From: Erysipelotrichaceae bacterium
Lineage (GTDB): Bacteria; Bacillota_I; Bacilli_A; Erysipelotrichales; Erysipelotrichaceae
DNA: 64,000 bases
Assembly: GCA_017539025.1 (NCBI GenBank)
Contig: JAFYHT010000071.1
Span: forward strand, 1 to 64,000
Direction of reading: 5' to 3'
Positions 1-64,000 of this stretch are shown here, piece after piece. Each line of letters opens with the position of its first letter. Within the stretch, counting starts at the first letter, position 1. The notes beneath the pieces were generated by a model that ran no database searches, was not told the origin of the DNA, and was given only the letters and a program-made list of their open reading frames with translations. Made by a program: the position numbers and the translations under genes.

Positions 1-141
1 GTCTATATCGCTCTTTTGGGGATTGAAGCATCCCATAACCAAAGAGCCGTGCAAATACACACCGACCAGATTATCCCGCAGGATCTCCTTTGATCGTTCA
101 ACAAAACCGTTAATCAAACAATCAGTTTGCAGTAATGTCAT
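1..141 (-). CDS. Nucleotidyltransferase, ANT(9)/ANT(3'')-like, N-terminal fragment (runs off the left edge)
   Basis: The first 47 codons of a leftward gene read from an ATG at 141-139 and stay open to the window edge. A GAGGGA ribosome binding site lies about 8 bases upstream. The peptide contains [14 protein letters not shown] followed by an Asp-x-Asp (SDID), the glycine-serine plus metal-binding signature of the nucleotidyltransferase fold, in the spacing typical of aminoglycoside adenylyltransferases (AadA/ANT(9) group). The chemistry would be AMP transfer to an aminoglycoside, but many such chromosomal proteins have unknown substrates. It begins 26 bases after the rlmD stop, so it is probably the last gene of that operon. 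Fold assignment is good; substrate cannot be told from a fragment. Confidence 0.75.
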
Positions 142-167
142 ATGGTTTTCCCTCGCAAATTTCAATT

Positions 168-1535
168 TTAATTATTTATCAGTTGTAGATATTCCTCGCC
201 TTTTGGCTCATACGGCACGGAAATGAACTCTTTCTTTTGGTGGTACAAGAGGCATACCGTCTCCACATGAGGTGTATTTGGAAACAAGTCATAGCCCTGT
301 ATTGAAGCTATATGATACTTCTTCTGCAGGATACTCAGATCCTTTCCTAAAGTGGATGGGTTACACGAGATATAGATGATCTGATCGATCTTTGTTTTCA
401 ACAATGTCGTCAACAATTCATCATCCAAACCAGTCCTTGGCGGGTCGACTACCAGCACATCTATCTTTTCGTTTTTGGTGATCTTTCTCAATGCCTTGGA
501 TGCATCATCACAGATGAACTCCATGTGATCATAGTGATTGATCCTTGCGTTGTCCTTTGCGTCTTTGACTGCCCGTTCAATGATCTCTATTCCGATCAGC
601 CTTTCCGCTTTGTCATGAAGATAAAGGGAGATGGCACCGATACCGCAATATGCTTCAACGATCAGCTTCTTTCTTTCATCGATCATTTCTGAAACGTCAC
701 GATAGATCCTTGATGCCTGATCATGGTTGAGCTGAAAGAATGCCTGCGGGGACAGGCACAGACGATAGTCACCTGTCTTCATCTCGATCTTCTTTTTTCC
801 GTATAGGAGTTTGAGATGCTCCGGCATCATATTCACCGGATTCTTGTGGATATTGATCCCCTGATAGACACTTGTGAGATCTCTGATCTTTTTCAGATCA
901 TCGATCATATTGCCGAGATCATCGTTTCCTGAAATGATAACTGCCTGATACTCATCTTCAAAACCTCTGATGACCAGCTGCCTGATGCCGCTTTTTTCCT
1001 TGTGGTAATAGGCCTTGAGATGATGATGGTTAAGTACATTCAGGATCCGCTTTCTGATCTTTTCAACTTTCTCATCATGCACGATACACTCATCGATCAA
1101 AGCCGGATGATTTGATCCCTGCTTGTACAAGGCATTCACCAGTTTTCCGTTATGTTCGATCACGGGGAGATTGCATTTGTTCCTGTATGAGAACTGTTTC
1201 GGACTCGGAACGATATCATTGATCTCCTCTTCATATTCCGCATACTTATACAAAGCTCCTTCCAAGAGCTGTTTCTTGATCCTTAACTGTTCCTCGTATT
1301 CAAGATCGATCAAAGTACATCCTCCGCATTTGAATGAATGTGGGCAAGGTGATGAGATCCGATATGGACTTCTTTGAATGATCTTCTTTAATTTCCCCCG
1401 GCAATGTCTTCCTTCATCGATGATGTCACAATCTATCGTTTCCCCAGGAAAACAGCCCTCGACGAAAACCGGCTTTCTTTTATAGAAGCCGATCCCTTCG
1501 CCATTGATCCCTGCTTTAACGATTTGAAGTTTCAT
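168..1535 (-). CDS. rlmD: 23S rRNA (uracil-5-)-methyltransferase, RlmD/RumA family
   Basis: 455 residues, normal for the family. It transfers a methyl group from SAM to C5 of a uracil in 23S rRNA. A TRAM-like RNA-binding N-terminus (about 1-55) is followed by the iron-sulfur cysteines (C64, C70, C73 in [11 protein letters not shown] and a later Cys in DECIVHD). The C-terminal Rossmann methyltransferase shows [13 protein letters not shown] (SAM loop), [10 protein letters not shown] and the catalytic cysteine in ISCNPSTL. In Firmicutes one enzyme of this family often modifies both U747 and U1939 (RlmCD); the exact site is not decidable here. Its ATG overlaps the stop of the preceding gene, so the two are translationally coupled. 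Confidence 0.93.
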
Positions 1536-1858
1536 TTTCTGATAAACTGATTTTCCGATTCCGGTGTCTGAAGATCGGTATAACGCTCTGCGATCATATG
1601 CAGGTCATACTTGTCCCTTAACTCAGCCAATGTCTTCATCATAGGTGATGCGTGATGAAGATCGATCGCTTCCTGATCTTCCCAGCTGTCGATCAGTAAG
1701 ATCGTTTCCGGATCTTCCAGAGACCGAAAGTATTCATACTTCAGATTTCCCTTCTCATTCCTGATCAGTTCGACAGTACCGCTTTCCATCATTTCTCTTA
1801 CAAATTTCAGAGCGTTGCCATCGACGCCTGTATAACGCAGATTGACTGTGATCGCCAT
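1532..1858 (-). CDS. Antibiotic biosynthesis monooxygenase (ABM/YgiN-like) domain protein
   Basis: About 108 residues. The start is placed at the internal ATG (MAITVNLRYTG) because AAGGAG lies 8 bases upstream; a longer reading would add 18 residues without a binding site. The sequence has the ABM ferredoxin-like fold pattern: a beta strand, helix, then SLEDPETILLIDSWEDQEA and HHASPMM, typical of YgiN/LsrG-like quinol or aldehyde monooxygenases. These small cofactorless dimers handle quinones or reactive carbonyls; substrate is unknown here. It overlaps the rlmD start by four bases. A TACAAT -10 box just upstream, after a terminator, suggests its own promoter. Confidence 0.8.
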   Translation of the reverse strand: MAITVNLRYTGVDGNALKFVREMMESGTVELIRNEKGNLKYEYFRSLEDPETILLIDSWEDQEAIDLHHASPMMKTLAELRDKYDLHMIAERYTDLQTPESENQFIRK

Positions 1859-1892
1859 TGTTCGTTCTCCTTGTTTATCTCTATTGTATCGC

Positions 1893-1918
1893 AAAAGAAA
1901 AGACGGATTCACCGTCTC
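1893..1918 (-). terminator. Rho-independent terminator after the small TPR-like gene
   Basis: On the minus strand AGACGG pairs with CCGTCT around a 5-base loop, followed by TTTCTTTT. It closes the leftward sugar-locus transcript before the monooxygenase gene. Confidence 0.7.
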
Positions 1919-1923
1919 ATTTC

Positions 1924-2541
1924 TTATTGTTTTCCAAGCAGCTTTGCCTTGTGCTGATCGGAGAGATTGTAGTACTTTTTGGCCTCCTGATTGATGCCCT
2001 TGTTTTCATACATCTTGGCGATCAGTTTTTCCTTTGCCGGAAGATCTTCTCTTGAAGTTCCCGGAAGGGATTTGAGTGCTTCGTCCAGATACTGATGACC
2101 GCCTTTGATAAAGGCATCATAAGTCATCTCGATATCTTTCTTGTTTTTGTATACGCCAAACTGAGAAAGTTTTTCGTAATAGTCTTTGGCATCCTGCTTT
2201 CTGTTCTTGTCGATGTAGTGATAGAAGATGCGCGGATAGATCTTTTTCTTTTGCGAATCTTTCAGATCCATCTCATTGAATCTTCTGATGCATTCTTCCA
2301 TCTTTTCATCATCTCTTCTGATCTCAGCGACATTGAATCGGATCAGCTGTAGATCGAACTTGCTTAAAGTCTTGGCGATGAAGGTTTTTGAAACTGCCTC
2401 AAACTCTTCTTCCTTGCCATCGAAAGCAGCTCTGATCAGTCTGTTGGAAACAGCCTTTCGGCAGATGAAAAACATGAGTTCTATCAGTAATACGGCATCG
2501 GCAATGATGACACCGATCAGTACCAGTAAATCGACATTCAT
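1924..2541 (-). CDS. Membrane-anchored helical-repeat protein of unknown function
   Basis: 205 residues. One N-terminal membrane segment (about residues 4-27, LLVLIGVIIADAVLLIELMF) is followed by a soluble, charged, all-helical region. Spaced Tyr/Ala/Glu patterns near the end (KLIAKMYENKGINQEAKKYY) resemble tetratricopeptide helices. I do not recognise the family. The gene follows the zinc-ribbon membrane protein by 3 bases, so the two are co-transcribed and probably act together at the membrane. They form the tail of the carbohydrate operon, but nothing in the sequence ties them to sugar metabolism. Confidence 0.75.
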   Translation of the reverse strand: MNVDLLVLIGVIIADAVLLIELMFFICRKAVSNRLIRAAFDGKEEEFEAVSKTFIAKTLSKFDLQLIRFNVAEIRRDDEKMEECIRRFNEMDLKDSQKKKIYPRIFYHYIDKNRKQDAKDYYEKLSQFGVYKNKKDIEMTYDAFIKGGHQYLDEALKSLPGTSREDLPAKEKLIAKMYENKGINQEAKKYYNLSDQHKAKLLGKQ

Positions 2542-2544
2542 ATC

Positions 2545-2949
2545 CTATGCCCCCGTAAACGTCAGCACCAGAAAGACAAGAGATAACAAAGTGATTACGA
2601 CACCGCCGATCCTGACGGCTCTGTCAGCCTTCTTGATCGGATATCTCGTGAAGGTGATGAAGCTCTGGAAGATGTATGGATAAAGGATCAGGGAAACGCC
2701 CATGATCACCATACCGATATACATTGGTACCAGCTTGTATGTTCCATTGAACAGGAATGTCGACAATATGAAACCGATGCTTCCGCAGAAGATCATCAGA
2801 TAGGATCTTGTCTTGTATTTCTGATCTTTCTCAAGGTATTCCATGGTCAGCTTCTTGCATTCATTGCAACAGACATCAAAAGTATTGTTGGATACTCTGA
2901 TCTTTGTTCCGCCCTCAGAATACTCTTTTCCGCAGTAAACGCACTTCAT
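2545..2949 (-). CDS. Zinc-ribbon membrane protein of unknown function
   Basis: 134 residues. The N-terminus carries two cysteine pairs (MKCVYCGKEY and DVCCNECKK), a likely zinc ribbon facing the cytoplasm. Residues about 48-70, 75-95 and 112-132 are hydrophobic and probably cross the membrane. No known family is recognised. Its ATG overlaps the stop of the class II aldolase (TAATG arrangement), so translation is coupled to the sugar operon upstream, and it is followed closely by the helical-repeat protein. Confidence 0.75.
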   Translation of the reverse strand: MKCVYCGKEYSEGGTKIRVSNNTFDVCCNECKKLTMEYLEKDQKYKTRSYLMIFCGSIGFILSTFLFNGTYKLVPMYIGMVIMGVSLILYPYIFQSFITFTRYPIKKADRAVRIGGVVITLLSLVFLVLTFTGA

Positions 2950-3593
2950 TATTTCTTCCTGTAATCTCCAAAACCGGCTCTGACGACATCCATCTGTTCA
3001 TCTGTCAGTAAGATCGGCTCTTTGCCTGCAACTCTGCAGTTGTAGTATAAGTGGCAGCAGAATTCGATCTGTTCCGCAACATCCATCGCATAAGCCAGAG
3101 ACTTGCCTGTTGAAAGAAGACCGTGGTTGCCTAAGATGCAGGCGCGGTTGTCACCCATCGCATCGTAGCAGGCTTCCGCCAGATCATAGGTACCAAACTG
3201 AACGTAAGGGATATATGGAACTTCCTTTCCCGAATATGCCACCAGGTAATGTAACTGCGGTACGCTCCATCCAAGGCAGGATAAAGTCGTCGCATAAACG
3301 GAATGGGTATGGACGACCGCATTGATGTTGTTTTTCCTCTGATAGAAGATCCTGTGCATATCGACTTCGCTTGACGGTTTCTTATCGCCTTCGACGATCG
3401 TTCCGTCAGGTCTTAATATGACGCAATCCTCCGGTGAAGTCTTGTAGTAGTCAAAACCGGATGGTGTGATCGCAAACAGATCAAGTTCTCTGTTGTATAC
3501 GGAAATGTTGCCGAAAGTACCGACAGTCAGCTGACGGTCGACCATGATCTTTCCGTATTTTACGATCTCTTCTCTTTCTTCTCTCAATAACAT
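2949..3593 (-). CDS. Class II aldolase, L-fuculose-phosphate aldolase-like
   Basis: 214 residues, the usual size for FucA/AraD-type enzymes. These zinc enzymes cleave ketose phosphates into dihydroxyacetone phosphate and an aldehyde, or epimerise pentulose phosphates. Zinc ligands are visible in VVHTHSVYATTL and LGNHGLLSTG; the N-terminal TVGTFGNISV and ITPSGFDY phosphate-binding segments are intact, with the acidic catalytic region KPSSEVDMH. It lies 12 bases after the hydroxyacid dehydrogenase in the PTS operon, and a second class II aldolase lies at the other end of the locus. Substrate is probably the phosphorylated product of the PTS/dehydrogenase steps; it is not identified. Confidence 0.9.
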   Translation of the reverse strand: MLLREEREEIVKYGKIMVDRQLTVGTFGNISVYNRELDLFAITPSGFDYYKTSPEDCVILRPDGTIVEGDKKPSSEVDMHRIFYQRKNNINAVVHTHSVYATTLSCLGWSVPQLHYLVAYSGKEVPYIPYVQFGTYDLAEACYDAMGDNRACILGNHGLLSTGKSLAYAMDVAEQIEFCCHLYYNCRVAGKEPILLTDEQMDVVRAGFGDYRKK

Positions 3594-3605
3594 AATATTT
3601 CCCCT

Positions 3606-4691
3606 TTATAATGTGATCTTTTTAAAGTTGACGATGCGATCAGGAATATCCTTCTCAATGATCTCATTGATATCTCTTGTCAGGATATATGGCGACAAGG
3701 CGATGGAATCCAGTGTCGTCCCTGCAAGATGTGAAGTCAGTAAGACATTCTCCCTGTGAAGCAAAGGATAGTCATCGCCTAACGGCTCTCTGTCAAAGAC
3801 ATCCAGAGCTGCACCGGCGATCAGACCTTCATCCAGCGCTGTGACCAGATCACCATAATCAAGTATACCGCCTCTTGCGGAATTGATGAAATAGGCATCC
3901 TTCCTCATCTTTCTGAAATGTTCCAGACGGAACCACTTTTCCGTTGCCGGAACATAGCGCAGATGTAAAGAAACGATGTCAGCTGTACCTAACAGATAAT
4001 CCAGATCTTCCGTATATTCCAGATCACCCAGTCCTTTTTTCACCAGAGATTCATAAGAAACGAATTTGTCGTAAACGATCGTGTGGACACCTAATGCCAG
4101 CAGTTTCTTTGCGACAACGGAACCGACATTCCCAAGTCCGATCAGACCAACTGTGGAATTGCCTAAGGTCTTTTGTTGTGCAGAGTTATAGTATTCTCTT
4201 TTCCACTTGCCTTCCTGCAAGAGGTTATGAGACAAGGTGATGTCTCTTGTCAGATCTATCATCAGTCCGATCACGAATTCTCCAACCGCATCGGCATTGC
4301 GGATGCAGTTGACGACCGGAATGTTTCTTGAAGTGGCAGCCTGCACATCGATATGTTCAACGCCGCCACGATTTGTCATGATCAGTTTTAAGTGTTCTGC
4401 CTTTTCGATCAGTTTCCCGGATACCGGGCAGAAATGTACCATCAGTACATCGGCATCCTTGATCAGTTCATATGCTTCCGAAGGGATCTCAACATCCTCC
4501 GGATGACCGGTCTCGATCTTCAGCTGCAGCTCAGGAAAATCTTCCTTGTTTGCCGGTCCGAAAAATAAAGTATCTATTCTGCCGCAGTTGATCTTGCTTT
4601 TAAGTACTGCATCTTTCATGACCTCGATGTCGACATTGGCATCGGTGATCAGCAGCACGTTCTGAGGATTCAATGATAATTCATTCAGCAT
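3606..4691 (-). CDS. D-isomer-specific 2-hydroxyacid dehydrogenase
   Basis: 361 residues. It has the split Rossmann arrangement of this family: an N-terminal substrate domain with VLMVHFCPVSGKLIE, the NAD-binding loop GLIGLGNVGSVVAKKL near residues 180-195, the catalytic arginine in INSARGGILDYGDL and the acid/His pair region ending SHLAGTTLDS. It would interconvert a 2-keto acid and a D-2-hydroxy acid. The family runs from phosphoglycerate to glyoxylate/hydroxypyruvate enzymes, and the reaction cannot be fixed. It sits between EIIC and the aldolase, separated from EIIC by a strong hairpin. Confidence 0.9.
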   Translation of the reverse strand: MLNELSLNPQNVLLITDANVDIEVMKDAVLKSKINCGRIDTLFFGPANKEDFPELQLKIETGHPEDVEIPSEAYELIKDADVLMVHFCPVSGKLIEKAEHLKLIMTNRGGVEHIDVQAATSRNIPVVNCIRNADAVGEFVIGLMIDLTRDITLSHNLLQEGKWKREYYNSAQQKTLGNSTVGLIGLGNVGSVVAKKLLALGVHTIVYDKFVSYESLVKKGLGDLEYTEDLDYLLGTADIVSLHLRYVPATEKWFRLEHFRKMRKDAYFINSARGGILDYGDLVTALDEGLIAGAALDVFDREPLGDDYPLLHRENVLLTSHLAGTTLDSIALSPYILTRDINEIIEKDIPDRIVNFKKITL

Positions 4692-4713
4692 TGTCTGTCT
4701 CCTTAATAATAGA

Positions 4714-4746
4714 AAGGGCTATCGCTATTTTCATAGCAATAGCCCT
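4714..4746 (-). terminator. Intercistronic hairpin between EIIC and the dehydrogenase
   Basis: A stem of about 14 pairs with a single mismatch (AAGGGCTAT... ATAGCCCTT) lies 22 bases before the dehydrogenase start, followed on the minus strand by TTTCTATTATT. It could be a leaky terminator that lowers expression of the enzymes relative to the PTS, or an mRNA-stabilising/processing stem. Confidence 0.6.
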
Positions 4747-4777
4747 TATACGCTCTTGTCTTTACCCTAGAAGAACA

Positions 4778-6193
4778 CTATTCAACTGTATATGCAGCAG
4801 CGTTGTTCTCGAGATAGTCGTAAACTTTCTGTTTGTTCTTTCTGAACCAGAGGTAGAGCACTACGTAGAGTGCGACACACGCAGCGATCAGAAGGATATT
4901 CTGTGAATAGAAAACGTAGAAGAAGATGCACATCAGCGGGTGGCAAAGGATACCGAATGAGCATACATAAACACCCGGCTGCGGCAGTACGAACTGACCA
5001 GTACCAACTGCGACTTCTGTGAATGTAGGAGCCAGAGTTGAAGTGATGATCAGACCTAATGAGAACCAGATAGCTCCCATTACCAGAGACTTAGCAATGT
5101 TACCATTGGAGATACATACGAATACCTCAACCATGTAAGGTAATGCGCACAGGTCAGCCATTGGCAGGATATTGTTGCCAGGCAGTACGAACGATAACAG
5201 CAGCATAATTGGGATCAGAAGGATACCAGTGACCAGTGTGTTGGTTTCGCCGTAACCGCAGGCATCGTTAACAGACAGGAACCATCTTCTGTCTTTTGCG
5301 GAAGCAGCAGCTCTTGACTTGTAAGCATCTGACATTGAAGTAAATGCTGAAGCAAAGATAGCAGCGACTTTCGGGAAGACAGCCATGATAGCAGCGGTGT
5401 TGATGGCTGCACCTAATGCAGTACCCCAAGCACCTAATGCATTCTCGCCGAAGAGGAACGGAGCTTCACCGATCAGACCGATAAGCAGACCGACGAAGAG
5501 ACCGATCATCATTGGTTCACCAAGGATACCGAGCTTCTTCTGTAATGCAGCTGCATTGATCTTGATCTTGTTGAAGCCGAGCTTCGTGAGGATCCAATCC
5601 ATCAGGACTGCAAACGGGAATGACTCGAGGTGGTGAGGAGCTGTCATACAGCATCCGTCATACTCGTAGTATGTACCCCAGCGGAGTGCACACATTTCAG
5701 AGAAGAGCAGGATGTAGAGCAGCTGGACTACCATCAGTGCCATAGCCAGAAGCATGTTCTTGGTCAGAGCATATAACATGGAACCCCATACCATGAATGA
5801 GTAGTTGTTCCAGAGGTCGGATGCCATGAAGACATCAGTGTAACCAACCAGGAAGAGGATGATCTGTAATGCGATCGCAACACCAATGAACAGGACGCCT
5901 ACAGTAGTAGAGTAAGCGATGATTGATGTTGACTGCCAGCCTGTATCAAGAACAGGGAGGTTGACACCGGCATTGTCGACCATAGACTGTACGATCGGAG
6001 CAATGATGCCCATGTAAGAGTTGATGACGAGGTTAAAGCCTGTCAGACCGACACCGCAAAGCAGTGCGGAATTGAATGCCTTCTTTGTATCGACACCCAT
6101 CGCCTTGCCCAGAACGAACAGGATGATAGGGATGATGATACCGGAACCGAAAGCACCGAAAATGTTAGATAAAGTGTTTAGAAAAGCCTCCAA
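4778..6193 (-). CDS. gatC: PTS EIIC component, galactitol type
   Basis: 471 residues, strongly hydrophobic with about 11-12 membrane segments. It is the membrane channel of a phosphotransferase system that imports and phosphorylates a polyol. It aligns by eye with GatC-type proteins: an N-terminal FGSGIIIPIILFVLGKAMG, a central KLGILGEPMMIGLFVG loop before GLIGEAPF, and a later LPGNNILPMADLCALPY. The start codon is TTG at 6193, the only candidate with a binding site (AGGGGGA nine bases upstream). EIIB and EIIA genes follow the same order upstream. The substrate is probably a polyol (pentitol, hexitol or a related alcohol) rather than necessarily galactitol. Confidence 0.92.
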   Translation of the reverse strand: MEAFLNTLSNIFGAFGSGIIIPIILFVLGKAMGVDTKKAFNSALLCGVGLTGFNLVINSYMGIIAPIVQSMVDNAGVNLPVLDTGWQSTSIIAYSTTVGVLFIGVAIALQIILFLVGYTDVFMASDLWNNYSFMVWGSMLYALTKNMLLAMALMVVQLLYILLFSEMCALRWGTYYEYDGCCMTAPHHLESFPFAVLMDWILTKLGFNKIKINAAALQKKLGILGEPMMIGLFVGLLIGLIGEAPFLFGENALGAWGTALGAAINTAAIMAVFPKVAAIFASAFTSMSDAYKSRAAASAKDRRWFLSVNDACGYGETNTLVTGILLIPIMLLLSFVLPGNNILPMADLCALPYMVEVFVCISNGNIAKSLVMGAIWFSLGLIITSTLAPTFTEVAVGTGQFVLPQPGVYVCSFGILCHPLMCIFFYVFYSQNILLIAACVALYVVLYLWFRKNKQKVYDYLENNAAAYTVE

Positions 6194-6270
6194 AATAATT
6201 TCCCCCTTTTAATTTCAGATTTGTTTAATACTTCAATAAAACTTCGGTAAACGACAAGAACAAAAGCAAA

Positions 6271-6570
6271 CTATTTGTGTTTCTCTTCGAGAACAGCAAT
6301 GATCTCGTTGATGACTTTCTCTTCACCCATACCTGTGACCATGCCCATACCCTTTACCTTAGGGATGCCAAGATCAGCAGTAACAGGAGATGCACAAACG
6401 ATGACGTCAATGTCCTTGCCTGCGATGACGGATTCCAGAGAAACCGGGCTTGCTTCATACATCGTAGCTTCCCAGCCTTTGTCTCTGAGCTGTTCCTTGA
6501 TCTTCAATGCGATCATCGAAGAAGTAACAACACCGGAACCACATACCGTAACAACTGTGCATGTTTTCAT
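6271..6570 (-). CDS. gatB: PTS EIIB component, galactitol type
   Basis: 99 residues, a complete single-domain EIIB. The phosphocysteine is Cys10 in VTVCGSGVVTSSM, within the phosphatase-like P-loop that this family uses. It accepts phosphate from EIIA and passes it to the sugar on EIIC in the membrane. It lies between the EIIA and EIIC genes with gaps of 43 and 77 bases, with a well-placed AGGAGG-like site (AAAGGAGGAATT) upstream. Confidence 0.92.
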   Translation of the reverse strand: MKTCTVVTVCGSGVVTSSMIALKIKEQLRDKGWEATMYEASPVSLESVIAGKDIDVIVCASPVTADLGIPKVKGMGMVTGMGEEKVINEIIAVLEEKHK

Positions 6571-6613
6571 TTAAAATTCCTCCTTTGCTTTATTAACACT
6601 CTTTTTCAGAGTA

Positions 6614-7072
6614 CTAACCAATATATTGTTTTGCGACCTCGTAAACTTCGTCTTCCGTTTGAGCTGCTTTGAACGCATCCATAGCCTCTTGATTCTGGAA
6701 GACTCCTAATACCTTCATTATAGTACCGATCTGATCTTCAGGATTAACAATTGCCATCATGAACAACATTTCAGCCTGCACCTTTCTGCCCGGCTCTCCC
6801 ATGTGTTCAAACTCGACCGGATGAGCCAGTTTGGCAACCGTAACACCCGGCTTGTTGACATGGATGATATCGGTATGAGGCATAGCGATGGAAATGCCCG
6901 GGAACTCAAGGCCTGTCGCAAAGACCTTTTCTCTTTCCACTACGGCATCGACATAGGTATCCTTGACGAAACCATATTTCTCAAACAAAGTTCCAACCTG
7001 TCTGATCGCGTCTTCGCTGTCTTTGGCATCGACGCCGACCATGATCAATTCTCTGTAAATTGCCTGATCCAT
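6614..7072 (-). CDS. PTS EIIA component, fructose/mannitol family
   Basis: 152 residues. The phosphorylated histidine is H66 in SIAMPHTDII, the standard EIIA fructose/mannitol-type motif. It takes phosphate from HPr and hands it to the neighbouring EIIB. It is preceded by AAGGAGAGAAG and follows the HPr gene by nine bases, so all four PTS genes form one operon with a complete phosphotransfer chain except enzyme I. No EI gene is in this window. Confidence 0.92.
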   Translation of the reverse strand: MDQAIYRELIMVGVDAKDSEDAIRQVGTLFEKYGFVKDTYVDAVVEREKVFATGLEFPGISIAMPHTDIIHVNKPGVTVAKLAHPVEFEHMGEPGRKVQAEMLFMMAIVNPEDQIGTIMKVLGVFQNQEAMDAFKAAQTEDEVYEVAKQYIG

Positions 7073-7081
7073 CTTCTCTCC

Positions 7082-7345
7082 TTACTCCTTGAAACTCTCC
7101 AGAAGCTCCATGATCTTCTTAAGTGATTCTTCCTCGTTTTCGCCTTCCACCTTGACAGTGATCTTCATGCCCTTGGACATGCCGCCCATCAACACGGAAA
7201 GGATATTCTTCGGATTGACTGTCTTACCGGTATCGGTAAGGATCGATATATCATCACTCAGCTTGCTGCAAAGCTGCACCAGCATCGATGCCGGTCTGGC
7301 GTGGATACCTGTAGGATTCTGTACTGTGAATTCCTGGCTTACCAT
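7082..7345 (-). CDS. HPr-family phosphocarrier dedicated to the polyol PTS
   Basis: 87 residues. The active histidine is H15 in TGIHARPASMLVQ, so it can carry phosphate from enzyme I. In Bacillus HPr the regulatory serine (Ser46) lies in the segment VNLKSIMG; here the matching segment is VNPKNILS, with Asn in place of Ser. It should therefore not be phosphorylated by HPr kinase at that site. It is the first gene of the leftward PTS operon, with AAGGAGG seven bases before the ATG. It is likely a locus-specific HPr, with a general HPr encoded elsewhere. Confidence 0.9.
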   Translation of the reverse strand: MVSQEFTVQNPTGIHARPASMLVQLCSKLSDDISILTDTGKTVNPKNILSVLMGGMSKGMKITVKVEGENEEESLKKIMELLESFKE

Positions 7346-7361
7346 AACAACCCTCCTTTTT

Positions 7362-7377
7362 ATGTATAATGAAGTTA
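7362..7377 (+). promoter_or_regulatory. Probable -10 box directly abutting the SorC start; shared with the HPr leader
   Basis: TATAAT at 7365-7370 is followed after six bases by the ATG of the regulator, which has no Shine-Dalgarno sequence. A start of transcription at or next to the ATG would make a leaderless mRNA. Only 31 bases separate it from the HPr ATG on the other strand, so the leftward promoter must overlap the regulator's coding start. No convincing -35 is seen. Confidence 0.45.
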
Positions 7378-8318
7378 TGAACAGAAACGATAAGTTACTG
7401 GAATATGTTGCCGAACTTTACTACGAACGCGGACTTTCTCAGCAGGAGATCGGATCGATCATCAATGCTTCCCGTCCGACTGTTTCAAGACTCATCGAAG
7501 ATGCCAAGAAACAGGGCGTTGTGAAGATCGTCATCGAAACTTCCGTCAGTAAGAACAACAAACTTTCCAATCGACTGCGCAAGGCCTATAAGCTGAAAGA
7601 TGCTCTGGTCGTCAATGCAGCCTATGATTTCGACAAATCCATCGATGTCTGCGGCAGGGCTGCAGCCGCTTTGCTTCCGACTTTCCTACAGTCCGACATG
7701 ACCATCGGCATTTCCTGGGGAAGAGCGATCAACTCTTTCATCAACGCCGTCGACGAAGATACATACAACAATGTCAACGTCGCTCAGATGGTCGGCTGTA
7801 TGACGATGGGCAATCCTGCGATCGACGGATTCTCAAGTGCCCAGCGTTTAGCCAGAAAGCTTCATGGTACCTATTCCTCCATCAATACACCTCTGTTTGT
7901 GGAAGGAAAGGAAGTATACAAGTATCTCATCAACGAACCGATGATCAGAGATTCCCTTGATAAGGCCAATCGCGTCGATATCTGTATCAACGGGATCGGA
8001 TCCTTCGATGACAGGAAGAACTCCGTACGCCAGTCGGGATACTTCGACAGCTACAACGTCGACCGTTTCATCGACAAGGGAGCTGTTGCCTCCTTCTCCG
8101 GCAGGTTCATCGACAGGAACGGAGAAGAGATCAATGCAGAAGATATCTACCTGATCTCAACACCGCTTGAAACAGTGAAGAAAGTTCCGTTATCCATTGT
8201 CCTCAATGCGACGGCAGAGAAAGCAGAATCAACTCTGGCAGTCCTCAACGGCGGCTACGTCGACATCCTTGTCGTCGATGAGCCATTGGCTCTGAGGCTT
8301 CTGGAACTCAAGAAGTGA
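7377..8318 (+). CDS. SorC/DeoR-type sugar-binding transcriptional regulator
   Basis: 313 residues. The N-terminal helix-turn-helix is clear (LSQQEIGSIINASRPTVSRL, about residues 19-38), and the rest is the SorC sugar-phosphate-binding domain, related to NagB-like folds (TIGISWGRAINSFINAV). Such proteins bind long palindromes and respond to a phosphorylated sugar intermediate. The start at 7377 matches the usual family N-terminus; an upstream ATG at 7362 would add five residues and has no binding site. It is divergent from the PTS operon and precedes the dehydrogenase and transketolase genes, so it probably controls the whole locus. Confidence 0.9.
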   Translation: MNRNDKLLEYVAELYYERGLSQQEIGSIINASRPTVSRLIEDAKKQGVVKIVIETSVSKNNKLSNRLRKAYKLKDALVVNAAYDFDKSIDVCGRAAAALLPTFLQSDMTIGISWGRAINSFINAVDEDTYNNVNVAQMVGCMTMGNPAIDGFSSAQRLARKLHGTYSSINTPLFVEGKEVYKYLINEPMIRDSLDKANRVDICINGIGSFDDRKNSVRQSGYFDSYNVDRFIDKGAVASFSGRFIDRNGEEINAEDIYLISTPLETVKKVPLSIVLNATAEKAESTLAVLNGGYVDILVVDEPLALRLLELKK

Positions 8319-8336
8319 TCATCACTTCTTTTTTTT
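8310..8336 (+). terminator. Terminator of the SorC regulator gene
   Basis: AAGAAGTGAT and ATCACTTCTT form a near-perfect palindrome followed by eight or more T. The upstream arm overlaps the last codons and stop of the regulator. The convergent dehydrogenase gene ends inside the T-run. Confidence 0.75.
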
Positions 8337-9381
8337 ATTTCAATGAATCATCCAAGACGATGATGCCCTTGGTGACTTCACCATTGATCATCTTGTCAAA
8401 GCCTTCTCTCCAGTTCTCCAATGGGGTCAGGAAGGTAGCGATCTTTTCAGGAACGACAGTTCCCTCTTTCATCAGCTCAAGTGCTTTGACCCAGGAAGAA
8501 GGTTTCTGTGATCTCGATCCAACATAGACGATCTCCCTGTGTAAGATCAGATCGGTCCAGATCGATTCATGCGTATTGGCAAAGACGCCCATCTGTACGA
8601 CCGTACCTTTTCTTCTGACGATCTCAAGCGCCTTGTTCAAAGCAGGAACAGCACCGGAACACTCGAAGCACTTGTCTGCACCGACGTTGTTGGTCATCTC
8701 CATGACGATCGCCTTGAGGTCTTCGCTCTGCTGATCGACACAACGATCACACCCTGCATCCAAGGCAAGTTTGAATCTGTTGACATCGTGGCTCAATCCC
8801 GCCATGATGACTGTCGCACCCTGTGACTTGGCGACCTGAGAAACCATCTGGCCGATCGCACCGGCTCCGAATACCACACAGATATCTCCCGGCTGAACCT
8901 GACCCTTTTCAATGACGGAGTGTACACCGCAAGCCAACGGTTCCGTTAAACTTGCACTGAGTAAGCTGACATTGTCCGGCAGCACATGGACAGACTCTTC
9001 TCTGGAAACCAGATATTCCGCCATGGAGCCGTTGATCTGCGTGCCGATCCCCTGACGGTTGCCGCAGAGGTTGTAGTCCTTGCTTAAACACATTGGACAG
9101 ACACCGCAGGTCTTGAAGGTCGTTTCGGAAGTGACTCTGTCACCGACCTTGATATTCTTTACTTCCGGGCCGACATCGACGACGATTCCCGAAAATTCAT
9201 GTCCCAATACGACCGGAGGCTTCGTGCTTCCGTAAGAACCCTTAAACGCATGTAAATCTGTTCCGCAGATGCCCGAATAAGCGATCTTTATCTTGACAAG
9301 ATCCCCGGTCGCTTCCGGCTCGGGGATGTCCATATATTCCATATGGTCATATCCGACTTCAGTCTTTACTACAGCTTTCAT
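8335..9381 (-). CDS. Zinc-dependent medium-chain alcohol/polyol dehydrogenase
   Basis: 348 residues, typical for sorbitol, L-threonine or galactitol-1-phosphate dehydrogenases. Catalytic zinc ligands: Cys in GICGTDLHAFKG, His-Glu in VLGHEFSGIV, and a Glu in ASLTEPLACG. The structural zinc site is CGVCPMCLSKDYNLC. The NAD-binding loop is VVFGAGAIGQMVSQ. In this locus it most likely oxidises the phosphorylated polyol delivered by the PTS to a keto-sugar phosphate. It is divergent from the split transketolase, with an operator-like palindrome between the two starts. Confidence 0.92.
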   Translation of the reverse strand: MKAVVKTEVGYDHMEYMDIPEPEATGDLVKIKIAYSGICGTDLHAFKGSYGSTKPPVVLGHEFSGIVVDVGPEVKNIKVGDRVTSETTFKTCGVCPMCLSKDYNLCGNRQGIGTQINGSMAEYLVSREESVHVLPDNVSLLSASLTEPLACGVHSVIEKGQVQPGDICVVFGAGAIGQMVSQVAKSQGATVIMAGLSHDVNRFKLALDAGCDRCVDQQSEDLKAIVMEMTNNVGADKCFECSGAVPALNKALEIVRRKGTVVQMGVFANTHESIWTDLILHREIVYVGSRSQKPSSWVKALELMKEGTVVPEKIATFLTPLENWREGFDKMINGEVTKGIIVLDDSLK

Positions 9382-9420
9382 TATCCTGCCTTCTTTTCCT
9401 TATACAATTGCTCGAAAAAT

Positions 9421-9466
9421 GTGAAAAACACGTTCTAAATTAATTATATGAACTATGTTTTTTCAC
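9421..9466. promoter_or_regulatory. Long imperfect palindrome, probable SorC-type operator
   Basis: The left arm (9421-9435) reads GTGAAAAACACGTTC and the right arm (9450-9466) reads GAACTATGTTTTTTCAC, around an AT-rich centre of 14 bases. The arms match except for a two-base insertion/change. A second small inverted repeat, CACGT (9464-9468) and ACGTG (9477-9481), follows. The position between two divergent catabolic genes, just upstream of the transketolase promoter, fits a regulator binding site. Confidence 0.6.
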
Positions 9467-9515
9467 GTCAATAAAAACGTGTAAGCCTTTTCTTTTTACT
9501 ATTGTAAAAGTCGTG

Positions 9516-9544
9516 TTGACATTTGTTCACAAAATCACAATAAT
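9516..9544 (+). promoter_or_regulatory. Promoter of the transketolase operon
   Basis: TTGACA at 9516-9521, a 17-base spacer and AATAAT at 9539-9544. The coding start is at 9594, preceded by GGAAAGGAAGG. The operator-like palindrome ends 50 bases upstream of the -35 box, so activation or looping repression is possible. Confidence 0.65.
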
Positions 9545-9593
9545 GAAAATGAAGTATTATATATTCAAAACAGATAAGGAAAGGAAGGTTTTG

Positions 9594-10499
9594 ATGGATA
9601 AAAAAATCTATTCGAAAGAAGAGATCCAGGCGATCGCAAACTCCATCCGTAAGCAGATCCTGGGGATCGCTTTAAAATCGGGCGGATGTTACCTCGCACA
9701 GGCATGCTCTTCTGCTGAAATCGTGGCTTCTCTCTACACGAATGTCATGAATCTTGGCCCATCTGAAGGCCTTTGGGAACCGATCCCGTTCCCTGGCGTT
9801 CCGGGACCTGACAACATGGATTATCCGAAAGGAATGATGTACAACGGAGCACCTGCTCCTGACAAGGACAGATTCTTCGTATCATGCTGCCACTACGCAT
9901 CAGTCATCTATTGCGCACTGGCTGCAACAGGACGTATCTCTCCTGACTGCATGGACAAGTTCAACGTCGATGGCTGGAACATGGAAATGATCGGTGCCGA
10001 ACATTCTCCGGGCTTTGAAAACACAGCCGGATCACTTGGTCAGACGATCTCCATCGCCGGTGGTACCTGCCACGCCAGAAAGAGAAGAGGCGATACAGGA
10101 AGATGTTTTGTCATGCTGGGAGATGGTGAACTTCAGGAAGGCCAGACCTGGGAATGCATCCAGGCAGCTTCTCACTACAAGCTCGACAACATGATCATCG
10201 TCATCGATGCCAATGACCAGCAGGTCGAAGGCAAGATCGCAGATCAGATGACAGAAGAACCATTGATCGACAGATTCAAGGCCTTCGGCGCAGAATGCGT
10301 ATCCGTTGACGGACACGACATTGAAGCCTTCTGCAACGCATTCAATACACCACATGTTGACAAACCGTTAGTCGTCATCGCAAGGACTCATGGCTATACA
10401 GGAATCAAGCCTCTTGAAAAACGCTGGCCAATGCTTCACTTCGTCAGGATCTCTGCTGATGAAAAAGAAGAATACCAGAAGATATACGATGAGATGTAA
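9594..10499 (+). CDS. Transketolase, N-terminal (thiamine diphosphate-binding) subunit
   Basis: 301 residues from the ATG at 9594, chosen for the GGAAAGGAAGG site upstream. Together with the next gene it makes a two-subunit transketolase, transferring a two-carbon ketol unit between sugar phosphates using thiamine diphosphate. The cofactor motif is GDGELQEGQ (about 177-185) followed by IIVIDANDQQ; SCCHYASVIYCAL and AEHSPGFENTAGSLGQ are substrate/cofactor loops. The split form is common in anaerobes and in dedicated sugar pathways, including known ones for pentitols and for apiose. It leads a four-gene rightward operon. Confidence 0.92.
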   Translation: MDKKIYSKEEIQAIANSIRKQILGIALKSGGCYLAQACSSAEIVASLYTNVMNLGPSEGLWEPIPFPGVPGPDNMDYPKGMMYNGAPAPDKDRFFVSCCHYASVIYCALAATGRISPDCMDKFNVDGWNMEMIGAEHSPGFENTAGSLGQTISIAGGTCHARKRRGDTGRCFVMLGDGELQEGQTWECIQAASHYKLDNMIIVIDANDQQVEGKIADQMTEEPLIDRFKAFGAECVSVDGHDIEAFCNAFNTPHVDKPLVVIARTHGYTGIKPLEKRWPMLHFVRISADEKEEYQKIYDEM

Positions 10500-10511
10500 G
10501 GAGGAGATCAG

Positions 10512-11498
10512 ATGAAAATCGAAGTCAATACACACGAAAAGAATATTCTCCGCCTTGCGGAAGAACATCCTGAGCTGGTCGTACTTTCCGCCGATTTAGG
10601 TACGTCTTGCGAAGTCAAGAAATTCAGAGCTGTATATCCTGATCGTTACTTCACGATGGGTATCGCCGAACAGAACATGGTCTCATGGGCTGCCGGACTT
10701 GCCAGAGAAGGATACAGACCATTCATCCATACCTTTGCGGTATTCGAGTACAGAAGAGTCCTCGACCAGGTAGAAATGTCAGTCGCATATCCGAACCTTC
10801 CTGTCGTATTCGTCGGATTCGTACCGGGCATCACGACACCGGGCGGTGTATCCCACCAGTCCATCAATGATGTCGCTGTCTTGAGATCTGTCCCTAACAT
10901 GGCGATCTTCGATGTCGGCGATGCAACAGATATCGACTATATCCTGGATATGGCATATGAATACAACGGACCTGTCTACATCAGACAGCTGAGAAAAGAA
11001 GTTCCACGTCTGTTCCCGGCGGATGAACCTGTCGTATTCAACAGAGCCAGAGTCCTTTCGCAAGGCGATGATGTCGTCATCCTGTCATCCTCTATCTGCA
11101 CAGAAGAAGCAATGAGAGCGACAGCTGTCTTAAAGGAAAGAGGCATCTCTGTCCAGCATATGCATGTCACGACATTGAAGCCATTCTCCGATCCGACCAT
11201 CGTCGAAGCGATCGCAAAATCAAAATATGGCGTCGTCACGATCGAAAACCACCTCGATATCGGTGGCTTAGGCTCCGCTACTGCAGACCTGATGGCAGAA
11301 CACGGCTTAGGCAAGAGACTGATCAAGATCGGTCTGAAGGGTTATGCGCATGGTGCATCCAAGATGTACCTGATGGAAAAATATGGCATCAACGCCATGA
11401 ATCTGGTCAAAGCGGTTGAAGAGCTCAGCGGCAAAGACCTCAACATCAATAAGAACGACCTCGAAGAAGTCAGATTCGTCGACTTCCTGGAAGTTTAA
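10512..11498 (+). CDS. Transketolase, C-terminal (pyrimidine-binding) subunit
   Basis: 328 residues. It contains the pyrimidine-binding domain with the catalytic glutamate in FTMGIAEQNMVSWAAG and the loop FIHTFAVFEYRRVLDQ, then the C-terminal domain starting around PVVFNRARVLSQGDD. It completes the transketolase begun by the previous gene, 12 bases away, with a GGAGG site. Its stop overlaps the next ATG (TAATG), so the phosphatase is translationally coupled. Confidence 0.92.
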   Translation: MKIEVNTHEKNILRLAEEHPELVVLSADLGTSCEVKKFRAVYPDRYFTMGIAEQNMVSWAAGLAREGYRPFIHTFAVFEYRRVLDQVEMSVAYPNLPVVFVGFVPGITTPGGVSHQSINDVAVLRSVPNMAIFDVGDATDIDYILDMAYEYNGPVYIRQLRKEVPRLFPADEPVVFNRARVLSQGDDVVILSSSICTEEAMRATAVLKERGISVQHMHVTTLKPFSDPTIVEAIAKSKYGVVTIENHLDIGGLGSATADLMAEHGLGKRLIKIGLKGYAHGASKMYLMEKYGINAMNLVKAVEELSGKDLNINKNDLEEVRFVDFLEV

Positions 11499-12163
11499 TG
11501 AAGTATAAACTGTGCGTGTGGGACCTGGATGGGACCTTGCTTCACACCCTGCCCACACTGCACCATTTCGATAATCTGTCGTTAAAGCATTTCGGATTCA
11601 ATGAGATCACATACGATCAGAACGTCATCCTGATCAAGTATCCGATCGGAGAATACTACCATCATCTCCTAAGGATGGGAGGATGTGATGAAGAAAAGAT
11701 CGAAGGGATCGTAAACGATCTGATCCAATACAACTTCGATCTGTACAATGCCGATCCTACCTGCAAAGCTGAAGAGTTTGAAGGCGTCAGGGAGACATTG
11801 ATCAGAATACAGGAAATGGGTATAGAAAACGTCCTGTTCTCCAACAAGTTTCAGGAGATCAGCGAAAAGCTTGCCAGACATTACTATAAAGATGAAATAT
11901 CCGCAGTATACGGTCAGCTTCCTCAATATCCATCCAAACCTCAGGTCGGCTGTACCGACCGCATCCTGAAATCAACAGGATTGTCAGCAGATGAGATCCT
12001 GATCATCGGTGATACCGAAGTCGATATCCTCAGCGCAAAAAACAATCACATTGACTGTGTCTGTGCAACCTGGGGCTATCAGACAAGAGATGTGCTGATG
12101 AAATATGAACCCGATTACATCATCGACAGACCCGAAGAACTATTAGAAATATTAAGGAGATAA
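11498..12163 (+). CDS. HAD-family hydrolase, phosphoglycolate phosphatase-like
   Basis: 221 residues. Motif I is VWDLDGTLLHT (nucleophile Asp8, acid Asp10), motif II lies around NVLFSNKF, and motif III/IV ends ILIIGDTEVDI. The helical cap after motif I is the PGP/beta-phosphoglucomutase type. It should remove phosphate from a small sugar or glycolate phosphate. Placement between transketolase and aldolase suggests it dephosphorylates a pathway intermediate or a side product such as phosphoglycolate. Substrate not determined. Confidence 0.85.
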   Translation: MKYKLCVWDLDGTLLHTLPTLHHFDNLSLKHFGFNEITYDQNVILIKYPIGEYYHHLLRMGGCDEEKIEGIVNDLIQYNFDLYNADPTCKAEEFEGVRETLIRIQEMGIENVLFSNKFQEISEKLARHYYKDEISAVYGQLPQYPSKPQVGCTDRILKSTGLSADEILIIGDTEVDILSAKNNHIDCVCATWGYQTRDVLMKYEPDYIIDRPEELLEILRR

Positions 12164-12165
12164 AA

Positions 12166-12858
12166 ATGTTTTCTGAAGAGAAAAGACAAATCATCGAATA
12201 CGGCATCCTCTTGGACAGATATGAACTCGTATCTCTGACATGCGGTAACCTTGCGATCAGAATGCCGACAGGCGAGATCCTGGTCACACCTTCCGGACTT
12301 ATGTATGAAAAGATGGTTGAAGATGATGTCATCGTCTGCGACATCGACGGCAACATCATCGAAGGAACGAGAAAACCTTCTTCCGATACACCGGCTATCT
12401 TATACATCTTCAAGAATATGCCGCACATCAACGGCGTCATCCACACCCACCAGCCATATGCCACAGCGATCTCTCTGATCCCGGGCATGAGCGAATTCAG
12501 AGTCTGCTACACAGGCATGGCAAATACCTGCTGCGGAAATGTCCCGATCGCTCCTCCATCACCTGCCGGATCAGTTGAAATGGGAATCGACGTCGTCAAG
12601 TATGCCGGCAATTCCCGTGCAGTCATCTTAGGCAATCACGGTGTCATGACCATCGGACCTTCCTTGAAAGATGCCTTATACGCAGCTGTCTATCTGGAAG
12701 AAACAGCCAAGGGCTACCTGGCTGCCAGAGCCTGCTGCCCGGATGGCAAGATCAATGAGATGTCTGATGAATACATCCAGCAGATGGTCGATGTCTTCAA
12801 GTACTACGGTCAGGGAACACCGACGATCCCTACCGATCTGGTAAAGAAAGTCAAATAA
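12166..12858 (+). CDS. Second class II aldolase/epimerase-family protein
   Basis: 230 residues, same superfamily as the aldolase at 2949-3593 but divergent. Zinc ligands appear in VIHTHQPYATAI and LGNHGVMTIG; the phosphate loops are SLTCGNLAIR and VTPSGLMYEK, and the catalytic acidic residue region is KPSSDTPAI (Asp in place of the usual Glu context). The start has AAGGAG. It ends the transketolase operon, before a strong terminator. Presence of two such enzymes in one locus suggests two aldol steps or one aldolase and one epimerase. Confidence 0.88.
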   Translation: MFSEEKRQIIEYGILLDRYELVSLTCGNLAIRMPTGEILVTPSGLMYEKMVEDDVIVCDIDGNIIEGTRKPSSDTPAILYIFKNMPHINGVIHTHQPYATAISLIPGMSEFRVCYTGMANTCCGNVPIAPPSPAGSVEMGIDVVKYAGNSRAVILGNHGVMTIGPSLKDALYAAVYLEETAKGYLAARACCPDGKINEMSDEYIQQMVDVFKYYGQGTPTIPTDLVKKVK

Positions 12859-12881
12859 CGATTCCGTTCTCAAAGAACTTT

Positions 12882-12923
12882 AAAAAACGCTGCCGTCCCC
12901 TTCCAATTTCGGGCAGCGTTTTT
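12882..12923 (+). terminator. Terminator of the transketolase operon
   Basis: AAAAACGCTGCC and GGGCAGCGTTTTT form a GC-rich stem with a 16-base loop and terminal T-run. Confidence 0.85.
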
Positions 12924-12938
12924 GAATACCCAAAACAA

Positions 12939-12959
12939 AGACCCTTTTTTCAAGGGCCT
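12939..12959 (-). terminator. Terminator after the iron alcohol dehydrogenase gene
   Basis: On the minus strand AGGCCCTT pairs with AAGGGTCT (one G-T pair) around an A-rich loop, followed by TTTGTTTTG. Confidence 0.6.
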
Positions 12960-12966
12960 TCGTATT

Positions 12967-14061
12967 TTAATTCAGGATCTGATGATACAGATCATCGATC
13001 GTTTCAATATCAAGAGAAACAGGATTGTTCATCAGCCTGTCCGGATTGACAGAATTCCTTAAGACCTCATAGTCCTCTTCTTGCGCATGAGGCACGCTCA
13101 TCTCAAGCTCATTGAACAGCTCATTGAAACCGTCGGATGCCTGTATCACATTTTCACATCCCATCGCTTCAGCGATCTTTTGTAAAGTATCTTTCAGATA
13201 TCCTTCTCCTCTTGGATCGTTGGTATCGGATGTGTGTTCAACGACATAAGGGAAGAGCTTTGTCATGACCAGAGCGACACTGTGACCGTGTGCCGCATGA
13301 TACTTGCTGGTGATCTTGTAGCACATCGCATGACCCGCTGTCGTCTGAGTGATGTTGATGGCCTTTCCGGCAATGTATGCCGCCTTCAACATTCCCGCAA
13401 GTCCTTCTTCTTCGTTGTTCAGATAGGAATCCTTATATTCATATACCAGACGGATCGCCTCATCGGCATATCCTCTTGATTCATCATTTGCCTTGACTGC
13501 CCAATAGGATTCGATCGCATGACTCAGTGTATCCAACATCGTCGCCTTCTTCTGATAGTCAGGGAGATTTTTTAATAACGAAGGATCAAACAGAACTGCT
13601 TCAGGAATACAGCTGTAATCAGAGATCGACTGTTTATTTCCATTCACATAGATGATCGCAAACCTCGTTGCTTCCGAGCCTGTTCCGGCAGTCGTCGGGA
13701 TCGCAATGAATGGGATATCATTAGGAACGATGCTCTGTTTTAGATAATCGGTATCCTGATCCATGTTAGCGAAAAGCTTGATGCATTTTGCGGTATCCAT
13801 GCAGGAACCGCCGCCGATGGCGATGATGCAGTCGCAATTCTCTTTTAAGAAAAGCTTCGTTCCTTCCACACAGGATTCATAAGCAGGGTTTGGTTTATAA
13901 TCGGAAAACCTCACAACATCGATGTCATCGAGCGAAGAAAAATAACTGTTCAACTTTTCATCTTCCATCGCTCTGCCCGATACCAGAAGGATCTTCTTAC
14001 AATTTTTTTCTTTCAGGAATGAATACAGTTCCTGATAATCTTTCAATACTTTCTGTTCCAT
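12967..14061 (-). CDS. Iron-containing (group III) alcohol dehydrogenase
   Basis: 364 residues from the ATG at 14061; an alternative ATG at 14082 would overlap the upstream gene. The cofactor loop IIAIGGGSCMDTAKCI, AGTGSEATRF and the metal region MLDTLSHAIESYW plus a later AGHAMCYKI are intact. These enzymes reduce small aldehydes with NAD(P)H. The N-terminal pattern (FSDYKPNPAYES) reminds me of sequences annotated as phosphonoacetaldehyde reductases, but no phosphonate genes are nearby, so that is a weak suggestion. It directly follows the PrsW gene (TGA at 14063-14065, ATG at 14061), implying translational coupling. Confidence 0.88.
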   Translation of the reverse strand: MEQKVLKDYQELYSFLKEKNCKKILLVSGRAMEDEKLNSYFSSLDDIDVVRFSDYKPNPAYESCVEGTKLFLKENCDCIIAIGGGSCMDTAKCIKLFANMDQDTDYLKQSIVPNDIPFIAIPTTAGTGSEATRFAIIYVNGNKQSISDYSCIPEAVLFDPSLLKNLPDYQKKATMLDTLSHAIESYWAVKANDESRGYADEAIRLVYEYKDSYLNNEEEGLAGMLKAAYIAGKAINITQTTAGHAMCYKITSKYHAAHGHSVALVMTKLFPYVVEHTSDTNDPRGEGYLKDTLQKIAEAMGCENVIQASDGFNELFNELEMSVPHAQEEDYEVLRNSVNPDRLMNNPVSLDIETIDDLYHQILN

Positions 14062-14062
14062 A

Positions 14063-14791
14063 TCACGCCATGTACCTGTCATATTTTGAGACTTTGCCTA
14101 CAACGTAGTTTGCTGCGATAAACAGCAGTGCGATAAAGATCATGAAGAGATAGTTCTCGGTGAAGACCTGCAGTGTGGCGATATAGTCATAGAGCCCATG
14201 TAGAAGGATCGGTACCAGCAATGCCAGCACTTTGCATCTTGAGGAAGCCATGCCATCACCATAGACTTCATACAGTTTGGCAGCGGAGTAGAATACTCCC
14301 ATAAAGACACCAAATGAGGCATGTCCCGGAATCGCCGTAATGGCTCTGACGATAGCTGTCGGAAGCCCGAAATTCAATACATAGGAGATGTTTTCCCACA
14401 AGGCAAAGCCCAGCGAAACGAATACCGCATAGATCACGCCGTCAAAGACACAATCGAATTCCGATGAGTTCCAGCTGTTCTTTTTCAGAAGATAGTACTT
14501 GGCTCCTTCTTCGGAAATACCTACGACAAGGAAATAAAGCAGGATCCTGTAGACCTCGGAAGAAGGATCGAAGATCTTTCCAAGAAGCGTGACCAGGATC
14601 TTTTCCGAAATCATGGCGATCAGTGAAGAAAAGATACCGGCCTTGACCAGATTCCACAGGAACCTTCCGTTTTCTTTCTCCAGCTTGTCCTTACGGTAGA
14701 TCCTGACCATCAGAAAGATCGCAGGAACAACTGCCGAGATGATCAGGATGACATTGAATTTCATGATCGGTGTCAACAGATAATAAAACAT
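14063..14791 (-). CDS. PrsW-family intramembrane metalloprotease
   Basis: 242 residues with about seven hydrophobic segments. Motifs of the PrsW/Abi superfamily are present: EEGAKYYLL (paired glutamates), FALWENISYV, AIPGHASFGVFMG and LLHGLYDY. PrsW proteases cleave anti-sigma factors or other membrane proteins within the bilayer. No sigma or anti-sigma pair is in the window, so the target is unknown. It has GGAGG seven bases before its ATG and lies 9 bases after the amidotransferase-like gene, in a three-gene operon. Confidence 0.88.
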   Translation of the reverse strand: MFYYLLTPIMKFNVILIISAVVPAIFLMVRIYRKDKLEKENGRFLWNLVKAGIFSSLIAMISEKILVTLLGKIFDPSSEVYRILLYFLVVGISEEGAKYYLLKKNSWNSSEFDCVFDGVIYAVFVSLGFALWENISYVLNFGLPTAIVRAITAIPGHASFGVFMGVFYSAAKLYEVYGDGMASSRCKVLALLVPILLHGLYDYIATLQVFTENYLFMIFIALLFIAANYVVGKVSKYDRYMA

Positions 14792-14800
14792 GATTACCTC

Positions 14801-15499
14801 CTATTTTTCACAGGCTTTCATGAACGATTCAAAAAGCCTGTCAACATATTCTTCTTCCATCAGTTCCGGATGCCACTTGATCCCCATGGCAAACTTCTTA
14901 TCCGGTACTTCGTAACATTCTATCAGTCCGTCATCTGATCTCGCAGTGATCTTTGCGAAAGGTCTTACCCTTTCTTCATCGGCGATCATCGTATGGAAGG
15001 AATTCACTCCATAATCCTGAGATCCAACGAATTCATATAATTTTGAATCCTTTTCGATCCTGATGTGATGACGATAGTTCCGATCATATACCGCATGTCT
15101 GCCGCTCTTATCTTCATAGACATTGGAACCCAGTGCTCTTAGGATGTTGTTGAAACCTGCACAGATGCCAAAGATCGGCATATCCTTTTCCAAAGCATAT
15201 CTTGCGATCTCTTCCTCATAGGCATAGCTGTAGTCTCCGCCTTGCAATATGATCCCGTCGCACAGATCGACCTGTCTGTGAAGATCATCCTTTTCTTCTT
15301 CACTCAATCTCTTGGGATCTCCCAGATCGCTTTCATTGAAACTGTATGTCAGCTCACTTGGTAACAGCATGATGGCGATCCCGCCATGCTTGATGATGTT
15401 GTATCTGATCTCATCCACCATTTCCTGACGACGCCACAGATCGTTGTCCACGATCCTGTTTCTGATCTTTGATGGTATTCCAATAATTACTTTTTTCAT
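14801..15499 (-). CDS. Class I glutamine amidotransferase-like hydrolase (gamma-glutamyl-GABA hydrolase, peptidase C26)
   Basis: 232 residues from ATG at 15499; the longer open frame upstream is antisense to the divergent lipoprotein. The fold is that of PuuD: GIILQGGDYSYAYEE, the nucleophile Cys in PIFGICAGFNNILRALG, NSFHTMIAD and the His-Glu pair in GIKWHPELMEEE. Such enzymes hydrolyse gamma-glutamyl bonds of small molecules in the cytoplasm. The partners in the operon (PrsW, iron alcohol dehydrogenase) do not point to one pathway. Only an AGAAAG-like ribosome site is seen. Confidence 0.88.
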   Translation of the reverse strand: MKKVIIGIPSKIRNRIVDNDLWRRQEMVDEIRYNIIKHGGIAIMLLPSELTYSFNESDLGDPKRLSEEEKDDLHRQVDLCDGIILQGGDYSYAYEEEIARYALEKDMPIFGICAGFNNILRALGSNVYEDKSGRHAVYDRNYRHHIRIEKDSKLYEFVGSQDYGVNSFHTMIADEERVRPFAKITARSDDGLIECYEVPDKKFAMGIKWHPELMEEEYVDRLFESFMKACEK

Positions 15500-15602
15500 A
15501 AATTTTCTTTCTGTTTCTATTATCCCATTTTTTACATAATCATTGCATTTTTGTTGCGATATCCGGATATAATGAATCTGTATGTCGGAAAGGAGAAGAC
15601 CT

Positions 15603-16646
15603 ATGAAAAAAATATTGATTGTATTATTCTCGCTCCTGATGGTATTGTCTCTGTGCGGATGCCAGAAGGTCAAAGAAGAAAAAACTGAAGAAACAGAAAA
15701 AATCAGCGAAGAAGAGATCGCCGAAGCCGAAAAGGAACAGATCTCCATCACGATCGACCATGGCAATGGCGTCACAAAAGACTTCAGTATCAAGTCTGAC
15801 AGCGATCTGCTGATGGATGTGTTAAGCGGCATCAAAGCGACCGGAATGCTGGAATACGAGATCAAAGGATCAGATATCCTTTCCATGGATGGCTTTGAAT
15901 CAAGCAACGAATCCAGGTGGGTCCTCTATATCAATGATGAAGCCTATGAAGGAGACATTGAGAAGATGAAGTTCCAGAAAGGCGACAAGATCGTCTTTGT
16001 CTATGAAGCAGCAGCGATCGAAACGATACCTCAGCTCTTAGGCGGATGGCTGATCAACGAAGACTATAAAGAAAAACTTTCTGACGAAGAAAAGAAGATC
16101 TTCGAATCCATCACCTCTGAAGTGATCGGCGTCAGCTATATCCCTGTCAGAGTCCTGGCGACACAGGCAGCCAGCGGCGTAAACTACGCCTATCTGGCAC
16201 AGGGCATCAGTATGACAAATCCTGTCGAACTCAACTACTACATCATGGTGGTATACAAGGATCTCGATGGCAGCTGCGAAGTCAAAGCCATCAACAAGAT
16301 CGATATCCCTGACATGATGACGATGGAAAATTCCGATCCTGTATTCCTGAGATCCTGGATGGTCATCAAACCGGATGAGAAAGACACACTCAAAAACAAG
16401 GAAGTCCTCAAGAGCTTCAACAAAGCGATCGAAGGACATGACGGACTTGTACTGACTCCGATCGAACTCCTTGCCAGCCAGCTGGTATCCGGAACCAACT
16501 ACATCGTTCTGTGCCATGGCGAGACTGTGACACTGGATCCGGTATCGGATCTCTACATCGTAGAATGGTACGAAGACCTGAATGGAAAGTGTTCCATCAC
16601 CCGTATCGAAAATCTGAATCTTCAGTATTACGTTGCCGGAGAATAA
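15603..16646 (+). CDS. Lipoprotein with DUF4430-like domain and two cystatin-like segments
   Basis: 347 residues from ATG at 15603 (AAGGAG nine bases upstream; TATAAT at 15568-15573). A lipoprotein signal ends LSLCGC (lipidated Cys about residue 19). A Glu/Lys-rich linker is followed by a beta-grasp region like DUF4430 (about 45-135). Then come two related segments, each with an early helix and a motif resembling the cystatin QxVxG loop: LATQAASGVNYAYL (about 190) and LASQLVSGTNYIVL (about 295). True cystatins read QVVAGTNY and inhibit papain-like cysteine proteases. The protein is outside the membrane; inhibition of host or bacterial proteases is a hypothesis. Confidence 0.8.
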   Translation: MKKILIVLFSLLMVLSLCGCQKVKEEKTEETEKISEEEIAEAEKEQISITIDHGNGVTKDFSIKSDSDLLMDVLSGIKATGMLEYEIKGSDILSMDGFESSNESRWVLYINDEAYEGDIEKMKFQKGDKIVFVYEAAAIETIPQLLGGWLINEDYKEKLSDEEKKIFESITSEVIGVSYIPVRVLATQAASGVNYAYLAQGISMTNPVELNYYIMVVYKDLDGSCEVKAINKIDIPDMMTMENSDPVFLRSWMVIKPDEKDTLKNKEVLKSFNKAIEGHDGLVLTPIELLASQLVSGTNYIVLCHGETVTLDPVSDLYIVEWYEDLNGKCSITRIENLNLQYYVAGE

Positions 16647-16651
16647 GCATG

Positions 16652-16680
16652 AAGACCTCTTAAAAAGGGAGGTCTTTTTT
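16652..16680 (+). terminator. Terminator of the lipoprotein gene
   Basis: AAGACCTC and GAGGTCTT around a nine-base loop, followed by TTTTTT. A TATACT -10-like box for the next operon lies immediately downstream (16684-16689). Confidence 0.85.
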
Positions 16681-16709
16681 GATGTATACTTTTAACATGA
16701 GGTAAGGCT

Positions 16710-17276
16710 ATGGAAAACTATACTCTTGAAATTGCAGGCTTGAAAAGAACACTGTCTTTTGTAAAGATCAACGACAGACTCGCATATGCCAGTTTCGTCG
16801 TCATCTCGGATACGAAGCTCGTGGAAGCTGTCGCACCGCTTCTTGCGGAAAGGATCAAAGACTGCGACGTCATCGTCACCGCCGAAGCCAAAGGCATTGC
16901 CCTGGCTTATGAAGTATCCAAACAACTGAAGCTGGAAAGATTTGTCGTCGCCAGAAAATCAGTCAAGAGCTATATGAAAGATCCGGTATCGGTATCCGTT
17001 CATTCCATCACGACCTTTGATGAACAAAGGCTCTATCTCGATGGAAGTGATATCCCTTATCTGAAAGACAAGAGAGTGTGCCTTCTGGATGACGTGGTAT
17101 CGACCGGCGAATCTTTAAACGCTTTGGAAGCACTTGTCACAAAAGCCGGAGGCATCATTCAGACAAGAGCTGCCATCCTGGCAGAAGGCGATGCGGCAGA
17201 CAGAGATGATCTGGTCTTCTTACAGAAACTGCCGCTATTTGCGATCAATGAAAACGACGAATACGAGGAGATATAG
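16710..17276 (+). CDS. Purine-type phosphoribosyltransferase (APRT-like)
   Basis: 188 residues. The PRPP-binding loop is VCLLDDVVSTGESLNALE, and VIVTAEAKGIALAYEVSKQL matches the second loop region of adenine/hypoxanthine-type transferases. It joins a purine base (adenine or a related base) to PRPP to make the nucleotide. It leads an operon with IMP cyclohydrolase and AICAR formyltransferase (gap of two bases), so it belongs to purine supply. Base specificity cannot be read directly; a regulatory PRPP-sensing role is less likely because there is no DNA-binding domain. Confidence 0.82.
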   Translation: MENYTLEIAGLKRTLSFVKINDRLAYASFVVISDTKLVEAVAPLLAERIKDCDVIVTAEAKGIALAYEVSKQLKLERFVVARKSVKSYMKDPVSVSVHSITTFDEQRLYLDGSDIPYLKDKRVCLLDDVVSTGESLNALEALVTKAGGIIQTRAAILAEGDAADRDDLVFLQKLPLFAINENDEYEEI

Positions 17277-17278
17277 TC

Positions 17279-17941
17279 ATGGATCTTTGTGAATACCTGA
17301 AAAACAATCAATATCCCGGAAGAGGGATCCTGATCGGAAGATATGGCGAAGAAGATGTCATCGCCTACTTCATCATGGGCCGTTCCGCCAACTCCAGGAA
17401 CCGCGTCTTCAAAAAGTCAGATGATATCCTCTACACCAAGGCCTATGATGAATCCAAAGTCAAAGATCCTTCTCTGATCATCTATAATGCGATCAGAGAA
17501 TACGATGACCAGATCATCGTCACCGACGGCGATCAGACCGATACGATCTATGAATTCCTGAAACAGGGGAAAGGCTTTGCGCAGGCTCTGGAAACCAGAG
17601 TATATGAACCGGATGCGCCAAACTATACACCGCGCATCTCAGCCCTGGTCTCAAAAGATAACTATACGATCTCCATCCTGAAGAAATATGAAGAGAAATG
17701 TCAGAGACTTTATTCCTACTACATCAAAAGGGATCATGTCGGACACTTCATCTCTACCTATGATCACGATGGAGATCCGCTTCCCGCTTTCTCTACAGAT
17801 CCTCTTCTCTGTGAGATCGATCTTCCGTTTGAAGAATACTCACAGAAGCTCTGGGAAAGCCTGAACGAAGAAAACAAGGTCTCTCTCTATGTCCGCTTTG
17901 GCAAGAAAGAAAGGATCTTCAACAAGAACGAAGGTGACTAG
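17279..17941 (+). CDS. purO: IMP cyclohydrolase, PurO-like family
   Basis: 220 residues. The N-terminus YPGRGILIGRYGEEDVIAYF followed by MGRSANSRNRVF is the signature of the PurO-type IMP cyclohydrolase family, unrelated to the MGS-like domain of bifunctional PurH. It closes FAICAR to IMP, the last step of purine synthesis. The next gene supplies the preceding step (AICAR formylation) and starts directly after its stop, so the pair replaces PurH. PurO was first described in archaea; bacterial homologues occur in some Firmicutes. Confidence 0.85.
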   Translation: MDLCEYLKNNQYPGRGILIGRYGEEDVIAYFIMGRSANSRNRVFKKSDDILYTKAYDESKVKDPSLIIYNAIREYDDQIIVTDGDQTDTIYEFLKQGKGFAQALETRVYEPDAPNYTPRISALVSKDNYTISILKKYEEKCQRLYSYYIKRDHVGHFISTYDHDGDPLPAFSTDPLLCEIDLPFEEYSQKLWESLNEENKVSLYVRFGKKERIFNKNEGD

Positions 17942-19120
17942 ATGAACCAGATCGAGCTTAAATACGGATGTAACCCCAATCAGAAACCATCCAGGATCTA
18001 TATGGCAGATGGAAGTGAGCTTCCGGTCACCGTCTTAAACGGCAGGCCCGGATACATCAATTTCCTGGATGCCTTAAACTCCTGGCAACTGGTCAAGGAA
18101 CTCAAAGAAGCATTAGGTATGCCTTGTGCAGCCAGCTTCAAACACGTCTCGCCAACCTCAGCCGCATTGGGACTGAAACTGTCAGACAGATTGAAAAGAT
18201 CCTGCTTTGTCGATGACATCGAAGGACTCGATGATTCTCCTCTTGCCTGTGCCTATGCCAGAGCCAGGGGAACAGACCGCATGTCTTCCTATGGAGACTT
18301 CATCGCTTTGTCCGACCGTTGCGATATAACTACCGCAAAACTCATCAAAAGAGAAGTATCGGATGGCGTCATCGCACCTTCCTATGATGAGGAAGCACTG
18401 GAATTATTGAAGAGTAAGAAAAAAGGAAACTACAACATCATTCAGATCGATGAAAACTATGAATGTGTACCGATCGAAACCAAGATGGTCTATGGGATCA
18501 CATTCGAACAGGGTCACAATTTTATGAAGATCTCAGACGATCTCTTCAATGATATCGTCACCCAAAACAAAGATCTTCCCGATGAAGCAAAACGCGATCT
18601 GATCGTTTCGCTGATCACACTCAAATACACGCAATCCAATTCCGTCTGTTACGCATATGACGGCCAGGCGATCGGTGTCGGAGCCGGCCAGCAGTCAAGG
18701 ATCCATTGTACGAGACTCTCAGGAAACAAGGCCGATACCTGGTTTCTCAGGATGCATGACAAGGTATTGAACCTTCCGTTCAGAAAAGAGCTTGGAAGAG
18801 CTGACAGAGACAACGTCATCGATGCCTATATCAACAGAAACGAAGAAGATGTCTGTGAAAACTGGGAAAAGTATTTCACATACAGACCTGATCCTCTGAC
18901 ACAATCCGAGATCAGAGAATATCTTGATTCATTATCCGGTGTATCGTTGGGATCCGATGCCTTCTTCCCGTTTGGCGACAACATTGAAAGAGCACATCGT
19001 TCCGGAGTCAGCTATGTCGCGCAACCCGGAGGATCGATCAGAGACGACAACGTAATAAAAACCTGTGATCAATACGACATGGTCATGTGTTTCACAGGTA
19101 TCCGTTTATTCCATCACTAG
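17942..19120 (+). CDS. AICAR formyltransferase, stand-alone (PurH C-terminal domain homologue)
   Basis: 392 residues. It has IELKYGCNPNQKPSRIY at the N-terminus and the catalytic Lys-His pair in AASFKHVSPTSAALG, both hallmarks of the PurH formyltransferase domain; VGAGQQSRIHCTRL and YVAQPGGSIRDD are conserved late motifs. The IMP cyclohydrolase domain normally fused to its N-terminus is absent. It transfers a formyl group from 10-formyltetrahydrofolate to AICAR. ATG follows the purO stop with no gap. A short GC-rich terminator comes right after the stop. Confidence 0.92.
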   Translation: MNQIELKYGCNPNQKPSRIYMADGSELPVTVLNGRPGYINFLDALNSWQLVKELKEALGMPCAASFKHVSPTSAALGLKLSDRLKRSCFVDDIEGLDDSPLACAYARARGTDRMSSYGDFIALSDRCDITTAKLIKREVSDGVIAPSYDEEALELLKSKKKGNYNIIQIDENYECVPIETKMVYGITFEQGHNFMKISDDLFNDIVTQNKDLPDEAKRDLIVSLITLKYTQSNSVCYAYDGQAIGVGAGQQSRIHCTRLSGNKADTWFLRMHDKVLNLPFRKELGRADRDNVIDAYINRNEEDVCENWEKYFTYRPDPLTQSEIREYLDSLSGVSLGSDAFFPFGDNIERAHRSGVSYVAQPGGSIRDDNVIKTCDQYDMVMCFTGIRLFHH

Positions 19121-19121
19121 A

Positions 19122-19146
19122 AAAGACGCAATGCGTCTTTTTTTAT
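19122..19146. terminator. Bidirectional terminator between the purine operon and the phosphatase gene
   Basis: AAAAGACGCA and TGCGTCTTTTTTT form an eight-to-nine pair palindrome with T-run on the plus strand; the minus gene ends at 19143, inside the T-run, with an AAAA tract giving T's on that strand too. Confidence 0.8.
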
Positions 19147-21566
19147 TTCTTCGTATATTTTAAGAATCTCAATGACAGCTCAGTGATGTCATCAAACTGT
19201 TCTGCTCCTTCATAGAAGGCATCCACATCTTCTTTGACATGGATACATATGGACTTGGCGTCTTCACCGAGATGTTCATTAAGACAGTTCTCCAGACGCT
19301 GATTGCCATAGAGCTTCTTTTCGACATCCGTTGCCTCGACAACACCATCGGTATATAAGAAGAGTTCATCACCTTCTTCAAGATAAAGTTCCTGCTGCTT
19401 ATAGGTGATGCCTTCCATTCCTCCCAGTATGAAACCGGCAGGAGAATCCAGGAATTCATATCTTTCGCCCTTGCGTTTCAAAAGAGGCTTATTGTGACCG
19501 GCATTGACGTATCTGAGTCTTCCATCACTCAGATTCAAAAAGCCCATCCAGGATGTCACAAACATGCCGGCATCATTGCCTTCACAAAGCTGATAATTCG
19601 TATTGGTAAAGATGTCCGCGACATCGACACCGCTTTCTGCCAGATTTTTGATGGTGGTCTTGGCCCTCATCATGAATAATGAAGCCGGGATACCTTTTCC
19701 GGAAACATCCGCCACCAGGAAGACCAGTGTATCATCATCGATCATGTAGAAGTCGTAGAAGTCTCCGCCGACCTGTCTTGCCGGATCCATCAGGGCATAG
19801 ATATCGAATTCATACCTGTCCGGATATGGCGGAAAGATCGAAGGAAGGGCTGATTCCTGTATCTCTTCAGCATACTTCAGTTCGGAATCGATCCTTTCAT
19901 TGGCCTCTTTGATCAGAGATTTCAGTTTGGAGACTGTAGAATTGATGCCTTCAGACAGCGAAACAAATTCTTTGTTTGATCTGACATCGACAACTGTATC
20001 CAGATCTCCCTTTGTGATCCTTGAAAGAGATTGATTGACGGAAATGATGTTGTTTAAAACACCGTTCTTCAACAGATCATAGATCGCTGCATACAGTAAT
20101 CCGAAGACGATCGTCTCCATGAAGACTGACAGATAGATCGAAAGACGCTTGGAGAAATCGGCCTCATCTGCAGGATAGACACCGACGATCCCATAGCCCT
20201 CAGAAACCGTATACATATAGTAGATCTTTTCGCCATTGAGACGGCCTTCATATACGACAAACTCCATCGACTCATCCGCAGAAGTCGTGATCCCGTAATC
20301 CGAGATCCTTCCGGTATAGCCGTCAGACTCGGAAACGATATATCCCGTCTCATCGACAACGATCAGTTTTCCCGTTTCTCCGATATGTCTGTTCAACGTC
20401 AGATCAGGCAAAGACTCCGCCAGCAGATCGTGATACTGATTGATGTCATAGGCGATCTCCAGGAAACCGTCATTCATCCTGATGCCCGCATATTTCTTGT
20501 TTTCAAAGACATTCAAAGCATTGCTTCTTAAACCCTGTATCACGAGCTGTTCGCCATTTAAAAGCCTCAGGAATTCTCTGGTATAGGCATTTTCTTTCAT
20601 ATCGTAGCCGATATAGGATGTATTGGTAGAATCGGTGATGATGCCGAATTGATCGATCAGGTTGATCTCGGAAACGTTGTGTACCGTTGAGATCCAATCC
20701 AGTTCATACTCTTCATCATCAGCGATCTCGGTCCTGATGTTTCGGATATCTCTGATGATATATCTGTCAGCTTCCTGCACGACATCGTTGACCGCATCGC
20801 CGATATTGATCGCCAGCATCGTTTTGATGTCTTCATCTGCGACCGAATTATGTAGAAACAGATTGAACGACAAAGTGATCAGAAAACCTGCCAGCATCAT
20901 CACGATCAGCCACTTCTGGACCTGTTCGGAAATACTGGAAGTCCTGCTTCTGATCGTCTCCTTGTCCGTTTCCTCAAACGATCTGATCAGAAAGACTGCG
21001 ACTGCGACCGTCAGCGAATTGATCAGGACCATCGGGATCGTACATGCTTCGACAAAAGTAAAAGCCATGCGGATATCGTTTCTGTTGGTCAGAAAGATCA
21101 TCGACATATGTATGATCTCGATCACTGCAGTAAAGATGAAAGCCTGTGAGAAATCGACCATCTGGTCATCAAAGAGTTTATTTCTGATCCCGGTTCCGAT
21201 CAGGCCGGCCAGAAAAGTCGAGATCGTACAGGCAAGTCTGGTATACATGCCGCCACCCCAGAGAACACAGAACCAGCGTTCGATGGCAGCGATCGTTCCT
21301 GCGATCAGACCGGCAGGTCCGCCGAAGATCAGAGCCGCACAAAGCACTGCCCCGTCTCTGACATTGATGATCGTTTCACCATGATAATCGACACCGAATT
21401 CCGTCGCAACGACGGCGATGCATGCGAAAACAAGACCCGCAAAGATCTGTTTGTAGATCCGTTTTACATCTTTGTATTTCTTTGAATTGAATAAAAAATA
21501 AAGGACGATGCTTGCCAGCACCGGAATGACGCCGATCTCAAAAAGCTGAAAACTCACAGTCTCCAT
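19143..21566 (-). CDS. Membrane sensor PP2C phosphatase (LytS-like 5TM, extracytoplasmic sensor, HAMP, SpoIIE domain)
   Basis: 807 residues. The first 200 hold five to six membrane segments of the LytS/YhcK 5TM type (NVRDGAVLCAALIFGGPAG). A further membrane pair brackets an extracytoplasmic sensor of about 230 residues (around 235-465), Cache-like in appearance. A HAMP-like region (KGDLDTVVDVRSNKEF) and short coiled coil lead to a C-terminal SpoIIE/RsbU phosphatase with metal aspartates in QVGGDFYDFYMIDD, VADVSGKGIPASLFM and YTDGVVEATD. It would dephosphorylate an anti-sigma-factor antagonist in response to an outside signal. No such partner is encoded beside it. Confidence 0.88.
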   Translation of the reverse strand: METVSFQLFEIGVIPVLASIVLYFLFNSKKYKDVKRIYKQIFAGLVFACIAVVATEFGVDYHGETIINVRDGAVLCAALIFGGPAGLIAGTIAAIERWFCVLWGGGMYTRLACTISTFLAGLIGTGIRNKLFDDQMVDFSQAFIFTAVIEIIHMSMIFLTNRNDIRMAFTFVEACTIPMVLINSLTVAVAVFLIRSFEETDKETIRSRTSSISEQVQKWLIVMMLAGFLITLSFNLFLHNSVADEDIKTMLAINIGDAVNDVVQEADRYIIRDIRNIRTEIADDEEYELDWISTVHNVSEINLIDQFGIITDSTNTSYIGYDMKENAYTREFLRLLNGEQLVIQGLRSNALNVFENKKYAGIRMNDGFLEIAYDINQYHDLLAESLPDLTLNRHIGETGKLIVVDETGYIVSESDGYTGRISDYGITTSADESMEFVVYEGRLNGEKIYYMYTVSEGYGIVGVYPADEADFSKRLSIYLSVFMETIVFGLLYAAIYDLLKNGVLNNIISVNQSLSRITKGDLDTVVDVRSNKEFVSLSEGINSTVSKLKSLIKEANERIDSELKYAEEIQESALPSIFPPYPDRYEFDIYALMDPARQVGGDFYDFYMIDDDTLVFLVADVSGKGIPASLFMMRAKTTIKNLAESGVDVADIFTNTNYQLCEGNDAGMFVTSWMGFLNLSDGRLRYVNAGHNKPLLKRKGERYEFLDSPAGFILGGMEGITYKQQELYLEEGDELFLYTDGVVEATDVEKKLYGNQRLENCLNEHLGEDAKSICIHVKEDVDAFYEGAEQFDDITELSLRFLKYTKK

Positions 21567-21642
21567 AACATTATTTTACAACCGGAAATGCCTGTTTTCC
21601 TAAGATGTGGTAAAGTAAAATCAGAGAATGGAGAAATATCAT

Positions 21643-22464
21643 ATGAGCGAAATATACATCAAATGCAAAGAAGCAGCTGATTTTATCGCGTCAAAACTCG
21701 ACGCAAGTGATGCGATTGGCCTAGTATTGGGATCAGGTTTGGGAGAACTTGGCAACGAGATCGAAGATCCGATCATCGTCGACTATGCCGACATCCCCAA
21801 CTTCCCGAAGACGACAGTACCCGGACATAAAGGCAGACTGATCTGCGGAAAACTCAATGGCGCAAAGGTCTTATGCATGCAGGGAAGATTCCACTTCTAT
21901 GAGGGTCATGACATGAAAACAGTCGCCATGCCGACAAGGGTCATGAAGCTGCTGGGAGTCAAGGCACTGATATTGACCAATGCCGCCGGCGGATGCAACA
22001 AAACATTCAAGCCCGGCACACTGATGTTTATCGACGATTTCATCAACTACATGGGCGATAACCCATTATACGGACCAAACGCCGATGAATTCGGACCGAG
22101 ATTCCCTGACATGACCAAAGCCATCGATCCGGAATACAACGCATTAGGAAAGAAAGTGGCGGAAGAACTTGGAATTGAAGTGAGAAGCGGTGTCTACATG
22201 GGATTTCGAGGACCGAACTTTGAAACTCCGGCAGAGATCAGATTTGCGCAAAGCATCGGAGCCGATGCCGTAGGCATGTCTACCGTTCCTGAAATACTGG
22301 CTGCCAGACATTGCGGATTAAGAGTCATCGGCATCTCCTGCATCACCAATATGGCTGCCGGAATGACCGGTGCAGAACTGACTCATGAAGAAGTTCAGGA
22401 AACTGCCGACATGGTCAAGGAACAGTTCAAGACTTTGATCAGGGAAATCGTTTCAAGGATGTAA
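21643..22464 (+). CDS. punA: Purine nucleoside phosphorylase (trimeric type)
   Basis: 273 residues from ATG at 21643, chosen because GGAG sits eight bases before it; the upstream ATG at 21628 overlaps that site. It splits purine nucleosides with phosphate. Motifs GLVLGSGLGELG, VPGHKGRLICG, MQGRFHFYEGHDM, LTNAAGGCN and GPNFETPAEIRF are those of the PNP family acting on guanosine/inosine. Alone between two terminators, divergent from the sensor phosphatase; it complements the purine salvage genes (APRT-like, xpt) elsewhere in the window. Confidence 0.94.
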   Translation: MSEIYIKCKEAADFIASKLDASDAIGLVLGSGLGELGNEIEDPIIVDYADIPNFPKTTVPGHKGRLICGKLNGAKVLCMQGRFHFYEGHDMKTVAMPTRVMKLLGVKALILTNAAGGCNKTFKPGTLMFIDDFINYMGDNPLYGPNADEFGPRFPDMTKAIDPEYNALGKKVAEELGIEVRSGVYMGFRGPNFETPAEIRFAQSIGADAVGMSTVPEILAARHCGLRVIGISCITNMAAGMTGAELTHEEVQETADMVKEQFKTLIREIVSRM

Positions 22465-22496
22465 GAAGTTCTTTGTAAGCAACTGCACAAAAAGAC

Positions 22497-22524
22497 AAAA
22501 CCCTATTGAGCACCAATAGGGTTT
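22497..22524. terminator. Bidirectional terminator between punA and the KAP NTPase
   Basis: AAAACCCTATTG and CAATAGGGTTTT form a perfect 12-pair stem with a four-base loop and A/T tails on both sides. Confidence 0.9.
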
Positions 22525-22555
22525 TCATATGGTTTGTGTTTATTAAGAGTGAAAA

Positions 22556-23647
22556 TCAGGACTCTTTTGAATAATCCTCCAGTTCTTTCATAAATGATTC
22601 TTTATCAAAAGCACCAGTCACGATCCATTCTCTGATGGAAGGAAAGAGCCTTTCCTTGGAGAACTGCGGATACAGCTTGCGCACATCTTCATCACTGAAT
22701 TCATAAACGAGCTGTCCGTCTTTATAGATACCGTTGTTATGGCAGAAATGATAAGGGATGTATGAACTTAAAAACTCACGCTTGTTTTCAATGCCGCACT
22801 CACTCAGATGATGATAGATCCTGAAGAAACTCTGTAAGGATATGATCAATGTGAGAAGGTTGCGCGATTTCTCATATGTGTGACCTTTCTTGGTTTCAAG
22901 AGGGGCACCATCAAAGACATCAAGGATCTCTTCTTCGTTTTCAATGAGAAATCGGCGGTACTCTTCAGAACGCCACTTTCTTTCCGTGATGATGTGATGA
23001 ACGATACTTCGATAATCCGGATGATGAAGGATGGTCTGGGAGATCGCCTTTTCTTTCAACAGATTGAAAGAAACGATGTCTTCCTTTCTGGTATCCATCA
23101 TATATCTCAGATTGCCAAGGATGATGGTGTTGAAATGACGGTTCTCACAACATTCGTTGATCGCGCCGATCAGTTCGACCATGTTCATCGGACAGCGTTC
23201 CATATCATCAAAGACCAGTATCGCTTTTCTTTTTCTGTGGGTGATGTGATCTTCGAACTCCGGTTCAATACTGATCAGATCCAGTATATTCATTGAAGCG
23301 ACGACATCCGCCGAATTGCCGATGACCGGGCTTACCTTTTTGATCAGTGAATTGAGTATCGCAAAAAAAGCGGGATTCTTCTTAACGACCTCTGATCTTT
23401 CACTGAGTGCGTTGGTGAAAGGATAACAGACCGACAGCCATTTCTGACGTATGTTGTTCTGCAAAGAGACGATATCTCTGACACCGAAAAGCGAAACTCT
23501 GACGATGGCATAATCCGGACCCAAAGCATCAGGAAGATCGTGTTCGATCATGTATGTCTTTCCCGATCCCCACTCGCACGTCAGAAGAAGTGCACCGATC
23601 GGATCAGATTCTTTACAATAGTGAACAAGTTCATCAAGTGTGTTCAT
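22556..23647 (-). CDS. KAP-family P-loop NTPase
   Basis: About 363 residues from the ATG at 23647 (GGGGGT eight bases upstream); an ATG at 23662 is the alternative. Walker A is CEWGSGKTYMI (about 24-34) and Walker B is ILVFDDMERC, followed by a segment LGNLRYMMD typical of STAND/KAP ATPases. KAP proteins usually carry membrane helices inserted in the P-loop domain and include phage-exclusion factors such as PifA; I see no strong membrane segment here, so it looks like a soluble version. No partner effector is adjacent apart from a broken small gene. Function unknown; defence is one possibility. Confidence 0.75.
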   Translation of the reverse strand: MNTLDELVHYCKESDPIGALLLTCEWGSGKTYMIEHDLPDALGPDYAIVRVSLFGVRDIVSLQNNIRQKWLSVCYPFTNALSERSEVVKKNPAFFAILNSLIKKVSPVIGNSADVVASMNILDLISIEPEFEDHITHRKRKAILVFDDMERCPMNMVELIGAINECCENRHFNTIILGNLRYMMDTRKEDIVSFNLLKEKAISQTILHHPDYRSIVHHIITERKWRSEEYRRFLIENEEEILDVFDGAPLETKKGHTYEKSRNLLTLIISLQSFFRIYHHLSECGIENKREFLSSYIPYHFCHNNGIYKDGQLVYEFSDEDVRKLYPQFSKERLFPSIREWIVTGAFDKESFMKELEDYSKES

Positions 23648-23691
23648 ACTCAATACCCCCATCTGAGAACAGCCAATCAGAATACCGGATC

Positions 23692-23823
23692 TTATTCAAC
23701 ACCTGCTAAAGGCAAACGGTACTGTTTTGTTCCCTGGCCTTCTTCGTTCGCATATGTATAACGAGGAAAAACGCTGAATATCAGCAACGCAACAAGAATG
23801 ATCTATAACGGTTTCTCTTTCAT
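23692..23823 (-). pseudogene. Small secreted-peptide gene interrupted by an in-frame amber codon
   Basis: From an ATG at 23823, with GGGGG six bases upstream, the frame reads MKEKPL, then TAG, then IILVALLIFSVFPRYTYA, NEEGQGTKQY, RLPLAGVE and TAA. Without the TAG it would be a 43-44 residue peptide with a good Sec signal (basic start, hydrophobic core, cleavage after TYA) and an 18-residue secreted part. It is either a decayed gene, a sequencing substitution, or amber read-through. It ends 45 bases before the KAP NTPase start, on the same strand. The remaining stretch to 24020 is AT-rich and shows no other gene. Confidence 0.5.
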
Positions 23824-24020
23824 AAGCCCCCTATTCATCTGATCTTTACAGAATCAGAAATTATTGGAATTTATCGCTTCTATATGTATATATTTTATGA
23901 TAAAACCATTCCTGTATTTTATACAAGAAAGCAAAAGTTCTATATCGGCGATTCTATCCGGCAAAAGAGAAACCAGAGGTATTGTTTCGTCACAAAAGAC
24001 TCCCTGAGGAGTCTCGCATT

Positions 24021-25484
24021 TTATATATTCTCTTTTCTTTTGATATCCTTGAATAACCTGAAAATGGATTCAAAGACGACCATGATCTCCAGTCTTCCTA
24101 AGAACATGCCGATGATAGCTGTCCATAGGATCACCGGACTGGCGCTGTAGGATGTGATCCCAAGAGACAAACCGACTGTTGAGATCGCCGATGCGAATTC
24201 AAACATGGAATCCTGAAGCGAATATCCATACAGAGTAAATATCAGAGAACCGATAAAAAACAGGATGAGATAAAACAGGATGTAGCTTGTTAAAGAAGAT
24301 ATCTCCGAATCAGGCAGTTCCTGTCTCTTTCCGATCCTTTCGATATAATGCGTCTTGATCATATGCCTGTTGGATACGGTGTCTTTCAAAGAATAAAAGA
24401 TCCCCTTTAATGCGACGATGACACGGTACTGTTTGATTCCTCCACCGGTAGATTCCAGATTTCCTCCAAACAGCATGAGCAGTATCATGAAAGTTACAAA
24501 ACCGCTCGGAAGAAGAGACATGTCCTTGACTGAAATGAAACCGGTCGTCGTAATGCTGGTCACAAACTGGAACAGAGAAATGCGGATCGCTTCCGGAAGG
24601 CTGTCCGTATAATGGAAACGCAGCAGATTCAGAGTCATCAGCGGAAAAACGGAAATGAAAACGATGAGAAAGAACTTCGTTTCGCAATGATGCCAGAGAT
24701 TTCTGAATTTTCTTTTTACTATACTCAGATGCAGCAGGAAATTCGTCTGTCCCAGAAGCATCAGAAGTATCGTTACGATCTCTATGCCAAGAGAATGATA
24801 GGCATAGATGCTTTCGTTGCGGACGGAGAAACCTCCGGTAGACAGAGCTGCGATCGATGTGTTCAGTGCATCAAACAGAGGCATTCCGAGCAGACTGTAG
24901 GCGATGATCCCAAACAGGATATATGCGGAATAGAAAGACAGGATCAGCCTGGCGGACTTAGCAAGATTTGGCATCAGTCTGTCGTTGTGTCCTTCGGCAT
25001 TGTACAGGTTCAGACCATATTTATCGGAAAAAGCACAAGTCAGGATAAGAACCAGGCCGATACCGCCGACAAAGAGCGTGATGCTTCTGAAAAGCAGGAA
25101 TACGTGCGGCGTATTCTCGACATCGACAACGGAAAGACCCGTCGTTGAGAAACCGCTTGTCATCTCAAAAGCAGCCTGCGAAAAATTGTAGTCTCCCTTA
25201 AGCATCCATGGAATCGTGCTGATCAGGATGGCACTAAGCCAGACCAGTACGACCAGTACAGCATCATAATGTCTTTCCAATCGGATGATCTGAGTTTTTC
25301 TCAAGAGATAATGAACCAGGCTTCCCAGCAGCATGGCACAGCATCCGGGTATCAGAAAACACGGCGCATAAGCAAGCTCGTCACGATAAAAAGGCAGGAT
25401 CGCCAGCGGCAGAAGCTGTATGAATCCTGTAAGAATGAAAAAGATGCTCAGATAGAAGATAACGAGACGATAATTCCTGTTCAT
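24021..25484 (-). CDS. trkH: Potassium uptake membrane subunit, TrkH/KtrB family
   Basis: 487 residues with about ten to eleven hydrophobic segments arranged as the four membrane-pore-membrane repeats of Trk/Ktr/HKT channels. Filter-like segments include TSGFSTTGLSVVD, ALSTGGFSVRNE, TSITTTGFISVKD and ISTVGLSLGITS, each with the conserved glycine. It conducts K+ into the cell, gated by the soluble RCK proteins encoded just upstream. Its ATG overlaps the stop of the second TrkA-like gene by one base, so all three genes are one operon. Confidence 0.92.
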   Translation of the reverse strand: MNRNYRLVIFYLSIFFILTGFIQLLPLAILPFYRDELAYAPCFLIPGCCAMLLGSLVHYLLRKTQIIRLERHYDAVLVVLVWLSAILISTIPWMLKGDYNFSQAAFEMTSGFSTTGLSVVDVENTPHVFLLFRSITLFVGGIGLVLILTCAFSDKYGLNLYNAEGHNDRLMPNLAKSARLILSFYSAYILFGIIAYSLLGMPLFDALNTSIAALSTGGFSVRNESIYAYHSLGIEIVTILLMLLGQTNFLLHLSIVKRKFRNLWHHCETKFFLIVFISVFPLMTLNLLRFHYTDSLPEAIRISLFQFVTSITTTGFISVKDMSLLPSGFVTFMILLMLFGGNLESTGGGIKQYRVIVALKGIFYSLKDTVSNRHMIKTHYIERIGKRQELPDSEISSLTSYILFYLILFFIGSLIFTLYGYSLQDSMFEFASAISTVGLSLGITSYSASPVILWTAIIGMFLGRLEIMVVFESIFRLFKDIKRKENI

Positions 25485-26146
25485 TATTTCTTCCTTTGAA
25501 ATACCTTAAGAACGGCTTCCCTGTTTTCTTCGTTGGTTACCAGCAGTACCTTATCATCCGGCATCAGCTGCGTATTGCCGTTTGGAATGATGGATTTCTG
25601 TCCGCGGATGATGACGCTGATACTGCCGATATCAGAAATACCGATGTCCTTCAGGTACATTCCTTCAACACGAAGCTTGTCTGTGATCTTGAGCTCGATA
25701 ATGATGATCTTCTCATCTTCAAGGCTGAGCGAATTGATCAGGTTTTCTATGGATGCGGCATTTCTGATCTGTTCGCCAAGGATATAGGTTGAGCTGAGAA
25801 CACTGTCGATCCCCAGTTCTTTGAACACGTCAACGTTTTTCGGATTGGTCACCGTTGAAATGCAGCGTTTCACGTTCAAAAGTTTTTTTGCGGTCTGACA
25901 GGCGACATAGTTTTCCATGTCGTTTTTTGACAGGGTGATAAACAGATCCGCGTTTTCCGCTCCCGCTTCTTTCAGATCGCTTTCTCTGGTTGCCTGACCG
26001 TACATGACAGGAATATCGTTATTCATGCTGAGATAGCGGCAGGCTTCCATGATGTTGTTGATGACGATCAGATCGTTGTATCTGTTGTGATATTTATGAA
26101 TGATATAATCCGCACTATGCATGCCGTTGGCAATTACGATCTTCAT
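25484..26146 (-). CDS. TrkA-type regulator (degenerate RCK-N plus RCK-C)
   Basis: 220 residues: an RCK-N Rossmann domain (about 1-125) and an RCK-C domain (about 140-215, with LKDIGISDIGSISVIIRG and LMPDDKVLLVTNEE). The first nucleotide loop, normally GxGxxG, reads VIANGMHSADYII and lacks the glycines, so this half may not bind NAD(H) or ATP well. It overlaps the preceding gene by ATGA. With that gene it corresponds to the two halves of a full-length TrkA, minus one RCK-C. Confidence 0.88.
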   Translation of the reverse strand: MKIVIANGMHSADYIIHKYHNRYNDLIVINNIMEACRYLSMNNDIPVMYGQATRESDLKEAGAENADLFITLSKNDMENYVACQTAKKLLNVKRCISTVTNPKNVDVFKELGIDSVLSSTYILGEQIRNAASIENLINSLSLEDEKIIIIELKITDKLRVEGMYLKDIGISDIGSISVIIRGQKSIIPNGNTQLMPDDKVLLVTNEENREAVLKVFQRKK

Positions 26147-26556
26147 TTCCCTTCTCCTTTCATCAGATCCGAGAACTCATTGAGAGACAGATCAAAAGGA
26201 CAGATGCAGCGGACTTCTTCATTTACGATCTTGATCTTTCTGGAATCATTGAGACGTATGTAGATCTCTTTCAGTCCGTATCGTTTCCTGCAGATGTCCG
26301 AAAGAAAAATGTTCGTATTATCGTCATCAGTCACGAAAACAGCTCTGCTGACTTTTCTGATCCCGTTTTCTTCCAGAAAAGAGAGATCTGTCGCGTCTCC
26401 CGCTTCAACAAAACCGCTGAAATCATCGATTTTTGCCAGTTTATCTCTGTTCTTATCTATCAGGAGAACATTCATATTCTCTTTCTGCAGTTTCTTGGCG
26501 ATATTGCTTCCGATACGCCCTGCTCCCACAACAATCGTATTGACATTGCTGCTCAT
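26143..26556 (-). CDS. TrkA-N (RCK-N) domain protein, nucleotide-binding half
   Basis: 137 residues, one RCK-N domain only. The nucleotide loop is intact (TIVVGAGRIGSNIAKKL) with the acidic residue LLIDKN at the second strand, so this half binds NAD(H) or a nucleotide. No RCK-C follows. It is the first gene of the potassium operon, with GGGGG about nine bases before the ATG and a promoter at 26655-26684. The overlap with the next gene (ATGA) suggests the two polypeptides form a hetero-complex under TrkH. Confidence 0.88.
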   Translation of the reverse strand: MSSNVNTIVVGAGRIGSNIAKKLQKENMNVLLIDKNRDKLAKIDDFSGFVEAGDATDLSFLEENGIRKVSRAVFVTDDDNTNIFLSDICRKRYGLKEIYIRLNDSRKIKIVNEEVRCICPFDLSLNEFSDLMKGEGK

Positions 26557-26654
26557 ATCTTAACCCCCGAATTCTAGTGATTTTTATGTGATCTGAACAA
26601 TAAATCACTCAACAAATCATGACAGACATCAGAAATGATGCTTTCATGCAAAAT

Positions 26655-26684
26655 ATTATAATCACATCTCATTTTCTTTGTAAA
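26655..26684 (-). promoter_or_regulatory. Promoter of the potassium uptake operon
   Basis: On the minus strand TTTACA (26684-26679), 18-base spacer, TATAAT (26660-26655). Confidence 0.6.
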
Positions 26685-26760
26685 TATGTGCTATTCGTGT
26701 CATCGCGATCTCTATGAATGCCGATATCATCTGTTCAGATTGCCAAAAAGGATACCAGAA

Positions 26761-26790
26761 TAAAAAGCCTCCTTCTAAGAACAGAAGGAG
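26761..26790 (-). terminator. Terminator of the MFS-histidinol phosphatase operon
   Basis: CTCCTTCT pairs with AGAAGGAG around six bases; GCTTTTTATT follows on the minus strand. Confidence 0.75.
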
Positions 26791-26856
26791 AGCGATCAGC
26801 ATTCATTGAAAAGAAAAAATGCTTCCGTTTTAAAATATGGTTTTTAAACAGATATC

Positions 26857-27723
26857 TCAGATCCTGTGGAATATCGGGACCATATGCTCGAAAGTACAGA
26901 CCTCATCAAGGCCGATCTCTTCCTTCAAAATCCTTTGCGCGTCGACAACGTGGTCGCCCAGATAAGCGGTGTTGTGCGCATCCGAACCGATCGTGATGAT
27001 CCTTCCTCCCAGATCCTTATACAGTCTCAATATATCCCTTGACGGAGTCGTATCTTTTAATCCGTAGTGCCAGGAAGAAGTGTTGATCTCAATCCCCTTG
27101 TCATCCCTGATCGCCTGTTTGAGGATCTCAGCGATGATGTCCTTTACTTTCTCAAAAGGATAGACTCCATTGAGGTCATATCTGATCAGCATATCCAGAT
27201 GAGCCAGGACGCTGTAGTCCTTATAGACCTTCTGGACCTCATAGATCTCTTTATAATATCCTTCGTTGTATTCCTGCTGGCTCTTCCCTCTTTGATAATC
27301 CTGAGTCCAGAATTCCAGATTATCCACCTGATGCATAGACAACAATACAAAATCCAGTTCATCCTGATAACGGTCAAAGAGTTTCTGATTCTGTTCGGCC
27401 GTGATCGTCTGGACCCCGAGTTCCAGACCTTTTCTGATCGTGATCTTATTCTTATAAGTCTCTTTCATGCGAAGAAGCTTGCCGAAATATTCCGGATAAT
27501 TGACATTGGCCAAAGGCTCAAAGTGATCGGCAGCCGTATTGATGCCATCTCCTCCTCTGAATACGATATCTCCTTCTTCCCAGTCTTTTTTGATGCCGTA
27601 ATCGACGTGGTCGGTAAAACAGATCTCATCTAACCCGAGTTCTATCCCTCTTTCGATCTGCTTCTCCATCGTTTCCAGTGAATCATCAGAAAATTCACTG
27701 TGTACATGGTAATCCGCTAACAT
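26857..27723 (-). CDS. hisK: Histidinol-phosphatase, PHP family
   Basis: 288 residues. The metal-binding start DYHVHSEFSDDS, CFTDHVDYG, SMHQVDN, LAHLDMLIRYD and IGSDAHNTAYLGDHV are the successive His/Asp ligands of PHP-type phosphoesterases. The family includes HisK/HisJ, which remove phosphate from histidinol phosphate; many homologues outside his operons act on other phosphates. No other histidine genes are here. Its first codons overlap the end of the MFS gene by seven bases. Confidence 0.85.
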   Translation of the reverse strand: MLADYHVHSEFSDDSLETMEKQIERGIELGLDEICFTDHVDYGIKKDWEEGDIVFRGGDGINTAADHFEPLANVNYPEYFGKLLRMKETYKNKITIRKGLELGVQTITAEQNQKLFDRYQDELDFVLLSMHQVDNLEFWTQDYQRGKSQQEYNEGYYKEIYEVQKVYKDYSVLAHLDMLIRYDLNGVYPFEKVKDIIAEILKQAIRDDKGIEINTSSWHYGLKDTTPSRDILRLYKDLGGRIITIGSDAHNTAYLGDHVVDAQRILKEEIGLDEVCTFEHMVPIFHRI

Positions 27724-28865
27724 ACACTTCTCCTTCTTAATCTTTCATGCATCAAGCTCATCAGTATCGCAAGTATGATCAGATCATATGGCAACAGATA
27801 GATCCCTAAAGATCTGGCGATCACTCCGAAAAACGGAGGCATCAGGATATTGCCGACATAGGCGGAAGCCATCTGAACACCGATGATGGATTGACTGCGG
27901 TCCTTGCCAAACAGATCCGGTGTGGAATGGATCAGCGACGGATAGATCGGTGCCGAACCCAAGCCAAGGATGATCAGACCATAGAGACAGATATCATCGC
28001 TCCATGGCTGCAACAGACATAATATTCCTAAAAAGATGATGCCTTCTCCCAGCCTTACCATCTGTTTGTCGTTCAGCTTGTATGTGATGAAACCGGAAAG
28101 TCCTCTTCCGATCGTGATACCCAAGAAATATAAAGACGCAAAAGCGGAAGCCCTGACTTCATCGATCCCCTTGAAATTGACCAGCCAGCTGGATGCCCAT
28201 AGACCTGTCGTCTGTTCGATCGCACAATAACAGAAGAATGACAACATGATCTCCAGGACACCCGGGATCTTTACGACATCTTTTAAAGCGATGTGTTCGA
28301 CCTTTTCTTCATTTCCTTCTTCTCCCTTTTTCCACAGACGAAGAGAAAGGACCAGGATGATCGTCAATGCCAGCTGCATCAGGCCGATGATCCGATAGCC
28401 CATATGCCAGTTTTCATTATGAGCCAGGGCTCTTGACATGATATATGGACCAACAGAGGCACCGACACCCCACATGCAGTGCAGCCACGACATATGTCTT
28501 GACGCATAATGCAGGGCAACATAATTATTCAAGGCTGCATCAACGCTTCCCGCACCCAGTCCATAGGGAATCGCCCAGAGACAGAGTTCGATAAAAGATT
28601 TTGAAATGGAATTGCCAAATAAGGCGATCATCGTCATGGCTACAGAAACAGCCGTCACTACTCCCGGACCAAACTTCTTTGTCAGACGATCGGAGTTCAA
28701 AGAGGAAGTGACCGTTCCTGCCGAAACGATCATGAAGATGATGCCCGACCATGACAAAGGCACATCGATCTGTCTGTATATGACAGGCCAGGCAGATCCT
28801 AACAAAGAATCAGGCAGACCCAGCGAGATAAAAGCCATGTAGATAATGATCAGCAGTAAGCCCAT
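27717..28865 (-). CDS. MFS transporter
   Basis: 382 residues, about 11-12 membrane segments. The loop after the second helix (SDRLTKKFGPGVVT) matches the MFS motif A region, and a related loop occurs mid-protein (GFITYKLNDKQMVRLG). The pattern GAGSVDAALNNYVALHY and WLHCMWGVGASVGP resembles the FucP/Bypass-of-stop sugar-transporter-like MFS group. Substrate is unknown. It overlaps and precedes the PHP phosphatase in the same operon, so it may import a compound handled by it. Confidence 0.85.
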   Translation of the reverse strand: MGLLLIIIYMAFISLGLPDSLLGSAWPVIYRQIDVPLSWSGIIFMIVSAGTVTSSLNSDRLTKKFGPGVVTAVSVAMTMIALFGNSISKSFIELCLWAIPYGLGAGSVDAALNNYVALHYASRHMSWLHCMWGVGASVGPYIMSRALAHNENWHMGYRIIGLMQLALTIILVLSLRLWKKGEEGNEEKVEHIALKDVVKIPGVLEIMLSFFCYCAIEQTTGLWASSWLVNFKGIDEVRASAFASLYFLGITIGRGLSGFITYKLNDKQMVRLGEGIIFLGILCLLQPWSDDICLYGLIILGLGSAPIYPSLIHSTPDLFGKDRSQSIIGVQMASAYVGNILMPPFFGVIARSLGIYLLPYDLIILAILMSLMHERLRRRSVC

Positions 28866-28883
28866 AAGTAATTCCTTTCAATA

Positions 28884-28911
28884 TAAAAATCCGACACACA
28901 AAGCATCGGAT
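28884..28911 (-). terminator. Terminator of the yitT-like gene
   Basis: ATCCGA pairs with TCGGAT followed by TTTTTAT on the minus strand; the stem touches the stop codon. Confidence 0.7.
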
Positions 28912-29777
28912 CAGATCCTCGGTTCGAATGTGAAACCTTCGCCATTGACATCTTTCGCCTCGGAAATGATGACAAAAGCACTCGGGTCATATTTATCAAT
29001 GATCTGTTTGACGCCGTTGTACTGATCTTCCGAAACGATGACCATCAGCATCTTTTTCTTCTTTCCTGTATATCCGCCTGTGATATCAAATACAGTCGTC
29101 CCTCTTTCCAGGACTTCGTGGATATCCTTGGCGATCAGATCATACTTGTCGGAAATGATCTCAAATTTCTTCGCCTCAACACCGCTATAGATATTCATCG
29201 TATAGTTGATCGCGATCGTCGTCAGGAATACCGAAACCAGACCGATCAGCACGCTGTTAAGTCCATAGATATATAATCCGGCAAGCACCGTCACCGCATC
29301 CATAAACATGATGATCTGGGATACCTTGATGTGAAGATACTTCTGTGCGATCAGAGCGATCGCATCGGTACCTCCCGATGATCCGCCGTTCCTGAACATG
29401 ATACCCATTGCTACACCGCCGATCAGGCCGCCGTAAAGGCTCGCCAGGAAAGGATCGACCGGTTCGATATCGGGCATCACTCTTGTCACAAACAAGAGCC
29501 AGAAAGGATAAGAGATCGAATAGATCAGCGTATTCATGAAAAATTCTTTTCCCAGGAATAGAGATCCCAGTATAAACAGGAAGGTATTCAAGAAGATGAC
29601 CATATAGTCTTCCGACAGCGGGATATAAGCCACCAATAATGATGTGATTCCGGCAACACCGCCGGTCAGTATCTTGTCAGGCAGAATAAAAAGACCTACC
29701 GATAACGCCATCAGCAGTGTCCCGACTTCTATCAGAATGATGCTTCTGATCTGTTTGAATAAAGATTTGTATTTCAT
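28911..29777 (-). CDS. YitT-family membrane protein (DUF161 + DUF2179)
   Basis: 288 residues. About five to six membrane segments (residues 12-195) including SVGLFILPDKILTGGVAGI, GGVAMGIMFRNGGSSGGTD, typical of YitT, then a C-terminal cytoplasmic DUF2179 domain (ERGTTVFDITGGYTGKKKKM). Molecular function of the family is not established; some members are linked to small-molecule export or to redox stress. The promoter has an extended -10 box so close to the ATG that the leader is only about seven bases. Confidence 0.88.
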   Translation of the reverse strand: MKYKSLFKQIRSIILIEVGTLLMALSVGLFILPDKILTGGVAGITSLLVAYIPLSEDYMVIFLNTFLFILGSLFLGKEFFMNTLIYSISYPFWLLFVTRVMPDIEPVDPFLASLYGGLIGGVAMGIMFRNGGSSGGTDAIALIAQKYLHIKVSQIIMFMDAVTVLAGLYIYGLNSVLIGLVSVFLTTIAINYTMNIYSGVEAKKFEIISDKYDLIAKDIHEVLERGTTVFDITGGYTGKKKKMLMVIVSEDQYNGVKQIIDKYDPSAFVIISEAKDVNGEGFTFEPRI

Positions 29778-29790
29778 TGATTCCGTTAGA

Positions 29791-29799
29791 ATTATACCA
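29791..29799 (-). promoter_or_regulatory. Extended -10 promoter of the yitT-like gene
   Basis: TGGTATAAT on the minus strand; predicted transcription start near 29784, seven bases from the ATG at 29777, leaving only GGAA as a binding site. Confidence 0.5.
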
Positions 29800-29842
29800 C
29801 ACGAATTGTAATATAATAGTGATATATAAGGGGGATAATATA

Positions 29843-30253
29843 ATGAAAAAGTTCCTGGAAGAATTCAAAGATTTTGCGTTGAAAGGTAATGTAATGGATA
29901 TGGCTGTCGGTGTTATCATCGGTGGTGCATTCTCATCGATCGTATCAGCTCTGACTGACAACATCCTCAATCCGATCATCTCCTGCTTCGGCGGTACCGA
30001 AGTCGGTCTGGTCACTCCGCTTGGAAGCACAGGACAGGTCATCAACTGGGGTGCGTTCATCTCTGCGATCATCAATTTCCTGATCCTTGCCTTCGTCCTC
30101 TTCACCATCTTAAAAGCCATCAACAAGCTCACAAGCCTGGCCAAGAAAGAAGCAGATGAAGCTGCAGCAGAAGAACCGGAACCGGAACCTTCTGAAGAAG
30201 TCAAGCTGCTGACTCAGATCGCTGAAGAACTGAAAGCACTCAACAAGAAATAA
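29843..30253 (+). CDS. mscL: Large-conductance mechanosensitive channel MscL
   Basis: 136 residues from ATG at 29843 (AAGGGGGA nine bases upstream; -10 TATAAT at 29812-29817). First helix LKGNVMDMAVGVIIGGAFSSIV is the MscL pore helix; the second membrane helix is around FISAIINFLILAFVLFTI, and the C-terminal bundle is EEVKLLTQIAEELKALN, a classic MscL ending. It opens under membrane tension to release solutes in osmotic downshock. Followed by a compact terminator. Confidence 0.96.
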   Translation: MKKFLEEFKDFALKGNVMDMAVGVIIGGAFSSIVSALTDNILNPIISCFGGTEVGLVTPLGSTGQVINWGAFISAIINFLILAFVLFTILKAINKLTSLAKKEADEAAAEEPEPEPSEEVKLLTQIAEELKALNKK

Positions 30254-30261
30254 AGCTTAAG

Positions 30262-30284
30262 CATGGCGCAAGCCGTGTTTTTTT
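30262..30284 (+). terminator. Terminator of mscL
   Basis: CATGGC and GCCGTG close on a GCAA tetraloop, followed by seven T. The next gene's ATG is only seven bases after the T-run. Confidence 0.8.
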
Positions 30285-30290
30285 AAAAGT

Positions 30291-31046
30291 ATGGAAATCG
30301 AATTCAGAAACAAGACAGTACTCATCACCGGAGCGGCATCCGGTGCCGGATCAAAAATACTCGATGTCTTTGCGCAAGCTCATGCGGACATCGCTTTTAC
30401 ATACCTTCATTCCGATCCGAAGCAGATCATCGACAGGTATCCCGATCTCAAGATCAAAGGCTATCGTTTCGATCAGAAAGACGTCTCATCGATCCCGGAT
30501 CTGATCAAAGAGATCATGAATGATTTTTCAAGGATCGACGTCCTGATCAACAACGCAGGCATCTATCCGGCATCTTCGTTAGAAAATATCAGTGAAGAGA
30601 GCTTTGATGAAATGATGGATATCAACAACAAGGGAGTATTCTTCTTGAACAGAGAAGTCTCCAAGTATATGAAAAACGGATCCATCATCAATATTTCTTC
30701 GATCAATGCAACAAATCCCGCTTCCAAACTCATCCACTATGGGATCTCCAAAGCGGCCGTTGAGATGCAGACAAAGTGCCTGGCATATGAATTAGGACCT
30801 GATATCAGGGTCAACTGCATCGCTCCGGGCCTCATCTACAAGGAAGGTCAGGAGAAATTCATCCCGGGATGGAGAGAAAGCTACAATGAAAGATCAGCAT
30901 TGAAAAGAACAGTCCTTCCGGAAGAGATCGGCAAGGCCTGTCTGTTCTTCGCATCCGATCTCTCCAGCGCAGTAACAGGACAGATCCTGACGGTGGATTG
31001 CGGCGTATCTCTGGCGCCTTACTACTTCAACGAACTGGAAGACTGA
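30291..31046 (+). CDS. Short-chain dehydrogenase/reductase
   Basis: 251 residues, classical SDR. Cofactor loop TVLITGAASGAGSKIL, NNAG motif (VLINNAGIYPASS), catalytic Ser in IINISSINA and YxxxK in HYGISKAAVEM, with the C-terminal TGQILTVDCGVSL. It resembles FabG-type 3-oxoacyl reductases and sugar dehydrogenases; substrate unknown. There is no Shine-Dalgarno sequence before the ATG and the mscL terminator ends seven bases upstream. The cupin gene follows one base later. Confidence 0.9.
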   Translation: MEIEFRNKTVLITGAASGAGSKILDVFAQAHADIAFTYLHSDPKQIIDRYPDLKIKGYRFDQKDVSSIPDLIKEIMNDFSRIDVLINNAGIYPASSLENISEESFDEMMDINNKGVFFLNREVSKYMKNGSIINISSINATNPASKLIHYGISKAAVEMQTKCLAYELGPDIRVNCIAPGLIYKEGQEKFIPGWRESYNERSALKRTVLPEEIGKACLFFASDLSSAVTGQILTVDCGVSLAPYYFNELED

Positions 31047-31047
31047 T

Positions 31048-31497
31048 ATGAAAAAATCAGAGATCATTGAAAAGCTGAAACTCATCCCTCTGGAAAATGA
31101 AGGCGGCTATGTAAAAGAGCTGTATCGGGGAAAAGACAACTGTTACGGTACGATCTATTATCTTCTCGGGGAAAATGACTTCTCCGCCATGCACAGCCTG
31201 AAGCACGATGAGATCTGGTACTACCACGACGGTCCGTCATTGGAGATGCTTCTGGTATATGAAGATCACGATGAGGTCAGATATCTTGGAAAAGATATCG
31301 CAAACGATGAAGAGCCTCAGATCAGAGTCCCGGCCAACGTATATATGGGAGCCAGACAGAAAGAAAAAGGCGAATACACTCTGGTATCCACCTCGATGGC
31401 TCCTGCCTATGATCCCGATGAATTCAAGATCGCGTCTTATGACGATCTGAAAGATCGATGTCAGTTTAAGGAACTTCTGTCAAAGCTCACAAAATGA
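31048..31497 (+). CDS. DUF985 / cupin-5 family protein
   Basis: 149 residues. Pattern LIPLENEGGYVKELYRG, TIYYLLGENDFSAMHSLKHD and EIWYYHDGPSLEM is that of the DUF985 cupins: a double-stranded beta-barrel with a potential metal site formed by the histidines. Biochemical function is not established for the family. It is co-transcribed with the short-chain dehydrogenase and ends at a strong terminator. Confidence 0.88.
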   Translation: MKKSEIIEKLKLIPLENEGGYVKELYRGKDNCYGTIYYLLGENDFSAMHSLKHDEIWYYHDGPSLEMLLVYEDHDEVRYLGKDIANDEEPQIRVPANVYMGARQKEKGEYTLVSTSMAPAYDPDEFKIASYDDLKDRCQFKELLSKLTK

Positions 31498-31500
31498 AGA

Positions 31501-31531
31501 AAGGTCTTGTGGAAAACCCATAAGACCTTTT
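31501..31531. terminator. Terminator between the cupin gene and xpt
   Basis: AAGGTCTTGTGG pairs with CCCATAAGACCTT; T-run on the plus strand. xpt ends at 31530, so it may serve both. Confidence 0.8.
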
Positions 31532-32105
31532 ATTCAAATTCGATCTGACCGTCGTCAGTCATTGCCTTGACTCTGGCAAGAACTTCAACATCATAACCCA
31601 GATCTTTGATGCGCTGTTCGCCCGGCTGGTATGTCTTGCATACGACGGAACCGCAGCCAACGACCTTTGCGCCGGCCTGATCACAGATCCTGATCAGCGC
31701 ATGCATTGCTTCGCCATTTGCCAGGAAGTCATCGATGATCAGTACTCTGTCACCTTCATGAAGGTACTCTCTTGATACCTGAACAGTGTATTCGATATTT
31801 CTTGTGTAGGAATGTTCCTTTGCCTCATAAGCACCGGCTGCCATATTGGCCGCAACGGTCTTCTTCGCAAATACGACAGGGATGTATCCGAAATTTCTGG
31901 ATGTCATCATTGCGATCGCGATACCGCTTGATTCGATCGTCAGTATCTTGTCTGGTTCCTTGTCTTTAAATAAACGATAGAATTCTTCGCCGATCTCCTC
32001 CATCAGTTTCACATCGATCTGATGGTTGAGAAAACTGTCGATCTTAAGGATATCTCCGGGGAGTATCTTTCCGTCTTTTACGATGCGTTCTTCCAGAAGT
32101 TTCAT
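31530..32105 (-). CDS. xpt: Xanthine phosphoribosyltransferase
   Basis: 191 residues, full length. N-terminus LLEERIVKDGKILPGDILK and FLNHQIDVKLMEEIGEEF are characteristic of Xpt; the PRPP loop is VLIIDDFLANGEAM, and KTVAANMAAG is the flexible loop. It makes XMP from xanthine and PRPP in purine salvage. Only 73 bases separate it from the divergent lipid kinase, too short for the purine riboswitch that often precedes xpt, and none is seen. Confidence 0.95.
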   Translation of the reverse strand: MKLLEERIVKDGKILPGDILKIDSFLNHQIDVKLMEEIGEEFYRLFKDKEPDKILTIESSGIAIAMMTSRNFGYIPVVFAKKTVAANMAAGAYEAKEHSYTRNIEYTVQVSREYLHEGDRVLIIDDFLANGEAMHALIRICDQAGAKVVGCGSVVCKTYQPGEQRIKDLGYDVEVLARVKAMTDDGQIEFE

Positions 32106-32178
32106 ATACCTGCCTCCTTAAATATACACATATACTAACCCATTTTCTTCTATAATGAAAGAAGAAAAAGGTGCACTT

Positions 32179-33054
32179 ATGAAATATATCTATATCATCA
32201 ACAGATTCAATCTGAAAGAAAAGACTGACCGCATCATCGACAGGTTAAAAAGCGTTTCCGAAGAATTTGAAAGAGACTATGAGATCCTGATCAACGACGC
32301 TGTTGAAGATGCGAAAAGCTCGATCAGGCAGTTCAAAGACAGCGAATACATCATCACCTGTATCGGCGGAGACGGTTCGATCAATCTGTTGTTGAATGAC
32401 ATCATCGGCACAAAGAATATCCTTGCCTTCATCCCATACGGTACCGGCAACGATTTCAACAGAGCCTGTTTTCAGACTCTGGAAGATGGGATCCACGATG
32501 TCGATATCATCAGGATCAACGACCGCTATTTCATCAATGTTGCCTGTTTTGGCATCGATGCGGATATCGCCAACGATGACCGCTTCATACACAATAAGCT
32601 GATCCCCGAATCCATGCGCTACAACGCCGGAGTGGTCTATTACTTCCTGACCTATAAGGCAAGGAAAATGAAGATCGAGGTCAACGGGGAAATCATTGAA
32701 AAACCATTCACCACTGTCGTTGCCGCAAATGATCAGTACTATGGCGGAGGCTATCGCGTTTCACCAAACTCCAGTATCTCTGATGGTGTGATGGAACTGG
32801 CTTTGGCTGATGCCTTAGACAAGATCAATATGGCAAAGATCATCCTTTCCATGAAAGATGCCTCCCATTTAAAAAATCCTGCCCTCAGGATGATTAGTAC
32901 CACCAAAGCAGTCATCTCAGCCGATCAGCCGTTTAAGGCCAATATCGACGGAGAACCATTACTGTCCGACCGCTTTGAACTGGAGCTGATCCCGAAAGGA
33001 GTCAGGATCGAATTCAATAAACAGTTTATAGAAAAAGTGACAGAGAAACTATAA
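32179..33054 (+). CDS. Diacylglycerol/lipid kinase family protein (YegS/DgkB-like)
   Basis: 291 residues from ATG at 32179 (AAAGGTG upstream). An upstream ATG at 32155 overlaps a TATAAT box at 32151-32156 and is rejected. The catalytic domain shows CIGGDGSINLLLND and FIPYGTGNDFNRA, the ATP and phosphate loops of the DAGK_cat fold; the C-terminal beta domain includes ANDQYYGGGYRVSP. It phosphorylates a lipid alcohol such as diacylglycerol at the membrane. Its last six bases overlap the end of the convergent MATE gene. Confidence 0.9.
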   Translation: MKYIYIINRFNLKEKTDRIIDRLKSVSEEFERDYEILINDAVEDAKSSIRQFKDSEYIITCIGGDGSINLLLNDIIGTKNILAFIPYGTGNDFNRACFQTLEDGIHDVDIIRINDRYFINVACFGIDADIANDDRFIHNKLIPESMRYNAGVVYYFLTYKARKMKIEVNGEIIEKPFTTVVAANDQYYGGGYRVSPNSSISDGVMELALADALDKINMAKIILSMKDASHLKNPALRMISTTKAVISADQPFKANIDGEPLLSDRFELELIPKGVRIEFNKQFIEKVTEKL

Positions 33055-34803
33055 TCTGATGCTTAAGACATTCATACCGAAAGTAGTCTGATAGTTCATC
33101 TCTCTGGCAATCTTGCCTACCATGCGGATCCCGATATTCTTTGCGGGATCTTTTTCATCGTACATCTGCATCCTGCTGTGCGGATCGAAAGGGATACAGT
33201 TGTCTCTCAGACGAAGGAATACTTCATCATTCTCCACACAGGCAAAGACATCGATCAGATGCTTCTTACTGTCCTTGGTGAAACCGTGCTCGACGATGTT
33301 TCCGGCCATCTCTTCCATACACAATCCTGAAAGCATCGCTCTGCGGTTTTCGATTCCATGGAGCTTGCAGAAATCCTGTATCTTCTTAGAAACATCGATG
33401 ACTTCTTCGATCTGATCGATCGACATCGTCAGTTTGGTTTCGGTATCAAAATTCTTATCCAGGAACAACATCTCATCGATATTCTTCACAAGACCTTTTT
33501 TCTTGACGCAGGCATAAAGATACATGCATAAAATCGTAGCGATCTCAGCCAGGGTATAGGCTGCCCAGATCCCTTTGATCCCGTAGATCTTTGACAATAC
33601 CTTGCAGCAGAAAAACGGAACGATGATGCAGTTGACCGGATATAAGAGATTACAATATGTCGATCTTCCCAGGCTCTGATAGACGCCCATGAAGATCAGT
33701 GTGACGATATTGAAGAAGCCACAGAAGACATAGAAGACAAGCAGTGTGGATGCCGCAGATACGAGTTCTCCCTTTGCGCCAAACAGCGCCACGATGTGAT
33801 CGCTGAAGAGATAAGCGAACGATATTTTGATCGTACACAGGATCATACCGATGATGGACGCGGTCTTCATCAGTTCCTTGAGAGATCTTGAATCTCTCTC
33901 GCCGATAAAGACACTTGCCAACATCGTCATGACAGATCCGACACCGACATTGAAACAGTCAAAGAAACTGTCGCAGGACCCCAGGATCGCCAGTGAATTG
34001 ACGGCATTATCTCCGGCTGTCAAAAATGCATTCTGGTTGATCATCATATTTCTGAAGGAATAAAGGATACCAGCCAGAGAAGACGGAGATCCGATCACGA
34101 TCATATTGGCAAGGATCTTCATATCGAAGTCTTTCGTATTGAAACTGATCAGATCCTTTTTCTTCATGAAATAGAAGATCATGAACAGCGCACACAAGGC
34201 TCTGGAAAGTGATGTGGCAGCACCGACTCCGAAGACTCCGCTGTGAAAACCCCTGACTGAGATCAATGAGAAAACCGTATTAAAAAAAGCCAGCATGAGC
34301 GTTGCGCTTAACGAAATCGAAGAACGATTGCACATCTGAAGGAAACCCATCAGACAAGGGATCATCAGAAGCGGTATGATACCGAGGCTGATGCCTCTGA
34401 TATAGGCAGTCGTATAAGCAAGCGATTGCGAAGATGCGCCAAGAAAAGACGCGATCCAACCCGCAAAAGAAAAGCACAGGAATGTCAAAGCAGCACCGAT
34501 CACAAACAGCGCGATATGTGCGATCGAAAACAGCTGATCGACCTTCTTCGATTCACCTCTGCCCATGTGCTGTCCGCAAAGGATCAGAGATCCGCTGCAG
34601 ATGATGTTGGCGATCGATGACAGCAACATCCCTAATGGCGCAGAAAGACCGGTTGCGTTCATTTCCAATGGAGACAGACAGTTTCCGACGACCATTCCGT
34701 TTACCATATCACCAAGACCTGAAGCGACGACCAGAAAGATCTGTACCGGCAGAAGTCTCATAAACAGTTCAAAGATGTTTCGATTCATTCTGACTTTACC
34801 CAT
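33049..34803 (-). CDS. MATE-family transporter fused to an RsbW-like ATPase domain
   Basis: 584 residues. Residues 1 to about 435 hold the twelve membrane segments of a MATE exporter (start FMRLLPVQIFLVVASGLGDM; second half begins near MTMLASVFIGERDS). From about 455 a cytoplasmic HATPase domain follows, with EEMAGNIVEHGF as the N-box and LRDNCIPFDP plus NIGIRMV as nucleotide-lid motifs, in the style of the anti-sigma kinases RsbW/SpoIIAB. The fusion suggests export gated by, or coupled to, a switch kinase. Its ATG overlaps the stop of the preceding unknown gene (TAATG). Confidence 0.88.
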   Translation of the reverse strand: MGKVRMNRNIFELFMRLLPVQIFLVVASGLGDMVNGMVVGNCLSPLEMNATGLSAPLGMLLSSIANIICSGSLILCGQHMGRGESKKVDQLFSIAHIALFVIGAALTFLCFSFAGWIASFLGASSQSLAYTTAYIRGISLGIIPLLMIPCLMGFLQMCNRSSISLSATLMLAFFNTVFSLISVRGFHSGVFGVGAATSLSRALCALFMIFYFMKKKDLISFNTKDFDMKILANMIVIGSPSSLAGILYSFRNMMINQNAFLTAGDNAVNSLAILGSCDSFFDCFNVGVGSVMTMLASVFIGERDSRSLKELMKTASIIGMILCTIKISFAYLFSDHIVALFGAKGELVSAASTLLVFYVFCGFFNIVTLIFMGVYQSLGRSTYCNLLYPVNCIIVPFFCCKVLSKIYGIKGIWAAYTLAEIATILCMYLYACVKKKGLVKNIDEMLFLDKNFDTETKLTMSIDQIEEVIDVSKKIQDFCKLHGIENRRAMLSGLCMEEMAGNIVEHGFTKDSKKHLIDVFACVENDEVFLRLRDNCIPFDPHSRMQMYDEKDPAKNIGIRMVGKIAREMNYQTTFGMNVLSIRL

Positions 34804-35483
34804 TATCTTCCCTCCTGCAGGGTACCTTTTGCGGTATCCAGGAAATTATAGAAATAATCACTCGCCGTTCCCTGATCATCTTCATAGCTGCTGTCAAAAC
34901 GCAGTTTCCTGTATAAGAAAGCGATCGGATCGCAAATGATATCGGTGTGTTGGCCACAAAGGCATGGGTTGCCGATGTCTTTGCGGAAGTTCCAGTCAAA
35001 GCCGCATTCCAGCAATCCTTTTTCCAGCATCATCTCTCCCAGCTTCACACCGAGATAGATGGCGATCCTTTGCAGATCTTTTTCTGACTTCAGCCTATTT
35101 TTGATCGGACGGATATAGTTGATCAGCTGATCGATGCGATAGAATTCATTCTCGATCTTTGTGCCCAAAGCCTTTTCAGAGAACTTTTCAGCCTTTTCAC
35201 ACAAGGAATCCGGATCGAATCCCTTTACATAGTTCCTGCCGTTGTGTTTCTTGAAATAATCGGCTTTTCGCAATATCTCCTTGCTTATAGGAACAGCCTT
35301 TTCATCACCCTTGAATCCTTCGTGTTCCAGATCATAACGCAAAGAAGATAAAAGAAGATCCAGATAAGTCAGGGATGACATTCCTTCTGCCAGATAAAGC
35401 AGATTGTCCATCCTGATCTCCGGATATCTCTTCTCTACGAATTCCAGTTCTTCTTTATTCAGTCTCAGTCTGTTGCTGATCAT
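34803..35483 (-). CDS. Unknown soluble protein coupled to the MATE-ATPase fusion
   Basis: 226 residues, mainly helical and charged, no membrane segment or signal. The C-terminal third has NPCLCGQHTDIICDP, a Cys/His cluster that might bind a metal. I do not recognise the family. It is translated just before the MATE-ATPase gene with overlapping stop and start (TAATG), which usually marks partners made in fixed ratio. It could be a substrate-modifying or regulatory partner of the transporter. Confidence 0.75.
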   Translation of the reverse strand: MISNRLRLNKEELEFVEKRYPEIRMDNLLYLAEGMSSLTYLDLLLSSLRYDLEHEGFKGDEKAVPISKEILRKADYFKKHNGRNYVKGFDPDSLCEKAEKFSEKALGTKIENEFYRIDQLINYIRPIKNRLKSEKDLQRIAIYLGVKLGEMMLEKGLLECGFDWNFRKDIGNPCLCGQHTDIICDPIAFLYRKLRFDSSYEDDQGTASDYFYNFLDTAKGTLQEGR

Positions 35484-35501
35484 AACCTAATTTTACAACA
35501 T

Positions 35502-35663
35502 TACTCCTGTTTCAGATCATTTATGATGATGTTCATAGAGTTCCTGAAAACGGAAGAAAGCCAGATGTTCCTCTTCCTCTTCATACTCTTTTATCTTTTC
35601 AAGAGCTTCTTCATAACTGTATCCTTCCTTGAGAAGCTCTTCCAACATTTCTTCTTTATTCAC
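35502..35663 (-). CDS. Small acidic protein downstream of the PD-(D/E)XK gene
   Basis: 53 codons from a GTG whose bases overlap the upstream TGA stop (GTGA), or 48 from an ATG at 35648. The product is acidic and helical: EEMLEELLKEGYSYEEAL, then KIKEYEEEEEHLAFF. No Shine-Dalgarno of its own, consistent with coupling to the upstream gene. Similar short acidic ORFs follow some nuclease genes of this family, but that is an impression. Alternatively a chance frame; base composition favours coding. Confidence 0.5.
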
Positions 35664-36754
35664 TGATCAGATCCCATTATCTCTTCGCAGATCTTTGAAG
35701 CTTCATCCCTGCTCATACCGCTTTTCATGTAATAGGCAATGATCCTGTCTCTGCTTTCATTTATGCCTTCTGTCCAACCTTCCGCTTTACCTTCTTTCAG
35801 GCCTCTTTCTCTTCCTTCCTCTAAGCCCTTTTCTCTTCCTTCTTCCAGACCTTTTACTCTTCCTTCCTCCAGACCTCTTTCTCTTCCTTCTTCCAGGCCT
35901 TTTATCCTGCCTTCCTCGATACCTTTTTCGTTTGCCTCTTTGTAGATCGTCTCCCGATAGTACTTACTCCAGGAATATTCCATTTTTTCGCGTTCTTTCT
36001 CTTCGTCCCACTCTGTAAACAACATTCCGATTACCTCCGCTTTGTTTTTCAAAATGATATTTCTGATCTCAAATTTCTTTGGCATCTTCATTATAGCAGA
36101 ATCGATCGATGTTCTCAGGTCTGCACCCTTTTCTTTTTCAGCTCTTACCTGTGCTACGAACCAGCTGTACTCAGACAATATCTGACAGGAAGAAAGCAGC
36201 CTGCTGTTATGCCCATAGTTGATATTGACCATCCTGACTTTTACTTCCACGCTATGTTCTTCTTTTTTCGCAAAACTGTCAGAAAGGCTCAGAATGATCT
36301 CATCAGAAAAATCCTTCCTTCCGTTGTAGAAAACGATCAGCCTTGGTTCAGGAAGAATGATGCGATCCGAAGTAAAAAGAGATTGCTTGCTTTTTTCAAT
36401 ATAGGCCTCATAAAGCCGAAAGAGATAGATCCCCATTCTGATCGGCATATTTTCCGAAAATGTTGACTGATGTTCGTAGATGTTCATCTGGTCATCGATC
36501 AGAAAAGATACATCATTCCTTCTTCCCATGAAGATGAAATCGCCGATCGTATTGAACACGATCTCTTCCGGATCAGAAAGATCCGAACCATTCACGCCAT
36601 TGAACAGATCCAGCGCATACTTCTTGTTGCTTCCGAAAAGGAACGCAAAGAAACGGTCCTTATAACGCCGATTGACATTTCCCTGAGGTTCATTTGGATA
36701 CTGATCATCTCCTCTGATCTGATCCGATAGGATTTCTATATCCTGCTTTGTCAA
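35660..36754 (-). CDS. PD-(D/E)XK nuclease-family 'transposase'/Rpn-like protein
   Basis: 364 residues from a TTG codon at 36754. The catalytic region reads GRRNDVSFLIDDQMNIYEHQ (Asp, then Glu-x-Gln, the PD-(D/E)XK core seen in Rpn/transposase-31-like proteins), preceded by YKDRFFAFLFGS and NGVNGSDLSDPEEI. The tail (about residues 280-345) contains seven octapeptide repeats of the GLEEGRER type. Rpn proteins nick DNA and promote RecA-independent recombination; others have unknown roles. A frameshift may separate the true start from the body: see the leader ORF at 36751-36777. Confidence 0.8.
   Translation of the reverse strand: MTKQDIEILSDQIRGDDQYPNEPQGNVNRRYKDRFFAFLFGSNKKYALDLFNGVNGSDLSDPEEIVFNTIGDFIFMGRRNDVSFLIDDQMNIYEHQSTFSENMPIRMGIYLFRLYEAYIEKSKQSLFTSDRIILPEPRLIVFYNGRKDFSDEIILSLSDSFAKKEEHSVEVKVRMVNINYGHNSRLLSSCQILSEYSWFVAQVRAEKEKGADLRTSIDSAIMKMPKKFEIRNIILKNKAEVIGMLFTEWDEEKEREKMEYSWSKYYRETIYKEANEKGIEEGRIKGLEEGRERGLEEGRVKGLEEGREKGLEEGRERGLKEGKAEGWTEGINESRDRIIAYYMKSGMSRDEASKICEEIMGSDQ
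35762..35923 (-). repeat. 24-base tandem repeats encoding GLEEGRxx octapeptides
   Basis: About seven imperfect copies of a 24-base unit within the C-terminus of the nuclease-family gene. Units differ mainly at the seventh and eighth codons. The resulting coil is strongly charged. Copy number is likely to vary between strains. Confidence 0.8.
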
Positions 36755-36777
36755 TGTAAAATATCACTTTGGTACAT
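36751..36777 (-). CDS. Leader ORF or frameshifted start of the nuclease-family gene
   Basis: AGGAGG (36790-36785) lies exactly seven bases before an ATG at 36777 that reads only MYQSDILH before TGA. That TGA overlaps the TTG start of the main frame (TTGA). Either translation of this octapeptide is coupled to the main gene, or one T has been lost from the TTTT tract: with five T the frame would read MYQSDIFTLTKQDIEI and join the main protein. The main frame has no good ribosome site of its own. Confidence 0.55.
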   Translation of the reverse strand: MYQSDILH

Positions 36778-36901
36778 TTCTATACCTCCTGATCATTATT
36801 CGCAAAAAACACAGGCAATACCTTAAACAAATTGAAAAAACACAACTTTTTATCATTTAACATCTATAAAAACGGAACTTTTGATACGTTACAATGGAAA
36901 T

Positions 36902-38764
36902 ATGAAGAAGATCATTTTTCTCTTTGCGGTTCTTATGATCCTGTGTTCCTGCACAGTCAAAGAAGAAGACGAAGCGACAAAGATCCTGAGATCCATGACC
37001 CTGGAAGAAAAGGCAGCCCAGATGCTGGTGCCGTCATTTCGTTATGACGAATATATCTCTTCAGATGATTTTTCTTTTCTGACCAAGATGAATGAAGAAT
37101 ATGAAAAACTGATCTCGCGATACGGTTTCGGGGGTATCATCCTTTTCTCCGGAAACCTGAAAGATATCGAACAAAGCAGAAAACTGATCAGCGATTTCAA
37201 TAGGATCAACGAAGAAAACGGACACCTCCCTTATCTGATCTGTACTGATCAGGAAGGAGGAACTGTCAGAAGGCTTTCCTTTGGAACATATATGCCGGGA
37301 AACATGGCCTTAGGTGCCAACGGAAATGAAGAAGATATCTATACATGCGCATCGATCATGGCTGATGAATTATCGTCATTAGGCATCAATACCGATCTGG
37401 CACCTGTCGTTGACATCAACAACGATCCAGACAATCCTGTCATCGGGATCCGATCTTTTTCCGATGATCCGGATACTGTTGCCTTATTATCCAAACCTTA
37501 TATTCAGGCACTGAAAGATAAAAACATCATCTCAACACTTAAACACTTTCCCGGACACGGGGATACCGACGCCGATTCTCACAGCGAACTTCCATTGATC
37601 GAAAAGACCTTTGAAGAGATCAGAGATTTTGAACTGATCCCTTTCATGAAAGGCATTGAAGCAGGATGCGACATGGTGATGGTCGGACATATCCAGTTCC
37701 CCAATATCGATGATGAGACCTATCATTCTTTCCAGGGTATCGATATCACGTTGCCTGCAACATTTTCAGAAAAGATCGTCAAAGGAATACTCAGGGACGA
37801 AATGAAATTCGATGGTGTCGTCATCTCCGATTCCCTTGCCATGGTACCGATATGGAAGTACTTCAAAGCGAAAGATGCCGCAAGACTTGCGATCAATGCC
37901 GGAGTGGATATCTTACTGATGCCGATCGAAGATTCAGGAGATGTGTCCATGTATGTCTCCAGACTTTCTCACTATGTGAAAATGATATGTCAGCTCGTAG
38001 AAGAAAAACAGATCAGTGAATCCAGGATCGATGAAGCTGTTTATCGCATCATCAGACTGAAGATCGATCACGGACTTCTGTCAGAAGACAAAGAAGAAAA
38101 ACAGATCGAGATCGGATCTCATGAACATCATCTGATAGAGATGGAGATCGCTGAAAACGCGATCACTCTGATCAGGAATAATGATGTCCTTCCTTTGAAA
38201 GAAAAAGACAAGATCCTGATCCTTTGTCCGGAATACAGACAGGTCAATTCGATCGAATATGCGATCGATCTGCTGATAGAAAAAGAAATATTAAACAGCG
38301 ACAAAAACATCACCATCCACTGTTACCACGATGATCTTTATGAGAGATCTTTCAGAAAGAATATCCTTCCCTTATTGAAGGATCAAGATAAGATCCTGAT
38401 CGTTTCATCGATGTATGGCAGCAGCTATCTCAACTCCATGAGAGCTTCTTTCATCGACAGAGTCCTGGAATACTCCGTTGAAAACGATATCCCAAGCATC
38501 CTGCTTTCTTCCGAGCTTCCTTATGACCTCTCCCGCTTTGAAAGTGACGGCGCACTGGCGTGTTACTATGCCTTAGGCAAAGACGATCCTTCGCAAGGTT
38601 ATGCCCCGAATCTCATCGCCGCCATTCTTGTCGCATATAATGACGTTTCACCAAAAGGAAAACTGCCGGTCGATATCCCTGAGATCATCCTTGAAGAGGG
38701 CATCTGCTCCTACAGTAAAAAAACAGCCTACGAGAGAGGCTGTTTCATGACATATGATGATTGA
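36902..38764 (+). CDS. nagZ: Beta-N-acetylhexosaminidase, GH3 family, lipoprotein
   Basis: 620 residues from ATG at 36902. The signal MKKIIFLFAVLMILCSC ends in a lipobox, so it is anchored outside the membrane like Bacillus NagZ/YbbD. The GH3 catalytic domain has the NagZ signature LKHFPGHGDTDADSH and the nucleophile Asp in GVVISDSLAM; CTDQEGGTVRRL is the substrate loop. A C-terminal domain of about 220 residues (from LPLKEKDKILILC) is the GH3 C-domain. It releases N-acetylglucosamine from peptidoglycan fragments or glycans. Only TGGAAAT precedes the start, a weak ribosome site. Confidence 0.92.
   Translation: MKKIIFLFAVLMILCSCTVKEEDEATKILRSMTLEEKAAQMLVPSFRYDEYISSDDFSFLTKMNEEYEKLISRYGFGGIILFSGNLKDIEQSRKLISDFNRINEENGHLPYLICTDQEGGTVRRLSFGTYMPGNMALGANGNEEDIYTCASIMADELSSLGINTDLAPVVDINNDPDNPVIGIRSFSDDPDTVALLSKPYIQALKDKNIISTLKHFPGHGDTDADSHSELPLIEKTFEEIRDFELIPFMKGIEAGCDMVMVGHIQFPNIDDETYHSFQGIDITLPATFSEKIVKGILRDEMKFDGVVISDSLAMVPIWKYFKAKDAARLAINAGVDILLMPIEDSGDVSMYVSRLSHYVKMICQLVEEKQISESRIDEAVYRIIRLKIDHGLLSEDKEEKQIEIGSHEHHLIEMEIAENAITLIRNNDVLPLKEKDKILILCPEYRQVNSIEYAIDLLIEKEILNSDKNITIHCYHDDLYERSFRKNILPLLKDQDKILIVSSMYGSSYLNSMRASFIDRVLEYSVENDIPSILLSSELPYDLSRFESDGALACYYALGKDDPSQGYAPNLIAAILVAYNDVSPKGKLPVDIPEIILEEGICSYSKKTAYERGCFMTYDD
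38717..38745 (-). terminator. Minus-strand terminator embedded in the nagZ 3' end
   Basis: AAACAGCCT and AGGCTGTTT form a nine-pair stem with a seven-base loop; on the minus strand it is followed by seven T. It ends the convergent membrane-protein transcript but lies inside the last codons of nagZ. Confidence 0.8.
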
Positions 38765-38768
38765 TCGT

Positions 38769-39320
38769 TTATTCGATCTCGATTGACATCCTGAACAGGA
38801 TGATGCATGTGATGATCGCAGTGACCAGCGCTGCGCCACCAGCGATCGTAAGGATGATCGACAATACTTCAAGCGGCAGAGTATCGATAAACAGAGATAC
38901 TGCCTGGAAAAGGATATATACGACCAGATAAACGATCTTCAATACACCAAGGTTCCCCGTAAGGGCAGATCCGTAATCCTTTCCGATCTTCTGAAGAAGA
39001 CCCAGGATCAGGAGGATGTAAAGCGTTGTCGCTACTGTCGTTCCGATCTCAAGATACTTTACATCAAAGTTGAGATCGAAATCGATCAGTTCCGTCACCC
39101 ACAAGGCTGCACTCAATATCGCAAGAAGGAATGCACCCCACTTATACCACGGCTTTCCTTTGACATAATCTCCCAGCATTCCGCATCCGAAGAAGATCAT
39201 GATCCAGCCGATGAAGTCCGGAGTGATATTGATCTTTGTATTTCCTGAAGTCAGGTTCACGTTTACCAGCGTAAACAGGAATCCCAACGCAATCAATCTG
39301 ATACCTTTTTTGATATTCAT
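38769..39320 (-). CDS. Six-helix membrane protein of unknown function
   Basis: 183 residues from the ATG at 39320, chosen for AAAGGAAG nine bases upstream. About five to six hydrophobic segments; the first loop TKINITPDFIGWIMIFFGCG has the look of a recurring Firmicutes small membrane family. No catalytic motifs. It stands alone, convergent with nagZ. A remaining stretch 39321-39444 contains no recognised gene. Confidence 0.75.
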   Translation of the reverse strand: MNIKKGIRLIALGFLFTLVNVNLTSGNTKINITPDFIGWIMIFFGCGMLGDYVKGKPWYKWGAFLLAILSAALWVTELIDFDLNFDVKYLEIGTTVATTLYILLILGLLQKIGKDYGSALTGNLGVLKIVYLVVYILFQAVSLFIDTLPLEVLSIILTIAGGAALVTAIITCIILFRMSIEIE

Positions 39321-39444
39321 GTTAATACTTCCTTTGTAATACAGGCTGACCTTTATGGGGCAAGCGATATTCATTTTACTATAAAAAAGAAAAGAGATGT
39401 CAACTTTTTCATCTCTTTTCCTTTTATTTTCGGATCAATTCAGC

Positions 39445-42400
39445 TTAAGCCTGAACCAATTCCTCTTCTTTTTCTTCTTTTTCTTCCTCCTTGTTTCTTG
39501 TGAAGTAAGCCATCAGCAGATTGAATACTGCGATGATCACCATGATGATCGTATATCTGTCCTTCCATACCATCGGATTTCTCATATCCTCTGTCAGGAT
39601 GAAGACGATGACTGACAGGATCGCAGGGATCATACCCAGGAACTTGTTGTGGTTTCTCTTGTATTCCTTGTTTTCCTCTTCTTCCTCTTCGTTTTCTTCT
39701 TTCTTGTTGAAGAAGCTGATGATCATGCCTAATGCAGTGAGGATCGTGATGATCGAAGCGATCAGATTGAACAGAGCCCAGCTCTTTTCATTCTCTTCGA
39801 CATAAGCCATCGGGATCGCATCTTCCTTGATCGTGACTTCTGCTGTTTCCACCTCAGGGATCAAAGCCTCAGCTGTTTCGATTTCCGGTTCTTCGGGGTT
39901 TGAAACCGGGTTTGTAGGAGTTGGTGCTGAAGGCTTTGGTCCTTCCGGTGTATCTTCAGTAACTGTTTCCGGAATGGAAACTGCGTTGAATACTGCTGTA
40001 TAAGTTACATCGCCTTTGACTGTTTCCAGTTCAGGAGTCCAGCCTTTGAATGTGTAAGTGTAAGCACTGTCTGCTGCCTTGATCGGAGTAGTTGAATCGA
40101 ATGTCGGCATCGTACCGTATTTGACTTCTTCGTCTGTTTCAAGAACTGTACCATTCTCGTTGACCCATGTGACAGTATAGCGGTTGATCTCGAAGGAACC
40201 CTTGATGACGACATCTTCATCGATCATGCTGAAGTCTTCGTGATCCCAACCGGAGAAGGTGTAGCCTTCCAGTTCAGGTGCGTTTTCGATCGAAACTAAT
40301 GCGTTGTATTCGAATGTCTTGCCTTCAGGAAGTTCTGGAGCGTTCTCTGGAACATCCCCTTCATACTCGTATCTGACTTCATGAGAGTTGATCGTCCAAT
40401 GACCCTTGATCACTACATCTTCATCATCCATTGTGAAGTTTTCATGATCCCATCCGGAGAAGGTGTAACCTTCCATCTTGAGTGAGTCTGCAACTTTGAC
40501 ATCTGAGAGATATTCGTATTTTTCTTCTTTTGGAAGTTCTGGAGCGTTCTGCGGAACTTCGCCATCAAATTCGTAAGATACTTTATGAGTGTTGATCGTC
40601 CATGAACCTCTGATGACGACATCGTTGTCGATCATATCGAAGTCTTCCTTGTCCCAACCTGAGAAGGTGTAACCCTTCATCGTCGGAGCTTCTTCGATCA
40701 TGACCTTTGCGTTGTAGTCATATTCTTTTGTCTCAGGAGCCTTCGGTGCGTCTTTCGGAGCGTTGTCATACTCGTAAGAGACTTTGTGTGAGTTGATCGT
40801 CCATGAACCTGTGATGATCTCATCAGCATCGCCAAGCTGGAAATCTTTGTGATCCCAACCCTGGAAAGTGTAACCTTCCATCTTCGGAGAGCCTGCAACC
40901 TTTACTTCGTCATTGTACTTATAATCCTTGTCTTCAGGTAAAGCCGGAGCATTTGCCGGGCTTCCTTCAGCGTAACGGTAGCTTACCTTATGGGAATTGA
41001 TCGTCCAATGACCCTTGATCACTACATCTTCGTCGATCATGTTGAAGTCTTTGTGATCCCAACCGCTGAATGTATAACCTTCGATGTTTCCGATTTCAAT
41101 GATCTTTACTTCATCCTGATATTTGTATGTTTCTGCCTTAGGAGCTTTTGGAGCCTTTGCAGGAACATCGCCTTCGTATTCGTATCTGACTTCATGAGAG
41201 TTGATGGTCCAGGAACCCTTGATCACTACATCTTCATCATCCATTGTGAAGTTTTCATGATCCCATCCTGAGAAGGTGTAACCTTCCATCTTCGGAGCGT
41301 CTTCAACCTTTACTTCTGCGTTGAATTCATATTCCTTTGCTTCCGGAGCAGCCGGTGCGTTTTCCGGAGCGTTTTCGTACTCGTAAGAGACATTGTGCTT
41401 ATTGATTGTCCAGGAACCCTTGATGACTACGTTGCCGTCGATCATCTTGAAGTTTTCCTTGTCCCAGCCCGAGAATGTGTAACCCTTCATCTGCGGAGCT
41501 TTCTCGATCATGACATCTGCGTTGAATTCATAATCTTTTGCTTCAGGAGCTTTTGGAGCACCTGCAGGGATCTCGCCTTCGTATTCATATGATACTGTGT
41601 GAGAATTGATCGTCCATGATCCTCTGATCACGACATCTTCATCATCCATCGTGAAGTCTTCGTGATCCCAACCGGAGAAGGTGTAACCTTCCATCTTCGG
41701 AGACTGCGCAACTGTGATGTTTTTCAGATAATCGTATGATGCTTCTTCCGGAAGTTCAGGAGCATTTTCCGGAACATTTCCAGTGTATTCGTATGAAACT
41801 TTGTACTGATTGACTTTCCAGGAACCCTTGATCATGACGCTCTGATCATCCATTGTGAAGTTTTCATGATCCCAGCCTGAGAAAGTGTATCCCTTTAATT
41901 CCGGAGCCTTAGCGATAATGACATCGGATCCGAATGCGTATTCTTTTGTTTCCGGTAATGCCGGAGCATTTTCCGGAGCGTTTTCGTAGCTGTAAGATAC
42001 ATTGTGCTTGTTGACATTGAAGCTGCCTGTGATCACTACATCATCGTCGATCATATCAATGTGATCCGTATCCCAACCGTTGAAGGTATGACCCTTTGCG
42101 GAAGCCGGACCAGCGATCTGAACTGACTGACCGTACTTGTATGTCTTATCTGCCGGGAGTCCAACGACATCTGCCGGAGCGTTTTCAATTCTGTAAGATA
42201 CCTTGTAGTTCTTGCGGCTGTAGTATACCTTGAGTGTTAAACCGGATTTTGCTACATCTTCAAGAGTGGATCTGCTTGCGTTAACTTCAAATCCTTTGTA
42301 TTCCTTGACTGTTGCTTTTGCGCTTGAACCGATCTTAGCACCGGATACTGTTTCAGTTTCCTTTAATGTATAGTTTCCATCAAGTCCTTCGACATAGTGT

Positions 42401-43617
42401 TCTACGTTGTATGAGACGCTGTATACTGCATAGACATGGTGGATCGTCTGATCGACTTTTTCATAAGTTGGAGCTAATGCCGGATAGACCTTTTCTGTTG
42501 AGATGATCTCACCATTGATCTGATCGCTCCAACCTTCAAACTTCATACCCTGCTTGTCGCCCGGATTGTATTTATAGAGTTCGTAATCTTCGAATACTTC
42601 CTCGTTCTTGATCGTCGTACCGTTTTCCTTGTGGTAGCTGATCGTTACGGAAGGCTGCCACATTGCGTAGACGTAGATCTGTTTCGTATTTCCGTATCCG
42701 ACTTCTTCAGCAGTGATCGTATACTTGTCTCCGTTCACGAATCTTCTGCCTGTTTCTAATTCTTCCCAGTGCAGGAATCTGTAATGAGATCTTGCGCTAG
42801 GTGTTTTGAATGTCTTTGAATAACTTGAGAATGTATTGATATTGGTAGCGCGGCTTGATCCGGTCGAGATGTTATCAACCAGGTTCATTTCAATGTGCGC
42901 TGCTTTCTTTTCTGTGTAGACCGGATGGACACTGATCGTTGTGTCATCTGTGAAGTCTTCGTATTTGAAGGTCAACGGAGCTTCGATCTTGTTCCCATTG
43001 CTGTCTGCCCATTCACCGGAGAATTCATATATGACATCGCCGATCGTAACTTTCTTTGAGTTGGCGATCATGTTGTTGAACTTTGCTACGCCAACTGTCC
43101 AGCTCGATAATTTTGCTGAGAGCGTTGAAGACTGGCTTGATTCTTTTGTCGTTCCATTTGTGTTTAATATGCCTTCGAAATGGAGTGTGACCTTGATCTG
43201 CTCTTTCTTAGGTGCTGCTTCTTCAACTGCTTCGACAACGGAACCCATTGCCGCGACTGATGAAGTTTCAAGGACCGGAGCTTCAACTTCGATCACGATC
43301 GTATCTTCGTTCTTGAGCTCTTCTTTCTTTTCTTCTTCTTTTACTTCGTTTTCGACAGGAGCTTTCTCTTCGTTCTGAGCTTCCTGCTTGACTTCTTCCT
43401 GTTTTGTTTCTTCTTTCTTTTCTTCAGCTACAGGAGCTTCTTCGATAACGATCGTTTCTTCCTGCTTCTGTTCTTCTTGTTCTGTCTGGATCGTTTCTAC
43501 GATCTCTTCTTTTATTTCTGTTTCCTCTTCTTCTGCGTAAACTGCACTCGGGATCGTGTTGACGATCAGTAATGCGGATAATGCGATAGTGAATAACTTG
43601 TTGACTGTCTTTTTCAT
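39445..43617 (-). CDS. Large repeat surface protein with SHIRT-like repeats and C-terminal membrane segments
   Basis: 1390 residues. A Sec signal (cleavage after PSAVYA, residue 28) precedes a Glu/Lys-rich linker (about 29-120). Then come InlB/Flg_new-type beta repeats (KGW or EGWSD patterns, about 140-465), ten tandem 67-68 residue repeats (470-1146) with the consensus HKVSYEYxGxVPENAP ... GYTFSGWDHENF ... VVIKGSW resembling the SHIRT domain of streptococcal adhesins, and one more InlB-like repeat. The tail has three hydrophobic segments (SWALFNLIASIITILTALG; FLGMIPAILSVIVFIL; IIMVIIAVFNLLMAYF) and an acidic end, not an LPXTG signal. An adhesin or cell-envelope stalk is likely. Confidence 0.9.
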   Translation of the reverse strand: MKKTVNKLFTIALSALLIVNTIPSAVYAEEEETEIKEEIVETIQTEQEEQKQEETIVIEEAPVAEEKKEETKQEEVKQEAQNEEKAPVENEVKEEEKKEELKNEDTIVIEVEAPVLETSSVAAMGSVVEAVEEAAPKKEQIKVTLHFEGILNTNGTTKESSQSSTLSAKLSSWTVGVAKFNNMIANSKKVTIGDVIYEFSGEWADSNGNKIEAPLTFKYEDFTDDTTISVHPVYTEKKAAHIEMNLVDNISTGSSRATNINTFSSYSKTFKTPSARSHYRFLHWEELETGRRFVNGDKYTITAEEVGYGNTKQIYVYAMWQPSVTISYHKENGTTIKNEEVFEDYELYKYNPGDKQGMKFEGWSDQINGEIISTEKVYPALAPTYEKVDQTIHHVYAVYSVSYNVEHYVEGLDGNYTLKETETVSGAKIGSSAKATVKEYKGFEVNASRSTLEDVAKSGLTLKVYYSRKNYKVSYRIENAPADVVGLPADKTYKYGQSVQIAGPASAKGHTFNGWDTDHIDMIDDDVVITGSFNVNKHNVSYSYENAPENAPALPETKEYAFGSDVIIAKAPELKGYTFSGWDHENFTMDDQSVMIKGSWKVNQYKVSYEYTGNVPENAPELPEEASYDYLKNITVAQSPKMEGYTFSGWDHEDFTMDDEDVVIRGSWTINSHTVSYEYEGEIPAGAPKAPEAKDYEFNADVMIEKAPQMKGYTFSGWDKENFKMIDGNVVIKGSWTINKHNVSYEYENAPENAPAAPEAKEYEFNAEVKVEDAPKMEGYTFSGWDHENFTMDDEDVVIKGSWTINSHEVRYEYEGDVPAKAPKAPKAETYKYQDEVKIIEIGNIEGYTFSGWDHKDFNMIDEDVVIKGHWTINSHKVSYRYAEGSPANAPALPEDKDYKYNDEVKVAGSPKMEGYTFQGWDHKDFQLGDADEIITGSWTINSHKVSYEYDNAPKDAPKAPETKEYDYNAKVMIEEAPTMKGYTFSGWDKEDFDMIDNDVVIRGSWTINTHKVSYEFDGEVPQNAPELPKEEKYEYLSDVKVADSLKMEGYTFSGWDHENFTMDDEDVVIKGHWTINSHEVRYEYEGDVPENAPELPEGKTFEYNALVSIENAPELEGYTFSGWDHEDFSMIDEDVVIKGSFEINRYTVTWVNENGTVLETDEEVKYGTMPTFDSTTPIKAADSAYTYTFKGWTPELETVKGDVTYTAVFNAVSIPETVTEDTPEGPKPSAPTPTNPVSNPEEPEIETAEALIPEVETAEVTIKEDAIPMAYVEENEKSWALFNLIASIITILTALGMIISFFNKKEENEEEEEENKEYKRNHNKFLGMIPAILSVIVFILTEDMRNPMVWKDRYTIIMVIIAVFNLLMAYFTRNKEEEKEEKEEELVQA
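40180..42210 (-). repeat. Ten tandem ~203-base repeats (SHIRT-like domains)
   Basis: Each unit encodes 67-68 residues ending ITGSW/IKGSW-TINS. Some neighbouring blocks are almost identical at DNA level (for example the GYTFSGWDHENFTMDDEDVV blocks near 40440 and 41250), so recombination can change copy number. Fixed features are the Trp in GW, the Pro-rich NAPxLPE segment and a Gly-Tyr-Thr-Phe strand. Confidence 0.9.
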
Positions 43618-43655
43618 CAGTTTTTCCTCCTACACCTGTAGTTTACGGGTTGGAT

Positions 43656-43684
43656 ATCATAAGAATCAGTCTAAAACCAGTCAA
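43656..43684 (-). promoter_or_regulatory. Promoter of the surface-protein gene
   Basis: On the minus strand TTGACT (43684-43679), 17-base spacer, TATGAT (43661-43656). The ribosome site TAGGAGGAAAAAC ends a few bases before the ATG at 43617. Near-consensus, so strong expression is expected. Confidence 0.8.
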
Positions 43685-43750
43685 TATAAGGGTTAATATA
43701 TATATTTATTAGATTATTTATAGACTTAGAGATATATAAATACTTGATTC

Positions 43751-43801
43751 TTGTATACTTCAGATCCTTATGTATAATAAAAATAGAACGATATTCTATT
43801 T
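43751..43801 (+). promoter_or_regulatory. tetR promoter with palindromic operator
   Basis: TTGTAT (43751-43756), 16-base spacer, TATAAT (43773-43778). Directly after it lies a perfect inverted repeat, AAATAGAA at 43781-43788 and TTCTATTT at 43794-43801 with a five-base centre, covering the expected transcription start. The geometry suits a TetR dimer repressing its own gene. Confidence 0.7.
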
Positions 43802-43814
43802 TTGTAATTACACC

Positions 43815-44375
43815 ATGAGTAAAAAGAACACAAAACAGATCATCCTGGATGCGGCAGAAAAAGTTTTCTTTGAAAACGGATATGAAAAGACTTCGATCAA
43901 AATGATCCTTCAGGAATCGGGAACAGTGACCGGAAGTTTTTATCACTTCTTTCCTTCCAAAGAAGCTGCTTTTGAAGCAGTCGCCGATCGTTTCCTGGAA
44001 AGATACGCACAAAGGATCTCATCGATCATTGAAAGAGAAGATCTGAATCTGAATGAAAAGATGGAACATTTCTCTGCGGAATTCTTGGAAACATCAGATC
44101 GATACTACAACGTCCTGCAGGGAGACAAGCTTCACTGGAGCATACAGCTGGCTTTGCACGAAAGGACGCTGGACTCTATCGCTCATTCCCTTTCTGTCGT
44201 ATTGAAGAAACAGATCGAAGAAGGAAAGATTCACTTTTCGATCGATGTCGATGAGCTCACTCTGTCAAGGATCCTGATCAGAGGCGTTGAAAGCATCCTG
44301 CATCAGGATGATATCTCCTATGAAAATACCCAGCAGCAGATCAGGGATTTCATCCTTCTTGTTTTAAGGCCATAA
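43815..44375 (+). CDS. TetR/AcrR-family transcriptional regulator
   Basis: 186 residues from ATG at 43815. The N-terminal helix-turn-helix is typical (KQIILDAAEKVFFENGYEKT, then SGTVTGSFYHFFPSKEAAF). The remaining helices form the ligand-binding half. No Shine-Dalgarno is visible before the start. It is divergent from the large surface-protein gene and probably controls itself through the palindrome at 43781-43801; control of the surface protein is possible but no second palindrome lies at that promoter. Confidence 0.9.
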   Translation: MSKKNTKQIILDAAEKVFFENGYEKTSIKMILQESGTVTGSFYHFFPSKEAAFEAVADRFLERYAQRISSIIEREDLNLNEKMEHFSAEFLETSDRYYNVLQGDKLHWSIQLALHERTLDSIAHSLSVVLKKQIEEGKIHFSIDVDELTLSRILIRGVESILHQDDISYENTQQQIRDFILLVLRP

Positions 44376-44500
44376 CACAATTTTCCATAATTCCGACATA
44401 ATTGAGATACATTATTTTCTTAATATGAAGATGCAAGGTAAGATACCTTGTCAACAGCTGCCACCATCTGTATGTATTTATCCCCTTATATATGCAAAAG

Positions 44501-44543
44501 AAAATCCCCGGCGCATCACACATAATCATGCCGGGGATTTTCT
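44501..44543. terminator. Bidirectional terminator between tetR and the peptidase operon
   Basis: AAAATCCCCGGC and GCCGGGGATTTT form a 12-pair GC-rich stem with T-runs on both strands. Confidence 0.9.
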
Positions 44544-44563
44544 TATCTTCTTTCAATATTGAA

Positions 44564-45034
44564 TTATTCTGTCCAGCTTAAAGCTTCTTTTTCTTCTTCT
44601 GATTCCTTATGATCACCAAGTGCTTCTTCGATCAGTTTCATCATCTCCCAGACAGAACGGAAATACAGGGTCTTGTCCTGTTCGACCCAGGTGATCCTTC
44701 CCTGCCAGCTGCTGTTCTGCCTGTGCTGGACACGGATGATGAAAGTGCCCAGGTCTCCATGCATATCCAGCATTTCTTCATCTTCCAGTACTCTTGTCAG
44801 CTCTTCTTTCATCACGTTCTCCTTTTCTATGAAATGTCTTTCGTTGTTCCCGGGAAACGGGAATCTCATATCATCGTAAAGTTCTTCCATCCCCAGCAAC
44901 ATATCCATCTCGTTGTCAAAGACGATCGGATCTTTGCTGAAGTGATGATAGAACCTTCCTTGCAATACATGTGTGAAGCGATCGATACATAAGACGACCG
45001 CATTGGGGATACCCAGATATTTCTGACTTGCCAT
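44564..45034 (-). CDS. Protein of unknown function following the SARP-type regulator
   Basis: 156 residues, acidic, no signal or membrane segment. Recognisable features: VVLCIDRFTHVLQGRFYHHF, FDNEMDMLLGMEELYDDM, and FIIRVQHRQNSSWQGRITW near the end. The WQGRITWVEQDKTLYFRS segment looks like a beta sheet followed by a helix, as in a small ligand-binding or regulator partner domain. Not recognised as a known family. It starts seven bases after the regulator stop and is the last gene of a five-gene operon. Confidence 0.75.
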   Translation of the reverse strand: MASQKYLGIPNAVVLCIDRFTHVLQGRFYHHFSKDPIVFDNEMDMLLGMEELYDDMRFPFPGNNERHFIEKENVMKEELTRVLEDEEMLDMHGDLGTFIIRVQHRQNSSWQGRITWVEQDKTLYFRSVWEMMKLIEEALGDHKESEEEKEALSWTE

Positions 45035-45041
45035 AATTCAC

Positions 45042-46238
45042 CTACCAGAGCGGATTGACATAATATCTCACTGAGATCCTTTGCCTTCCGACCATGAATT
45101 TCTGATCGATCCTTCGTTCAATGATCTCACAGTTTTCCATCGTCGTATTCATCAGTAAGACAAGATACTGTCCCTTGTTGTATTTGTTCATGATATCGGA
45201 ACGACGGATCGTCGTCCTGATCGCATCCTCGAGACGCTCAGAGAGCACTTCCAGCTTCTCTCCCTTTGTCAAGGCGTTACCTTTGGTATCAACGATCGTA
45301 CACAACATCAGATAGATCATCTGGCCGCTACGTTCTGCGATCCTGCTGATCGCCTGATAGATGCCAAGGAAGACCGGATAGGAACACAGATATCCGCCAT
45401 GGACTCCCTCATCTTCTTTCAGGTGATCCTGTATCTCCTGCAAGGAAGAGGAAGAGTGTTCAAATTGCGCACCCAGTCTTGTGACCAGATCGAACATCTT
45501 GTTGGAAGGCTTGATGCCCTGTTCATGAAGATACAGTTCGATCGTATCATCAAACAGCTGATAGGCCTTTTCGACCTTGCCTGATGAGATATAGGCTTCC
45601 ATCGTCAGGCTTTCCCAGTCGGAGAACGGCTGTATCGTACTGGCATACAATCCAAGCCTTTCCAGCTGTTCATATCTGCCCTTTGACTGCAATAATAATG
45701 AGAGATCTTCTACCGCTCCGACAAACATTCTTCGATATCGATAATTTTCTTTCGTGATCCAGATGACACCGATCTGATTCTCCAGGAAGTCTCCCTGATA
45801 GAGATAGACCGCCTCTTGTAAGATATCGATCTTTTCATCTTCATCCTCGCATTGCGTCGCATCATAGAGAAGCTGTTCGAAACGCTGCGTATCTTCTACG
45901 ATCTCTACTTCTTTCGTCCAGTAGTACTTGCCTTCCTTCTGCACGAAATAGTTGACAGGCGGCAAGCCATAGGACTGCAGCCTCTTCTTGGCATTATACA
46001 TGACGGAGTGGATGGCGTGATTCGGATTGTTGAGATCGCGTCCTGAAAACAGCGCATTCAACAGCGTATTCTTGTTGACACCTTCGTTTGTGAAATGTGT
46101 CATCAGCTGCATCAGATAGTTGAACTGATTCTCGTTGTTTTTCGCCTTATCTGTGATCGTCTTTCCGTTATAGGACATGGAAAAAGATCCGAAAAAGTCT
46201 ACCATCAGTGCATTTTTGTATTCTCTTTTCTCGCTCAT
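45042..46238 (-). CDS. SARP/BTAD-type transcriptional regulator with degenerate GGDEF domain
   Basis: 398 residues. N-terminal winged helix (about 12-100, FGSFSMSYNGKTITDKAKNN, AKKRLQSYGLPP), then a bacterial transcriptional activation domain of helical repeats (about 110-255), as in SARP/AfsR-like proteins. The C-terminal part (about 275-395) resembles a GGDEF fold: TTIRRSDIMNKYNKGQYLVL stands where active enzymes have RxSDxxxRYGGDEF, so it lacks the catalytic residues and cannot make c-di-GMP; a nucleotide-sensing role is possible. The gene lies inside the aminopeptidase operon. Confidence 0.82.
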   Translation of the reverse strand: MSEKREYKNALMVDFFGSFSMSYNGKTITDKAKNNENQFNYLMQLMTHFTNEGVNKNTLLNALFSGRDLNNPNHAIHSVMYNAKKRLQSYGLPPVNYFVQKEGKYYWTKEVEIVEDTQRFEQLLYDATQCEDEDEKIDILQEAVYLYQGDFLENQIGVIWITKENYRYRRMFVGAVEDLSLLLQSKGRYEQLERLGLYASTIQPFSDWESLTMEAYISSGKVEKAYQLFDDTIELYLHEQGIKPSNKMFDLVTRLGAQFEHSSSSLQEIQDHLKEDEGVHGGYLCSYPVFLGIYQAISRIAERSGQMIYLMLCTIVDTKGNALTKGEKLEVLSERLEDAIRTTIRRSDIMNKYNKGQYLVLLMNTTMENCEIIERRIDQKFMVGRQRISVRYYVNPLW

Positions 46239-46242
46239 CCTT

Positions 46243-46773
46243 CTATTCGATCTCGATCTGACACATCTTCATCGTCGTCAGAGCTGCTGCATGAGTCTCA
46301 GGAGTGACACCTGCACAGCAGTCCTTCTTTACAGCTACCCTGATCTCAGGGAAAGCCGCCTTGACCATCAGCGCATTGGATACGACACAGATATCCGTGC
46401 ATAAACCGATCAGCGTGATCTCTTCGATCTTTTCGTTCTCGTTGAAATCCTTGAGTGCTGTGATCAGGTGTTCTGATCCGAATGTCGGCTTGTTGATCAA
46501 CATGACATTGGATCTTCCCTTGACTGCTTCTTCGACCTTCTTATCCAGCATCCAGCCCTTGCTGTCTTTGACACAATGAACGACCGGAAGGTGTTTTCCT
46601 TCATTGGTCTCCATGTAGTTTTCATGATGGGTATCTCTGGTACAGATGATCAGATCATATCCTTTATCGATTTCATTAACGACATTGTCAACGATGGAAA
46701 CAGCTTCCTTGGTCCCCAAAGAACCATCGACGAAGTCCTTCTGCATATCTACTACGATCAGTATCTTTTTCAT
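46243..46773 (-). CDS. Isochorismatase-family cysteine hydrolase (nicotinamidase-like)
   Basis: 176 residues from ATG at 46773 (TAAGGAGGAAGCG upstream). Catalytic triad candidates: Asp in ILIVVDMQKDFVDG, Lys in LINKPTFGSEH and Cys in LIGLCTDICVVSNA. Nicotinamidases of this size convert nicotinamide to nicotinate for NAD salvage; others hydrolyse different amides. The operon around it (two aminopeptidases and a regulator) suggests amino-compound catabolism but does not decide the substrate. Confidence 0.88.
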   Translation of the reverse strand: MKKILIVVDMQKDFVDGSLGTKEAVSIVDNVVNEIDKGYDLIICTRDTHHENYMETNEGKHLPVVHCVKDSKGWMLDKKVEEAVKGRSNVMLINKPTFGSEHLITALKDFNENEKIEEITLIGLCTDICVVSNALMVKAAFPEIRVAVKKDCCAGVTPETHAAALTTMKMCQIEIE

Positions 46774-46783
46774 CGCTTCCTCC

Positions 46784-48019
46784 TTAAAACGCAAAGTTTC
46801 CGTTTCTGAATACCGGAACAAGAGTTCCGTCTTCCTTAATTCCATCGATATTCATTTCTTTCGTACCGAACATGAAGTCCTCGTGCTGCATGGAATCATT
46901 GGCACCATGAGCCATGAGCTCTTCCTTGTCCATATCGACACCGCCCTTGAGGTTTTCCGGATAAGGTCTGCCCAAGGCCAGGTGACATGCGGCATTCTCA
47001 TCATATAAGGTATTGAAGAACAGGATGCCTGATTTTGAGATCGGGGAATCATATGGGACAAGGGCCACTTCACCAAGATAGGAAGAACCCTCATCGAATT
47101 CCAATAATTTCTTCAATGAATCCTTTTCCTTCTTCGCATCGAAATCCACGACCTTTCCGTTTTCAAAACGAAGCCAGAAATCTTCGATGACCTTGCCGTT
47201 GTAACTCAACGGTTTTGATGCATAGACGATGCCGTTAGTGCCTGTTTTTAAAGGCATACAGAACGATTCTTCTGTCGGCATATTCGGATCAAAGAAGACA
47301 CCTTTCGGCGTTGTACAGCCTCCTGCGACCCAGATATGGTCTTTTACGAGTTCAACTGTCAGATCTGTTCCCAGTTCGCTTGAAAAATGTAAAGCTTTGA
47401 AATTGTATTCGTTCAGCTTCTTCGCATGTTCGATCAATTCTCTGTCGTGTTCTTCCCATTCCCTGATCGGATCGTTATCTTCTGTGACTCTTGTCACTTC
47501 AAAGATCGCATCGCCCAGTTTCTCAAAAGCCTCATCTTCATCCAGATCCGGGAAGACGACTTTTGCCCATTCCTTTGACGGGACACCGATGACACACCAC
47601 TGTCCGATGTTGTTCATGGAATAAGCCATCAGATCAGCCATCTTCGTATAATATGCGGCATTGGCAGCATTGATCTTTTCGCCATCAATATCCGCCATCA
47701 GACCCGGTTTCTCCGAAGCGATGGAGATCATGCATACACCATCATCCTGCAGATACTTGGTCTTGTCATACATCCATTGCGGAACAGTCGAAAGTACTTC
47801 GATCGAATCATACTGATAGGACATCCTTGTCAGCTCAGAATCCCTCCAGTCGACGCTGACATATTTGGCACCTGCCTCATGGGCATACCTTGCGACCTTC
47901 TCAACGAAGTCCGCATCCCTGACCGATCCTCTGATCAGTACCGGCTGTCCTTCTTGCACATTGACGCCTTTCTTGACGACCAGTTCAGCCAGTTTCTCAT
48001 ACATTTTTTCACTAACCAT
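46784..48019 (-). CDS. Aminopeptidase, M29 family (AmpS/PepS-like)
   Basis: 411 residues, normal for M29. Two-metal ligands appear in SSYLGEVALVPYDSP (Glu), ENAACHLALGRPYPE (His) and NDSMQHEDFMFG (His, Asp), with PTEESFCMPLKTGTNG as substrate region. It removes N-terminal amino acids from peptides in the cytoplasm. It follows an M42 peptidase by 12 bases, giving complementary specificities for peptide use. Confidence 0.93.
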   Translation of the reverse strand: MVSEKMYEKLAELVVKKGVNVQEGQPVLIRGSVRDADFVEKVARYAHEAGAKYVSVDWRDSELTRMSYQYDSIEVLSTVPQWMYDKTKYLQDDGVCMISIASEKPGLMADIDGEKINAANAAYYTKMADLMAYSMNNIGQWCVIGVPSKEWAKVVFPDLDEDEAFEKLGDAIFEVTRVTEDNDPIREWEEHDRELIEHAKKLNEYNFKALHFSSELGTDLTVELVKDHIWVAGGCTTPKGVFFDPNMPTEESFCMPLKTGTNGIVYASKPLSYNGKVIEDFWLRFENGKVVDFDAKKEKDSLKKLLEFDEGSSYLGEVALVPYDSPISKSGILFFNTLYDENAACHLALGRPYPENLKGGVDMDKEELMAHGANDSMQHEDFMFGTKEMNIDGIKEDGTLVPVFRNGNFAF

Positions 48020-48031
48020 ATTTTCTCCTTT

Positions 48032-49066
48032 CTAACGTAAGATATAAGCTAACGCCAGTTTGTAGGTATTCTCTAATCCTTTGATGTGTGTTCTTTCATA
48101 ACCATGGGAATTCCTCGTTCCCGGACCGATCGCACTGTGGCGGATGTCGTGTCCGGCGACAAGGGAAGTATCTCCATCCGAAGAATAGTGTGGGGTGAAG
48201 ATATCCATCACGTAATCGATCTTGTTTTCAATGGCACAATTCCTTAATTCACTTGTCATCTCATAGTGATACGGATACAAGGCATCTTTGGCGAACACGG
48301 AAACCTTGTGTTCATCTGAATTCTGCTCAGGACCAAGCGGTGCGATATCTAGTGCCAGGAAATCCTTCACTCCCTCAGGCAGATAAGATGCGCCATGTCC
48401 GATCTCCTCATAGACAGAGAAGTAGGCATAGACCTTCCTCTTGAGCTTGATCTTTTCTTCCTTCAATGTTTTCATCAGTGTCAACAATACCGCTGCACAA
48501 GCCTTGTCATCGATGAATCTCGATTTGATGAAACCATTGACATACTGATATTTGGTATCAAGAGCGATGACATCTCCTGTTTCGATCCCTAATTTTTGAA
48601 CATCATCCGCATTCTTCACTTCTTCATCGAGAACGACACAGACATTCTTGCGATAGTCAGGCAAGACATCTCTTAATTCTTCTTCCGTTACATGGATGGA
48701 ATTCGGGATACGGCAGATGGATCCGCTGTATACTTTGCCATCTCTTGTGTGAACACGAACATTTTCATTTACGCAGAGAAATGCGAACAGTCCGCCGACC
48801 GCACAGACATTGAGTGTGCCATCATCATTGATGTGACGCACCATCAGTCCAAGATCATCCACATGAACGCTTAGGACCAGTGGATCGCCCTCACCGCCAA
48901 GATCAGCGATCACACCACCCTTGTGAGCTTTCTCATACGGATAGCCCATTTCTTCAATTCTGCTTACAAGATAGTCCTGTACTTCCTGATACTGTCCGGT
49001 CGTAGAATCTACTGAAAGAAGTTCTTCAAATGTCTTCAGACATGCCTTATCGTCAAAACTATACAT
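48032..49066 (-). CDS. M42-family metallopeptidase (glutamyl aminopeptidase-like)
   Basis: 344 residues. Dinuclear zinc ligands are visible: His and Asp in LSVHVDDLGLMV, Asp in SRFIDDKACAAV, catalytic Glu pair in SVYEEIGHGAS, Asp in ALDIAPLG and the late His in GTRNSHGYERTH. M42 enzymes form large tetrahedral cages and clip N-terminal residues from oligopeptides. First gene of the leftward operon; its ATG is at 49066. Confidence 0.93.
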   Translation of the reverse strand: MYSFDDKACLKTFEELLSVDSTTGQYQEVQDYLVSRIEEMGYPYEKAHKGGVIADLGGEGDPLVLSVHVDDLGLMVRHINDDGTLNVCAVGGLFAFLCVNENVRVHTRDGKVYSGSICRIPNSIHVTEEELRDVLPDYRKNVCVVLDEEVKNADDVQKLGIETGDVIALDTKYQYVNGFIKSRFIDDKACAAVLLTLMKTLKEEKIKLKRKVYAYFSVYEEIGHGASYLPEGVKDFLALDIAPLGPEQNSDEHKVSVFAKDALYPYHYEMTSELRNCAIENKIDYVMDIFTPHYSSDGDTSLVAGHDIRHSAIGPGTRNSHGYERTHIKGLENTYKLALAYILR

Positions 49067-49115
49067 ATGATTACCCTTTCTGAAAGAAGTTTTATCCTAA
49101 TTTCTATTGTACATG

Positions 49116-49137
49116 TAAAAAGCCCCGTTTAGAGGCT
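49116..49137 (-). terminator. Terminator of the first aldo/keto reductase gene
   Basis: On the minus strand AGCCTC pairs imperfectly with GGGGCT, followed by TTTTT. Confidence 0.6.
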
Positions 49138-49166
49138 GATTAGTCTGAATGATGACAAATGATCGA

Positions 49167-50276
49167 TCAATCGAAGAGTTCGCTTGCCTTCTGCAGTCTT
49201 TCGATGACGTTGATCCTTTGCGGACATGCGCCTTCACACTGACCGCATTGGATACAATCACCTGCCTTGGCCTTGTCGGCAGTGACTCTTTCATAACGGC
49301 GTTTACCGGCAGCCATATCATTGTACTGAAGTACGGCATTGAGGCATGAGAAAATCTCCGGGATAGGAATACCCATCGGACAGCCTTCCGTGCAATAGTG
49401 GCAGGCAGTACATGGAACGATCTCTACTTCATCTAAGATCTTTCTTGCCTTGACGATGATCTCCTGTTCTTCTTCATTCAAAGGCTTGAAATCCTTCATG
49501 TAGGAAACGTTGTCCTTCATCTGATCAAGGGTGCTCATGCCGGAAAGAACCACCATGACATTTTCCAAAGATGCGACAAATCTGATCGCCCATGATGCAG
49601 CAGAATCATCAGGATTGTATCCCTTGAACATCTCTGCGATCTGCGGCAGAGGATTTGCGAGACTTCCGCCCTTGATCGGCTCCATGACGACCACAGGCTT
49701 GCCATGTTTCACACAGACTTCGTAATTCCTTCTGGATTGAACGTTTTCATCCTCCCAGTCGGCATAATTGATCTGAAGCTGAACAAAATCCACATCCGGA
49801 TGTAAAGTCAATAACTCTTCCAATAATTCAGGTTTCGCATGGAAGGAGAAACCATAATGTTTTACCTTTCCTTCTTCCTTCAACTGCTTTACATAATCCC
49901 ATACGTGATATTCATCGTACTTCTGATAAGTATTCTCCTGTAAGGCATGTAAGAGATAATAATCGAAATAACCTGCACCGGTCCTTTGTAATGACGTATC
50001 GAACTGCGCTTTGCAGCTGGCCTCATCATCACAACCCAGCCAGCCGTTCATCTTGGTAGCCAGCGTATAGCTTTCACGAGGATATCTTTCTACCAAAGCC
50101 TGTCTGATCGCATCTTCACTTCCTTCATAGACAAAAGCGGTATCAAAATAAGTAAATCCGTTTTCCAAAAACAGATCGACCATATCTTTTGTCTGTTCCA
50201 CATCGATACTTCCGTCTTCCAGTTTCGGCAAACGCATCAATCCGAAACCCAGTTTCTTTTCAGGTCTGAATTCCAT
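49167..50276 (-). CDS. Aldo/keto reductase with C-terminal 4Fe-4S domain (paralogue A)
   Basis: 369 residues from ATG at 50276; a longer frame runs through the tRNA and is discarded. TIM-barrel reductase part: LGFGLMRLP, FTYFDTAFVYEGSEDAIRQAL and FHAKPELLEEL, with Tyr/Asp/Lys catalytic residues of the AKR type. The C-terminal ferredoxin-like part binds two clusters: CTACHYCTEGCPMGIPIP and CIQCGQCEGACPQRIN. Electron flow between NAD(P)H, a carbonyl and ferredoxin is implied, but the substrate is unknown. A close paralogue lies at 59163-60269. Confidence 0.9.
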   Translation of the reverse strand: MEFRPEKKLGFGLMRLPKLEDGSIDVEQTKDMVDLFLENGFTYFDTAFVYEGSEDAIRQALVERYPRESYTLATKMNGWLGCDDEASCKAQFDTSLQRTGAGYFDYYLLHALQENTYQKYDEYHVWDYVKQLKEEGKVKHYGFSFHAKPELLEELLTLHPDVDFVQLQINYADWEDENVQSRRNYEVCVKHGKPVVVMEPIKGGSLANPLPQIAEMFKGYNPDDSAASWAIRFVASLENVMVVLSGMSTLDQMKDNVSYMKDFKPLNEEEQEIIVKARKILDEVEIVPCTACHYCTEGCPMGIPIPEIFSCLNAVLQYNDMAAGKRRYERVTADKAKAGDCIQCGQCEGACPQRINVIERLQKASELFD

Positions 50277-50332
50277 TGTATGTTCTCTCTTTCTTTTTAT
50301 ACCTTCATTATGCATAAAAATGCGCTGTGAAT

Positions 50333-50363
50333 CAAAAAAAGAAAAATCGCTGTTCAGCGATTT
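50333..50363 (-). terminator. Terminator of the tRNA-Ser gene
   Basis: AAATCGCTG and CAGCGATTT with a two-base core (loop closes inside), followed by T-rich tract on the minus strand. Confidence 0.75.
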
Positions 50364-50372
50364 GTTTTCATA

Positions 50373-50464
50373 TGGCGGAGACGGTGGGATTCGAACCCAC
50401 GGGCCGCTTTTGACGACCAAACGATTTCGAGTCGTTCTCGTTATGACCACTTCGATACATCTCC
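50373..50464 (-). tRNA. tRNA-Ser (anticodon CGA)
   Basis: 92 bases including a genomically encoded CCA. Acceptor arms GGAGATG and CGTCTCC pair. The anticodon stem AACGA/TCGTT encloses the loop with CGA (anticodon bases at 50427-50429), reading UCG. A long variable arm (GGTCGTCAAAAGCGGCC) marks it as a class II serine tRNA. The T arm GTGGGTTCGAATCCCAC is standard. Confidence 0.97.
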
Positions 50465-50565
50465 GTAAGTACTCTTCTATTATATATGCTTTTACTTTGT
50501 TTTTCTCAAACGAAAATTCAGGCACCTGACTTCTGCTATACTGTTAGTAAGAAAGAAGGTGTCTT

Positions 50566-52512
50566 ATGAAACAGATAACGATTGAAGATCTTCTGAAATT
50601 CAGATTCATTCAGAATCTTTCCTTTGCCCCGTCAGGAAACAATTACGCTTATGAAGTCGCACATATCGACAAAGAAAAAGACTCTTACTTCAAGACGATC
50701 TACGTCAACAAGAAAGCATATAAGTCGGATAAGGATTCTTCCATCCTTGCCTGGTATGATGATGATTCTCTGATCATATCCGAAGAAAACAAAAACAAGA
50801 ACGCAGTCATCAACAAATATCTGTTGATGAATGTAGAAAGTGGAAACAGAAAAACACTTTTCCAGACGCCTTTGAATATCTCAAGACTGGAAATCGTCGA
50901 TCCAAATACTTTCATACTCCAGGCAGGCATCGATGCCAATGATCCGGACGCCTATCTCTTAAATAAAGAAAAACTGGAAGCGAAAAAGAAACAGCTGAAG
51001 AAAGAAGCGGACTATGAAGTGCTCGACGAGATCCCATACTGGTTCAACGGTGTCGGCTTCAAGAATAAGAAAAGATCATCGCTGTTCCTCTGTCAGTTAA
51101 AGCCATTCAAGATCAAAAGACTGACTGAACCTTTCTTCCAGGTATCTAACTGGCAGATCAGAAACAATAAGATCTATTACTCCGGAAGCTCCTATACAAG
51201 AAGGATGTCTCTGTTTGAAAAGATCTATGCCTATGATATCGAAACAAAAGAAACACAATGTCTTTACGATAAGGAAGATCATACGATCCAGGGTTTTGTC
51301 ATCTTCAATGACAGAGTCTGTGTTCTGGCGACTGACGGCAGGAAATACGGAATGAACGAGACCGCAAAGTTCAAACTCCTTCAAAACAATGAACTGATCG
51401 AACTTCCTTCTTTCGACCGCTGTCTCTATGAATCGGCAGCCTGCGATACCTTCTTAGGTTCTGGCAAAGGCTCTGTCAACAAGGAAGACACTTACTATAC
51501 TCTGGTATCGGAAACAGACCATGTTGAATTATGGCAGATCGACAGGAAGATCAGAAAACAGAAACTGCTGTCCATGCCTGTGATCTCCTTCTTCGATGTC
51601 GGAAAAGATAAGATCATCTTCTGTGCATCGGATGACAGATCACTTCCGGAACTCTATGAATACAGCTTCAAAAAGAAGAATGTCAAACAGATCTCTTCTT
51701 TCAATACAGCAGTTCTGAAAAACAAGTATGTCGCAATACCGAAAGAGATCAAGTACAGCTATGACGGTATCGACCTCAACGGCTGGGTACTTTTACCGAA
51801 AGACTTCGACAAGAAAAAGAAATACCCGGCAGTATTGGATATCCATGGCGGACCAAGAGCGATGTACACCAAAGCCTTCTTCCATGAGATGCAGGTATGG
51901 GCAAATATGGGATACTTCGTCATGTTTACCAATATCAGGGGATCGGATGGCAGAGGCGATGAGTTTGCGGATATCAGGGGAAAGTACGGTTACGATGACT
52001 ACTGGAACCTGATGGACTTCGTCGATACCGTATTGGAGAAATATCCGAATATCGATGAAAATAAGATCTGTGAAACAGGCGGTTCCTATGGCGGATTCAT
52101 GACCAACTGGATCATCGGACATACCGACAGATTCTGTTGTGCTGCTTCCCAAAGAAGCATCGCCAACTGGACAGGCTTCACCTACATGTCCGATATCGGT
52201 TACTACTTCTCAGGAGATCAGGCCGGTACGGATGAACCGATCAGAGACTTCAGCAGGCTCTGGGAACACTCTCCACTCAAATACATCGATAAGGCAAAAA
52301 CACCGACGTTGTTCATCCACTCCGATCAGGACTATCGCTGTCCGATGAATGAAGGCATGCAGATGATGCAGGCACTGGCAGACAGAAACGTAGAAACAAG
52401 ACTCGTCCTCTTCCATGGGGAGAATCATGAACTCTCTCGTTCAGGCAAGCCAAGCCACAGGATACGTCGATTAAAAGAGATCAGCGACTGGTTTGACAAT
52501 CACACAAAATAA
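50566..52512 (+). CDS. S9-family prolyl oligopeptidase (acylaminoacyl/dipeptidyl peptidase-like)
   Basis: 648 residues. The first 390 form the beta-propeller that restricts access to small peptides. The alpha/beta hydrolase domain has VLDIHGGPRAMY, nucleophile Ser in ETGGSYGGFMTNW, Asp in FIHSDQDYRCP and His in LFHGENHELSRSG. It cleaves short peptides in the cytoplasm. It is monocistronic, with AAGAAGG before the ATG and a terminator after it, divergent from the tRNA gene. Confidence 0.93.
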   Translation: MKQITIEDLLKFRFIQNLSFAPSGNNYAYEVAHIDKEKDSYFKTIYVNKKAYKSDKDSSILAWYDDDSLIISEENKNKNAVINKYLLMNVESGNRKTLFQTPLNISRLEIVDPNTFILQAGIDANDPDAYLLNKEKLEAKKKQLKKEADYEVLDEIPYWFNGVGFKNKKRSSLFLCQLKPFKIKRLTEPFFQVSNWQIRNNKIYYSGSSYTRRMSLFEKIYAYDIETKETQCLYDKEDHTIQGFVIFNDRVCVLATDGRKYGMNETAKFKLLQNNELIELPSFDRCLYESAACDTFLGSGKGSVNKEDTYYTLVSETDHVELWQIDRKIRKQKLLSMPVISFFDVGKDKIIFCASDDRSLPELYEYSFKKKNVKQISSFNTAVLKNKYVAIPKEIKYSYDGIDLNGWVLLPKDFDKKKKYPAVLDIHGGPRAMYTKAFFHEMQVWANMGYFVMFTNIRGSDGRGDEFADIRGKYGYDDYWNLMDFVDTVLEKYPNIDENKICETGGSYGGFMTNWIIGHTDRFCCAASQRSIANWTGFTYMSDIGYYFSGDQAGTDEPIRDFSRLWEHSPLKYIDKAKTPTLFIHSDQDYRCPMNEGMQMMQALADRNVETRLVLFHGENHELSRSGKPSHRIRRLKEISDWFDNHTK

Positions 52513-52514
52513 GA

Positions 52515-52546
52515 CAAAGGTGCTGGAAAGATCAGCACCTTTGTTT
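52515..52546 (+). terminator. Terminator of the S9 peptidase gene
   Basis: CAAAGGTGCT and AGCACCTTTG, ten pairs, nine-base loop, then TTTATAT. Confidence 0.85.
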
Positions 52547-52565
52547 ATATCTATCTCTTTTTTCT

Positions 52566-54479
52566 TTACTCGTTTACGTCTTTTTTCAATACACCCAGCA
52601 AGACAGCACCAAGCACAGTACCGGCAACCAAGGCAACGACATACATCAGTGCATTGCCTACGACAGGGAATACAAAGATACCGCCATGAGGAGCCATCAG
52701 TGTGCAGCCAAACGCCATAGACAAGGCACCCGCCAGTGCAGAACCGGCGATGCAGGATGGAAGGACATGCAGAGGATCTGCCGCTGCAAACGGGATCGCA
52801 CCTTCAGTGATAAACGAAAGACCCATGATGAAGTTCGTCGGACCTGATCTTCTTTCAGATTCCGTAAACTTTTTCTTGAACAGGATCGTAGCCAGCGCGA
52901 TCGCACATGGAGGAACCATGCCGCCGATCATAACCGCAGCCATGATGTTGTAGTTTCCGGCAGCGATCGAAGCAACACCGAATACATAAGCAGCCTTGTT
53001 GAAAGGACCACCCATATCGATCGCCATCATTCCGGCAACAATGATACCCAATAAGATGCTGTTTGCGCCGGAAAGAGAACCTAATGCATTGTTGAGCCAG
53101 GTATTGAGAGCACCAACGATCGGTTCGATCGCATAGATCATCGCAAGACCGATCAGCAGCATGCCGACCAACGGATAGATCAGTACCGGTTTGATGCCAT
53201 CCAACGATTCAGGAACATACCTATCAGAAAGTTTCTTCAATAGGTTGACAAGGTAACCTGCCAGGAAACCGGCAGCCAGTGCACCCAAGAAACCGGATTT
53301 ACCGGAAGCTGCGATTGCACCACCAACGAAACCCACCGCAAGACCCGGACGGTCTGCGATCGACATTGCGATGAAACCGGCCAGTACCGGAAGCATGAAG
53401 CCAAACGCAACGCCGCCGATCTGCCCCTTCAGAAGAGAAGCCAACGGAGTGAGAGACCCGAAATTCGCACGCTGTTCTGCGCTGAGGCTGTTGATATCAA
53501 ACGCCAGACCATCAATCAGAAATGCCAGAGCGATCAGAATACCGCCGCCGACAACAAACGGAAGCATGTGTGACACGCCGTTCATAAGATGTTTATAGAT
53601 CTGATGGCCACCATTATTCTGCGCGGTTTCTTTCTTTACGTTCGTTGTCTTATATACTGGAACATCGCCATTGACGATCTGCTCTATCAGCTCATCCGGC
53701 TTGTTTATGCCTTTTGATACTTGGCATTCAATGACCTTTTTACCGTCAAAACGATCCATCGGAACATTGGTATCTGCTGCGACGATGATGCCATCGGCCA
53801 GATCGATCTCTTTTTCGCTCAGGACATTCTTCGCACCACCGGAGCCTCTTGTTTCGACCTTGATCTGGTATCCTTTTGCCTTGGCTGCCTTTTCGATCGC
53901 CTCAGCAGCCATATATGTATGCGCAATACCGGTTGGACAAGCCGTTACAGCCAGAACGAGATGGTTGCCACTTAGGACTTCCGTTACCGGCTCAACCTTC
54001 TTTTCTTCATTTGCCTTGTCTTTTTCGCTTTCGGCATTATCGATGATGTTTAAGAATTCTTCCGGACTTCCTGCATTTTTCAGATCGGCAACGAACTTGT
54101 CATCCATCAGCATCGTCGCCAGCTTTGACAGGATCTCCAGGTGAACGTTTCCTGAGTTTTCCGGTGCTGCGATCAGAAACAGCAGATCCACCGGTTTGCC
54201 ATCCAATGCGTTATATTCAACACCGTCTTTGACGACCATGGCTGCCAGGCCGGCTTCTTTGACTCCTGAACATCTGCCATGCGGGATCGCAATACCCTGG
54301 CCGACGCCTGTCGTACCTTCTTCTTCTCTTGCCTGAACCGCTTCCAGATAAAGTTTCTTATCCGAAATCTTTCCGCTCGCATCCATCAGATCGACGATCT
54401 GCTTCAGGACATCTTCTTTGTTTTCTGCTTTTCCAGACAGTTCGATACTTTTCTTTGCTAATAAATCAGTAATTTTCAT
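52566..54479 (-). CDS. fruA: Fructose PTS permease, EIIA-EIIB-EIIC fusion
   Basis: 637 residues. EIIA (about 1-145, phospho-His H67 in QGIAIPHGRC), EIIB (about 172-270, phospho-Cys in VTACPTGIAHTYMAAEAI) and EIIC (about 295-637, eight or more membrane segments with PFVVGGGILIAL and a late GGMVPPCAIALA). It imports fructose and makes fructose-1-phosphate. It follows the 1-phosphofructokinase gene by 12 bases in one operon under FruR. Confidence 0.95.
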   Translation of the reverse strand: MKITDLLAKKSIELSGKAENKEDVLKQIVDLMDASGKISDKKLYLEAVQAREEEGTTGVGQGIAIPHGRCSGVKEAGLAAMVVKDGVEYNALDGKPVDLLFLIAAPENSGNVHLEILSKLATMLMDDKFVADLKNAGSPEEFLNIIDNAESEKDKANEEKKVEPVTEVLSGNHLVLAVTACPTGIAHTYMAAEAIEKAAKAKGYQIKVETRGSGGAKNVLSEKEIDLADGIIVAADTNVPMDRFDGKKVIECQVSKGINKPDELIEQIVNGDVPVYKTTNVKKETAQNNGGHQIYKHLMNGVSHMLPFVVGGGILIALAFLIDGLAFDINSLSAEQRANFGSLTPLASLLKGQIGGVAFGFMLPVLAGFIAMSIADRPGLAVGFVGGAIAASGKSGFLGALAAGFLAGYLVNLLKKLSDRYVPESLDGIKPVLIYPLVGMLLIGLAMIYAIEPIVGALNTWLNNALGSLSGANSILLGIIVAGMMAIDMGGPFNKAAYVFGVASIAAGNYNIMAAVMIGGMVPPCAIALATILFKKKFTESERRSGPTNFIMGLSFITEGAIPFAAADPLHVLPSCIAGSALAGALSMAFGCTLMAPHGGIFVFPVVGNALMYVVALVAGTVLGAVLLGVLKKDVNE

Positions 54480-54491
54480 CTTTTTCCTCTC

Positions 54492-55394
54492 CTAGAATGA
54501 TCTTAATAATCCTTCAACTTCTTCCAATGTCGCCAGTTCTTCCTTGAATGCGCTGGCACTTCCTGTCGCCAGCCCATATCTGAAAGCTTCTTCATAATCG
54601 TAGTTCCTGGTATATCCGTATATGAATCCGGCTACCATTGAATCTCCTGCACCGACAGAGTTCACGACCTTGCCTTTCGGAGCTTCACTCATATGAATAT
54701 CTCCGTTTTCATCCAGCAATACCGCTCCTTCGCCTGCCATTGATACAAGGACGTTTCTCGCTCCTGCCTCCTGAAGCTTTCTGGCATAAGGAGCTACTTC
54801 GTCACGTGTTGTGATCTTCACACCAAACAGTTCTCCCAATTCGTGGTTGTTTGGCTTGATGAGGAACGGTCTGTATTCCAGCACATTCTTCAACAGATCT
54901 TTTGTTGCATCAACGACGATCCTGATCCCTCTACCATCAAGATATTTCATGATGTCCGAATACATGGTTGACGGCATACTGTCGGGGATGCTTCCTGCCA
55001 GACAGAGGATATCTTTTTCGTTCAGATCATCCAGTTTCCGATACAGCTTTCTGATCGATTCATCGTCGATCCTCGGTCCCATGCCGTTGAGTTCGCTCTC
55101 TTTCTTTGATCTCAATTTGACGTTGATCCTGGAATACCCATTATCGATCTGTATCATCTCATTGCGAATACCTTTTTCAACGATCAGTCTCTTGATCTCT
55201 TCGCCTGTAAAACCAGCTAAGAAACCTAACGCCGTAGTATCCAGACCAAAGTTTGACAGCACGATCGAAACATTGATCCCCTTGCCTCCCGGAAATATGA
55301 TCTCCTTGCTGACACGGTTTGTTTCACCGAGTCTGAAGTCATCACAGTTCACGATGTAATCAAGGGAAGGATTGAAAGTAATCGTATAAATCAC
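54492..55394 (-). CDS. fruK: 1-phosphofructokinase
   Basis: 300 residues, PfkB family. Start is GTG at 55394, with AGGAGG six bases upstream. Substrate motif FPGGKGINVSIVLSNFG and the catalytic GAGDSMVAGF are intact. It phosphorylates fructose-1-phosphate to fructose-1,6-bisphosphate for glycolysis. It leads the leftward fru operon. Confidence 0.95.
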   Translation of the reverse strand: MIYTITFNPSLDYIVNCDDFRLGETNRVSKEIIFPGGKGINVSIVLSNFGLDTTALGFLAGFTGEEIKRLIVEKGIRNEMIQIDNGYSRINVKLRSKKESELNGMGPRIDDESIRKLYRKLDDLNEKDILCLAGSIPDSMPSTMYSDIMKYLDGRGIRIVVDATKDLLKNVLEYRPFLIKPNNHELGELFGVKITTRDEVAPYARKLQEAGARNVLVSMAGEGAVLLDENGDIHMSEAPKGKVVNSVGAGDSMVAGFIYGYTRNYDYEEAFRYGLATGSASAFKEELATLEEVEGLLRSF

Positions 55395-55419
55395 ATCTTG
55401 CCTCCTTTATCATTCATCG

Positions 55420-55435
55420 ATCGTTTATGAACGAT
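55420..55435. promoter_or_regulatory. Inverted repeat in the fruK leader
   Basis: ATCGTT TATG AACGAT, a perfect six-base repeat about 25 bases before the GTG start; could be a second FruR site or a small RNA stem. Confidence 0.4.
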
Positions 55436-55463
55436 TTTGAATGATTTTTCTTCTTATGACTCT

Positions 55464-55507
55464 ATAATACAGTCATTAACGGTCATTGTCAATCACTAAA
55501 ATGACTG
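55464..55507 (-). promoter_or_regulatory. fruKA promoter with operator-like repeat
   Basis: TTGACA (55492-55487), 17-base spacer, TATTAT (55469-55464) on the minus strand. An inverted repeat CAGTCATT (55470-55477) and AATGACTG (55500-55507) brackets the spacer and -35 box; further GTCATT copies occur within. Binding here would block the promoter. Confidence 0.75.
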
Positions 55508-55520
55508 TTTTTGGCGTTTT

Positions 55521-55549
55521 TTGACATTTTTTGTACATATTTATATCAT
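55521..55549 (+). promoter_or_regulatory. fruR promoter
   Basis: TTGACA (55521-55526), 17-base spacer, TATCAT (55544-55549), 23 bases before the ATG with AGGAAGTGA as ribosome site. It begins 14 bases after the operator repeat, so the divergent genes are likely co-regulated. Confidence 0.75.
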
Positions 55550-55572
55550 ATTGATATAGGAAGTGACCGAAA

Positions 55573-56331
55573 ATGCTGAATGAAGAAAGAAAAAGACTGA
55601 TCATTGAGATCACCAACGAAAGAAAAAGCGTCAGTATCAGCGAACTGATGAAACTGCTTGATGCTTCAGAATCAACCATCAGAAGAGACCTCTGCGATCT
55701 CAATAAGAACCAGTTATTGAAAAAAGTTCACGGTGGCGCCGTATCTCTGGATAACGGCATACTTACTCAGGATGAATCTGTTACGCAAAGACAGGACATC
55801 AACATTGAATCAAAAAGAGCTATCGCACGCTATGCTGCTTCTCTGATCAAAGAAAGTGATGTGGTATATCTTGATGCCGGAACCACTGTCGGAGAGATGT
55901 TGCCGCATCTGAAAAACGTCAGAGCCACCTATATCACCAACTGCATCTCTCATGCCAAGATCCTATCAGACTTCGGCCATCAGGTTTGCATCCCGGGAGG
56001 CCTGTTGAAAGCAAAAACAGAAGCATTGATTGGCAGCGATACCTATAAATACATTGAAAAGATGAACTTCACGATCGGTTTCTTCGGAACAAACGGCATA
56101 AACCTGAAAGAAGGCTTCACGACTCCCGATCCTCAGGAAGGCGAAATAAAAAGGCTTGCCTATTCTCATTGCGGCGAAGCCTATATCCTTGCTGATTCCA
56201 GCAAGTTCAATATCATATGCACATATACATTCGCAAAGATTGATAACGGGTTCATCATTACCGATTCAAAAACAAACAAAACCTTCAAAGACCTTCACAA
56301 CACAATCGTTGTTGATCTGATCGAAGAATAA
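55573..56331 (+). CDS. fruR: DeoR-family repressor of the fructose operon
   Basis: 252 residues. Helix-turn-helix in VSISELMKLLDASESTIRR (about 18-36), linker LLKKVHGGAVSL, then the DeoR sugar-phosphate domain (VVYLDAGTTVGEMLPHL, GFFGTNGINLKEGFTTPD). Divergent from fruK and fruA; in this family fructose-1-phosphate relieves repression. Operator-like repeats lie between the genes. Confidence 0.92.
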   Translation: MLNEERKRLIIEITNERKSVSISELMKLLDASESTIRRDLCDLNKNQLLKKVHGGAVSLDNGILTQDESVTQRQDINIESKRAIARYAASLIKESDVVYLDAGTTVGEMLPHLKNVRATYITNCISHAKILSDFGHQVCIPGGLLKAKTEALIGSDTYKYIEKMNFTIGFFGTNGINLKEGFTTPDPQEGEIKRLAYSHCGEAYILADSSKFNIICTYTFAKIDNGFIITDSKTNKTFKDLHNTIVVDLIEE

Positions 56332-56340
56332 TTCATCCAT

Positions 56341-56372
56341 AATAGGGGCGGTTTACAAACCGCCTCTATTCT
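56341..56372. terminator. Terminator between fruR and the zinc-ribbon protein gene
   Basis: AATAGGGGCGGTTT pairs with AAACCGCCTCTATT with a two-base core, T-run on the plus strand. Convergent gene ends at 56366. Confidence 0.8.
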
Positions 56373-57184
56373 TTCAATCTCCTTCCGCATTCGCTGCAGA
56401 ATTTCGGAATCTCTTTTTTATACTCTGCTCCACATTCCGGACAGCGGAAGATTTCTTTGTTTTCTTCCTCTTTTTCAACAAAATGATTCAAAGGTCTGTG
56501 GTCATTTACCATCGTATTGATCGGCTTTCTTTTTGCCTCCTCAGGAACGCTTATCTTTTCCAACATTTCCTTCCTGGCAAAAACAGATAATGGTACAGAC
56601 ATGTCGTATACGATCATGTAACATGTCAACATATCTTCCTTCACATCGATGGAAGTAAAGCCTCTGAAATTTCCCTGGCAAAGATCGGCAGGGACCAGCT
56701 GTACCTTATCCGGAACAGAAACATAGCTGACCACATGGAATTCTTCTTCCATGTTCATCCAATATACTTTGTTTCCCCTGATCTTTAGAAAGTCACCGTT
56801 TCCGTTCCATCGATACCATTTTCCCTGCAAGGAATCAATGTATTCTTCATCTCTGATGATGATGTGAGAGAACGGAGAATGATCGGCTTTTTTCAATACA
56901 TATTCCGTTTCGCCGTTGATGGTCGAATGATACAGAAGTTTCAATACACCATCTTCATAAGTCAGCTTCTTTATCTCAGACATCATCTGATGATCATAGG
57001 TATAGGAAAGGATATTGTCTTTCAATCTGATTTCTATCAGATCGTCTTTTTCTTCATATGAGACTTTCGTTTCCAGAACGACTTTCCTGTCATATCCGCG
57101 CACGATCAAAGAATCATCCTGAAATTCAAGATAGTAATGATATCCTTCTTCCCAATAACCATTTAAGATGTCAGAAGCCGACAT
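56366..57184 (-). CDS. Zinc-ribbon protein of unknown function
   Basis: 272 residues. The last 30 form a zinc ribbon: FRCPECGAEYKKEIPKFCSE followed by CGRR. The rest is beta-rich with repeated short segments (residues about 8-60 and 115-190 look alike, each starting GYWEEG or GKWYRWNG and describing a strand-rich lipocalin-like unit). No known family assigned. It has no Shine-Dalgarno and starts five bases after the flavin-oxidase-like gene, so it is translated with it. Confidence 0.75.
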   Translation of the reverse strand: MSASDILNGYWEEGYHYYLEFQDDSLIVRGYDRKVVLETKVSYEEKDDLIEIRLKDNILSYTYDHQMMSEIKKLTYEDGVLKLLYHSTINGETEYVLKKADHSPFSHIIIRDEEYIDSLQGKWYRWNGNGDFLKIRGNKVYWMNMEEEFHVVSYVSVPDKVQLVPADLCQGNFRGFTSIDVKEDMLTCYMIVYDMSVPLSVFARKEMLEKISVPEEAKRKPINTMVNDHRPLNHFVEKEEENKEIFRCPECGAEYKKEIPKFCSECGRRLKE

Positions 57185-57189
57185 GTTTT

Positions 57190-57582
57190 TTAGAATCTGA
57201 TTTCTCTTGGTGCTTCAGTGAATGATGAGAATGTAGCTACCGCATCCTCGAGATACAGAACGATCGTGTTGTCATCATTCTCGTTGTACATGCCTCTTAA
57301 ACTAGGGTTCTTGTCCAGCATGTCTTTCTTGGCTTCGACTCTGTCATCCGGGATCAGCTTGCCCGCAATGCGCAGCCACTTTCCTGCCTTGAAGCAGCAG
57401 ATCTCAGCCTTTGGATTCGCGAGAAGCTGCTTGTAGCAATCTTTCTTCTTTCCAGTCTGGATGTACAGTTTTCCTTCAAAGATCTCAGCTGTGCCAAACG
57501 GCCTGACTCTTGGCTGATCGCCGTCAACTGTTGCCAGATAGTATGTACCGCATTCTTTCAGAAATTCCCAAACTTCATTCAT
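57190..57582 (-). CDS. Pyridoxamine 5'-phosphate oxidase-like flavin-binding protein
   Basis: 130 residues. Pattern YLATVDGDQPRVRPFGT, GKLYIQTGKKKDCYKQL, PKAEICCFKAGKWLRIAG is the split-barrel FMN-binding fold of the NimA/PNPOx-like group. These proteins reduce or bind small compounds (for example nitroimidazoles) with FMN or F420; the activity here is unknown. AAGAAGG precedes the ATG. Confidence 0.88.
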   Translation of the reverse strand: MNEVWEFLKECGTYYLATVDGDQPRVRPFGTAEIFEGKLYIQTGKKKDCYKQLLANPKAEICCFKAGKWLRIAGKLIPDDRVEAKKDMLDKNPSLRGMYNENDDNTIVLYLEDAVATFSSFTEAPREIRF

Positions 57583-57650
57583 TATATTGTCCTTCTTTCT
57601 GTCTTCAGTATATCATTTGATTGTAAGGGAATTGAAAGGAGATCATCCAT

Positions 57651-59138
57651 ATGAATACAACAAAGATCAAAGAAGCATCGATCTATCGAAACGGAGCTTA
57701 TGTCACAAGGATCGGAAACGTTGAAGTCAGACAGGGAAAACAGACGATCATCATCGAAGGTCTGACCGCTTCTCTGGACCCTTCCACCGTCACTGTTGCC
57801 TTGCCGCAAAGCGTCAGCGGATCCAACGTCAACGTAGAGAGATTCGCAGCCGATCAGCTGACCGAAAGAAAAAAGGAACTCACCAGAAAACTGGAAAAGG
57901 TCCAAAACAGGATATCGATCCTCAATGATCAGATCGAGATCATGAAAGCCAATACCGACTTCTCTGCCAAGGAAGGCATCTCGATCAAGGAGATGAACGA
58001 ATACATCGAAGCTCTTCCGGAAAAACTGGAAGCAGTATATGAGAAGATCACAAAACTTCAGGATGAAGAAACGGATTTAAAGAAACAGCTGAAAGAAAAA
58101 GGTGAACAGGATCAGGGCTACTACGTCAGAGTCGATGTCGACGCAAAAGAAAACGGAGCGATCCCGGTACAGCTCAGATACTTTGAAAGGAATACCTCAT
58201 GGTATCCGCTCTACGAGATCCACACCGAAGAAGACGACAAGCTCACGATCAGACTCAAAGCCAAGATCGCTCAGCACACGATCGAAGAATGGAAAGATGT
58301 CACGCTGAAACTCTTCACCGGCAACCCTTCCGTCTCGGCCGATATCCCTGAACTCTATCCATGGAGACTGGACTTCGCAAGACCATATGTCGCCATGGCA
58401 AAAAATGCCATGTTTGGCGCTGCCGCAAGAGGCTCTGCTGTGCAAGACATGATGGTCGAAGATGGTGCAGCACCGATGTATGTGGAAGAAGAGATGCTGG
58501 AAGTATCAGCAGATCTCGCAGAAAGCGTTCAGAACGATACGATGATGGAATACGACTTAAGCGGAACGTATGACCTCGACAAAGAAAACGAGATCTCCGC
58601 CGATCTGACTTCCCATCAGATCGACTGTAAGTACCATGTCGTCGCTGTACCAAAACTTGACAGCTATGGATACCTGGCCGCAGAAGTCAAGACAGCAGAT
58701 ATCGAAGAACTGATCGATTCCTCAGCCAACGTTTTCCACAAAGGAACTTACCTGGGCAATATCTATCTGAATCCCGATCAGACAAAAGAAACTTACGACA
58801 TCTCCTTAGGCAAAGATGAAAGCATCCGTCTCAAGAGAGATCTCAAGAAAAAGTACACTTCCAACGTCTTATTGAAAGGAACAAAGAAAACGGAATACGT
58901 CTATGAGCTTCAGGTCGTATCCTTAAAGAATACAGAATGCCAGCTGACCCTCTTGGATCAGATCCCGGTATCTGAAGACAAGACCATCGTCATAGACAAA
59001 GATGAACTCTCGCAAGGCAAACTCAATGAAGAAACGGGAGAGGTCAGATGGGATTTCGTATTACCTGCTTCCGAGAAGAAAAACCTCACGCTCGCCTATT
59101 CCGTGAGCTGGCCGAAAGATAAGAATCTGAACATGTAA
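57651..59138 (+). CDS. DUF4139 (mucoidy inhibitor A-like) protein
   Basis: 495 residues. The N-terminal DUF4140-like region reads IKEASIYRNGAYVTRIGNVE; a coiled coil follows (about 68-150, ELTRKLEKVQNRISILNDQI); then the beta-rich DUF4139 domain (LRYFERNTSWYPLYEIHTE, to a C-terminal WPKD). No signal peptide, so it appears cytoplasmic. Homologues are widespread but not characterised biochemically. Strong site GAAAGGAGA before the ATG. Confidence 0.9.
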   Translation: MNTTKIKEASIYRNGAYVTRIGNVEVRQGKQTIIIEGLTASLDPSTVTVALPQSVSGSNVNVERFAADQLTERKKELTRKLEKVQNRISILNDQIEIMKANTDFSAKEGISIKEMNEYIEALPEKLEAVYEKITKLQDEETDLKKQLKEKGEQDQGYYVRVDVDAKENGAIPVQLRYFERNTSWYPLYEIHTEEDDKLTIRLKAKIAQHTIEEWKDVTLKLFTGNPSVSADIPELYPWRLDFARPYVAMAKNAMFGAAARGSAVQDMMVEDGAAPMYVEEEMLEVSADLAESVQNDTMMEYDLSGTYDLDKENEISADLTSHQIDCKYHVVAVPKLDSYGYLAAEVKTADIEELIDSSANVFHKGTYLGNIYLNPDQTKETYDISLGKDESIRLKRDLKKKYTSNVLLKGTKKTEYVYELQVVSLKNTECQLTLLDQIPVSEDKTIVIDKDELSQGKLNEETGEVRWDFVLPASEKKNLTLAYSVSWPKDKNLNM

Positions 59139-59162
59139 AAAGTCGAGTTAATCTCGACTTTT
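59138..59162. terminator. Bidirectional terminator after the DUF4139 gene
   Basis: AAAAGTCGAG and CTCGACTTTT with a five-base loop; ends both the plus gene and the convergent reductase gene. Confidence 0.85.
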
Positions 59163-60269
59163 CTATTCACCCTTTCCATTCAATGACTTTTCACATGTCT
59201 TCAATTCACTGATGATTTTGATGTACTGAGGGCAGGCTCCTTCGCACTGGCCGCATTCGATACAATCCTTCGGTGAACTGTTTTGGGTTGCTTTAAGATA
59301 ATCGGCCTTGGCTTCATTGATCAGACCGTTGCTTAAGCGCTTATTCATCGCAGCGAAGATCTTCGGGATCTGTATCTGCATCGGGCAGCCTTTGACACAG
59401 TATTCACACGCCGTGCAAGGAATGCTGTTTGATCTGCCTAAGATCTCCTGTGCTTTTCTGATGATCATCATCTCTTCATCGCTGAGTGGCTTAAACTGCT
59501 TCATATAAGAGAGATTGTCTTTCATCTGATCGATATTTGACATTCCCGATAAGACCGCCAGTATCCCGTCAAGCGACGCAACGAAACGGATCGCCCAGGA
59601 AGCACAAGAAGCTTCAGGATCATATTCCTTAAACAGCTGGCTGATCTGCTTTGGCGGATTGGCAAGGTTCCCTCCCTTGACCGGTTCCATGACGACGATC
59701 TTCTTTCCGTGTTTTCTGGCAACCTCATAATTCTCTCTGGATCGGATATTGCTGTCGTTCCAATCGGCATAGTTGATCTGTAACTGAACGAATTCCACAT
59801 CCGGATGCTTCTTCAACAGTTCATCAAGAAGCTCAGGTCCGCCATGGAAAGAAAAACCATAGTGTCTGACAAGCCCTTCTTCCTTCAGCTGTTTCGCATA
59901 ATCCCAGAGATTGAAACGATCATATTTTTCGTAATTGCTTTCCATAATGGAATGAAGCAGATAATAATCGATGTATCCGGCACCGGTCCTGTCTAATGAA
60001 GTTCTGAACTGTTTCTTGGCCATTGACTCACTGATTGCGACCGGCGCATAAAGCTTGGTCGCCAGAGTATAGGAATCCCTAGGATATCTTTCTACCAGAG
60101 CCTTCCTGATCGCATCTTCCGAACCGGGATAAACATGCGCTGTATCGAAATAGGTAAAACCCGCTTCCATGAACAGGTCAACCATTTTCTTTGTCTGCTC
60201 AACATCAATGCCAAAACCTTTCTTCGGTAAACGCATCAGGCCAAAGCCGAGTTTCTTTGTCTGTTCCAT
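59163..60269 (-). CDS. Aldo/keto reductase with C-terminal 4Fe-4S domain (paralogue B)
   Basis: 368 residues from ATG at 60269; an ATG six bases upstream abuts the GAGGAGG site and is less likely. Same plan as the protein at 49167-50276, with about half or more of positions identical by eye (LGFGLMRLPKKG, VYPGSEDAIRKALVERYPR). Two cluster motifs: CTACEYCVKGCPMQIQIP and CIECGQCEGACPQYIK. Substrate unknown. Monocistronic, with terminators on both sides. Confidence 0.9.
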   Translation of the reverse strand: MEQTKKLGFGLMRLPKKGFGIDVEQTKKMVDLFMEAGFTYFDTAHVYPGSEDAIRKALVERYPRDSYTLATKLYAPVAISESMAKKQFRTSLDRTGAGYIDYYLLHSIMESNYEKYDRFNLWDYAKQLKEEGLVRHYGFSFHGGPELLDELLKKHPDVEFVQLQINYADWNDSNIRSRENYEVARKHGKKIVVMEPVKGGNLANPPKQISQLFKEYDPEASCASWAIRFVASLDGILAVLSGMSNIDQMKDNLSYMKQFKPLSDEEMMIIRKAQEILGRSNSIPCTACEYCVKGCPMQIQIPKIFAAMNKRLSNGLINEAKADYLKATQNSSPKDCIECGQCEGACPQYIKIISELKTCEKSLNGKGE

Positions 60270-60335
60270 TGCCATCCTCCTCAGATAAATATTCCATCTG
60301 ACTTCAATATTATCATATGGCTGACACGATATAAG

Positions 60336-60367
60336 AAAACCCCCTTAACCAAATTGGCGAAGGGGGT
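60336..60367 (-). terminator. Terminator of the phosphoglucomutase gene
   Basis: ACCCCCTT pairs with AAGGGGGT with an inner CCAA/TTGG pairing; TTTTC follows on the minus strand. Confidence 0.8.
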
Positions 60368-60393
60368 ACAGATCTTTATTTATTCTCTCTGAC

Positions 60394-62085
60394 TTATTCT
60401 ACAGCCAGGACCATATCCATGACTGCGTCTTTGATCTCCTTGTTTACCGCAAGAGCCTTCTCACGAGAATCCTGATCGGTATAGAAGTAGAACTTGATCT
60501 TCGGTTCCGTGCCGCTTGGTCTGATCGCAAACCAGGAATTGTTATCGAGATAGAATCTCAATACGTTGGAAGCAGGGATATCTTCGTAACCATTGATATA
60601 GTCGATGACTTTTTCTACTTTGTAACCTGCAACCTCTGTCGGCAGATTTTCTCTGACATGAGACATCATCCTCTTGATCCTCTGTGCACCCGGAATGCCT
60701 TCCAATACGAGGTTTGGTTCATCCTCTGCATAATAACCGTACTTTTCATAGAGTTCCATCAGGACGTTGTATAAGGTCTTACCCTGTTTGCGGTAGTATG
60801 CCGCAGCCTCTGTTACCAGCATACCTGCAGAGATACCATCCTTGTCTCTGATGATCGGAGAAGCTGCGTAACCGACAGACTCCTCATAACCGAAGAGATA
60901 TGTATAACCGTTTTCCTGTAAGAACGGGATGCGTCCGCAGATGTTCTTGAAACCGGTCAGTGATTCAAACATCTTCACGCCATAGGCTTCAGCGATCTCA
61001 GTAGACATCGTAGATGTGACGATGGATTTGACCATGGCGCCTTTTTCCGGAAGCGTACCCGCATCCTTTCTTCCTTCCAGGAGATAGTTGACCAGCAGAT
61101 ATCCTGTCTGGTTTCCATTCAAAGGAACATATTCACCTTCATCGTTTCTGATCTCGATCGCAAATCTGTCCGCATCCGGGTCTGTTGCCATCAGCAGTTC
61201 AGCACCGACTTTTCTTCCCAGTTCTTCCGCCAGTTTGAAGGCCTTTGGATCTTCAGGGTTTGGATAACCGACGGTCTTGAAATCAGGATCCGGATCTTTC
61301 TGTTCTTCTACGAAGTGCCAGTTGCGGAATCCTCTTTCTTTCATCATGGCTTCAAACGGCATCGTACCGCAGCCATTGAGTGGTGAATAAACCATCGGGA
61401 TATCGAGATCCAGTTCATCACCGGAATGGATCGCCAGTGATTTGACATGGTCGATGTATTCTCTGTCATAGCTCTCATCCAGGATTGTGATCAGACCTTT
61501 CTTCAGTTCTTCTTCAAAATCGGCCTTTTCGACCTCAAACGGATCCAGCTTGTCGATCTCTTCCAACATGCCGTCAGCGACTGCGCTTGATACCTGACAT
61601 CCGTCTTCCCAGTATGCCTTGTATCCGTTATAGTCCTTCGGGTTATGAGAAGCAGTGATATTGATACCGGCCTTGCATCCAAGTCTCGTGACCATGAAAG
61701 CCAGCTCCGGTGTCGCTCTTAAATCTTTAAAGATATATGTCCTGATCCCGTTATGAGCCAGTATCGCAGCGGTATGCAGACAGAACTCTCTGGACATGTG
61801 ACGGCAGTCATGTGCGATGACGACGCCCTTATCCATAGCTTCTTTCCCAAACCTCTTGATATAGTTTGCGACACCCTGTGTAGCCCTGCCTACCATGTAG
61901 TAGTTCATACAGTTAGTACCGGCAGTGACCTTACCTCTTAAACCGGCAGTACCGAAAGTGATATTCTGATAGAACTTCTCCTCGATTAGAGCCGGATCAT
62001 CTTTCATATCCAGCAGTTCCTGATAAAGAGGATCATTCTGATCAAGCTTTTTCAGCCATTCTTCATATCTTTCCTGAGCATTCAT
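60394..62085 (-). CDS. pgcA: Phosphoglucomutase/phosphomannomutase, PgcA-like
   Basis: 563 residues from ATG at 62085, chosen for AGAAGGG upstream. Four-domain hexose phosphomutase: catalytic Ser in GINITASHNPKDYNGYK, metal loop ATDPDADRFAIE, sugar loop GYEESVGYA and phosphate loop RPSGTEPKIKFYFY. It converts glucose-1- and glucose-6-phosphate for cell-wall and glycolipid precursors. Alone on its transcript, 56 bases after the ABC permease. Confidence 0.95.
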   Translation of the reverse strand: MNAQERYEEWLKKLDQNDPLYQELLDMKDDPALIEEKFYQNITFGTAGLRGKVTAGTNCMNYYMVGRATQGVANYIKRFGKEAMDKGVVIAHDCRHMSREFCLHTAAILAHNGIRTYIFKDLRATPELAFMVTRLGCKAGINITASHNPKDYNGYKAYWEDGCQVSSAVADGMLEEIDKLDPFEVEKADFEEELKKGLITILDESYDREYIDHVKSLAIHSGDELDLDIPMVYSPLNGCGTMPFEAMMKERGFRNWHFVEEQKDPDPDFKTVGYPNPEDPKAFKLAEELGRKVGAELLMATDPDADRFAIEIRNDEGEYVPLNGNQTGYLLVNYLLEGRKDAGTLPEKGAMVKSIVTSTMSTEIAEAYGVKMFESLTGFKNICGRIPFLQENGYTYLFGYEESVGYAASPIIRDKDGISAGMLVTEAAAYYRKQGKTLYNVLMELYEKYGYYAEDEPNLVLEGIPGAQRIKRMMSHVRENLPTEVAGYKVEKVIDYINGYEDIPASNVLRFYLDNNSWFAIRPSGTEPKIKFYFYTDQDSREKALAVNKEIKDAVMDMVLAVE

Positions 62086-62141
62086 TATATTTAACCCTTC
62101 TTTCACTTTTATTATAAGATATTTGATACCCAATCTAACCG

Positions 62142-64000
62142 TTATTCCACCGACTTAAGTGATTCTACCATCTCGATCTGTTCCAGGTGTCTTCTCATGA
62201 ACAGCGATACCAGTAATGTAAATACGATCGTGATCACAAAGGCATAAGTAAAACTAAGTATCGAGATATTCATACCAAACATCATCATCTCCATGTTGAT
62301 GACATTCATGATGAAGTGGTGTTCCAATACTCCTAACGGAAGCCCGATCAGACCTCCTATGATACTTAACAACAACACTTCCTTAAAGATATAGCTGTTG
62401 ACCTCCATATCGTTGAATCCCAACACCTTGAGTGTTGCGATCTCTCGGATACGCTCTGCGATATTGACCTGGATCAGGTTGATCAATACGACCAAGGCCA
62501 GTGATCCTGCAGCCAATATGATGACAAAGATGATGATATCCAAAGCCTTGATCATCGTATCAAACTGTGAGATGAAACCTGTGAAGTCGACCATCGAAGA
62601 ATAATCCTGCAGCTTCTTGGTGTCGTTTACCAATGACTGTTTATCTTCACTGGATACGGCGATCGCGTTGGCATGAACATTCTCACCGAAAGTATCTTCA
62701 TAGTAAGACTGCGACATGAAGATGTAGTGCTGGAAATAGAATTCACAGATCCTGGATACCTTGACTTCTCTCTTTAATCCATTGAGTGATTCTACCGTGA
62801 TATAGTCTCCTTCTTTGATCTTGTGGTTGATACAGAACTTCTCGGATAGAATGACACCGCTGTTATCCAGTTCGATATCGGTCTTCCTGTCTGTCTTTCT
62901 TAAATTCAGTACATTCTTTGATTCTCTTGCATCGAAAACCTCCATGATCAGAGTATCGTCATCCTTGTCGGAAAGATATGCCTTAGTCGTATACGTCATG
63001 AAAGGAACAACTTCTTTATTGTTGAGGTTGTCTTTCAATATCGATATATTCTCATCCAGATGGTGATCGTTCTCCAGATTGATCTGATAGTCATAACCGA
63101 AGATCCTGCCATACTGTATCGAAACGACATCCTTGATGGAATCCTTGATGCCAAAGCCCACCACCAGCAAGCCCGTACATCCGGCAACGCCGATGACGGT
63201 CATGAAGAAACGTGACTTATATCTGAAGATGTTCCTGGCTGTGATCTTGGATGTGAACGGAAGCCTTCTCCAGATAAATTCGATCTTCTCAAGAAGGACT
63301 CTCTTGGAAGATTTCGGAGCCTTTGGTCTTAATAATGATGAAGGCATCTCCTTGAGAGAATTCCTGACGACAAGGGCCGTTACGATCGACATCAGTAATG
63401 TGAAAGCCAATACACAGATCAAGACATAGATGATCGGGAAGGAGAACTTCATCTGCGGCAGATCATACATCAGTCTCCAGGTATTATAGATGACTGTCGG
63501 GAAAACACACTGCCCAAACACGATACCCAGTGCCGATCCGCCAAGCGCTGCCAGTAAGGCATATAAGACATACTTTCCGATGATCTTTGCTTCCGAGAAG
63601 CCCAAGGCAAGGAAGATACCGATCTGGGATCTCTGCTCATCGACAAGTCTTGTCATCGTCGTCATACACACAAGCGCTGCGACCAGATAGAAAAGGAAAG
63701 GCATCGCATAACCGATCGATGACATCTGTTTGATCGTATTCTTGTACATATAGGAAGAGTAATGGGAATCTCTGTTTAAGATGATCCATTCCGCACCCGG
63801 GAGAGCTTCGAGTTCTTCTTCCGCCTTGTTGAGATCGTTCTGTGCCTTTTCGATCTCATCATTGAAGACCATGAGGTTTTCTTCGTATTCCTTTAAGCCC
63901 TTTTCATAACTTCTTTTTCCGGCATTGAGCTGTGCCTGAGCATCATCCAGAGACTTTGCGCCATCTTCTGCCTGCTTCTTGCCCGCTTCCAGTTCCTGTC
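62142..64000 (-). CDS. ABC transporter permease, FtsX/MacB type (C-terminal part; runs off the right edge)
   Basis: About 618 residues in the window, with no start visible; the frame is open to 64000. At the edge is a coiled coil with QELEAGKKQAEDGAKSLDDA and similar repeats, extracytoplasmic. Two FtsX-type permease units follow: the first with three membrane segments ending near SIVTALVVRNSLKEMPSSLL, the second ending ITIVFTLLVSLFMRRHLEQI, separated by a large extracytoplasmic domain. It is likely part of a lipoprotein/peptide-handling ABC system; the partner ATPase is not in the window. Confidence 0.88.
   Translation of the reverse strand, partial: QELEAGKKQAEDGAKSLDDAQAQLNAGKRSYEKGLKEYEENLMVFNDEIEKAQNDLNKAEEELEALPGAEWIILNRDSHYSSYMYKNTIKQMSSIGYAMPFLFYLVAALVCMTTMTRLVDEQRSQIGIFLALGFSEAKIIGKYVLYALLAALGGSALGIVFGQCVFPTVIYNTWRLMYDLPQMKFSFPIIYVLICVLAFTLLMSIVTALVVRNSLKEMPSSLLRPKAPKSSKRVLLEKIEFIWRRLPFTSKITARNIFRYKSRFFMTVIGVAGCTGLLVVGFGIKDSIKDVVSIQYGRIFGYDYQINLENDHHLDENISILKDNLNNKEVVPFMTYTTKAYLSDKDDDTLIMEVFDARESKNVLNLRKTDRKTDIELDNSGVILSEKFCINHKIKEGDYITVESLNGLKREVKVSRICEFYFQHYIFMSQSYYEDTFGENVHANAIAVSSEDKQSLVNDTKKLQDYSSMVDFTGFISQFDTMIKALDIIIFVIILAAGSLALVVLINLIQVNIAERIREIATLKVLGFNDMEVNSYIFKEVLLLSIIGGLIGLPLGVLEHHFIMNVINMEMMMFGMNISILSFTYAFVITIVFTLLVSLFMRRHLEQIEMVESLKSVE

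Follow-up and report, generated by a model that had tools for sequence, protein, structure and literature searches.

Does a lipoprotein gene from an Erysipelotrichaceae bacterium encode a surface-anchored cystatin and, if so, whose proteases might it meet? Inhibitors of this kind are seen as belonging in essence to eukaryotes, and their presence in bacteria is patchy. The gene lies in a stretch of 64,000 nucleotides (contig JAFYHT010000071.1, positions 1 to 64,000), which we call the window. The initial annotation described a lipoprotein with two tandem cystatin-type segments, and the lipobox and both loop motifs (QAASGVNY and QLVSGTNY) are all present. QLVSGTNY differs from the cystatin loop QVVAGTNY at two positions, as had been stated, and QAASGVNY differs from it at four. 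From sequence comparisons and a predicted structure, we consider the product to be probably a cell-surface, lipid-anchored putative inhibitor with two cystatin-fold domains. The gene, its parts and its neighbours are the following:

15603..16646, + strand: complete gene for a 347-aa lipoprotein (signal peptide, DUF4430 and two cystatin-like domains); ORF and translation
15603..15662, + strand: signal peptide and lipobox LCGC with the lipidated Cys20, from the sequence (MKKILIVLFSLLMVLSLCGC)
15663..15734, + strand: Glu/Lys-rich flexible spacer (pLDDT <50 for residues 19-40)
15735..16016, + strand: module like DUF4430 and the transcobalamin beta domain (near-threshold PF14478 match, homologues, VIA)
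16038..16304, + strand: cystatin-like domain 1, GGW opening kept, loop QAASG (V->A); family profile E 3.1e-32, fold
16164..16187, + strand: L1-loop motif QAASGVNY, residues 188-195 of the translation
16350..16619, + strand: cystatin-like domain 2, loop QLVSG intact, RS in place of the N-terminal GG; family profile E 5.5e-32
16479..16502, + strand: L1-loop motif QLVSGTNY, residues 293-300, at the beta2-beta3 hairpin tip in the model
16651..16677, + strand: terminator-like hairpin directly 3' of the gene, an 11-pair stem and T tract (3 such hairpins in the region versus 1.2 expected)
14801..15487, - strand: divergent neighbour, Peptidase_C26 of the glutamine-amidotransferase class (PF07722, 3.4e-26), outside the system
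14063..14791, - strand: neighbour, PrsW-family membrane protease (PF13367, 8.8e-32), outside the system

Signal peptide and lipobox are intact, as in bacterial lipoproteins, and C20 is invariant in an alignment of 25 homologues. Orthologues of full length (43-61% identity) are found in five genomes of the genus. The tandem repeats cover residues 146-234 and 250-339 (repeats of about 105 aa). Both had been described as opening near a Gly-Gly-type turn; this holds for the first (L-GGW) but not for the second, which reads RSW and has lost the Gly-Gly that most relatives retain. N-terminal to the repeats, at about residues 45-138, the PF14478 model scores 22.7 bits, just below the Pfam cut-off of 23.8; it matches 14 of 25 homologues (best 2e-9). 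In the full AlphaFold2 model this domain resembles the beta domain of transcobalamin and intrinsic factor (VIA Z 12-13). By profile and by this beta fold it belongs to DUF4430. The likeness to transcobalamin is one of fold and concerns this N-terminal domain; the alpha-barrel domain of transcobalamin is absent from the window protein.

Are the two C-terminal domains related to cystatins by descent? Individual sequences fall short of the Pfam Cystatin cut-off (PF00031: none of the single sequences reaches it, best E 0.024, with matches in seven of 100 domains), and no protein of the bacterium's own genome scores above it; for this reason the family is unannotated, missed by both Pfam and NCBIfam. 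Other candidates from Pfam, NCBIfam and single-domain scans (DUF1292, DUF4494, HTH_6 and AphA) stayed below their cut-offs, were inconsistent among homologues and were set aside as chance matches. The sub-threshold scores would suit a convergent origin, in which an unrelated alpha+beta repeat arrived at QxVxGTNY by chance. Family profiles argue against this. We used an alignment of 55 domains gathered by whole-protein similarity (A2) and a broader one of 100 domains (A4), and compared both with 177,635 distinct PDB sequences, listing matches with E<=10: cystatins account for 11 of the 12 matches of A2 (best E 0.009) and for all 17 of A4 (best E 0.001), and the A4 alignments span the GGW opening, the helix, the loop and the last strands. 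As a yardstick, E is no better than about 0.02 when a genuine tick cystatin fragment is matched to human cystatin C. By hhalign, the probability for A4 is 93.3% against stefins and 94.9% against tick cystatins (from the GGW opening through the last strand), and 0.1% against the DUF4430 profile, which served as negative control. A search with a cystatin profile HMM, suggested in the initial annotation, stays below the cut-off for single sequences, while the broader family profile (A4) reaches cystatins alone in the PDB; the comparison points to a statistically supported sequence relation to the cystatin superfamily (I25).

Structure prediction agrees independently. For domain 2 we used a model of the domain alone, because the Foldseek and VIA lists of the full model are partly taken up by DUF4430 and ubiquitin-like matches. 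AlphaFold2 modelled it with pLDDT 93.1 and pTM 0.82: a helix (17-27) is followed by four strands (33-46, 48-59, 66-75 and 81-88), and the first hairpin (beta2-beta3) carries QLVSG at its tip. Of the cystatin fold that had been named as the check, the helix packed on a sheet and a cystatin-dominated list of neighbours were recovered, but four strands were modelled, the first strand being short or absent. The top VIA match is SQAPI (Z 8.0), followed by Affimers, cystatins E/M and C, CRES, multicystatin and tarocystatin; monellin is found too. These neighbours have Z 6-8, mostly with rmsd 2-3.5 A over about 70-80 residues; Z values <8 are modest and by themselves not decisive, yet the neighbour list appears coherent. 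The fold as predicted is that of cystatins, a long helix on a 4-5-stranded antiparallel sheet. Foldseek gives E 0.01 for the single domain and nothing below 0.001, which again leaves something to convergence, but with all the evidence taken together we regard chance resemblance as very improbable indeed. Homology of the two C-terminal domains to cystatins and stefins, in fold and in ancestry, is supported by sequence profiles, profile-profile comparison, the predicted fold and the conservation of the loop.

Homology leaves the function to be weighed. The domains may be cystatin homologues that were reused as non-inhibitory binding modules, in a surface adhesin or a ligand-capture lipoprotein whose DUF4430 domain perhaps binds a small ligand. 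The transcobalamin-beta fold of that domain (with the high Z given above) fits this idea, as do the varied architectures of the family (Lipocalin_4, DUF4367 and Hint partners), the degraded inhibitory elements of the window copy, and the fold itself, which is common to Adhirons/Affimers and monellin. A mere scaffold, though, would have no need of Q and G of QxVxG or of the N-terminal Gly (91-95%), all of which are conserved; on this ground we think such reuse unlikely. In known cystatins, the QxVxG-loop and N-terminal Gly positions are protease contacts. Within A2 the conservation is 100% for G48, 96% for N50, 95% for Q44, and 91% each for V46 and the N-terminal G, at a mean column identity of 41%; over the family (A2 and A4), Q of QxVxG is kept in 95-100%, V in 91-96% and G in 100%, and the N-terminal G is found in 95 of 100 domains (A4). 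Since the GTDB loci described below were recruited by motif, a further count was restricted to those partner domains, 64 in all, that lack a match to the search pattern, and 60 of these have Q-x-V-x-G. The motif is therefore not a chance occurrence: Q44, V46 and G48 lie far above the mean column identity, and nearly all of the unselected domains keep it. Judged from these alignments, the protease-contact positions of known cystatins rank among the most conserved of the family. In the second hairpin, where type-2 cystatins have Pro-Trp and stefins Leu-Pro, the family has VYxDLxGN, which resembles stefin VFKSLPGQ and has no Pro-Trp.

The window copy itself is mildly eroded, each domain retaining one of the two best-conserved elements. 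Domain 2 (QLVSG) follows the QxVxG pattern, domain 1 (QAASG) not strictly, owing to a V->A change that is common to the closest orthologue (L009); conversely, the N-terminal glycine is present in domain 1 (LGGW) and absent in domain 2, where L009 has KS for Gly-Gly. Going by cystatin C mutants, loss of such elements may lower affinity, so the window protein may bind less tightly than its relatives do. Elsewhere in the same genome there is a second cystatin-like lipoprotein (L105:6045-6392; G000:C59:164038-164283, - strand), a single-domain protein of 111 aa with QIVSGTNY and an intact LGGF opening; its motif is better preserved than that of the window copy.

How widespread is the family, and where does it live? 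Relatives were found in 26 of 61 close genomes by whole-protein search. The A2 profile detected them in 67 of the order's 294 genomes, every carrier belonging to one family; in a sample of 392 genomes from across the phylum it detected two carriers, both members of the window's genus. A single-sequence search of genome contigs with the window protein returned no relatives, whereas a tighter alignment (A3) succeeded. A conserved pattern of nine residues, scanned against GTDB genomes, hit 309 stretches, 276 of which encode relatives, so that public genomes hold at least 276 such stretches. The best 80 of these were retained; they encode 81 proteins, mostly lipobox-bearing (71 with two domains, nine with one and one with four). 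By the submitters' titles, these best 80 loci belong to Erysipelotrichaceae, Lachnospiraceae and other Clostridia, and Coriobacteriia, with single loci elsewhere (one in Desulfosarcina). A ruminant label is attached to 57 of the 80 (35 by host name and 22 from the RUG/RUI series, which we take to be rumen genomes), a raw count with no background share. The window's source bacterium is probably a ruminant-gut dweller. In a tree the labels interleave (7 changes versus a minimum of 2); we do not claim gene transfer between phyla, because 93 columns resolve little.

If the family does inhibit cysteine proteases, as we infer from its conserved loop, whose proteases would these be? One candidate is the producer's own secreted enzymes, the inhibitor then serving self-protection or regulation. 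C1A peptidases are enriched among carrier genomes of the order (12 of 67 carriers versus 13 of 227 non-carriers, Fisher p 0.004, phylogeny not corrected for), which leaves some room for such a role. But no C1A peptidase was detected in the window's own genome, where we found only a PepC-type C1B enzyme, presumably cytoplasmic, or in 55 of the 67 carriers (82%), so self-protection is not general; the adjoining proteases, moreover, are limited to the unrelated C26 hydrolase and PrsW. We hold restraint of the producer's own proteases to be quite improbable. As most carriers have no C1A peptidase of their own, the target is probably external: a ciliate, microbial, plant or host protease.

The PrsW and C26 neighbours had been remarked upon as proteolysis-related but divergent. 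They are present and divergently transcribed, but this is not a proteolysis operon. Downstream of the gene lie a phosphoribosyltransferase and two purine-pathway genes. The four closest orthologues (L087-L090) still have C26, PrsW and the purine genes around them in this arrangement, and other relatives do not. With the order lost outside these four, the location of the gene carries no functional message, and the gene is probably transcribed alone, because the terminator-like hairpin follows directly. On both grounds a functional link to PrsW or C26 was rejected. Further along the window (22556-23662, - strand) we recognised by eye an ORF like KAP-type P-loop NTPases (EWGSGKTY), a class known from membrane-associated or defence contexts.

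Several known systems bear on the proposal. With the cystatin/stefin superfamily (MEROPS I25, PF00031; Dictyostelium cystatin A2, tick cystatins, stefin A) the family shares the fold, the order of elements (N-terminal Gly, helix, QxVxG hairpin, last hairpin), the loop Q and G, and profile similarity; it differs in being lipid-anchored, usually with two tandem domains and sometimes fused to DUF4430, and in its GGW opening, its DLxGN second hairpin and its sub-threshold Pfam scores. Plant multicystatins, with up to eight domains per chain, also carry tandem domains in one chain, but they have more of them and no lipid anchor; the domain pair of our full model matches two domains of potato multicystatin (4lzi) with Z 8.3 over 157 residues (rmsd 6.5 A). 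SQAPI, the squash aspartic proteinase inhibitor (PF16845, weak Pfam matches, best 0.0015), inhibits pepsin-type aspartic proteases, an example showing that targets can shift; cysteine proteases are favoured here because QxVxG is conserved. In the parts of their paper considered here, Kordis & Turk 2009 (PMC2784779) report bacterial cystatins/stefins found in silico, propose them as a defence against host proteolysis, place Firmicutes stefins in class Clostridia only (a very limited distribution), and note a triplicated-domain fusion protein in Polaribacter. Those parts likewise concern the bacterial cystatin superfamily and do not describe two-domain lipoproteins of Erysipelotrichaceae or Coriobacteriia. 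In the literature searched we found no experimental test of the defence proposal; nor do these sources seem to describe the lipid-anchored family of two-domain proteins with DUF4430, how large it is or where it lives.

On the inhibitor reading, the N-terminal Gly segment, the QxVxG loop and the second hairpin would together make up a wedge. When a papain-like (C1A) or legumain-type (C13) protease reaches the cell surface, this wedge would plug its active-site cleft and so protect the Gram-positive cell, or the proteins it exposes, against cysteine proteases from outside; two domains would provide two binding sites. The initial annotation had named host cathepsins or gut proteases as targets. 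What it said of structure, namely two cystatin-type domains on a lipoprotein, is borne out by profiles, fold and loop conservation; the DUF4430 domain and the wider family had gone unmentioned there. As to targets, given the ruminant-gut sources, host cathepsins would be no likelier than the proteases of rumen ciliates, plants or competitors. In this habitat the likeliest protease sources would be bacterivorous ciliates, rumen microbes, ingested plant tissue and the host. In the rumen ciliate Entodinium caudatum, 41 C01A and seven C13 transcripts are expressed, cathepsins B and F among them (PMC6925433); for rumen bacteria, cysteine peptidases have been named the major peptidase type (PMC6908469). 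Against inhibition we count the loop and Gly losses of the window copy, the DLxG second hairpin, the modest Z and E values and the C1A enrichment in carriers. A bolder version is conceivable but doubtful: ruminant-gut bacteria of several phyla would bear surface tandem cystatins as an anti-predation shield that blocks ciliate cathepsins and legumains upon engulfment or exposure to secreted proteases, the genes maybe having been acquired there from eukaryotes and spread among bacteria. A gut-bacterial family of this kind could guard cells against digestion and, being large, loop-conserved, lipid-anchored and mainly from the ruminant gut, it makes the role of bacterial cystatins directly testable. 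If it blunts ciliate or plant proteases, it would have a bearing on bacterivory and rumen nitrogen loss, and small inhibitors of cysteine proteases would be readily obtained from it.

The family also occurs in other forms. Small secreted single-cystatin genes with no obvious lipobox (L067:3246, 6593, 9390; L068:6506-7340; L069:3449-4258; L073:5200, 10603) come as nearly identical duplicates or triplicates, spaced by anything from a few hundred bases to about 5 kb; when we looked beside these genes of related genomes for a protease partner, the neighbours seemed unrelated, apart from a subtilase-like gene at one locus. Cystatin domains are fused to DUF4367-like or Lipocalin_4 modules at six loci (C-terminal halves at L071, L075, L101 and L103; also L072 and L148), so the family appears to mix with several lipoprotein domains. 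A 611-aa protein (L099:5636-7468, genome G019) has one cystatin domain, then a Listeria-Bacteroides repeat (Flg_new, 3.7e-14) and a weak Hint match, which suggests an autoprocessed surface protein. In a rumen Bacillota genome, a lipoprotein of 505 aa (L176:5767-7281) has four cystatin-like domains and is a bacterial analogue of the plant multicystatins.
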